IMG/VR virus record: IMGVR_UViG_3300048928_000645
Location: 1-31,589 of that record
Direction: 5' to 3' (one strand)
Length of the DNA: 31,589 nucleotides
Origin: a virus
Under the pieces are notes generated by a model. It saw nothing but the letters and a program-made list of their open reading frames with translations. It had not been told where the DNA came from and made no database searches. Both the position numbers and the translations under genes were made by a program. How positions within the stretch are numbered: position 1 is the first letter of the stretch; the number at the start of each line of letters is the position of its first letter. Shown in pieces: positions 1 to 31,589 of this stretch.

Positions 1-1011
1 CTAGGGTGTGGACACATTGTGGACACTCTGACCACCATTAGCACCCTTCAACGGGTTAAGCGAAATCGCGTCCTGCAGGTACTGAGGAGCGAAGTGCGCA
101 TAGACCATTGTCTGCGCAATTTTCGTATGACCTAAGATCCTCTGCAGTGTGATGATGTTGCCCCCGTTAATCATAAAGTGCGTCGCGAAAGAGTGTCGTA
201 GCGCATGTGTTGCTTGTCCGGCCGGTAAGTCGGGCTTAACCTTTTTGAGGGTTCGCCTGAAGTCAGCATAACTGGCCTCAGGAAACAGAAAACCTCGTGT
301 TTTGCCGACTACGTAAGCCGCAACGTCATCAGAGATCGGGACCGTGCGCGGTGTGTTGGTTTTCGTCTTAACGAAAGACACCCGGTTATGAATCACATTC
401 TCCGCCTTCAATCGCGCAGCTTCTCCCCATCTTGCTCCGGTACTCAAACACAAAACCGCAATTTTACGATTATCACCTGAGAGCGCAGCAAGTAAGGCGT
501 CAATTTCCTCAAGAGTGAGATAGCCCGTTTCGGCTGTCTGCTCTTTCAGTTTTTTGAATCCCCTGAATGGATGCTCACCGTTATACAGTTCTGACTCAAT
601 CAGGGTTGTGAACATCCCACCTAGCGTGATCAGGTCGCGGTTGATGGTAGTTGGCTTAATACCTTCACCCCGACGTTGAGCACAATATTGCGTTATCAGG
701 CTCTTGGTGATCTGGAAAGCGCACGGGTTTCCGGTCATCGTTTCGAAACGCTCAATTTTCCTGAGATACGATTGACCGTGCTCCTCATGTTTACCTTTCA
801 GCTTCCACCATAACTCTTTCAGTTCCGACAATTGGCGTTTGTCCGTTGGTTTTGAAAGCCATTCCTTTGAGTGATGGTTATATTGAGTATGCTTTTCAAA
901 AGCCATCGCCTCGCTTTTCTTGTCGAACTTCCGACGGATGCGTTTTCCGTTACGCCCGGTCGGTCTAATGTCCACTTCATATCGACCATCATCGAGCTTT
1001 TTAACAGACAT
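1..1011 (-). CDS. int: P2-type tyrosine recombinase integrase
   Basis: Integrase that recombines attP with the bacterial att site; Cox turns the reaction towards excision. The 336-residue product closely matches P2 Int along its whole length (start MSVKKLDDGRYEVDIRPTG). Tyrosine-recombinase signatures are visible: the first Arg in STGARWGEA near residue 195, HALRHSFATHF (HxxR) near 268, then LGHT and the nucleophile in MVYAHF near 300. The ATG at 1011 is chosen because GGGAGG lies just upstream; an in-frame TTG at 1044 has a weaker context. The stop codon is the first three bases of the window, so attL lies just outside. It is transcribed leftward after C. Confidence 0.97.
   Translation of the reverse strand: MSVKKLDDGRYEVDIRPTGRNGKRIRRKFDKKSEAMAFEKHTQYNHHSKEWLSKPTDKRQLSELKELWWKLKGKHEEHGQSYLRKIERFETMTGNPCAFQITKSLITQYCAQRRGEGIKPTTINRDLITLGGMFTTLIESELYNGEHPFRGFKKLKEQTAETGYLTLEEIDALLAALSGDNRKIAVLCLSTGARWGEAARLKAENVIHNRVSFVKTKTNTPRTVPISDDVAAYVVGKTRGFLFPEASYADFRRTLKKVKPDLPAGQATHALRHSFATHFMINGGNIITLQRILGHTKIAQTMVYAHFAPQYLQDAISLNPLKGANGGQSVHNVSTP
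7..26. repeat. Putative Int arm-type binding sites, left side
   Basis: TGTGGACAC occurs twice in direct orientation, at 7-15 and 18-26, 11 bp apart. From memory, the arm-type sites of P2 Int have a TGTGGACA consensus, so these are probably the arm sites on the int side of the att core. They lie inside the 3' end of int and encode part of its C-terminal SVHNVST. A related TGTGGACG is found at 30741 beside the right att core. Repeats are seen directly; binding is inferred. Confidence 0.6.
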
Positions 1012-1072
1012 AAAGCCTCCCGATGATGTTACTGCGTACTTCAATTTCCTGATTTAAATAGCAAAAACTCAC

Positions 1073-1089
1073 TGTGCATTTACTGCACA
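1073..1089. repeat. Inverted repeat between int and C
   Basis: TGTGCA and TGCACA flank a 5-nt spacer in the 97-bp gap between C and int. Read leftward, a short T-run follows a few bases later, so it could attenuate transcription from C into int, or be a protein-binding site. The stem is only 6 bp, so the role is uncertain. Confidence 0.3.
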
Positions 1090-1107
1090 AATAAGCGCCA
1101 TAAATAG

Positions 1108-1407
1108 TTAGCCAGTTTTCTGGTCTGAGTGGGATGACGTTGTTGTCTGCTGCCCAAAGTGCGCGAGAGCCGGTGCAATCTGCCCAGCTTCGGGTGTTAT
1201 TTGATCAGTCATAAACCACATGGTGTATTTCGTGAAGCGTGGGTGCTGGAGGATTTTCATGATTTGTTCGATTCCCGGCTTTTTGTCACCGGCTTCATAA
1301 CTACAAAAAGAACCGTAAACGATTCCAGTTAACTCGCTGAATTGTCTCCTATTTAACCTTTCTGACTCTCTTATCAGCTTGATTTTTTCATGGATCTGTA
1401 TTGACAT
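1108..1407 (-). CDS. C: P2-type C repressor (immunity repressor)
   Basis: Lysogeny repressor that silences the early promoter in front of cox. The 99-residue length equals that of P2 C. A helix-turn-helix occupies roughly residues 18-45 (LNRRQFSELTGIVYGSFCSY). The C-terminal half, with FTKYTMWFMTDQI and APALAHFGQ, and the ending QKTG match P2 C. It has no RecA-cleavable protease domain, so, like P2 C, it should not be cleaved in an SOS response. It diverges from cox across the switch region 1408-1531. The specificity-determining helix differs from P2, so immunity is probably distinct. Confidence 0.93.
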   Translation of the reverse strand: MSIQIHEKIKLIRESERLNRRQFSELTGIVYGSFCSYEAGDKKPGIEQIMKILQHPRFTKYTMWFMTDQITPEAGQIAPALAHFGQQTTTSSHSDQKTG

Positions 1408-1410
1408 AAA

Positions 1411-1439
1411 ATCACCTATAGTTGAACATTATCACCTAT
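1411..1439. repeat. Putative C operator: direct repeats ATCACCTAT
   Basis: ATCACCTAT at 1411-1419 and 1431-1439 are identical direct repeats 20 bp apart, i.e. about two helical turns on the same face. P2 C is known to bind two direct-repeat half-sites spaced about two turns apart, so these are the best candidates for its operator. A shorter third copy, ATCACCT, is at 1466-1472. Confidence 0.6.
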
Positions 1440-1472
1440 CGTAGATTTATATAACCGATGGGTGAATCACCT

Positions 1473-1502
1473 TTTAGAGCAACTAAACCCTATTTAGAGC
1501 AA
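1473..1502. repeat. Putative Cox boxes: direct repeats TTTAGAGCAA
   Basis: TTTAGAGCAA occurs at 1473-1482 and 1493-1502, 20 bp apart, between the operator repeats and cox. The motif resembles the P2 Cox box consensus (TTAAAGNCA, from memory) at most positions. Cox binding here would repress the C promoter and favour lytic growth. Assignment to Cox rather than C is inferred. Confidence 0.5.
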
Positions 1503-1531
1503 TTAATCACACTAAAGGAGAATCGTAACAG

Positions 1532-1807
1532 ATGAGTAACCAGCTTGTAAGCAGAACAGATGCGGTTCCATATCAGGAATTTGCCCGTCTTATTGGAAAA
1601 ACTCCCGCAGCGGTTAAAGGGATGATTGAGAAGGGCAAGTTGCCTGTTGTTGAGATGACCGATCCGCAGTCAACGAGTGGGCGCGCAGGGGAATATTGGG
1701 TTTATCTGCCTGCCTGGAACAAGGGTATGAAGATGGCATATGACAGCCGCCCGAAGGAAATTCGTGATGGTTGGTTGATGTGGCTCGGATTAGGGGAGCC
1801 AGTATGA
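1532..1807 (+). CDS. cox: Cox: excisionase and C-promoter repressor
   Basis: A 91-residue winged-helix DNA-binding protein, the same length as P2 Cox. The first half (AVPYQEFARLIGKTPAAVKGMIEKG) is the DNA-binding part. The second half carries the highly conserved AGEYWVYLPAW and RPKEIRDGWLMWLGLGEP. In P2, Cox represses the C promoter, blocks integration and promotes excision by bending att DNA. It is the first gene of the rightward early operon and overlaps the next gene by ATGA. Confidence 0.95.
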   Translation: MSNQLVSRTDAVPYQEFARLIGKTPAAVKGMIEKGKLPVVEMTDPQSTSGRAGEYWVYLPAWNKGMKMAYDSRPKEIRDGWLMWLGLGEPV

Positions 1808-1977
1808 AGAATGAACCTCGCTGTATCGCACAGCTGCTTCGAAGAGAAAGCCCTAATCCAATCAACTTCACTATCACACACGGTCGCGGACGCAAGGGCA
1901 TCATCATCCGAACCCGTAAGACGGGTGTAATCGAGAAGCTTCGCTGCCTGGTCAAAAAGAGAGGGCTGTGGTTATGA
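1804..1977 (+). CDS. Small early protein, Fil/DUF2724-like
   Basis: A 57-residue basic protein beginning MKNEPRCIAQLLRRESP. The start at 1804 overlaps the cox stop (ATGA) and has AGGGGAG just upstream. The pattern of a short N-terminal QLLxxxSP followed by a glycine/arginine-rich strand (HGRGRKGIII) resembles the DUF2724 family, which contains the filamentation protein Fil of phage 186. Fil-type proteins block host cell division when overexpressed. The family assignment is from memory of the pattern; the function here is inferred. Its stop overlaps the start of B. Confidence 0.6.
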   Translation: MKNEPRCIAQLLRRESPNPINFTITHGRGRKGIIIRTRKTGVIEKLRCLVKKRGLWL

Positions 1978-2474
1978 CAGTAATGACACTTGATGTGATC
2001 CAGAAACAACCAACAGCGCTCCGCGGTCTGGTCTGCAAGTATCTGGCTCAGCCTCGCTGGCAGGATACCTGTGATTTTTACAATCAGATGATGGAGCGGG
2101 AGCGTCTTACGGTTTGTTTCCACGCTCAATTAAAACAGCGTCACTCTGTGATGCGCTTAGAGGAAATGGCTGAAGCAGATCGTGAGCGTCTTGTTTGTGC
2201 ACTTGATGAATTGAGAAATGCATTCACCCGGTATCGTCAACTTGGCGCGTCAAAAGCAACTTTCATCAGCCGCCTGACCGTCAGCCAAAGGCGTTCATTG
2301 TTTCTTCATGCTGGACTGACAGAGCAGGAATTTATGATGCCGCACTGGCGTTTGAATGAAGAGGACTGTTACTGGCGTGACAAACTTTTCCGCGCTCTGC
2401 GAGAGCTGTTCAGCCTTTTTGAATACGCACCAACTATTTTAACCTCGGTAAAACCTGAGCAGTATTTACATTAA
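1974..2474 (+). CDS. B: Replication protein B (P2 gpB-like)
   Basis: A 166-residue replication protein. P2 gpB interacts with host DnaB helicase and is needed for lagging-strand synthesis during P2 rolling-circle replication. Long blocks match P2 gpB, for example MMERERLTVCFHAQLKQRH in the middle, LTVSQRRSLFLHAGLTE, and the C-terminal LFSLFEYAPTILTSVKPEQ. The ATG at 1974 is chosen because it overlaps the upstream stop (ATGA) and has GAGAGGG upstream; a GTG at 1968 is in frame but less likely. It pairs functionally with gene A. Confidence 0.95.
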   Translation: MTVMTLDVIQKQPTALRGLVCKYLAQPRWQDTCDFYNQMMERERLTVCFHAQLKQRHSVMRLEEMAEADRERLVCALDELRNAFTRYRQLGASKATFISRLTVSQRRSLFLHAGLTEQEFMMPHWRLNEEDCYWRDKLFRALRELFSLFEYAPTILTSVKPEQYLH

Positions 2475-2540
2475 TTAATCTGGATTCGACTAATTACGCG
2501 CCTTACAGCGTGGGGACTCCTTTTGCCCGGAGATAGGCAA

Positions 2541-2759
2541 ATGCAAGAACAAAATACAGCGCAGCAGGGGATGTATTCGGCACATCTGGCACAGGCAGTA
2601 AGTGAGGCACAGCGCGATACGGCGACCCGTTTATCTTCTCAGTTTGACGGGCTTATCGCGCACATCAGTAAGTCAGAACTTAATCGTACCGAGATTATCG
2701 AGTTATTAGGTCAGGAGTCGGAAAGGTTACACAACTCAATTTTTGGTAGGGCTGGCTAA
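2541..2759 (+). CDS. Early operon protein, DUF2732-like
   Basis: A 72-residue protein starting MQEQNTAQQGMYSAHLAQAV, related to a small conserved P2 ORF just after B (DUF2732-like). Predicted mostly helical (residues 15-65). The ATG at 2541 is preferred because GGAG lies about 9 bases upstream; the upstream in-frame TTG at 2523 would add six residues. Function is unknown. Its conserved position between B and A suggests a role in early development or replication, which is only an inference. Confidence 0.8.
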   Translation: MQEQNTAQQGMYSAHLAQAVSEAQRDTATRLSSQFDGLIAHISKSELNRTEIIELLGQESERLHNSIFGRAG

Positions 2760-2781
2760 CCACCTTTAACAGGAAGTAAAA

Positions 2782-3060
2782 ATGAGCATACGCATCGAGA
2801 TTAATAACCAGTACGTCATCACCAGTGACCGCTATCAATTCATATTGCAGGAAAAAAAGACCGCTACATCCGGGAAGAATGAAGGTAAGGAATGGTTGGA
2901 CGTTGTGGGTTACTACCCGACCATTTCTAAGCTCGTTTCGGGTCTGTTACTGCATAAAATTTTAACAGGTGAGTCCCGTCAGTTTTCGGATTTAGAAAAG
3001 CAGGTTGAGCGGCTGGCAGAAAAATGTCAGCAAGCTTTCAGCTCAAAGGCTAAGAGCTAG
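2782..3060 (+). CDS. Early operon protein, DUF5405-like
   Basis: A 92-residue protein beginning MSIRIEINNQYVITSDRYQF, matching the DUF5405 family found in P2-like early operons. The N-terminal half looks like a beta-rich sheet, with a VVGYYPTISKLVSGLL segment followed by a C-terminal helix with LEKQVERLAEKCQQ. It has a good Shine-Dalgarno (AGGAAG) 8 bases before the ATG. No biochemical function is known to me. Many P2 relatives carry a Dam-type methylase after this gene; here a DpdA-like gene occupies that place. Confidence 0.82.
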   Translation: MSIRIEINNQYVITSDRYQFILQEKKTATSGKNEGKEWLDVVGYYPTISKLVSGLLLHKILTGESRQFSDLEKQVERLAEKCQQAFSSKAKS

Positions 3061-3069
3061 GCTGTGCTA

Positions 3070-3894
3070 ATGATGACGGATTCGATTATCCATTATCACG
3101 GCACGCCAGTATGGGGAGACGCCGGTAACGTTCATCATGTTGCAGTGAATGGTGCTGGCGCTTTTGTTTCTTTTGCCAGACCTGACCAGCTCGCCGCCTC
3201 GATTAAATATGCTTGCGCCGTTGCTATTGATAATGGGGCTTTTTCCGCGTGGAAACGTGGTCTTGTTATCAATTGGCAGGAGTTTTATCGGTGGTTATTG
3301 CCCCACTATCATCACCCAAAGGTGTCTTTCTTTGTTATTCCTGATGTGGTTGAGGGTGGAGAAGCTGACAATGATGCCCTTATCGATTCAATGCCTCGCT
3401 GTTTCCGGGATAAAGCCGCGCCTGTCTGGCACCTTCATGAGTCATTAGACCGACTGGTTGAGCTTTGTAATGAATGGCCTCGGGTGTGCTTTGGCTCATC
3501 TGGTGAATATGCCAGCATCAGGACTGAGCGCTGGCATCGCAGGATGCGTGAAGCATTCGATGCAATTTATCTGAAACATAGCTTTAAAACTAAAATTCAT
3601 GGCCTTCGTATGCTGGATGGCCGTGTCCTTGGAAACTATCCGCTTGCTACTGCAGATAGCACAAATCTCGCCTGTAATATTCCAAAATTTACAAGCAAAT
3701 ACCCTGAGATAACTCGATTCATTCAGGAGGCGGATTACAACCAGAAACTGAGTGAGCGTGAACTTAAAGCCGCCATTCTTATTGGTCGCTGCGCTATTCT
3801 GAAAAACGCGATCGAGAGTGTCACGCCTCCTGCAATTCAATGCTGGTCCGAAATGCCAAAGCATCCGCAACAGTTGGAGCTTTTGGTGGCATGA
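3070..3894 (+). CDS. Putative DpdA/TGT-like TIM-barrel protein
   Basis: A 274-residue protein resembling the family related to tRNA-guanine transglycosylase and the phage DNA deazaguanine transglycosylase DpdA. Ordered motifs that fit: YHGTPVWG (N-terminus), AFVSFARPDQ, AIDNGAFSAWKRG near 56-68, FFVIPDVVEGGEAD near 90-103, PVWHLHESLDRL near 120, RVCFGSSGEY near 138, KIHGLRMLDGR near 177, and LATADSTNLACN near 192. The Asp residues of IPDV and ADST are the natural candidates for catalytic residues. DpdA enzymes swap guanine in DNA for a 7-deazaguanine base; the precursor could come from the host. No precursor-synthesis gene is seen here. The family call is from pattern memory and the substrate is unknown. 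Start is 3070 or 3073 (ATGATG). Its 3' end overlaps A. Confidence 0.55.
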   Translation: MMTDSIIHYHGTPVWGDAGNVHHVAVNGAGAFVSFARPDQLAASIKYACAVAIDNGAFSAWKRGLVINWQEFYRWLLPHYHHPKVSFFVIPDVVEGGEADNDALIDSMPRCFRDKAAPVWHLHESLDRLVELCNEWPRVCFGSSGEYASIRTERWHRRMREAFDAIYLKHSFKTKIHGLRMLDGRVLGNYPLATADSTNLACNIPKFTSKYPEITRFIQEADYNQKLSERELKAAILIGRCAILKNAIESVTPPAIQCWSEMPKHPQQLELLVA

Positions 3895-6104
3895 CTGATT
3901 TCACATACCCTTGGAATAAATCCCGTGAGGCCATCGGCCGCGACAGACCCCTTACACGTGCCGAACTCCGTCAGGTGCAAGGTGTTTTAAACCGCATTGA
4001 CCGTCTGCCATTTTTCCTGCAAACCCTGTTTACATCGCGTTATAACTTTATACGCCGTAAAAAGAGCCCTTTGGGTGGGCTGTATTTCCTTAAAAACACG
4101 TTTGAGCGCAAGTTGCTGCCGCGTCTTGAGCGTGTTAATGAGCTGTGCGGGATGAATGAATCCGCCTCGATTGGTTTTCTGTCCGAGCGCGACCAGTATG
4201 CGCGCTTACCAGATATGAATGACAAAGAACTCAGGAAATTTGCGGCCAGAATTGCCTCTCAGCTCTGGAGCAAATACGAGGAGTTAAGCGACGCCTGGGC
4301 GGAGGCGCACGGCGGGAAAGAGACACTTTTCACCGATGAAGCTCAGTCGCACCTATACGGGCAAGTGGCCGGTGTTGCTCGCGCATTTAACATCACCCCG
4401 ATGTACTGGAAAAAATACCATAAGGGTCAGATGACGATCCGCATGGCATTTTCCGCTATTTCACGACTGATTAAAGACGAGTGGTGGGTCAACCAGCTCA
4501 AGGCGCAGCGGATGCGCTGGCGCGAGGCGCTGCTCATCGCAGCAGGTGAGGTCAACAAAGACCGTTCACCTTACGCAAGCAAAATAGCGATCCGCGATGT
4601 TCACGCGCGCCGCTTGGCTAATCTCGAATACCTGAAATCCTGCGAACTGGAAAACAAAATCACTGGCGAACGTATTGACCTCATAAGCAAGGTCATGGGG
4701 AGTATTTCGAACCCTGAAATACGTCGTATGGAGCTGATGAATACTATCGCCGGGATTGAACGCTACGCGACCAGCGTTGGTGACGTGGGGATGTTTATCA
4801 CGCTGACCACGCCATCGAAGTATCACCCGACCCGTCAGGTTGGCAAAGGTGAAAGCAAAACGGTGCAGCTTAATCACGGCTGGAACGAAACAGCATTCAC
4901 ACCCAAAGACGGCCAGCGCTATCTATGCCGAATCTGGAGCCTGATGCGTACAGCTTTCAAAGATAACGATTTAGATGTTTACGGGATGCGCGTTGTCGAA
5001 CCGCACCACGACGGCACGCCACACTGGCACATGATGCTTTTTTGCAAACCCGGTCAGCGTAAAGCCATTAACGAAATTATGCGTCGTTATGCCCTCAAAG
5101 AGGACGGACACGAAAAGGGTGCGTCAAAACAGCGCTTTGAGTCACGCCATCTTAATCAGGGCGGAGCGGCGGGTTATATCGCTAAATATATTGCAAAAAA
5201 TATCGACGGTTACGCGCTCGACGGCCAGCTCGATCACGACACCGGCAAGCCTCTGAAAGATACGGCCGAAGCCGTCACCGCATGGGCGTCAACATGGCGT
5301 ATCCCTCAGTTTAAACCGATTGGTCTCCCGACGATGGGCGCTTACCGTGAACTGCGCAAACTGCCGCGTGGGGTGAGTATTGCCTGCGAGTTTGACGACA
5401 GGGTCGAGGCCGCGCGAGTTGCTGCAGATGAGGGGGACTTTGAGCGGTACATCATCGCGCAGGGTGGGGCAAACATGCCGCGTGATGCTCAGGCGGTCAG
5501 GGTCGCCCGTAAGGTGACGGATGAGGTCAACGAATACGAGGAAGATATCGAGAGGGTTGTCGGGATTTATGCCCCTCATCTCGGGGCTAATCGTGTCCAT
5601 GTAACCCGTACAGCCGAATGGCGCATCGTTCCAAAGGTTTTGGCCGTTGAGCCTTTGACCTTAAAAAGCGGCTCTGCCGCGCCTCGGAGTCCTGTCAATA
5701 ACTGTGGAAAGCCTACCGGCAGTGGCGATCCAGTTATGACCCCCACGCCGTCTGAGCAAGCCGCAGCGGTGTTAAATCTGATTGAGCTCGGGGTTATCGG
5801 CTGGAATGAGCCAGACGTCGTGAAAGTGCTTAACGGCGCGTTAAAAGCTGGTGCATCGCGCAAAAATCGCCAGCAAAGAAGCAATGCGCCACTTAAAACG
5901 AGGGAACAAGCGCCATCAGCCAGGATGACGAAGCCCGAGAGGGATCGAATCGCAAAAATTCGTTTCGAGTTAGCTCAGGAGGGTATTGCCCCTGAACGAT
6001 GGGAGATTGAAGCTCTGGCGAGAGGGGCAACAGTAATTTATGGGGATAAACGGTTTTGTTTTGCTGTACAGGAAAACTGGATGGTGTTTCCCTTAAACTG
6101 GTGA
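3840..6104 (+). CDS. A: Replication initiator A (HUH endonuclease)
   Basis: The rolling-circle initiator that nicks the phage origin and stays covalently attached to the DNA. The 754-residue product matches P2 gpA over most of its length. The HUH motif is HWH at 395-397 in VEPHHDGTPHWHMMLF, and the paired catalytic tyrosines are Y446 and Y450 in GYIAKYIAKNI, corresponding to Y450/Y454 of P2. Start 3840 overlaps the preceding gene by 55 bp and gives about the P2 length; an ATG at 3891 (ATGA overlap, better Shine-Dalgarno) is an alternative. In P2 the origin lies within this gene. It closes the early operon. Confidence 0.95.
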   Translation: MLVRNAKASATVGAFGGMTDFTYPWNKSREAIGRDRPLTRAELRQVQGVLNRIDRLPFFLQTLFTSRYNFIRRKKSPLGGLYFLKNTFERKLLPRLERVNELCGMNESASIGFLSERDQYARLPDMNDKELRKFAARIASQLWSKYEELSDAWAEAHGGKETLFTDEAQSHLYGQVAGVARAFNITPMYWKKYHKGQMTIRMAFSAISRLIKDEWWVNQLKAQRMRWREALLIAAGEVNKDRSPYASKIAIRDVHARRLANLEYLKSCELENKITGERIDLISKVMGSISNPEIRRMELMNTIAGIERYATSVGDVGMFITLTTPSKYHPTRQVGKGESKTVQLNHGWNETAFTPKDGQRYLCRIWSLMRTAFKDNDLDVYGMRVVEPHHDGTPHWHMMLFCKPGQRKAINEIMRRYALKEDGHEKGASKQRFESRHLNQGGAAGYIAKYIAKNIDGYALDGQLDHDTGKPLKDTAEAVTAWASTWRIPQFKPIGLPTMGAYRELRKLPRGVSIACEFDDRVEAARVAADEGDFERYIIAQGGANMPRDAQAVRVARKVTDEVNEYEEDIERVVGIYAPHLGANRVHVTRTAEWRIVPKVLAVEPLTLKSGSAAPRSPVNNCGKPTGSGDPVMTPTPSEQAAAVLNLIELGVIGWNEPDVVKVLNGALKAGASRKNRQQRSNAPLKTREQAPSARMTKPERDRIAKIRFELAQEGIAPERWEIEALARGATVIYGDKRFCFAVQENWMVFPLNW

Positions 6105-6180
6105 GAAAATGTAAATTAACAAGCTCGAAGGTAAACGCTGTAACTTAAGATAACACTCAAATTTAATGGGGTGACCATCG

Positions 6181-7491
6181 ATGGTTAAATTAAAGGATGA
6201 TGTTTCAGTGAAGATTGCTTTCGCGAGAGGTATGATAAACAGACTATGCAGGTGTTTTTTTTATAGGCATGATAAAGAGATACCTTGTATTCAAGTAGGT
6301 AAACCACTTCAAGATATAATTTTTTGGCTCAAATACAATGATGAGGAAGTGGCAAAATGCGCTAGCTCACTGTTAAGGAATTATGGGCAAAAATTAGGGA
6401 TAAGTGACCTTCATAGTGCTAAACAGTTGTTGTTAAGCTTTTGCTCTGAAGCCTTCAACTGTATAGATGCCGATTTCTTATCGCTTAACCTAGAGCAAAG
6501 TTCCGTTGATAGTATAATATCAAAAGTGCATAGGGCAAATCTCTGTGAAATGTTTGGTTATTTTATAACCTCACAAATGAAACTTTACCCTTATATATAC
6601 AATCTTGGTTGTGTTAGGTTTGATGGGCAATTAAAGTTACAGGATAATCTTTATCTCTTTGGCCCAGGGCAGGGTACGGCTTTATTGTCTAATATTAAAT
6701 CTAAAGCTGGCATTGACGTTTATGAATCCTTCTTTGATGAGACAGATATACGAGATGAACCTATTGGGAGATATTTCAATCATTCATGCTCGACAGCTAT
6801 ACTTATCTATGCATCATCTCAACAGGATGCAGTTGAGATGTTGAATCTGCTATTCGGTGGGTTATGTGTTACTGTGAATAATCCATTCGCTATTAACTCC
6901 TGTGATGTTAATAATAAAATTGAGAGTTTCTCTGAGGGGAAGTATCATATTTCTAATTTTCGTGTAAACATTCCATCACTGTTAGTTTTAAATATTGATA
7001 ATTTGGTTTGCGAACGGTTAGTAAAAATATTATCTAGATCTGATAAGCGTGTTTTATCTGCTCTTTCGTTCATTGCTCATGGTTGGGGGAGTGATCGCCG
7101 TGAGAGGTTTTTAAATCAATTTATAGCTCTTGATGCAATGTATGGTAATAATGCAGGTAACAAAACATCGATTATTGGTGGTGTCTGTCGTGATGCGATA
7201 AATATCTTTGATGTAAGATCTAAAATAGAAATAATCTACGAACTTAGATGCAAGTTTGTTCATGGCGATATTTCCACTTTATCGGCGCATGTGAAATATC
7301 TAAAATTTGTAGATTGCCACGGGAGCGATCCTGTTGAGTCTCTTTTTGAAATACTTAAAGAGTGCGTTCTCAATTATCAAGGTGTGTATGAAGCTCCAAA
7401 AGAATATAGTAACTCTCGGACAATGGATGTACCTGTTGAGCTTGCTGAGGATGTAAAAAAGATGATTGAGAGCTTCAAAAGTGGCAAGTGA
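6181..7491 (+). CDS. Accessory protein with Apea-like HEPN motif, candidate defence gene
   Basis: A 436-residue protein not known from the P2 core. The C-terminal third has RRERFLNQFIALDAMYGN near 305-323, followed by ELRCKFVHG containing R356-x4-H361. This spacing and context are typical of Apea-like HEPN domains, whose Arg and His form the RNase active site. The N-terminal 270 residues show no motif I recognise. It is strikingly AT-rich compared with A and Q, which suggests recent acquisition. It occupies the A-cos slot where P2 carries the exclusion genes tin and old. An anti-phage RNase or abortive-infection role is inferred. A ribosome binding site GGGGTG precedes the ATG. Confidence 0.65.
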   Translation: MVKLKDDVSVKIAFARGMINRLCRCFFYRHDKEIPCIQVGKPLQDIIFWLKYNDEEVAKCASSLLRNYGQKLGISDLHSAKQLLLSFCSEAFNCIDADFLSLNLEQSSVDSIISKVHRANLCEMFGYFITSQMKLYPYIYNLGCVRFDGQLKLQDNLYLFGPGQGTALLSNIKSKAGIDVYESFFDETDIRDEPIGRYFNHSCSTAILIYASSQQDAVEMLNLLFGGLCVTVNNPFAINSCDVNNKIESFSEGKYHISNFRVNIPSLLVLNIDNLVCERLVKILSRSDKRVLSALSFIAHGWGSDRRERFLNQFIALDAMYGNNAGNKTSIIGGVCRDAINIFDVRSKIEIIYELRCKFVHGDISTLSAHVKYLKFVDCHGSDPVESLFEILKECVLNYQGVYEAPKEYSNSRTMDVPVELAEDVKKMIESFKSGK

Positions 7492-7518
7492 AGTGATAGC
7501 GAAGCTTAGTTTTAGCTA

Positions 7519-7549
7519 TGCATCTATCAGGTGCATCTATTTGCATCAG
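7519..7549 (+). repeat. Short direct repeats TGCATCTAT near cos
   Basis: TGCATCTAT occurs at 7519-7527 and 7532-7540, with a partial copy TGCATCAG at 7542-7549. They lie about 100 bp before cos in the 293-bp gap 7492-7784. They could be terminase or host-factor binding sites, or debris of the accessory insertion; nothing in the sequence decides this. Apart from these repeats, cos and a weak promoter, I see nothing else in the gap. Confidence 0.4.
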
Positions 7550-7642
7550 TTTTTGAGTTCGTTTTTTGTGAGTTAGCTCCAGTGTTCGCGTGGCTCGGGA
7601 CTCCTGATGCACATGCATTAAAAGCGACCCATTAAGCGGGCA

Positions 7643-7661
7643 GGCGAGGCGGGGATAGCAC
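7643..7661 (+). other. cos site (19-nt cohesive end)
   Basis: GGCGAGGCGGGGATAGCAC matches the P2 cohesive end as I remember it (GGCGAGGCGGGGAAAGCAC) at 18 of 19 positions. It lies in the expected place between the A-side accessory slot and Q. This is where the P/M terminase would make the staggered cut during packaging of circular DNA. Confidence 0.88.
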
Positions 7662-7728
7662 TGCGCGCTGAACAGAAGATCATGTTTGTTTTAGGCCGCG
7701 ATCAAAATCACTAATCTACCGCTTCGCT

Positions 7729-7757
7729 TTGGTTAAAATTTCATCGGCATACATTAT
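7729..7757 (+). promoter_or_regulatory. Weak sigma70-like promoter for the DUF2188 gene
   Basis: TTGGTT (7729-7734), 17 bp, then CATTAT (7752-7757) upstream of the gene at 7785. Spacing is ideal but both hexamers are imperfect. It would give the small gene its own transcription independent of the late operons. Confidence 0.35.
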
Positions 7758-7784
7758 GCCTAACTTACGGTTGGAGGTCATAAG

Positions 7785-8009
7785 ATGGACAACTATCACA
7801 TAACTAAAGACGGTGATAAGTGGAAATTACAGAAAGAAGGGAATACCAAGCCAAGTAAAACGGCTGACACTAAAGCAGAAATGATTAAACAGACTCAAGA
7901 GTTTATGGCTGATAAGCAGGGCTCTGTCAAAATTCACAAGGTGGACGGTAAGTTTCAAGAGGAAAGAACGTATCCGAGGAAGGATGACCCTAAATCTTCA
8001 AAAGGTTAG
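7785..8009 (+). CDS. DUF2188-family small protein
   Basis: A 74-residue protein with the DUF2188 pattern: YHITKDGDKWKLQKEG, then a Thr/Ala-rich helix (TKAEMIKQTQEFMADKQG), then VKIHKVDGKFQEERTYPRKDDP. This family consists of short alpha/beta proteins common in bacteria and mobile elements, with no established function I can name. GGAGG 7 bases before the ATG is a strong ribosome binding site. It lies between cos and Q, so it would be the first gene at the left end of the packaged genome. P2 has no gene there as I recall. It faces Q tail-to-tail across a shared terminator. Confidence 0.8.
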   Translation: MDNYHITKDGDKWKLQKEGNTKPSKTADTKAEMIKQTQEFMADKQGSVKIHKVDGKFQEERTYPRKDDPKSSKG

Positions 8010-8017
8010 GTGAATTG

Positions 8018-8038
8018 AAGCCGCCTTGTTGGCGGCTT
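8018..8038. terminator. Bidirectional intrinsic terminator between DUF2188 gene and Q
   Basis: AAGCCGCC and GGCGGCTT form an 8-bp stem with loop TTGTT between the two converging stop codons. Reading leftward, the stem follows the end of Q; reading rightward it is followed by TTAAAATTT. The T-runs are short, so strength is uncertain. Confidence 0.7.
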
Positions 8039-8043
8039 AAAAT

Positions 8044-9066
8044 TTAGTTCGCAAGATCATAATCTTTGAAGCGGATTACCTCAGTCCCGAGCCAGTCATT
8101 GACCTCTTTGAAACGCTCCTGCAGCGGCGTCAGCTCGTTACGCACAAATACCCGCGCCACCTTCTCGATATCGCCCATCGAGCCGATATTCTCCGGCTTG
8201 CCGCCCATAAGCTGGAACGGCACGCGGTGCGCATCGAGCAGGTCGGCAGCGCTCACCTTCTTGATATTGAAAAAATCATCCTTCGTGGCGACTTCACTCA
8301 ACGGCACGATCTTAATGCCATCCGGTTTCCCGTTCGGGGCATAGAAAAACAGGTTTTTGAAATTCCCGAGCCCTTTCGAGTCGCGCATCGCGGAGCGCAG
8401 CGCCTCAACGTCGGTGCTGCTCTGCGCCGCGTCGGTCACGTACATGATGTAACCCGCGTGCGCGCCGTTCTGGTAATACTTGCGACGAAACAGCGTGGCG
8501 GATTCATTCAGCCAGGCAGAATTGAGCGCGCTCAGGTATTCCGGCATCCCGTAGAGCTCCTGGTTGATATCAGGCTCAAGCAGATGAAACACCGAACCGG
8601 GGGCAAACTGGTGCGGGTGGGTAAAGCTCGACACGTACCAGTAAACGCCATCCTCCACGCCACGGCGGGTATATTTGGCCGGTGAGGTTTCCAGCTTTAA
8701 GAGCTGGCCGGTCACGCTCATGCGCTTTTCGAGATAGCCGTTTGCAAACACCAGATAATCAAGCACAAGGCGGCTGAAGTCCTGACGCGACAGCAACGGG
8801 TGCGGGATAAAGGTGCTGGACAGAATGTTGCGCTTTACGTAAATCGGAGAGCTGTGGTGCACGGCGGCACGCAGGCTTTTTGCCAGTCCCGAGAAGTTGA
8901 CCGGCGGCTCGTACCATTTGCCGTTATTGATGCATTCGACATAGTCGAGAATGTCGCGGCGATCCAGAACGGGGGAGGGCTCACCAAAGGTGAACGCCTC
9001 CATTTTCTGCGACGTGCTGGCCGTCATGTTGGTCTGTTTTGGCTGTTTCTTTTGGCGCTTTTTCAT
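8044..9066 (-). CDS. Q: Portal protein Q
   Basis: The capsid portal, a 12-mer at one vertex through which DNA enters and to which the tail is joined. It has 340 residues (P2 gpQ about 344) with the PBSX/P2 portal pattern: AFTFGEPSPVLDRRDILDYVEC at the N-terminus, GVYWYVSSFTHPHQF near 140, and the region with LYGMPEYLSALNSAWLNESA near 170-190. HRVPFQLMGGKPEN near 285 is also typical of the family. It is translated directly after P with a 1-nt gap on the leftward late transcript. Confidence 0.95.
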   Translation of the reverse strand: MKKRQKKQPKQTNMTASTSQKMEAFTFGEPSPVLDRRDILDYVECINNGKWYEPPVNFSGLAKSLRAAVHHSSPIYVKRNILSSTFIPHPLLSRQDFSRLVLDYLVFANGYLEKRMSVTGQLLKLETSPAKYTRRGVEDGVYWYVSSFTHPHQFAPGSVFHLLEPDINQELYGMPEYLSALNSAWLNESATLFRRKYYQNGAHAGYIMYVTDAAQSSTDVEALRSAMRDSKGLGNFKNLFFYAPNGKPDGIKIVPLSEVATKDDFFNIKKVSAADLLDAHRVPFQLMGGKPENIGSMGDIEKVARVFVRNELTPLQERFKEVNDWLGTEVIRFKDYDLAN

Positions 9067-9067
9067 C

Positions 9068-10837
9068 TTAGTTAATATCCAGAATTGAGCTTGATTGCAT
9101 ACCGCTACCGGCGGAAAGCGGCTCGTTTAGCAGGGCGTGCATGGTCGCCCACGCGATATCCGCGTGGCTGGCTTCCTCGCTGCGGCTGGCTTCGTAGGTG
9201 GCGCTGCGGCCGCTGCTGGTCATGGTTTTGCGGATTGCCATAAATGACTGTGTGATGTCGGTTGCCCCGGCGTCGTATTCCAGACACCCGCGGCGAATGG
9301 TGTCTTTCGCTTTCAGCACCATTGCGGTTTTCATTTCCGGCGTGTAGCGGATAGCGCGCGCCGCCGGGAAGAATGAGCCCACGAGCTGGTAAACGCCCTG
9401 GCCGATGCCGGTCGCATCGATGCCGATATAGTCAACGGTGTATTTCTCGGTCAGCGCCCGGATGGCCTCGGCCTGTGCGGCAAAGTCCATGCCTTTCCAC
9501 TGATGACGCTCAAGGATGCGGAACTTGCCACCGGCAACCAGTGGCGGAGCCAGTACCGCGCACCCGGCGCTGTCGCCGGTGTGTGACGGGTCATAGCCAA
9601 TCCAGACAGGACGCCAGTTAAACGGACGGTCGGCGAACGGCTCGAAGTCCTCCCATTCTTCCATCGCATCGACCATGCAGCGCTGCAGCTCCTCGAACGG
9701 GAATACCGACGCCTTATCGTCGACGAACTCGCACATAAACAGGTTACGGAAGTCATCCGCGCTGTTTTCCTGCTTAAGCTGGTCGAGGTTAAACAGGGTG
9801 CAGCCACCGGCGAGCGCGTCCTCAATGGTGACAATCTGCCGCCACTGGCCGTCTCCGCACAGCACGCCACCGGCGAGCGCCTGATGACTGATATCGATGT
9901 CGACACGTTCGTCGCGGTTGCTGCGGCCACGGTTAAACAGCTCGCCTGACCAGAACGGGTAAGCGCCGTGCGCCAGCGTCGACGGGGTCGAGAAATAGGT
10001 GGTGCGCAGATGTGACTGCGAGGCCATGCCCGAGGCGACTTTGCGCAGCTTCTGGAAATTGGGTATCCAGAAAATTTCGTCTACGTACAGGTCGCCGTTG
10101 TGGCTCTGCGCGGTGTTGGAATTGGTCCCGAGAAAAATCAGCTCAGCGCCATTGTTGCCGATGACGATCGGGTCGCCTGACAGGTCGACGTCAACCAGAC
10201 GAGCAAAGGCGATGATGTACTTTCGGAACACATACGCCTGCGTTTTACTCGCCGATAAAAATATCTGATTTTGCCCGGTCTTAAGCGCGCGCAGGAGTGA
10301 CTCGCGCGCAAAGTAGAACGTCGCGCCAATCTGGCGGGATTTCAGGATGTGGCGGATGCGGTGCTCTAACCCCGCTTTATGCCAGCGGAGCTGATAGTCA
10401 AACGACTGGTCGAAGAAAATCTCTTCCAGCTTTTCAATCGCTTCATCACTGAAGAAATTGCGTTTCGGCTTTTTGCGATCCCCTTTGTTACGGCTGGCGA
10501 TATTGGGGTTTAAATCCACCTCGTTTCCGGTCTGGCCGTAGCGGTTCACGCGCGCGAGCCGCTCCATCTGGCGCGACAGAAAGTCAGCGACTTTGAAGTC
10601 ATGCGCGGTCAGGTCTGGCTTTGCGTAGAGCTGAATAAGCCGCGCCTCTAAAGTCGATTCCACGCGGTTAATCGGCGCGGTTTCTTCCCATCCATCGCGC
10701 TGTTTCCAGCTCTGCACGGTCGGGCGCTTGAGCTGCAGCATGTCGCAGATTTGCGGCACGGCGAACCCCTGCCAGTACAACAGGCGCGCCTGTCGTCGCG
10801 GGTCATTGAGCGGTGAAAGGTCAGTTGAAATGGTCAT
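9068..10837 (-). CDS. P: Terminase large subunit P (ATPase)
   Basis: The packaging motor and cos-cutting subunit, about 589 residues, near-identical in layout to P2 gpP. An N-terminal helix-turn-helix (ICDMLQLKRPTVQSWKQRDGW) is followed by the ATPase: a Walker-A-like region in ILKSRQIGATFYFARE near 175, and Walker B in GDLYVDEIFWIPN near 250. The C-terminal nuclease has GYDPSHTGDSAG near 415 and IGIDATGIG near 475. The ATG at 10837 is chosen because GAGG precedes it and it matches P2 (MTIxTD). A leftward late promoter must lie in 10838-11003. Confidence 0.95.
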   Translation of the reverse strand: MTISTDLSPLNDPRRQARLLYWQGFAVPQICDMLQLKRPTVQSWKQRDGWEETAPINRVESTLEARLIQLYAKPDLTAHDFKVADFLSRQMERLARVNRYGQTGNEVDLNPNIASRNKGDRKKPKRNFFSDEAIEKLEEIFFDQSFDYQLRWHKAGLEHRIRHILKSRQIGATFYFARESLLRALKTGQNQIFLSASKTQAYVFRKYIIAFARLVDVDLSGDPIVIGNNGAELIFLGTNSNTAQSHNGDLYVDEIFWIPNFQKLRKVASGMASQSHLRTTYFSTPSTLAHGAYPFWSGELFNRGRSNRDERVDIDISHQALAGGVLCGDGQWRQIVTIEDALAGGCTLFNLDQLKQENSADDFRNLFMCEFVDDKASVFPFEELQRCMVDAMEEWEDFEPFADRPFNWRPVWIGYDPSHTGDSAGCAVLAPPLVAGGKFRILERHQWKGMDFAAQAEAIRALTEKYTVDYIGIDATGIGQGVYQLVGSFFPAARAIRYTPEMKTAMVLKAKDTIRRGCLEYDAGATDITQSFMAIRKTMTSSGRSATYEASRSEEASHADIAWATMHALLNEPLSAGSGMQSSSILDIN

Positions 10838-11003
10838 GCTTGCCTCGTTTTTGGTGTGACGTGGCAAGGCTAAGGAAATGGGGAGTTATTCGCGCTAAGT
10901 GCCTGTTGTGTCAGATCTAATCAGATCGTAAGCGGTGGCTGATATAGGTCAGAGTCGGGAAACTAAACCCGACCCGAAAATCCAACATCAGGACACCTGA
11001 ACA
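10838..11003. promoter_or_regulatory. Divergent late promoter region (P-Q and O-S operons)
   Basis: This 166-bp region drives P/Q leftward and O onwards rightward in P2. TGTTGTG at 10904-10910, 100 bp before O, is shared with the regions upstream of V and FI and is the best candidate for part of the Ogr activator site. A clean second half (ACA after 12 bases, as I recall for P2) is not present. GATATA near 10943 is a possible -10 for O. I see no separate copy of the heptamer facing P. Confidence 0.6.
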
Positions 11004-11858
11004 ATGGCAAAGAAAGTTTCTAAATGGTTTCGCATCGGCGTCGAGGGTGACACCTGCGATGGCCGCGTCATCAGCGGCGATGACATTCAGGATATGGCCG
11101 ACACGTTCGACCCGCGCGTCTACGGCTGCCGCATTAACCTCGAACATATCCGGGGTCTGATGCCTGACAGTCTGTTTAAACGCTATGGCGATGTGACCGA
11201 GCTTAAGGCGGAGATTATCAGCGATGGCTCTGCGCTCGATGGCAAAAAAGCGCTGTACGGCAAAATCCAGCCGCTCGACGAGCTGGTCAGCATGGTTAAG
11301 GCAGGGCAGAAGGTTTACACCTCCATGGAGATCCGCCCGAACTTTGCCAACAGTGGCAAGTGTTATCTCGTTGGGCTGGCCGTCACCGATGACCCGGCAA
11401 GCCTCGGCACGGAATACCTCGAATTCTGCAGCCGCGCCGCGCAGAACCCGCTCGCCGGTAAAAAAGACCAGCCGGATGACGTTTTCTCTGTGGCCTCACT
11501 GGCTGAGCTGGAGTTTGAGGACGTTCCCGACACCATGCTCAACAGCCTTACCGATATGGTTAAGGCCATTTTCAGCCGGAAGCAGATCAGCGATGACGCG
11601 CGTCTCGCGGATGTGCATGAGGCGGTGACCACCATCACCGAGCAGGTGCAAACCAATTTCAGCGCCACCGACCAGCGCATCACCGAGCTGGAGACCGCTT
11701 TTGCGCTGCTTAAGCAGAACGTGACCAGCAAGGCGGAAGAAAGCGCGCAGGCGTTTAACGCCCTCAAAAGCTCCCTCGATAACACCGAAAGCCAGAGCCA
11801 GCCGCGCCGCGAGCTTTCAAAAGGCGGTACAGGCGACGAGCTGCTGACCAACTGCTGA
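11004..11858 (+). CDS. O: Capsid scaffold and maturation protease O
   Basis: Internal scaffold and processing protease of the procapsid, 284 residues as in P2. The N-terminal serine protease domain keeps the P2 triad at the same positions: D19 (GDTCDGRV), H48 (INLEH) and S107 (KVYTSMEIRP). The C-terminal half, from about residue 170, is a helical scaffold with a long predicted coiled coil around 205-265 (ITEQVQTNFSATDQRITELE). In P2, gpO cleaves itself and trims gpN, then leaves the head. It is the first gene of the rightward head operon. Confidence 0.96.
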   Translation: MAKKVSKWFRIGVEGDTCDGRVISGDDIQDMADTFDPRVYGCRINLEHIRGLMPDSLFKRYGDVTELKAEIISDGSALDGKKALYGKIQPLDELVSMVKAGQKVYTSMEIRPNFANSGKCYLVGLAVTDDPASLGTEYLEFCSRAAQNPLAGKKDQPDDVFSVASLAELEFEDVPDTMLNSLTDMVKAIFSRKQISDDARLADVHEAVTTITEQVQTNFSATDQRITELETAFALLKQNVTSKAEESAQAFNALKSSLDNTESQSQPRRELSKGGTGDELLTNC

Positions 11859-11913
11859 TAACGCGCCGGGCGTGCTGCCCGGCCTGAACCCTTTTACCCG
11901 AACAGGAAAAAAC

Positions 11914-12981
11914 ATGCGTAAAGATACCCGTTTCAAATTTAATGCCTACCTGTCCCGCGTCGCGGAACTGAACGGTATTTCCACCGATGACGTGGCGAAG
12001 AAATTCACCGTCGAGCCATCGGTCACGCAAACCCTGATGACCACCCTGCAGATGTCATCCGCGTTTCTGACCAAAATCAACATCGTGCCGGTTGACGAGC
12101 TGAAAGGCGAAAAAGTCGGCGTCGGCGTTAACGGTACGATTGCGAGTACCGCCGACACCGCCGGTGATGATGAGCGTAAGACCGCTGACTTTACCGCGCT
12201 GGAGTCCAATAAATACGAGTGCGACCAGATTAACTTTGACTTCCATATCCGCTACAAACAGCTCGACCTGTGGGCGCGATTCCAGGACTTCCAGACCCGT
12301 ATCCGTGACGCCATCATCAAACGTCAGTCCCTCGATTTCATCATGGCCGGTTTCAACGGCATCGAGCGCGCGGCAACGTCCGACCGCAAAAAGAATCCGA
12401 TGCTGCAGGACGTGGCGATCGGCTGGCTGCAGAAGTACCGCAATGAAGCGCCAGCGCGCGTGATGTCAAAAATCACTGACGAAGAAGGTGCGGTGATTTC
12501 TGAAGTGATCCGAGTGGGTAAAAACGGCGACTATGCGAACCTCGATGCGCTGGTCATGGATGCCACCGGCAACCTGATTGACGAGATTTATCAGGATGAC
12601 CCGGAGCTGGTTGTCATCACTGGCCGTAAGCTGATGGCGGATAAATATTTCCCGATCGTCAACAAAGAGCAGGCAAACACCGAGTCGCTGGCCGCTGACA
12701 TCATCATCAGCCAGAAGCGAATCGGCAACCTGCCAGCCGTGCGCGTGCCTTACTTCCCGGCAGATGCGCTGATGGTGACGCGTCTCGACAACCTGTCTGT
12801 CTACTTCATGGATGACGCGCACCGTCGCAGCATCATCGAAAACCCGAAGAAAGACCGCATCGAAAACTACGAGTCAATGAATGTTGACTATGTGGTCGAG
12901 GCTTACGCCGCCGGTTGCCTGATTGAAAACATCAAGCTCGGTGACTTCACCGCACCTGCAGCACCGGAAAGCGGAGAGTAA
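11914..12981 (+). CDS. N: Major capsid protein N
   Basis: The HK97-fold major capsid protein. The start at 11914 (MRKDTRFKFNAYLSRVAELNG, preceded by AGGA) matches P2 gpN and gives 355 residues. Conserved blocks include KKFTVEPSVTQTLM, NKYECDQINFDF, KRQSLDFIMAGFNG, and NEAPARVMSKITDEEG; the C-terminal part has SQKRIGNLPAVRVPYFPADA. In P2 the first 31 residues are removed by gpO during maturation, and the equivalent segment is present. It lies 55 bp after O, and M follows after 3 bp. Confidence 0.97.
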   Translation: MRKDTRFKFNAYLSRVAELNGISTDDVAKKFTVEPSVTQTLMTTLQMSSAFLTKINIVPVDELKGEKVGVGVNGTIASTADTAGDDERKTADFTALESNKYECDQINFDFHIRYKQLDLWARFQDFQTRIRDAIIKRQSLDFIMAGFNGIERAATSDRKKNPMLQDVAIGWLQKYRNEAPARVMSKITDEEGAVISEVIRVGKNGDYANLDALVMDATGNLIDEIYQDDPELVVITGRKLMADKYFPIVNKEQANTESLAADIIISQKRIGNLPAVRVPYFPADALMVTRLDNLSVYFMDDAHRRSIIENPKKDRIENYESMNVDYVVEAYAAGCLIENIKLGDFTAPAAPESGE

Positions 12982-12984
12982 GCC

Positions 12985-13740
12985 ATGACGAGTCCCGCAG
13001 CGCGTCACATGATGCGGGTCTCGGCCTCTGAAACAGCGCAGCGGGCTGCCGTCCCGCTGCGCAACGCAACTGCCTATGAGCAGATGCTCGTTAAGCTGGC
13101 CGCAGACAACCGCACGCTAAAACAAATCAGTTCTAAAGAGCGCAAAGCCGTGAAAAAGCGCGAGCTGCTGCCGTTCTACCTGCCGTGGGTTGCTGGCGTC
13201 CTCGAAAACGGCAAAGGCGCACAGGATGACATTGTCATGACGGTGATGCTCTGGCGTCTCGATGCTGACGATATCGCCGGGGCGCTGGAAATTGCCCGTT
13301 ACGCCATGACCTACGGCCTCACCATGCCGGTCGGTCGCCGTCCGACGCCGTGCCTGCTGGCCGAAGAGGTCGCGCTCGCAGCGCAGCGCCTGCTGGCGGC
13401 AAAGCAGCCGGTCAATCTGGCGAACCTGCTCGACACTATCGCGCTGACTGAACGCGCGGATATGCCCGATATCGTGCGTGCGAAGCTGCACAAAATCACC
13501 GGCTACGTGCTGCGTGATGCGGAGCAACTGCCCGAGGCGCTGGCGCACCTGCAGCGTGCGATCCAGTTAGAAAGCACTATCGGGGTGAAAAAGGATATCG
13601 AGCAGTTAGAGCGTCAGCTCAGACCAAAACCCGAACCGGCTCCGAAAACCAAAACGACTAAACCGCGCACGCGCAAACCTGCCGCCAAACCAGCGGCACG
13701 GCGCGGGCGTCCACCAAAGGCGGCAAAAGCCGCAGGTTAA
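12985..13740 (+). CDS. M: Terminase small subunit M
   Basis: The DNA-recognition subunit of terminase, which with P cuts at cos. It has 251 residues with the P2 pattern MTSPAARHMMRVSA at the start, KKRELLPFYLPWVAGVLENG near 55-75, and GAQDDIVMTVMLWRLD. The C-terminal 45 residues are Lys/Pro/Ala/Arg-rich (PKPEPAPKTKTTKPR and so on), a basic tail also seen in P2 gpM and probably a DNA contact. It follows N by 3 bp. The downstream 99-bp gap carries only the L ribosome binding site (GAGG). Confidence 0.95.
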   Translation: MTSPAARHMMRVSASETAQRAAVPLRNATAYEQMLVKLAADNRTLKQISSKERKAVKKRELLPFYLPWVAGVLENGKGAQDDIVMTVMLWRLDADDIAGALEIARYAMTYGLTMPVGRRPTPCLLAEEVALAAQRLLAAKQPVNLANLLDTIALTERADMPDIVRAKLHKITGYVLRDAEQLPEALAHLQRAIQLESTIGVKKDIEQLERQLRPKPEPAPKTKTTKPRTRKPAAKPAARRGRPPKAAKAAG

Positions 13741-13839
13741 CCGAGCGCTCCCCGAGCCGGGCGGCACGCCGGTCAATGCGGGTATCAATTGCCCTGACTG
13801 CGACCGGCGTCCACCGCCCACCCATTACCCGAGGTTGTC

Positions 13840-14346
13840 ATGACGACGCTGATTATTGAGCCAAAAAAAGAGCCGCAGGATGTGCCGGGCGTGGTGATAC
13901 CGCCACCGGGCGTGAGCGAGCCGGTAATCAAAAACACCCCGTTTTTTCCTGACGTTGATCCGAAGCGCGTGCGGGAAGAAATGCGACTGGAGCAGACCGT
14001 TTCCCCCGTGCGCCTGCGCCGGGCGATTAAGACCGCCATTGCGGAGACTAACGCGGAGCTGAGCGACTGGCGCGAAAGTCAGCTCGATGCCGGTTACGCC
14101 ACGCTGGCGGATGTCCCGACCGACGAGCTCGACGGCGAGAGCGTGCGCGTTTTCCACTACTTCAACGCCGTGTGTTCGATGACGACGGCCACGCTTTATG
14201 AACGTTTTCGCGGCGTGGATGCGACCGGCAAAGGGGATAAAAAAGCCGACAGCATCGACAGCACTATCGATGAAATGTGGCGGGATATGCGCTGGTCTGT
14301 GGCGCGCATCCAGGACAAAGCGCGCTGCATCGTGGGGCAAATCTGA
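13840..14346 (+). CDS. L: Head completion protein L
   Basis: Head-completion (connector) protein that closes the filled capsid and prepares it for tail joining; 168 residues, like P2 gpL (about 169). Typical blocks are IKNTPFFPDVDPKRVREEMRLE near 30-50, ISDWRESQLDAGYATLADVP-like residues near 75, and FHYFNAVCSMTTATLYERFRG near 105. The stop overlaps the start of X by one base (TGATG), suggesting translational coupling. Confidence 0.93.
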   Translation: MTTLIIEPKKEPQDVPGVVIPPPGVSEPVIKNTPFFPDVDPKRVREEMRLEQTVSPVRLRRAIKTAIAETNAELSDWRESQLDAGYATLADVPTDELDGESVRVFHYFNAVCSMTTATLYERFRGVDATGKGDKKADSIDSTIDEMWRDMRWSVARIQDKARCIVGQI

Positions 14347-14549
14347 TGAAAGCGTATGCGCTGCAGGGCGACACCCTCGACGCAATTTGCGCCCGGTATT
14401 ACGGGCGTACTGAGGGCGTGGTCGAAACCGTCTTAAAGGCTAATCCCGGCCTGTCCGAGCTCGGTGTGATCCTGCCACACGGCACGGCAGTAGAGCTGCC
14501 CGAGACCGAGAGCGCGGCCAGAACCGAAACGGTGAATCTATGGGACTGA
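14346..14549 (+). CDS. X: Tail protein X
   Basis: A 67-residue LysM-like protein matching P2 gpX almost throughout: MKAYALQGDTLDAICARYYG at the N-terminus, then ANPGLSELGVILPHGTAVELP. In P2-like phages it is needed for the tail, probably at its proximal/baseplate hub, although the exact position is not settled to my knowledge. The start at 14346 overlaps the L stop; the end overlaps the holin start by 10 bp. Confidence 0.93.
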   Translation: MKAYALQGDTLDAICARYYGRTEGVVETVLKANPGLSELGVILPHGTAVELPETESAARTETVNLWD

Positions 14550-14761
14550 GCATGGAAAAAATCACCACGTTTATCGCCTACTGGCTGGCCGTGGGGCTGG
14601 CGTATGTCGGGGCAATGTCCCCCGAAAAGATGGCGCTTTACGTGGGCGGCGGATGCGCCATTTTTACCGCGCTGACGAACTACTGGTTTAAGCGCAAAAC
14701 GTACCTCTATCTGACATCGCTCGGACTCGATAAAGGGGCTATTCGTGAAATCAATCGTTAA
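14540..14761 (+). CDS. Y: Holin Y (HP1-type small holin)
   Basis: A 73-residue inner-membrane protein in the holin position. Two hydrophobic segments are visible, about 8-26 (TFIAYWLAVGLAYVGAMS) and 31-50 (MALYVGGGCAIFTALTNYW), followed by a basic tail KRKTYLYL. It differs from P2 gpY (about 93 residues) and resembles the short holins of HP1/186-type phages. It would collapse the membrane potential and trigger release of the SAR endolysin. MGLSMEK at 14540 is taken as the start; ATG at 14552 is an alternative and could act as a dual start. Confidence 0.85.
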   Translation: MGLSMEKITTFIAYWLAVGLAYVGAMSPEKMALYVGGGCAIFTALTNYWFKRKTYLYLTSLGLDKGAIREINR

Positions 14762-15254
14762 AAAATGCAGTGTGGCCGCCGTGCTGGCGCTGGCAGCGCT
14801 GATGCCTGACTTTCGTCTGCTTAACACCTCGCCCGGGGGGCTGGCGCTGATTGCCGACCTCGAAGGCTGTCGCCTGACGCCTTACCAGTGCAGCGCGGGA
14901 GTGTGGACGTCAGGCATCGGCCACACTGCAGGCGTCGTGCCGAAAGGGGAAATCACCGAACGTCAGGCGGCGGCGAACCTTGTCGCGGATGTACTGAACG
15001 TCGAGAAGCGTCTCGCAGTCTGCGTGCCGGTGGAAATGCCGCAGCACATTTACGACGCGCTGGTCAGCTTCTCATTCAACGTGGGAACCGGTGCGGCCTG
15101 CCGGTCGACGATGGTCGCCTATATCAAGCGTCATCAATGGTGGCAGGTGTGCGACCAGCTCTCCCGCTGGGTTTACGTGAATGGCGAAATAAACAAAGGG
15201 CTGGAGAACCGCCGCGCGCGCGAGCGTGCTTACTGCCTGAGGGGGATTCAATGA
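14745..15254 (+). CDS. K: SAR endolysin K (Lyz-type lysozyme)
   Basis: A 169-residue glycoside hydrolase family 24 lysozyme with an N-terminal signal-anchor-release segment (about residues 8-20, CSVAAVLALAALM). The catalytic Glu is E40 (DLEGCR) and T55 fits the catalytic Thr. The usual Asp position nine residues after Glu is Cys49. Cys8, Cys42 and Cys49 match the P1 Lyz arrangement, in which a disulfide switch activates the enzyme after release from the membrane. Thus it should be exported by Sec, held inactive in the membrane, and released when the holin acts. Downstream lysB starts with an ATGA overlap. Confidence 0.92.
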   Translation: MKSIVKKCSVAAVLALAALMPDFRLLNTSPGGLALIADLEGCRLTPYQCSAGVWTSGIGHTAGVVPKGEITERQAAANLVADVLNVEKRLAVCVPVEMPQHIYDALVSFSFNVGTGAACRSTMVAYIKRHQWWQVCDQLSRWVYVNGEINKGLENRRARERAYCLRGIQ

Positions 15255-15676
15255 AACTGATGTTGTTTTTACTGGCCGCGCTTATTGCGTTTGTGCTCTG
15301 GCAGCGTCATGAAAACGGCAACCTGACCCGCTCGTTTGAACGGGCGAACAGGGTCGCCACGGAACAAAAAACCGCGATCGGAATGCTGAAAAATCAGCTT
15401 TTCGTTTCGCAGGGAATTGCCAGGCGAAATGAAACCGCGCAGGTCAGTCTACGCGGCGAACTGCTGGCCGCCGGTGCAATGGCCGTGCGGCGTGAAGAAA
15501 CCATTACGAGGCTGATAAATGAGAATGAAACCCTACGCCGCTGGTACAGCGCTGAGCTGCCTGATGTTGTGCGCAGGTTGCACACCCGCGCCGCCTGCGC
15601 CTCCGCCGGTCATTGTTTACAGCGCCTGCCCGAAGGTGAGCTATTGCCCGATGCCGGGAAGCGACCCGGCCACTAA
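15251..15676 (+). CDS. lysB: Inner-membrane spanin LysB (Rz-like)
   Basis: A 141-residue i-spanin. An N-terminal membrane anchor (residues 3-17, LMLFLLAALIAFVLW) precedes a long charged helical region with likely coiled coil (about 25-95). The C-terminal part ENETLRRWYSAELPD and RRLHTRAACASAGHCLQRLPEG resembles P2 LysB. With LysC it would fuse inner and outer membranes in the last step of lysis. P2 LysA is absent between K and this gene. The start overlaps the K stop (ATGA). Confidence 0.9.
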   Translation: MKLMLFLLAALIAFVLWQRHENGNLTRSFERANRVATEQKTAIGMLKNQLFVSQGIARRNETAQVSLRGELLAAGAMAVRREETITRLINENETLRRWYSAELPDVVRRLHTRAACASAGHCLQRLPEGELLPDAGKRPGH

Positions 15677-15863
15677 TGGCGACCTGAGCGCCGATATTCG
15701 CAGGCTTGAACACGCGCTCGCCGCCTGCGCGCTGCAGGTTGAAACCGTCAAAGACTGCCAGGATAAACTCGATGAAGAAAGCACGCAGCCTGCGCGAAGC
15801 GCTGATAAAAGCCGTTCCGCAGCTTCAAACAAACCCCGAAATGATGCGCATCTTTGCCGATGA
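15519..15863 (+). CDS. lysC: Outer-membrane spanin lipoprotein LysC (Rz1-like)
   Basis: An o-spanin lipoprotein embedded in the +1 frame of lysB, the usual Rz/Rz1 arrangement. A signal peptide ends in the lipobox LCAGC, so lipidated Cys21 becomes the mature N-terminus, followed by a Pro-rich stretch (TPAPPAPPP). The reading frame runs 114 residues, past the point where P2 LysC (about 96) ends, and overlaps R by 92 bp. The start may be at 15519 or 15525. Confidence 0.88.
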   Translation: MRMKPYAAGTALSCLMLCAGCTPAPPAPPPVIVYSACPKVSYCPMPGSDPATNGDLSADIRRLEHALAACALQVETVKDCQDKLDEESTQPARSADKSRSAASNKPRNDAHLCR

Positions 15864-16239
15864 GGGGAATATCGACGCGCGTCTCGCGGCCTCGCTGTCC
15901 CATGAGAAAATCTACACGCTGAATGTGATCGTGTGTGACTTTGTGGGCGACCCTGATTTGATTTTCGTGCCGGTGGCCGCATGGCTCAGGGAAAACCAGC
16001 CGGATATCTGCACGCTCGATGATGGCCGCAAAAAGGGCTACCGTTTCCAGATGGATTTGAACGACGGGGACAGCGTCGATATCAGCATCAGCCTGCAGCT
16101 CACCGAGCGCACCCTCATCAAAGAGGAAAACGGCGCGCTGCACGTGAGCTATGCACCTGAGCCTCCGCTGCCGACCCCCGCAACCCCACCAAAAGAGCTC
16201 TATCTTGACGGAGAGCTGGCGAGTAAATGGGATGAATGA
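15772..16239 (+). CDS. R: Tail completion protein R
   Basis: A 155-residue tail completion protein of the P2 gpR family. The start MKKARSLREALIKAVPQL is the conserved family N-terminus. Conserved YTLNVIVCDFVGDPDLIFVP lies near 47-66, and LTERTLIKEENGALHV near 110. In P2, gpR and gpS are required at the tail end that joins the head. It starts inside lysC and overlaps S by 8 bp. Confidence 0.93.
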   Translation: MKKARSLREALIKAVPQLQTNPEMMRIFADEGNIDARLAASLSHEKIYTLNVIVCDFVGDPDLIFVPVAAWLRENQPDICTLDDGRKKGYRFQMDLNDGDSVDISISLQLTERTLIKEENGALHVSYAPEPPLPTPATPPKELYLDGELASKWDE

Positions 16240-16678
16240 ATTTAAGCCCTTTGACGACCGGCTCAACGGTCTGATCGCTGCCCTGTCACCGGCAGCGCGA
16301 CGGAAGCTGGCCGGGGAGATAGCAAAGGAGCTGCGAAAGTCGCAACAGCAACGCATCAAACTGCAAAAAGCTCCGGACGGCTCCCCCTATCAGGCGCGAA
16401 AGCGACAACGCCTCAGGGCTAAGACCGGGCGGATTAAACGGGCAATGTTCCAGAAGCTACGCACAAGCCGGTACCTGAAAGCCACTGGCAGTGAAAACAG
16501 CGCCGTGGTGGAATTCACCGGCAAAGTGCAGCGTATCGCACGAGTCCATCAGTACGGCCTCAAAGACCGGCCTAATGAGTTTAGTGAAGAAGTGCCTTAT
16601 CCTGAGAGACAATTGTTGGGTTTGAGTAATTTTGATGAAAAAGCAATCAAAGACTTAATTTTAAGGCAACTTAGTTGA
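16232..16678 (+). CDS. S: Tail completion protein S
   Basis: A 148-residue protein of the P2 gpS tail-completion family. Evidence: MNEFKPFDDRLNGLIAALSP at the start, QKAPDGSPYQARKRQ near 45-60, KTGRIKRAMFQKL, and RVHQYGL with PYPERQLLG near the end. The last 15 codons (from about 16620) become AT-rich, like the cassette that follows, so the boundary of the foreign DNA seems to lie at the very 3' end of S. Last gene of the rightward head/lysis operon. Confidence 0.92.
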   Translation: MNEFKPFDDRLNGLIAALSPAARRKLAGEIAKELRKSQQQRIKLQKAPDGSPYQARKRQRLRAKTGRIKRAMFQKLRTSRYLKATGSENSAVVEFTGKVQRIARVHQYGLKDRPNEFSEEVPYPERQLLGLSNFDEKAIKDLILRQLS

Positions 16679-16738
16679 TTGTATGCAAAAAAATAGTTTG
16701 TAATGTAAGATGTTAATCAAAAAAAACAAGATAACTCG

Positions 16739-16767
16739 TTGATAACTTTTGCAAAGCTAATTACTAT
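16739..16767 (+). promoter_or_regulatory. Sigma70 promoter of the S-V accessory cassette
   Basis: TTGATA (16739-16744), exactly 17 bp, then TACTAT (16762-16767). Both hexamers are close to consensus and the spacing is ideal. Transcription would start near 16774, about 30 bp before the ATG at 16804, with GAAAGG as ribosome binding site. This suggests expression from the silent prophage, as expected for a lysogenic-conversion or defence gene. Confidence 0.7.
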
Positions 16768-16803
16768 GAGGGCTTTTACTAACCTGCGTAGAAAGGTTTT
16801 TAT

Positions 16804-17979
16804 ATGAAAAAATCAGAATATGTATTAGAAGATAAAAGAGTTGATTGTCTCTCTGTTATTCATACAACCAAGTTGTCTGATTATTTGTCTTTCGCGGAAA
16901 AGGCTTATGAAGATAAAGGGGGGATTTATGGTCAAAGAGCTCCTTTAAAAACTAAAACTGCTCAGACTATACGTGAAAGAATGGTGTCTGATATAATTGA
17001 TGGTGCCGTTCTTCCTCCTATAGTTATTGGTGTAATAGTTGATGAGGATGTTTATGAAAAAATCAAGGCTGTTTCAGATGAATGTTCTTTCGAAAAACTA
17101 AATGACACTATTGATAAAACATCCCTATCTATCATTGATGGAATGCAAAGGACAACTGCATTCTTACAGGCTGTAAAAGAAAATGAAAGTGTTTATGATA
17201 AAACCATTAGAATAGAGTATTGGTTTTCTAAAAGCATGAATAGTTTGATTTACAGAATGCTTGTTCTTAATACAGGGCAAGTGCCATGGGATATAAAAAG
17301 ACAACTTGATACAATCTATGATTCTATTATAAAGGATTTAAAGAAGTCTATTCCTAACTTAGATATAAGGTTAATAGGCCAGTCAAGCCGAAGAACACAG
17401 GCAGGTCAATATCAAAGTAGTAAATTAATTGAGTATTTCTTATGTTTTTCTTCTAGGAAAACAGATATAGATTTAAAAGAAAAGGTCTCAGAAGATTTCG
17501 CAAGAATGGATGCAATTGAGTCGACTTCTGACAATCATTTCCTTACTAACTTTAAAGCAGTTTTAAAATTAATGGTTGACTTGGATCATGAGTTTTCAAG
17601 ATATAAAGATGAACAACAAGAAGGCCGTATTAAAGTTGGTAAAGATATTTTTACAAGCATACCAGCTGGTGTTGGGTTTGTTGCGGCTGCGGCTGCGTAC
17701 ATATATGGCCCTCCAGGATTTAAATCTTCTAAAGAGGAAAGTGACAGATGTTGTCAGGAGTTAATTCAAAAAGTTTCTGGTTTAATTGAGCGGCTTTCTG
17801 CTCTCAATGAGGATGATCTTGGAAGATTCTTGCAGTTTTCACTGCTAAATGAAAAACTCAGCGCAAGATCAAGTAAGATTGGTCAATACGAGCGAGAGTT
17901 TTATTACAAAGCATTCGAAGCTTGTATGAAATATGTTGATCGTTTAGAAGACTTTGGACCTTGTTGGCAGGCTAAATAA
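16804..17979 (+). CDS. DGQHR/DUF262 (ParB-fold)-like protein, candidate defence component
   Basis: A 391-residue protein foreign to the P2 backbone. The key motif is LSIIDGMQRTTAFLQA, with D112, G113, Q115, R116 and T117. It resembles the DGQQR/DGQHR motif of the ParB/sulfiredoxin-fold proteins such as DndB-type DGQHR proteins and DUF262. It is preceded by VLPPIVIGVIV near 60-72, as in those families. The following RMLVLNTGQVPWDIKRQLD near 146-165 also fits. The C-terminal half is helical with no recognised motif. It is strongly AT-rich. The gene shares one base with the next gene's start, so the two are translationally coupled. Relatives act in DNA modification-dependent restriction or nucleotide-dependent DNA binding; the activity here is unknown. 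Confidence 0.55.
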   Translation: MKKSEYVLEDKRVDCLSVIHTTKLSDYLSFAEKAYEDKGGIYGQRAPLKTKTAQTIRERMVSDIIDGAVLPPIVIGVIVDEDVYEKIKAVSDECSFEKLNDTIDKTSLSIIDGMQRTTAFLQAVKENESVYDKTIRIEYWFSKSMNSLIYRMLVLNTGQVPWDIKRQLDTIYDSIIKDLKKSIPNLDIRLIGQSSRRTQAGQYQSSKLIEYFLCFSSRKTDIDLKEKVSEDFARMDAIESTSDNHFLTNFKAVLKLMVDLDHEFSRYKDEQQEGRIKVGKDIFTSIPAGVGFVAAAAAYIYGPPGFKSSKEESDRCCQELIQKVSGLIERLSALNEDDLGRFLQFSLLNEKLSARSSKIGQYEREFYYKAFEACMKYVDRLEDFGPCWQAK

Positions 17980-19091
17980 TGTCATCTATCAGAGATAGTA
18001 TAGATTATATATTTGATACTTTGTGTGTTGCCGGGGGAGGTTCAAAAACCCGGCATAAAATGAAGCCTGCTAAACCAAGCAGCGATGAGATTGAGTGCTT
18101 TAAGCGTTTAAGGTTTAAAGCTGAGGATATGTTTACCCTGTTAAATGGAAATGCTTTTTACCATTTTCAAGAGCATGAAGAAGACGCTGGGGGAAGGATA
18201 ACGGTAATAGACTATTTTGCTGTGAAAAACATATTTCCCTCAGAGTTTAATAAAGAGATGTTTGAGGAGTACTTCAGTGTATGTGATGTTACTGAATCTT
18301 TCTTTGTGTTTTTGTGTCCTTCATTGAAACTAAAGATAAGAGAAGATGTTTTGCCACAAGAAATTTCAAATAACATTCTTTTCCAACAAGATGATGCTCT
18401 ATATCAAGGGCACTACATACCCGAATTGATCGATTATTTTGAGCCGCTTACAATCTTTCGTCTTGATGATTTGTCAGCGGATTTCAATAGATCCTTTTTG
18501 TCAAGCGCTTATTATTTACTGAGTAGTTGTCAGGATGTAATAACATTGCCTTTGGCTAGCGAGACAATCGATAAGTTGAGAGCTCTTTTTATTAAGAAAG
18601 TTAAAATACCAAAAGATAATGTCTTCTTATCATTGACATCTTCACATTTAAAACACTGCTTTTTAGAATTATATAGATGCATAGAGTGGTTATATGTCAT
18701 TCCAAGGAGTAGACGTCTGAAAGGGGTTATTCAATATTCCAGGCCTGCATATGAGCTTGCTGTTCATTGTATAGATGAATTGTCATGGAGGAGAAAAGAA
18801 GAGGATTCACTTTCGCGAATTGTAACTGATGTTCTTCAAAACTATGAAGATGTAAGTTTCAAATTAGTGGGGTGTGGTCTATTTAATGGGGTTAATATTG
18901 ATTCGGAAGGTATTGCAAAACACTTATATTCTTTTCGAAACCAATTTGTGCACCAATTTGAAGCGCGGAAAGAAAAAGATGTTTTAAATGAGCATCTTAT
19001 TGAAGTCATAGATTTGATTGCTGACTTCATAATCCATGCTTATGATTTATATGATGTCGATATTATTCCATGGCGGGACGAGCAAGTTTGA
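17979..19091 (+). CDS. Protein with HEPN-like Rx4H motif, partner of the upstream gene
   Basis: A 370-residue protein, AT-rich, second gene of the cassette. Near the C-terminus LYSFRNQFVHQFEAR contains R320-x4-H325, the HEPN ribonuclease-type motif, placed between two predicted helices as in HEPN domains. The rest is mostly helical with no other recognised motif; it contains several hydrophobic/aromatic stretches (FLSSAYYLLSS near 170) but no clear transmembrane segment. It starts at the last base of the upstream stop (TAATG) and is followed by a terminator, so both proteins probably act together. A toxin/effector RNase controlled by its partner is a reasonable inference, not shown. Confidence 0.5.
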   Translation: MSSIRDSIDYIFDTLCVAGGGSKTRHKMKPAKPSSDEIECFKRLRFKAEDMFTLLNGNAFYHFQEHEEDAGGRITVIDYFAVKNIFPSEFNKEMFEEYFSVCDVTESFFVFLCPSLKLKIREDVLPQEISNNILFQQDDALYQGHYIPELIDYFEPLTIFRLDDLSADFNRSFLSSAYYLLSSCQDVITLPLASETIDKLRALFIKKVKIPKDNVFLSLTSSHLKHCFLELYRCIEWLYVIPRSRRLKGVIQYSRPAYELAVHCIDELSWRRKEEDSLSRIVTDVLQNYEDVSFKLVGCGLFNGVNIDSEGIAKHLYSFRNQFVHQFEARKEKDVLNEHLIEVIDLIADFIIHAYDLYDVDIIPWRDEQV

Positions 19092-19117
19092 TTGCTTCAA
19101 AAAGTTTTTTGATATGT

Positions 19118-19150
19118 GCATCAACTTTAAATGGTTGGTGCTTTTTTATT
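19118..19150 (+). terminator. Intrinsic terminator of the S-V cassette
   Basis: GCATCAAC (19118-19125) pairs with GTTGGTGC (19134-19141), 8 bp with one G-T pair and an 8-nt loop, followed by TTTTTT. It lies 26 bp after the stop of the HEPN-like gene. Between it and V (19151-19312) I see only AT-rich filler and the late promoter of V. Confidence 0.85.
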
Positions 19151-19245
19151 TTCGCATTGGATCGCATTTTATCTTTTTCAAAAAATAACAAAGCAATGAT
19201 TACTTTTATCTCAAATATATAACGGATTGTATCTTCACAAACGGA

Positions 19246-19252
19246 TGTTGTG
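19246..19252 (+). promoter_or_regulatory. Putative Ogr-dependent late promoter element for V operon
   Basis: TGTTGTG, 67 bp upstream of V, shared exactly with the regions before O (10904) and FI (23480). Twelve bases after the inner TGT comes AAAACG, close to the ACA half-site remembered for P2 Ogr sites. Its position fits an activator site near -55. Confidence 0.55.
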
Positions 19253-19312
19253 CAGCCTCTCATAAAACGCTCTTTAATTGTCATTGCCCCTACCCGGCGG
19301 CATCCTTTCCCC

Positions 19313-19954
19313 ATGAATAATCTAAATTCTCTACAGGAAATCGCACGCGCGATCCGCAACCTTATCCGCACCGGCATCGTGACCGACATCGACCACGACG
19401 AGGGGCTTTGTCGTGTGCAGACCGGCGGGATGCAAACCACCTGGCTGAACTGGCTTACCAGTCGCGCCGGCCGCTCGCGGGTGTGGTGGGCTCCGTCCGT
19501 TGGCGAGCAGGTGCTTTTGCTGGCGATCGGCGGCGAGCTCGATACGGCCTTTGTGCTGCCCGGCATTTTTTCTGACGACAATCCCGCGCCGTCTGCCTCC
19601 CCTGATACGCTTCACGTGTCCTTTCCTGACGGGGCGGTTATCGAGTACGAGCCCGAAAGCGGTGCGCTCACCGTGTCAGGTATCAAAACCGCAGACGTCA
19701 CCGCGTCGGACTCCATTACGGCCACCGTGCCGGTGGTGCTGGTGAAAGCGTCGAGCCGCATCACGCTCGATACGCCGGAGGTGGTGTGCACCAACAAGCT
19801 GACGACCGGCACGCTCGAAGTGAAGAAAGGCGGCACCATGCGCGGGAACATCGAGCACTCCGGCGGGACACTGAAATCAAACGGCGTGCAGGTGGATAAC
19901 CACGACCACGGCGGCGTCGAACGGGGCGGAAGCTGGACGGAGGGCATCAAATGA
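19313..19954 (+). CDS. V: Baseplate spike protein V
   Basis: The membrane-piercing spike at the tail tip, 213 residues, P2 gpV family. An N-terminal OB-fold region (IRTGIVTDIDHDEGLCRVQTGG, then TWLNWLTSRAGRSRVWWAP) precedes VGEQVLLLAIGGELDTAFVLPGI. Next comes the beta-helix repeat region (SITATVPVVLVKASSRITLD). The tip has NHDHGG near 200, the HxH pair that binds iron at the trimer tip in P2 gpV. The start at 19313 matches P2 (MNxL). It overlaps W by ATGA. Confidence 0.95.
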   Translation: MNNLNSLQEIARAIRNLIRTGIVTDIDHDEGLCRVQTGGMQTTWLNWLTSRAGRSRVWWAPSVGEQVLLLAIGGELDTAFVLPGIFSDDNPAPSASPDTLHVSFPDGAVIEYEPESGALTVSGIKTADVTASDSITATVPVVLVKASSRITLDTPEVVCTNKLTTGTLEVKKGGTMRGNIEHSGGTLKSNGVQVDNHDHGGVERGGSWTEGIK

Positions 19955-20301
19955 CGGTGCGTTATCTGGGAATGAACAGCCAGACCGGCCTCAGTATCTC
20001 TGAGGTTGAGCATATCCGGCAAAGCGTGCGCGACATTCTGGTCACGCCGGTAGGCTCGCGCGTCATGCGTCGTGGATACGGCTCGCTCCTGTCGCAGATG
20101 ATTGACCAGCCGCAGACCCCGGCGCTGCGCCTGCAGATTATGGCCGCGTGCTATTCCGCGATCCAGAAGTGGGAGCCACGCGTAAACCTCGCGACCATTA
20201 CCTTTGAACGGTCGGAGACCGACGGCGGGCTGTATGTCGACATCACCGGCACCCGTTCGACCGGCGGCCAGCCATTTTCCATCACCATTCCACTGAGCTA
20301 A
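19951..20301 (+). CDS. W: Baseplate wedge protein W
   Basis: A 116-residue member of the gpW/T4 gp25 lysozyme-like baseplate family. The family core TPVGSRVMRRGYGSLLSQMID lies near 30-50, followed by QTPALRLQIMAACYSAIQKWEPRV. The Glu-Pro-Arg segment is the typical EPR motif of gp25 proteins, which links the wedge to the sheath. It starts with an ATGA overlap after V. Confidence 0.95.
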   Translation: MTVRYLGMNSQTGLSISEVEHIRQSVRDILVTPVGSRVMRRGYGSLLSQMIDQPQTPALRLQIMAACYSAIQKWEPRVNLATITFERSETDGGLYVDITGTRSTGGQPFSITIPLS

Positions 20302-20307
20302 ATCACT

Positions 20308-21216
20308 ATGGCAACCGTTGACCTGAATCAGTTACCCGTTCCCGATGTGGTGGAAGAACTGGACTTTGAAACCATTCTTGCCGAACGCATTGCGACGCTA
20401 ATTTCGCTTTATCCCGAAAATCAGCAGGAGGCTATCGCCCGGACGCTGACACTTGAGTCAGAGCCGATTGTGAAGCTGCTGCAGGAAAACGCCTACCGTG
20501 AAGTTATCTGGCGTCAGCGTGTGAACGAAGCCGCGCAGGCGGTAACGCTCGCGTATTCAACCGGTCGCGACCTTGACGTCGTGGCCGGGAACAACAATAC
20601 CGGACGCCTGACCATTACCCCTGCAGATGACACCACCATACCGCCAACGCCTGCCGTTATGGAATCAGATGCTGACCTGCGACTGCGCACACAACAAGCT
20701 TTTGAAGGATTAAGCGTGGCGGGACCGGTTGGTGCCTATGAGTATCACGGTCGAAGCGCTGACGGACGGGTCGCCGACGTGTCGGTCGAAAGCCCGTCGC
20801 CCGCCTGCGTGACGATTTCCGTGTTATCCCGTGAGGGTGACGGCACCGCGAGCCCTGAATTACTGGCAATCGTTGAAAAAGCACTGAACGCCGAAGATGT
20901 GCGCCCGGTGGCCGACCGGGTGACCGTCCAGTCAGCTGAAATTGTGCCGTACCAGATTGACGCGACGCTCTACGTTTACCCCGGTCCCGAATCTGAGCCC
21001 ATCAGGCAGGCATCAGAGCAGAGGCTTCAGAGCTATATCAGCGCGCAGCACCGCCTCGGGCGTGATATCCGCCTGTCAGCCATTTATGCGGCGATGCACG
21101 TTGAGGGGGTTCAGCGTGTCGAGCTGGCATCACCGCAGGCCGACATTGTGCTGAGTAAATCGCAGGCGTCGAACTGTACCGAGTACCAGATAACCATCGG
21201 GGGCTCGGATGAGTGA
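20308..21216 (+). CDS. J: Baseplate wedge protein J
   Basis: A 302-residue protein of the Baseplate_J family, equivalent to T4 gp6. LNQLPVPDVVEELDFETILAERIATL at the N-terminus, AVTLAYSTGRDLDVVAGNNN near 75-95, DLRLRTQQAFEGLSVAGPVGAYEYH near 125-145, and AEDVRPVADRVTV near 195 match P2 gpJ. It forms the ring around the hub with W and I. It overlaps I by 8 bp. Confidence 0.95.
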   Translation: MATVDLNQLPVPDVVEELDFETILAERIATLISLYPENQQEAIARTLTLESEPIVKLLQENAYREVIWRQRVNEAAQAVTLAYSTGRDLDVVAGNNNTGRLTITPADDTTIPPTPAVMESDADLRLRTQQAFEGLSVAGPVGAYEYHGRSADGRVADVSVESPSPACVTISVLSREGDGTASPELLAIVEKALNAEDVRPVADRVTVQSAEIVPYQIDATLYVYPGPESEPIRQASEQRLQSYISAQHRLGRDIRLSAIYAAMHVEGVQRVELASPQADIVLSKSQASNCTEYQITIGGSDE

Positions 21217-21817
21217 CCGGCTGTTACCCGTTGGCTCATCGCCGCTGGAGGTCGCCGCCGGTGCCGCGCTCTCTGAAATTCAGCGCGTGCCGGTACCGCT
21301 GCGCACCCTGTGGAACTGGCGCACCTGCCCGGTAAACCTGCTGCCGTATCTGGCGTGGGCGCTGTCGGTCGACCGGTGGGACGAGAAGTGGCCGGAGGCG
21401 ACAAAGCGCAGCGTCTGTGCGTCCTCATTTTTCGTCCATCAACACAAAGGCACCATCAGCGCATTGCGTCGGGTGGTTGAGCCGCTCGGCTTTCTGATTG
21501 AGGTGCGCGAGTGGTGGCAGCTCGACGAGGCGCCAGGCACTTTCCGCCTCGTTGTCGGCGTGCTCGACAGCGGCATCACTGACGAAATGTATCAGGAGCT
21601 CGAGCGCCTGATTGAAGACGCCAAACCGGCAAGCCGCCACCTGACGGGGCTGGCTATCAGCCTGAGTGCGACCGGTGAGCTATATGTCGGCGCGGGATGC
21701 TACGACGGCGACGCGCTCACCGTTTACCCCTACACCCCCGAGGAAATTGTCGTCGGCGGTGAATATTACCCGGCCTCGGCCATCCATTTGATTGATAACC
21801 TGAGAGTGAACGCATGA
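21209..21817 (+). CDS. I: Baseplate/tail protein I
   Basis: A 202-residue protein of the P2 gpI (Tail_P2_I) family. Typical N-terminus MSDRLLPVGSSPLEVAAGAALSEI-like residues, then TCPVNLLPYLAWALSVDRWDEKW near 35-58, HKGTISALRRVVEPLGF near 80, and ITDEMYQELERLIEDAKPASRHLTGL near 120-145. It forms baseplate wedges with J and attaches the fibre H. The C-terminal part is longer than my recollection of P2 gpI (about 176). It overlaps H by ATGA. Confidence 0.93.
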   Translation: MSDRLLPVGSSPLEVAAGAALSEIQRVPVPLRTLWNWRTCPVNLLPYLAWALSVDRWDEKWPEATKRSVCASSFFVHQHKGTISALRRVVEPLGFLIEVREWWQLDEAPGTFRLVVGVLDSGITDEMYQELERLIEDAKPASRHLTGLAISLSATGELYVGAGCYDGDALTVYPYTPEEIVVGGEYYPASAIHLIDNLRVNA

Positions 21818-22851
21818 CCGCAAAATATCTTGCCATTCTGACCAATCAGGGCGCGGCGCGGCTGGCGAACGCGGCGGCACTCGGTACCAGACTAAACCTG
21901 ACGCAGATGGCCGTCGGCGATGCGAATGGTACTTTGCCGACCCCTGACCCGGCGCAGACGAAGCTCATTAACCAGAAGCGCATCGCACCGATAAACCTGC
22001 TGACCGTTGACCCGGCCAATACCAGCCAGATTATCGCGGAACAGATTATTCCCGAGAATGAGGGCGGTTTCTGGATACGCGAGATTGGTCTCTACGACGA
22101 TGAGGGGATTCTGATTGCCGTGGCAAACTGCCCGGAGACCTACAAACCGCAGCTGCAGGAGGGGAGCGGCCGCACGCAGACCATTCGCATGATTCTGATT
22201 GTGTCGAGCACGTCGGCGATTACCCTGAAAATCGACCCGTCGGTAGTGCTGGCAACGCGCCAGTATGTCGAGGATAAGGCTATCGAGGTGAAAGCCTATG
22301 CCGATAATCTGCTGGCTGCGCACCTCGCCGCTGCTGACCCGCACCCGCAATACCTAAAAACGGCGGATATTGATAAATACATTCCTGTCGGATTTCCGCT
22401 GCCGTGGCCGCAGGCAACGCCGCCCGATGGCTGGCTGAAATGCAACGGCGCGGTTTTTGACAAGGCGAAATATCCAAAGCTGGCTGTCGCTTATCCATCC
22501 GGTAAATTGCCTGACTTGCGCGGTGAGTTTCTGCGTGGATGGGATGACGGACGTGGTGTGGATTCGTTAAGGGGAATTATGTCAACTCAGGCCGGTGATA
22601 TGGCTTCACATGTTCATATGTGGGGTATCTGGACTGCCAGAACAAACGATATGTCACTGGAAAGTTTTACGGGCACTACGATTTTGAAGCAAATAACGCC
22701 TGCATCACCCGTCATTGATTACGACAATTATCCAATACCAAATCCCGCGATTACGGATGGTGGCATCGTCAATGCGACTACCAGACCTACAGGTGGTACT
22801 GAGACGAGACCGCGCAACGTGGCATTTAACTACATAGTGAGGGCGGCATAA
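21814..22851 (+). CDS. H: Short tail fibre H with collar domain
   Basis: A 345-residue tail fibre, about half the length of P2 gpH (669). Residues 1-150 are the baseplate-binding P2_H N-terminal domain (AKYLAILTNQGAARLANAAALG, EGGFWIREIGLYDDEG). A short linker with DPHPQYL near 175 leads to a phage tail-collar domain at about 191-245 (PLPWPQATPPDGWLKCNG, LPDLRGEFLRGWDDGRGVD). The C-terminus carries the tip GGTETRPRNVAFNYIVRA. The 3' third (22560-22850) is less GC-rich than its surroundings, suggesting a swapped receptor-binding tip. It overlaps G by one base. Confidence 0.92.
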   Translation: MTAKYLAILTNQGAARLANAAALGTRLNLTQMAVGDANGTLPTPDPAQTKLINQKRIAPINLLTVDPANTSQIIAEQIIPENEGGFWIREIGLYDDEGILIAVANCPETYKPQLQEGSGRTQTIRMILIVSSTSAITLKIDPSVVLATRQYVEDKAIEVKAYADNLLAAHLAAADPHPQYLKTADIDKYIPVGFPLPWPQATPPDGWLKCNGAVFDKAKYPKLAVAYPSGKLPDLRGEFLRGWDDGRGVDSLRGIMSTQAGDMASHVHMWGIWTARTNDMSLESFTGTTILKQITPASPVIDYDNYPIPNPAITDGGIVNATTRPTGGTETRPRNVAFNYIVRAA

Positions 22852-23447
22852 TGGCAAAAGCAACACTGAACAAAAACGGGATTGCCACAAAGCCGGGTGA
22901 AATAACGGTTTATAATTTCGACGGTAAAACCCTCGAATATCTGGCTTCATCTGTCGAGTTTCTGGCGCTGGGCGTGGGGATTCCTGCTAATTCCTGCACC
23001 GATGCACCTGTCGAAAAAAAGGAGGGTTTCGCGGTGTGCCGCGCGGCCAGTCTTGACGGGTGGGAGTATGTTGCAGACCATCGCGGTGAGACGGTTTATG
23101 ACACGCAAACCGGTCAGCCGGTCAACATTACCGCGCCCGGTGACTATGCCGTCGGCGTAACTACGATTGCACCGTCTACCCCCTATGACCGCTGGAACGG
23201 TAGCGAATGGGTCACGGATAAGGACGCGCAGAAAAACGGTCAGGTTAAGGAGGCTGAACAGAGAAAATCCGCGCGGCTGTCAGAGGCGCAAAGCGCTATC
23301 AGCCTGTGGCAAACCGAGCTGCAGCTCGGGATTATCAGCGACAATGACAAGACCAGCCTGATTGCGTGGATGAAATACATTCAGTCTATAAACGCGATCG
23401 ACACCTCTGCGGCACCGGATATTGAATGGCCGGAAAGACCAGAATAA
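22851..23447 (+). CDS. G: Tail fibre assembly chaperone G
   Basis: A 198-residue member of the Caudovirales tail-fibre assembly (Tfa) family. It folds and trimerises H and may remain on the fibre tip. Family features: YNFDGKTLEYLASSVEFLALGVGIPANSC near 25-55, VYDTQTGQPVNITAPGDY near 83-100, PYDRWNGSEWVTD near 110-125, and a helical C-terminus with WQTELQLGIISDNDKTSLIAWMKYIQ. Start TAATG shares a base with the H stop. A terminator follows; P2 Z/fun is absent in this slot. Confidence 0.93.
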   Translation: MAKATLNKNGIATKPGEITVYNFDGKTLEYLASSVEFLALGVGIPANSCTDAPVEKKEGFAVCRAASLDGWEYVADHRGETVYDTQTGQPVNITAPGDYAVGVTTIAPSTPYDRWNGSEWVTDKDAQKNGQVKEAEQRKSARLSEAQSAISLWQTELQLGIISDNDKTSLIAWMKYIQSINAIDTSAAPDIEWPERPE

Positions 23448-23452
23448 ACGAA

Positions 23453-23477
23453 GCCCTCCACCCGGAGGGCTTTTTTG
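23453..23477 (+). terminator. Intrinsic terminator after G
   Basis: GCCCTCC (23453-23459), loop ACCC, GGAGGGC (23464-23470), then TTTTTT. It ends the V-G late operon just before the FI late promoter. Confidence 0.92.
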
Positions 23478-23479
23478 TA

Positions 23480-23486
23480 TGTTGTG
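23480..23486 (+). promoter_or_regulatory. Putative Ogr-dependent late promoter element for FI operon
   Basis: TGTTGTG lies directly after the terminator and 92 bp before the FI start, the same heptamer as before O and V. Twelve bases after the inner TGT comes CCAACG, which aligns with AAAACG at the V site. The position matches the P2 F promoter. Confidence 0.55.
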
Positions 23487-23571
23487 TTATCCCTCCACCA
23501 ACGGCATTGCATCGCGCCTGCGCGACGCACAACAGAAAATAGTCGCACCCCTTAACCACGGAGTTAAACAG

Positions 23572-24765
23572 ATGGGCGACTATCATCACGGCGTCGAGGT
23601 CATCGAGATTAATGATGGCACGCGCACCATTTCCACCGTCTCGACGGCCATCATCGGCATGGTCTGCACGGCCAGCGATGCTGACGACAAGACGTTTCCC
23701 CTTAATGAGCCGGTGCTGATTACCAGCGTGCAAACGGCGATCGGTAAGGCCGGTAAAAAAGGCACGCTGTCAAAATCCCTGCAGGCCATTGCCGACCAGT
23801 GCAAGCCGGTCATTGTGGTGGTGCGCGTTCCCGAAGGTATCGAAGACCCGGACGACCCGGAAGCGGCGCAGAAAGAGACCATTTCCAACATCATCGGCAC
23901 GACCGACGAATACGGCAAATACACCGGGCTGAAAGCGCTGTTAACGGCGAAAACCGTCACCGGCGTTAAGCCGCGAATTCTCGGCGTGCCGGGGCTGGAT
24001 ACGCAGGAAGTGGCGACCGCACTCGCGTCAACCTGCCAGAGCCTGCGCGCGTTCGGCTACGTGAGCGCGTGGGGCTGTAAGACCATTTCCGACGCCATCA
24101 AATACCGTGAGAACTTCAGCCAGCGCGAGCTGATGGTGATTCACCCTGATTTTCTGGCATGGGACACCACGGCGAACGAAACCGATATTGCGTGGGCGAC
24201 TGCCCGCGCGCTCGGCCTGCGTGCCAGAATCGACCAGGAGACCGGCTGGCACAAAACGCTGTCCAACGTCGGCGTGAATGGCGTCACCGGCGTCAGCGCC
24301 TCGGTCTCATGGGATTTGCAGGAGCAGGCCACCGACGCCAACCTGCTGAATCAAGCCGGGGTGACAACGCTCATCCGCAACGACGGCTTTAAATTCTGGG
24401 GTAACCGCACCTGCTCGGACGATCCGTTATTCGTGTTTGAAAACTACACCCGCACGGCGCAGGTGCTGGCCGATACCATGGCGGAAGCGCACGCGTGGGC
24501 GATGGATAAACCCGTTTCCGCAACGCTCATCCGCGACATCGTCGCCGGTATCAATGCCAAATTCCGCGAGCTGAAAAACAACGGCTATATCGTTGACTGC
24601 TCCTGCTGGTACGACCCGGAGTCAAACACCGTGGAAACCCTGAAAGCCGGGAAGCTGTATATCGATTACGACTACACCCCCGTCCCGCCGCTGGAAAACC
24701 TGACCCTGCGCCAGCGCATCACCGATACCTATCTGGCAGACCTGTCAGACTCGGTCAACAGCTAA
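23572..24765 (+). CDS. FI: Tail sheath protein FI
   Basis: The contractile sheath subunit, 397 residues. The start MGDYHHGVEVIEINDGTRTI matches P2 FI (396) and has GGAG upstream; an earlier in-frame start would read through the G terminator. Conserved blocks: STAIIGMVCTASDADDKTFP, VTGVKPRILGVPGLDTQEVA near 155-175, GWHKTLSNVGVNGVTG near 225-240, and GKLYIDYDYTPVPPLENLT near the end. First gene of the last late operon; FII follows after 12 bp. Confidence 0.97.
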   Translation: MGDYHHGVEVIEINDGTRTISTVSTAIIGMVCTASDADDKTFPLNEPVLITSVQTAIGKAGKKGTLSKSLQAIADQCKPVIVVVRVPEGIEDPDDPEAAQKETISNIIGTTDEYGKYTGLKALLTAKTVTGVKPRILGVPGLDTQEVATALASTCQSLRAFGYVSAWGCKTISDAIKYRENFSQRELMVIHPDFLAWDTTANETDIAWATARALGLRARIDQETGWHKTLSNVGVNGVTGVSASVSWDLQEQATDANLLNQAGVTTLIRNDGFKFWGNRTCSDDPLFVFENYTRTAQVLADTMAEAHAWAMDKPVSATLIRDIVAGINAKFRELKNNGYIVDCSCWYDPESNTVETLKAGKLYIDYDYTPVPPLENLTLRQRITDTYLADLSDSVNS

Positions 24766-24777
24766 GGAGCTCAGAGC

Positions 24778-25296
24778 ATGGCGTTACCACGCAAACTGAA
24801 ATACCTGAACATGTTTAACGACGGTCTCAGCTACATGGGCGTCGTTGAATCCGTCACCCTGCCAAAGCTGACCCGCAAGCTTGAGAAATATCGCGGCGGC
24901 GGGATGCCGGGCTCGGTGTCGATTGACCTCGGCCTCGACGACGACGCGCTGTCGCTTGAGTGGACGCTGGGCGGTCTGCCTGACGTCGAACTGTGGGCGC
25001 AGTACGCGTCACCGGGCGCGGATAGCGTGCCGCTGCGCTTCACCGGCTCGTTCCAGCGCGATGACACCGGCGCAATTTCAGCCGTTGAGGTGGTCATGCG
25101 TGGCCGTCACAAGGAGTACGACGGCGGCGAGAACAAACAGGGCGAAAGCGGCACGACCAAAATCGCGACCGAGTGCTCGTACTACCAGCTCACGATCGAC
25201 GGCAAAGAGGTCATAGAGATTGACGTCGTCAACATGGTGATGAAAGTCGACGGCGTCGACCGTCTCGCTGAGCACCGCCGGGCGATTGGCCTGTAA
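24778..25296 (+). CDS. FII: Tail tube protein FII
   Basis: The 172-residue tube subunit, same length as P2 FII. Blocks: MALPRKLKYLNMFNDGLSYMG at the start, VTLPKLTRKLEKYRGGGMPG near 25-45, LSLEWTLGGLPD near 58, VVMRGRHKEYDGGENKQGE near 105-125. It polymerises round the tape measure T inside the sheath. TAAGGAG just upstream is a strong ribosome binding site. Confidence 0.96.
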   Translation: MALPRKLKYLNMFNDGLSYMGVVESVTLPKLTRKLEKYRGGGMPGSVSIDLGLDDDALSLEWTLGGLPDVELWAQYASPGADSVPLRFTGSFQRDDTGAISAVEVVMRGRHKEYDGGENKQGESGTTKIATECSYYQLTIDGKEVIEIDVVNMVMKVDGVDRLAEHRRAIGL

Positions 25297-25356
25297 CCCG
25301 TTAACCGGTCAGCCAGGCTGGCCGGTCACTTACTCACATTCAAAGAGAGCAACATC

Positions 25357-25665
25357 ATGGAAAACATCAACGAAACCGCCACCACTGAAACCGAAAACCC
25401 AAACATTGTGATCCTCGATAATCCCGTCATGCGCGGTGAGCAAAAAATCGAACAGGTCACCGTGTCCAAACCCAACGCCGGTACTCTGCGCGGCGTGAGT
25501 CTGGCCTCGCTGGCAAACTCTGATGTCGATGCGCTGATTAAGGTGCTGCCGCGTATGACGTACCCGGCGCTGACCGAGCCCGAGGTCACGCGTCTGGAAG
25601 CGTCAGACCTGATTTTGTTCGCCGGTAAGGTGGTTGGTTTTTTGTCACCATCTTCGGCTCGCTGA
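25357..25665 (+). CDS. E: Tail assembly chaperone E
   Basis: A 102-residue tail assembly chaperone, the unshifted product of the E/E' pair. It contains NPVMRGEQKIEQVTVSKPNAGTL-like residues near 24-45 and LRGVSLASLANSDVDALIKVLPRMTYPAL near 45-73, as in P2 gpE. It is not expected in the virion but helps T and FII assemble. The heptamer TTTTTTG at 25638 near its 3' end permits a -1 frameshift into E'. Confidence 0.92.
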   Translation: MENINETATTETENPNIVILDNPVMRGEQKIEQVTVSKPNAGTLRGVSLASLANSDVDALIKVLPRMTYPALTEPEVTRLEASDLILFAGKVVGFLSPSSAR

Positions 25666-25820
25666 CCTTCCCGGATAACTTTTCGGTCGATGACCTGATG
25701 GCGGATATCGCGGTGATATTTCACTGGCCGCCATCAGAGCTAAATTCCCTGAGCGTGACCGAGCTCATCACATGGCGCGAAAAGGCGCTGCAGCGAAGCG
25801 GACACCACCATGAGCAATAA
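25357..25820 (+). CDS. E': Frameshifted tail chaperone E+E' (-1 programmed shift)
   Basis: Reading E up to the slippery heptamer and then the -1 frame gives a fusion of about 154 residues (P2 E+E' about 142). Codons in the zero frame are GGT TTT TTG; after the slip the frame runs GTC ACC ATC onward to TAA at 25818-25820 without stops. The E' part has FGSLTFPDNFSVDDLMADI and VTELITWREKALQRSGHHHE. It ends 11 bp inside T. E' has no start of its own, so the shift explains the otherwise empty 25666-25809. This mechanism is established for P2. Confidence 0.88.
25638..25644 (+). promoter_or_regulatory. -1 ribosomal frameshift slippery site
   Basis: T TTT TTG in the zero frame of E, the same heptamer as in P2 E/E'. 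Both tRNAs can re-pair one base back. No strong stem immediately downstream was identified by eye. Confidence 0.88.
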
Positions 25821-28257
25821 CGTCAGGATTGAGGTACTGCTGAACGCAGTAGACCGGGCAAGCCGACCGCTTAAAGCTATCCAGACTGCCAGCAAGACCC
25901 TTGCCGGCGATATCCGCACTTCACAAAACAGCCTGCGCGATCTGAATGCGCAGGCTGGCCGAATTGACGGATTCAGGAAAGCGAGCGCACAGCTTGCCGT
26001 GACCGGCCAGTCGCTTAACAAGGCCAAACAGGAAGCCGCCGCGCTGGCCGTTCAGTTTAAAAATACGCAGAACCCTACAACCGCGCAGGCGCGCGCGATG
26101 GAGGCGGCAAAAAAATCCGCTGCTGACCTGCAGCTCAAATACAACAGCCTCAGGCAGTCGGTGCAGCGCCAGCGTACCGAGCTCGCGCAGGCCGGTATTA
26201 ATACCCGCACCCTGTCGGCGGATGAGCGCCGACTGAAAACCAGCATCAGTGAAACGACCGCGCAGCTTAACCGGCAACGCGAGGCGCTGGCGCGGGTCAG
26301 TCAACAGCAGGCGCGACTGAGTCGCGTTAAAGAGCGTTATCAGGCCGGTAAATCCCTTGCCGGAGGCGCTGCAGCGGCAGGCGCGGCGGGCGTCGGTATC
26401 GCCACGGCGGGAACGATGGCCGGAGTGAAATTACTCACACCCGGTTATGACTTTGCACAGAAAAACTCTGAGCTGCAGGCCGTGCTCGGGGTCGATAAAC
26501 AGTCGCCCGAAATGGAGGCGCTGCGCAAACAGGCGCGCCAGCTCGGGGACAATACCGCTGCGTCTGCAGACGATGCGGCCAGCGCGCAGATTATCATTGC
26601 GAAAAGCGGCGGGGATGCGGCAGCGATTCAGGCGGCGACGCCGGTCACGCTGGATATGGCGCTGTCTAACCGGCGCTCGATGGAAGAAAACGCCGCGCTG
26701 CTGACGGGTATGAAATCCGCGTTTCAGATGTCAAACGACCAGATCGCACACATTGGCGACGTGCTGTCGATGACGATGAACAAAACGGCGGCTGACTTTG
26801 ACGGGCTGAGCGACGCGCTGACGTATGCCGCGCCGGTGGCAAAAAATGCCGGGGTCAGCATTGAGCAGACCGCCGCAATGGTCGGCGCGCTACATGACGC
26901 CAAAATCACCGGCTCAATGGCGGGGACGGGCAGCCGTGCCGTCCTGAGTCGACTGCAGGCTCCAACCGGTAAGGCATACGAGGCTATCAAAGAGCTCGGC
27001 GTTAAAACGTCTGACAGCAAGGGCAACACGCGCCCGATATTCGCCATTCTGAAAGAAATGCAGCGCAGTTTTGAGAAAAACAATCTCGGAACAAGCCAGA
27101 AAGGCGAGTATATGAAAACCATCTTTGGTGAGGAGGCCAGCTCGGCGGCGGCGGTACTCATGACCGCTGCCTCAAGCGGCAAGCTCGACCAGCTCACGGC
27201 GGCATTTAAAGCCTCGGACGGGAAAACCGCTGAGCTCGTTAAAATCATGCAGGACAACCTCGGCGGTGACTTCAAAGAATTTCAGTCAGCCTATGAGGCC
27301 GTCGGTACTGACCTGTTTGACCAGCAGGAGGGCTCACTGCGTGAGCTCACTAAAACCGCCACGAAATATGTTTTAAAGCTCGACGGCTGGATCACCAATA
27401 ACAAAACACTTGCGTCAACAATCGGGTTGATTGTTGGTGGTGGGCTGGCGCTGATTGGCGTGCTGGGCGGGATTGGCCTGATAGCGTGGCCGGTGGTAAC
27501 GGGTTTCAACGTGATTATGGCCGCTGCCGGTGTTATCGGTGCAAATCTGGCCGCAATGGGGGCGGCCATTGTCTCTGTGCTCGGGGCGCTTACCTGGCCG
27601 ATTGTGGCTATTGGCGTTGCCATCATCGCCGGTGCGCTGCTCATCCGCAAATACTGGGAGCCAATAAGCGCATTTTTCTCAGGCGTAATGGAGGGGATAA
27701 AGCAGGCTTTTGCCCCTGTAGTGGAGTTATTCGAACCGTTAAAGCCGGTTTTTGACTGGCTGGGTGACAAACTTAAAGCGGCGTGGCAGTGGTTTAAAGA
27801 CCTGATCGCACCGGTTAAGTCGACGCAGGAGACGCTCGACAGCTGCAAAAATGCGGGTGTGATGTTCGGTAAGATGCTGGCCGAAGCGCTGATGTTACCG
27901 CTCAAAAGCTTTAATACATTGCGTACCGGCGTTAACTGGCTGCTGGAAAAGCTCGGGGTTATCAATAAAGAATCGAGCGACCTTGACCAGAAGGCCGCTA
28001 AAGCCAGTGCCGCCACCGGCTCGCAAAATGGGTCTTATATTCCGGCAACCTCAGCATATGGCGGTTATCAGGCATATCAGCCGGTAACGGCACCCACGGG
28101 TAAGACTTACGTCGACCAGAGCAAGCCAGAATATAACATCAACCTGAATGGTGGCATCGCGCCGGGCAGCGATCTTGACCGGCAGCTCCGAGAGGCTGTC
28201 GATAAACTCGACCGTGAAAATCGTGCGCGTCAGCGCTCAAGTATGCGCCATGACTGA
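25810..28257 (+). CDS. T: Tail tape measure protein T
   Basis: The 815-residue tape measure that sets tail length and is ejected with the DNA. Residues 1-185 form an Ala/Gln/Arg-rich coiled-coil region (RASRPLKAIQTASKTLAGDI). The phage TMP core follows at about 200-500 (GYDFAQKNSELQAVLGVDKQ, SADDAASAQIIIAKSGG, LSMTMNKTAADFDGLSDAL). Membrane-like hydrophobic segments occupy about 540-620 (TIGLIVGGGLALIGVLGGIG, WPIVAIGVAIIAGALLI). The C-terminus is soluble. P2 gpT is similar in length (815). It overlaps E' by 11 bp. Confidence 0.96.
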   Translation: MSNNVRIEVLLNAVDRASRPLKAIQTASKTLAGDIRTSQNSLRDLNAQAGRIDGFRKASAQLAVTGQSLNKAKQEAAALAVQFKNTQNPTTAQARAMEAAKKSAADLQLKYNSLRQSVQRQRTELAQAGINTRTLSADERRLKTSISETTAQLNRQREALARVSQQQARLSRVKERYQAGKSLAGGAAAAGAAGVGIATAGTMAGVKLLTPGYDFAQKNSELQAVLGVDKQSPEMEALRKQARQLGDNTAASADDAASAQIIIAKSGGDAAAIQAATPVTLDMALSNRRSMEENAALLTGMKSAFQMSNDQIAHIGDVLSMTMNKTAADFDGLSDALTYAAPVAKNAGVSIEQTAAMVGALHDAKITGSMAGTGSRAVLSRLQAPTGKAYEAIKELGVKTSDSKGNTRPIFAILKEMQRSFEKNNLGTSQKGEYMKTIFGEEASSAAAVLMTAASSGKLDQLTAAFKASDGKTAELVKIMQDNLGGDFKEFQSAYEAVGTDLFDQQEGSLRELTKTATKYVLKLDGWITNNKTLASTIGLIVGGGLALIGVLGGIGLIAWPVVTGFNVIMAAAGVIGANLAAMGAAIVSVLGALTWPIVAIGVAIIAGALLIRKYWEPISAFFSGVMEGIKQAFAPVVELFEPLKPVFDWLGDKLKAAWQWFKDLIAPVKSTQETLDSCKNAGVMFGKMLAEALMLPLKSFNTLRTGVNWLLEKLGVINKESSDLDQKAAKASAATGSQNGSYIPATSAYGGYQAYQPVTAPTGKTYVDQSKPEYNINLNGGIAPGSDLDRQLREAVDKLDRENRARQRSSMRHD

Positions 28258-28269
28258 GGGGGGTAAAGC

Positions 28270-28734
28270 ATGTTAATGGTTTTAGGTTTGTTTGTGTTTG
28301 AGCGCCGCACGCTGCCCTATCAGTCCATGCAGTATTCGAAGGATTACCGCTGGGCGTCAAATGACCGTATCGGCAAGCCACCGGCTTACCAGTATCTCGG
28401 GGAAGGGGAAACCACGCGCACGCTGTCGGGCGTGCTCTATCCCGAAATTACCGGCGGACGTCTTTCACTGACCGCCATTGAGCTGATGGCCGACGAGGGG
28501 CGAGCGTGGCCGCTGATTGACGGAACGGGCATGATTCACGGCATGTATGTCATCGACAAAGTGACGCACACGCACACCGAGTTATTCAGCGACGGGGCTG
28601 CGAGAAAAATCGAGTTTAGCCTTTCGCTTAAGCGGATCGATAAATCTCTGGCGGCCATTTATGGCGACCTGAAAACGCAGGCCGACAATCTGGTCACGTC
28701 TGCCGGTAACTGGCTGGGAGGGCTGGCAGGATGA
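28270..28734 (+). CDS. U: Tail protein U
   Basis: A 154-residue member of the P2 gpU family: MLMVLGLFVFERRTLPYQS at the start, YRWASNDRIGKPPAYQYLGEG near 29-49, LSGVLYPEITGGRLSL near 54, and MIHGMYVIDKVTHTH near 93. Needed for tail completion. GAGGGGGG precedes the ATG; the stop overlaps the D start (ATGA). Confidence 0.95.
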   Translation: MLMVLGLFVFERRTLPYQSMQYSKDYRWASNDRIGKPPAYQYLGEGETTRTLSGVLYPEITGGRLSLTAIELMADEGRAWPLIDGTGMIHGMYVIDKVTHTHTELFSDGAARKIEFSLSLKRIDKSLAAIYGDLKTQADNLVTSAGNWLGGLAG

Positions 28735-29900
28735 TTACGGGAATGGATATTCAGGCCGGGGCGAAGATAGCACCGGCGTTTATGCTCAAGCTGGATAACG
28801 AGGATATCACGCAGGATTTTAGTGACCGCCTAATCAGCCTGACCATGACCGACAATCGCGGATTCGAGGCCGACCAGCTCGATATCGAGCTCGACGACAC
28901 TGACGGTCAGATAGCTTTGCCACCGCGCGGCGCAACGTTGACGCTGTGGTTAGGCTGGCAGGATTCCGCGCTGATAAAAAAGGGGTCGTTCACGGTCGAC
29001 GAAATCGAGCACAGGGGCGCGCCTGATACGCTGACCATCAGGGGGCGAAGCGCTGATTTTCGCGGGTCGCTGAACTCGCGCCGGGAGCAGTCATGGCATG
29101 ACACCACGCTCGGGCAAATTGTCGAGACGATTGCGGCACGCAATAAGCTGACGGCCAGCGTGGCCGACACGCTGAAAGCCGTCGCAGTGCCTCACATTGA
29201 CCAGTCGCAGGAATCCGACGCGGTGTTTCTGTCCCGTCTGGCTGACCGGAACGGGGCGGCGGTTTCGGTAAAAGCGGGGAAACTGTTATTCCTGAAAGCG
29301 GGGAGCGGTAAGACTGCCAGCGGAAAGCCCATTCCGCAGATGAAGCTTGAGCGCGGCGACGGCGATCGTCATCAGTTTGCCATTGCTGACCGGGAAGCCT
29401 ATACCGGCGTTACGGCAAAGTGGCTGCACACCAAAGACCCGAAGCCGCAAAAGCAAAAGGTGAAGCTCAAGAGAAAGCCCAAAGAGAAGCACCTCCGCGC
29501 GCTGCAGCACCCGAAAGCGACCAAAGCACCGGCAAAGGCCAAAGCCAAAAAAGAGCAGGAAGCGCGCGAGGGTGAGTATATGGCCGGTGAGGCTGACAAC
29601 GTGCTGGAGCTGACGACCATTTACGCGACAAAGGCGCAGGCCATGCGCGCCGCTCAGGCGAAGTGGGATAAGCTGCAGCGAGGTGTTGCGGAGTTTTCAA
29701 TATCGCTGGCTATTGGCCGCGCCGATTTATTTCCTGAAACACCAGTCGCGGTGAAAGGCTTTAAGCGCGTCATGGACGAGCAGGCTTGGATAATCAGCCG
29801 GGTGGTGCATAACCTCAACAGCAACGGCTACACGACGGGCTTAGAGCTTGAGGTTAAGGTTTCGGATGTGGAGTACGAAAGCGAAGAATTAACGCAATGA
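28731..29900 (+). CDS. D: Tail hub protein D
   Basis: The 389-residue baseplate hub/tail protein D (late control gene D family, gp27-like fold). Family blocks: KIAPAFMLKLDNEDITQDFSDRLI-like residues near 8-35, NRGFEADQLDIELDDTDG near 42-60, LTIRGRSADFRGSLNSRREQSW near 100-120, and SQESDAVFLSRLADRNGAAVSVK near 160-183. It carries a Lys/Ala-rich flexible insert at about 235-280 (KPQKQKVKLKRKPKEKHL), which is more basic than I would expect for a hub. Last gene of the FI late operon. Confidence 0.95.
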   Translation: MITGMDIQAGAKIAPAFMLKLDNEDITQDFSDRLISLTMTDNRGFEADQLDIELDDTDGQIALPPRGATLTLWLGWQDSALIKKGSFTVDEIEHRGAPDTLTIRGRSADFRGSLNSRREQSWHDTTLGQIVETIAARNKLTASVADTLKAVAVPHIDQSQESDAVFLSRLADRNGAAVSVKAGKLLFLKAGSGKTASGKPIPQMKLERGDGDRHQFAIADREAYTGVTAKWLHTKDPKPQKQKVKLKRKPKEKHLRALQHPKATKAPAKAKAKKEQEAREGEYMAGEADNVLELTTIYATKAQAMRAAQAKWDKLQRGVAEFSISLAIGRADLFPETPVAVKGFKRVMDEQAWIISRVVHNLNSNGYTTGLELEVKVSDVEYESEELTQ

Positions 29901-29976
29901 AATGTATTTAAGTGTTTGTTATATAGGGGTAAACTAATTAAAATTAACGCATCGGAAATTAAATGAGGTGCTCGCC

Positions 29977-30198
29977 ATGTTTCACTGTCCAAAATGCCAT
30001 TTTGCCGCTCACGCCCGCACAAGTCGCTATTTTACCGACACGACCAAAGAGCGCTATCACCAGTGCACAAACATCAACTGCAGCGCGACGTTTGTGACAA
30101 CTGAGACGGTCGAGCGCTTTATCGTATCGCCGGGGGTAGTAGTACCAGCGGCACCGCACCCAACATCATCAGGCCAGCAACAAATGCACTGGCAGTGA
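29977..30198 (+). CDS. ogr: Late gene activator Ogr (zinc finger)
   Basis: A 73-residue zinc-binding transcription activator of the Ogr/Delta family, which binds upstream of late promoters and contacts RNA polymerase alpha. The zinc ligands are C4, C7 (FHCPKC), C30 and C35 (HQCTNINC). The signature ARTSRYFTDTTKERYHQC is near-identical to P2 Ogr (ARTSRYITDTTKERYHQC). The start at 29977 gives the family N-terminus MFHCP. The AT-rich 76 bp leader after D has no confident promoter by eye. A strong terminator follows. Confidence 0.96.
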   Translation: MFHCPKCHFAAHARTSRYFTDTTKERYHQCTNINCSATFVTTETVERFIVSPGVVVPAAPHPTSSGQQQMHWQ

Positions 30199-30205
30199 CC
30201 AAAAG

Positions 30206-30231
30206 AAAGCCCCGCAAATACGGGGCTTTTT
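30206..30231 (+). terminator. Intrinsic terminator after ogr
   Basis: AAAGCCCCG, loop CAAATA, CGGGGCTTTTT. The stem is GCCCCG/CGGGGC flanked by A/T, ending late transcription 10 bp after the ogr stop. It is largely symmetric and may also serve the leftward gene that ends at 30241. Confidence 0.92.
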
Positions 30232-30240
30232 GTATGCTGA

Positions 30241-30648
30241 TTACTTAAAAAGCCGCGTATGTGAAAGCATGATCCCTTTTGCTTTTACTTCTGTTTCTTT
30301 CCCCATTTCATTACAGGTATCGAGCGGGTTTTCCATCACATAACCTTGTGCTTTATGCTTGTTTAGAATGTGCAGCTCTTTGACAGTTTTAAGGTAATTA
30401 ACCGGAGCATCCTTAGTCCAGATAGCCATGCAGGCACCTGCGCTGATAATTGCATCGTAAACAGTAGGGGTGATTTGGTTCTCGTTGAGTGTCACCGTCA
30501 GCGTTTCACTGCTTTTCGAAACCTCGATCGGCTGCCACGGTTTAAGTGATTTTTTGAGTGTGGAGACGTCATTTGCCTGAGAGGTAAAGGACATGAGGGC
30601 AAGGCAAAGCAGAAGCGTAGTTTTCAGAAGTTTCAAAATAATTTCCAT
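30241..30648 (-). CDS. Small secreted protein of unknown function between ogr and attR
   Basis: A 135-residue protein starting MEIILKLLKTTLLLCLALMS. It has a clear Sec signal peptide with predicted cleavage after TSQA (about residue 25). The mature part holds two cysteines (GACMAIW and LDTCNEMG), which could form a disulfide in the periplasm. I do not recognise the family. In-frame upstream ATGs at 30672 and 30711 exist, but the signal peptide supports 30648; no good Shine-Dalgarno is visible for any. It is transcribed leftward, convergent with ogr, and lies just inside the att core, so it is a lysogenic-conversion candidate. Confidence 0.65.
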   Translation of the reverse strand: MEIILKLLKTTLLLCLALMSFTSQANDVSTLKKSLKPWQPIEVSKSSETLTVTLNENQITPTVYDAIISAGACMAIWTKDAPVNYLKTVKELHILNKHKAQGYVMENPLDTCNEMGKETEVKAKGIMLSHTRLFK

Positions 30649-30698
30649 ATTAAACAGATAGTTGAAAATCATTGTGTCATTGGGGCAGTCAAAAAGTA

Positions 30699-30725
30699 AA
30701 GCCCCGCACATGACAGGGCTTTTTT
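30699..30725. terminator. Hairpin with T-run upstream of the secreted-protein gene
   Basis: AAGCCC and GGGCTT flank an 11-nt loop, followed by TTTTT on the plus strand. Rightward it would stop readthrough leaving the prophage. The stem is short. Confidence 0.6.
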
Positions 30726-30740
30726 ACGCTGAGGTCAATG

Positions 30741-30748
30741 TGTGGACG
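30741..30748 (+). repeat. Putative Int arm-type site, right side
   Basis: TGTGGACG matches the TGTGGACA repeats at the int end (7-15, 18-26) in 7 of 8 bases and lies 41 bp before the att core. It is the expected arm site on the ogr side. Between it and the core I see no second clear copy. Confidence 0.5.
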
Positions 30749-30788
30749 TGACCAGAAATAAATCCTTTTACTTCAGTGTGTTGATTCA

Positions 30789-30815
30789 AAAAAATAAGCC
30801 CGCGTTAGGGAATGG
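30789..30815 (+). other. Right attachment site core (attR, P2-like)
   Basis: AAAAAATAAGCCCGCGTTAG and the next bases GGAATGG align with the 27-bp P2 att core as I remember it (AAAAAATAAGCCCGTGTAAG, then GGAGATT), with differences concentrated at the end. It lies on the ogr side, as in P2 where attP is between ogr and int. The matching attL copy must be just left of the window. DNA to the right is host. Confidence 0.85.
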
Positions 30816-30824
30816 TTTTAACAC

Positions 30825-31589
30825 TTAACCTCGTTTTGTCATTTCATTAGCTAACTCTAAAGACCAATTAAGTTGATTCTTTGCATCTACTATGAAGTGT
30901 AATGCTCTCGCACATTGTAACTGGGCAGTCTCATAGGCATGAATATTGCCAAAAGAAGTGGGAACTATTTGTATTTCAGGCGTGTAGTATTGGAAGATGC
31001 TGATTTGTGAAGGATGCACATATTCGCTAAGTATGTCATACGTTAGTTCAAAATAGCTTTCCTTCTGATTAGTTTGCTTCAGCTCATCCTCATAGAGATC
31101 GCGTAATGCGTTCATCACATGCTGACTGACAGCAAGTAAGTTTTCAAAACGATATTTAGCCTGTTCAGTAAACATATAGTCGTTAGGGTCAAATACTCCT
31201 TTTTGAATCTTTTCTTGTTCTGATTTTTTGAATCGTGAACTGTTTGTAAATCCCAAGATGACATCTAGTGCTTTATCTACACTTTCGTGGCCGCTTTGGT
31301 TAGTCAAAATCTTCTCAACTTTCTTGTTTAAAAGTCGTGAGAAAGCATGTGTCTCAATCATCCCCCGACTAATAATACAAGCGGCCTGGTATCGTTCGTT
31401 TTCGAGGAGGTGAAGCCCATCATCAAAAATGTCTATCTGCCTGTTCATGAGTAAATTGGCATAGTTAGCGAGATACAACCCACTAGCGGGATTATGCATT
31501 TTTCCGACAGCGACGCCTGTAATATGGCTCAACTCAGCCCTGGCGGCTTTTGCCTCATTCAGGTTCTGTTCTATAAGTTTTTTATACAT
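30825..31589 (-). CDS. Flanking DUF5677-like protein (HEPN-related), host side
   Basis: A 254-residue leftward ORF whose first codon is at the window edge, so it may be longer. Blocks fit the DUF5677/Cthe_2314-like group: ERYQAACIISRGMIETHAF near 64-82, and YDILSEYVHPSQISIF near 185-200. The VHPS segment is typical of this group but lacks the Arg of the catalytic Rx4H motif. It lies 9 bp outside the attR core, hence on the bacterial chromosome unless another element adjoins. Function unknown; HEPN-related proteins often accompany defence loci. It is AT-rich compared with the prophage backbone. Confidence 0.6.
   Translation of the reverse strand: MYKKLIEQNLNEAKAARAELSHITGVAVGKMHNPASGLYLANYANLLMNRQIDIFDDGLHLLENERYQAACIISRGMIETHAFSRLLNKKVEKILTNQSGHESVDKALDVILGFTNSSRFKKSEQEKIQKGVFDPNDYMFTEQAKYRFENLLAVSQHVMNALRDLYEDELKQTNQKESYFELTYDILSEYVHPSQISIFQYYTPEIQIVPTSFGNIHAYETAQLQCARALHFIVDAKNQLNWSLELANEMTKRG

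Follow-up and report, generated by a model that had tools for sequence, protein, structure and literature searches.

A HEPN-type gene as candidate single-gene defence cargo between gpA and cos of a P2-like prophage

What kind of gene lies between the replication gene and cos of a P2-like prophage, and does it defend the lysogen? The window studied here comprises positions 1 to 31,589 of an IMG/VR virus record and represents a P2-like prophage. The closest named backbone was that of Enterobacter phage ENT4, which matched the window segment 7492-30000 with 87% identity over 77%. In P2, cos is at the genome ends, and tin and old lie beside it. The 19-nt cos core of the window had 0 expected matches in shuffled sequences; the cos ends of P2 read GGCGAGGCGGGGAAAGCAC, and the same 19-nt site was found in P2 and its relatives. 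Between the end of gpA (position 6104) and the cos core (7643-7661), 6181-7491 was the sole gene, which confirms the arrangement given in a preliminary description of this DNA. The features are collected in Table 1.

Table 1. Features of the slot beside cos and its borders (window coordinates).
Feature	Position	Strand	Basis or details
gpA replication endonuclease homologue, left slot border	3840..6104	+	PF05840 E=6.5e-110; phrog_91
Candidate single-gene defence effector	6181..7491	+	ORF, ATG start, 436 aa; phrog_23812 family
N-terminal and middle region, residues 1-265, putative sensor/regulatory part	6181..6975	+	without recognised family
C-terminal HEPN-type domain, residues 285-403	7033..7389	+	HHalign, hmmsearch, AlphaFold
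R356-x4-H361, predicted RNase active-site motif	7246..7263	+	only R....H in the protein
cos core, right slot border	7643..7661	+	19-nt pattern match GGCGAGGCGGGGATAGCAC
DUF2188 ORF, 74 aa, between cos and gpQ	7785..8009	+	PF09954 E=1.1e-18; PADLOC PDC-S16; phrog_3220
Portal protein gpQ, past cos	8044..9066	-	PF04860; phrog_68

The 6181-7491 frame is certainly a true coding gene, because its protein has full-length homologues of 47-95% identity, dN/dS across homologue pairs was 0.18-0.27, and phrog_23812 (an unnamed family with no assigned function) was matched end to end (433 residues, E=1.2e-187). Selection on the gene is purifying and is strongest on the C-terminal domain in most pairs, the HEPN-type part having the lowest dN/dS there. 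The GC content of the gene was approximately 0.34-0.35, compared with 0.55-0.61 in the structural genes and backbone; the AT-rich gene of 436 residues described earlier is thus real (~0.35 against a backbone of 55-60% GC). A SET-domain match of the protein (E 0.14) was rejected as noise.

The preliminary description had also pointed to an Apea-like HEPN block, and both of its segments were present in the protein: RRERFLNQFIALDAMYG at residues 306-322 and ELRCKFVHG at residues 354-362. The protein has a single R....H (residues 356-361), where composition predicts 0.41; by itself, the motif therefore says nothing for HEPN. The invariance of R and H among close homologues adds little to the case. 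R356 and H361 do not vary among the 11 members of the family or among the bridging HEPN proteins introduced below, and they have the Rx4-6H spacing of HEPN domains. A lack of Arg/His conservation, named beforehand together with a missing defence phenotype as evidence against the reading, was not seen; every homologue keeps both residues.

No HEPN family was matched in Pfam, NCBIfam or PADLOC by the full protein, by its homologues or by the isolated domain, and PDB sequence searches gave nothing relevant. Residues 270-412 had weak matches on plasmids (E ~1); five of the seven belonged to one Cronobacter family, and four were labelled HEPN by NCBI. In pairwise comparison with this family, IYELRCKFVHG aligned to IYQLRSKLVHG, and RFLNQFIALDAMYG to SFLQICMGLEALLG. 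Starting from the Cronobacter family, tblastn led to HEPN-labelled proteins of Klebsiella, Priestia, Listeria and Rhizobiales. In hmmsearch, a profile of 17 bridging domains recovered the Shewanella members of the family (E=8e-9) and the window protein (7e-4), both ranking higher than every decoy. After removal of the enterobacterial sequences from the profile, the Shewanella members still reached 2e-7 and the window protein only 0.07. This indicates that, without the enterobacterial bridge proteins, the HEPN link of the window protein runs via its Shewanella homologues. The family domain aligned to the full bridge set in HHalign over 114 columns (Prob 95, E 3.8e-8), with R and H in register; none of the controls (the alignment reversed, or its columns shuffled in eight runs) reached 1% probability. 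The profile relationship to HEPN found in this way depends on the HEPN name that NCBI gives to the bridge proteins, and no tie of that name to Pfam HEPN_Apea or to a solved structure was found. Invariant residues in the 14 bridging proteins were limited to E, R, Y, R-S and H; at the corresponding positions, the window protein reads D, R, Y, R and H. Thus the Cronobacter, Enterobacter and Klebsiella plasmid HEPN proteins (WP_175299785.1, WP_047719672.1) and their Rhizobiales, Listeria and Priestia relatives share a homologous C-terminal domain with the window protein (Prob 95%), the likeness being limited to this domain and amounting to ~25% identity for the Cronobacter proteins.

The full-length AlphaFold model, built with 11 sequences, was confident only for approximately residues 11-130, and its C-terminal part was unusable (mean pLDDT 48), as was the Foldseek search made with this model. 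Residues 262-412 modelled with the bridging sequences were all-helical (pLDDT 83, pTM 0.78). One modelled helix (model residues 84-99, protein residues 345-360) holds R356 and ends right before H361. In the HEPN layout, helix 3 carries the motif at its end (PMC3710099), and the third helix predicted for the bundle in our model likewise has Rx4H there. The Foldseek search of the domain against PDB was not significant; the top TM-scores in the list belonged to the HEPN entries 7bxo and 2hsb (E>1). The predicted structure is therefore consistent with a HEPN domain and is not proof of one. A confident non-HEPN fold, which the preliminary description had set as a reason to abandon its reading, appeared neither in the model nor in the Foldseek search. 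A helical domain unrelated to HEPN, with an R....H by coincidence, would agree with the chance expectation of this motif, the missing Pfam match and the non-significant Foldseek result, but we consider it highly improbable, as the profile-profile match (E 3.8e-8) has the motif in register and its controls stayed below 1% probability, leave-out profiles still recover the Shewanella members, and the helical layout fits. The HEPN assignment of residues 285-403 is well supported by hmmsearch, HHalign and the conservation of R356 and H361, and this part of the preliminary description is very probably correct.

The term Apea-like proved looser than the preliminary description implied. Membership of PF18739 was supported neither by Pfam scans nor by profile comparison: Pfam HEPN_Apea had no match at E<=10 for any of nine family members, short of the gathering cut-off, the comparison with nine genuine PF18739 proteins drawn from genomes was negative, and the bridge set had no link to PF18739 proteins (Prob 2%). 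Proteins of PF18739, including DzbB of the window (17979-19091), have a HEPN-type Rx4H near the C-terminus as the window HEPN protein does, but the latter had no significant match to PF18739 or to DzbB.

DzbB itself has a weak Pfam HEPN_Apea match (E=0.001). Together with DzbA it forms a Dazbog-like pair at window positions 16804-19091 (PADLOC E=4.7e-55 for DzbA and 5.6e-10 for DzbB; GC ~0.35). The pair lies between the S and V homologues, which is the place of orf30 in P2, and gives this prophage a second site of defence cargo. The minus strand carries an AT-rich DUF5677 ORF (30825-31589), which is cut by the window end and had no PHROG or PADLOC match. The ORF upstream of gpA (3064-3891) matched phrog_887, annotated as queuine tRNA-ribosyltransferase (E=1e-91), and had no Pfam match at E<=0.01. 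In rhizobia, we observed a plasmid HEPN protein family of ~465 aa with RS/RN-xxx-H motifs (L051, NZ_CP123840.1; L053; L054), whose genes adjoin TIR, GIY-YIG or thermonuclease genes.

The P2 locus has been termed an anti-phage hotspot, and several of its systems are protective, a DUF4238 protein included (PMC9122126; PMC9519451). Gene 6181-7491 lies between gpA and gpQ and adjoins cos, as cargo of P2 hotspot 1 does. The slots of related prophages were inspected, as the preliminary description had proposed, and their contents differed. The ENT4 slot (L024:3365-5593) holds a PrrC-like AAA_13 protein (PADLOC PDC-S06, E=6.6e-256); HEPN RNases are reportedly carried by PrrC-type proteins too (PMC3710099). 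The slot of pro483 holds a DUF4238 protein, matching PADLOC DUF4238-Pers over its full length, and a DUF4238-type protein has been shown to block T7 (PMC9122126). Small genes occupy the slot of Yersinia phage vB_YenM_201.16. Thus ENT4, pro483, P2 and vB_YenM_201.16 carry other genes between the same gpA and gpQ flanks. The P2 tin and old, DUF4238 and other hotspot-1 proteins share this slot beside cos (PMC9122126, PMC9519451) but are unrelated to the window protein, and tin and old are encoded on the other strand.

In the P2-like loci fetched (62-95% identical), the HEPN gene was again the sole gene between gpA and cos, ending ~150 bp before cos. The layout of the HEPN-to-cos block was constant in all of them, and no conserved partner gene was found next to the HEPN gene. 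A homologue with ~69% nucleotide identity was present in 45 of 5,426 complete E. coli genomes (~0.8%). Among the 30 matches listed for a wider query, a single alignment covered the end of gpA through the gene in all 30, and most carried the NCBI product name 'HEPN domain-containing protein'. In E. coli strain 4/4, the copy is between gpA and the portal gene, with no other gene there. The E. coli protein WP_063267205.1, which bears the same product name, belongs to phrog_23812, occupies the same gpA-cos slot, is 62% identical and keeps Rx4H; it does not differ in kind from the window protein, and no characterisation of the E. coli form was found. Proteins with 49% and 47% identity were found in Shewanella indica and S. 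electrodiphila, respectively, both outside any P2-like prophage. The S. indica copy is ~0.7 kb from two adjacent GmrSD_N-domain genes, and the S. electrodiphila copy is a lone gene in surroundings without phage genes. We count these Shewanella copies, one of them beside two GmrSD_N proteins, in favour of mobility. Searches of phage and plasmid collections gave no match to the 436-aa protein at E<=1e-3, and no further relatives were found in ~394-395 sampled genomes of the same order. The best reading places gene 6181-7491 among the cargo that prophages carry in P2 defence hotspot 1.

The gene could also have a real HEPN domain and serve the phage's own cycle, for example as a lytic-phase host-shutoff or RNA-processing RNase co-transcribed with gpA. 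It is on the same strand as gpA, 76 bp downstream, with no consensus promoter found in the gap, an arrangement that also counts against a defence role in the lysogen. The gpA-HEPN-cos block is kept in divergent P2-like prophages, and the divergence of the gene roughly matches that of its flanks: between the window locus and E. coli-type loci, identity is 75% for gpA, 62% for the HEPN protein and 79% for gpQ. We consider this use unlikely, since the gene is missing from most related phages, such as ENT4 and P2, and the Shewanella copies exist without a P2-like phage. In addition, the defence-type DUF4238 gene of pro483 has the same orientation and position after gpA.

HEPN toxins are known in HEPN-MNT pairs, and a small DUF2188 ORF follows cos, so the gene was also weighed as the toxin of a toxin-antitoxin pair or as a prophage-maintenance module. 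Next to HEPN homologues, the DUF2188 ORF occurred otherwise only in a locus 100% identical over the HEPN gene (L001). It was absent beside the other homologues and was rejected as a partner. Open minus-strand frames overlap the 3' end of the gene; as none of them persists across the E. coli-type loci, a Tha-like antisense inhibitor was rejected as well. With the gene alone between gpA and cos and no small Tha/Ith-type antisense frame intact at its 3' end, a toxin or maintenance module appears very unlikely. Two relatives carry genes past cos. A SIR2 protein (PDC-S25) was found at L018:1840-3351, and L019:4614-6631 holds a RusA-like and AHJR-like nuclease pair, plus another minus-strand gene; the AHJR-like nuclease has R-x4-H close to its C-terminus. 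From these two cases, the cargo site seems to span both sides of cos.

How might a single HEPN gene act as defence cargo? Tha of Staphylococcus phages 80alpha and phiNM2 is a tested one-gene RNase abortive-infection system. Its N-terminal part is unassigned, the His of its C-terminal HEPN domain is needed for protection, and phage tail proteins are its trigger (PMC11087260). The window protein shares this layout of an N-terminal part without recognised domain and a C-terminal HEPN domain with Rx4H. BLASTP with the window protein found no Tha-1 homology. Tha also has an antisense inhibitor gene. No PADLOC defence-system model matched the 436-aa protein, and its N-terminal and middle region belongs to no Pfam, PADLOC or NCBIfam family. 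We know of no defence phenotype for any homologue of the window HEPN protein.

An anti-phage role of the gene is likely. By analogy with tested systems, we infer an abortive-infection mechanism and give a probability of approximately 60% to the reading that the gene encodes a one-gene abortive-infection RNase with an N-terminal sensor part. The N-terminal ~270 residues would sense an infecting phage. Once freed by sensing, the C-terminal HEPN domain would, probably as a dimer, cleave RNA via R356 and H361, as homology suggests. RNA cutting would then halt translation, and the infected lysogen would die or arrest before the rival phage matures. Defence without RNA cleavage, in which the HEPN-like domain serves for binding or oligomerisation and blocking falls to the N-terminal part, would suit the enterobacterial members, which have Cys after the Arg in place of the usual polar N/D/H, and the RNase assignment is based on homology only. 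We hold this to be quite unlikely, since every member and every bridging protein retains both R and H, and in most pairs constraint is highest on the HEPN part. The preliminary description was supported in holding a single-gene RNase exclusion system plausible. We suggest only tentatively that P2-like prophages and Shewanella chromosomes might share a new type of sensor, in which the ~270-residue N-terminal region detects phage directly and is joined to a HEPN RNase.

Overall, gene 6181-7491 is uncharacterised, conserved cargo, and both the hotspot and the kind of HEPN effector are already known. The finding leaves the established picture of the P2 hotspot and of HEPN effectors unchanged. If the abortive-infection reading is true, the gene would add to the prophage-borne RNase defences one more easily cloned one-gene system, whose sensor part is unexplained and whose active-site residues are precisely predicted (R356 and H361).
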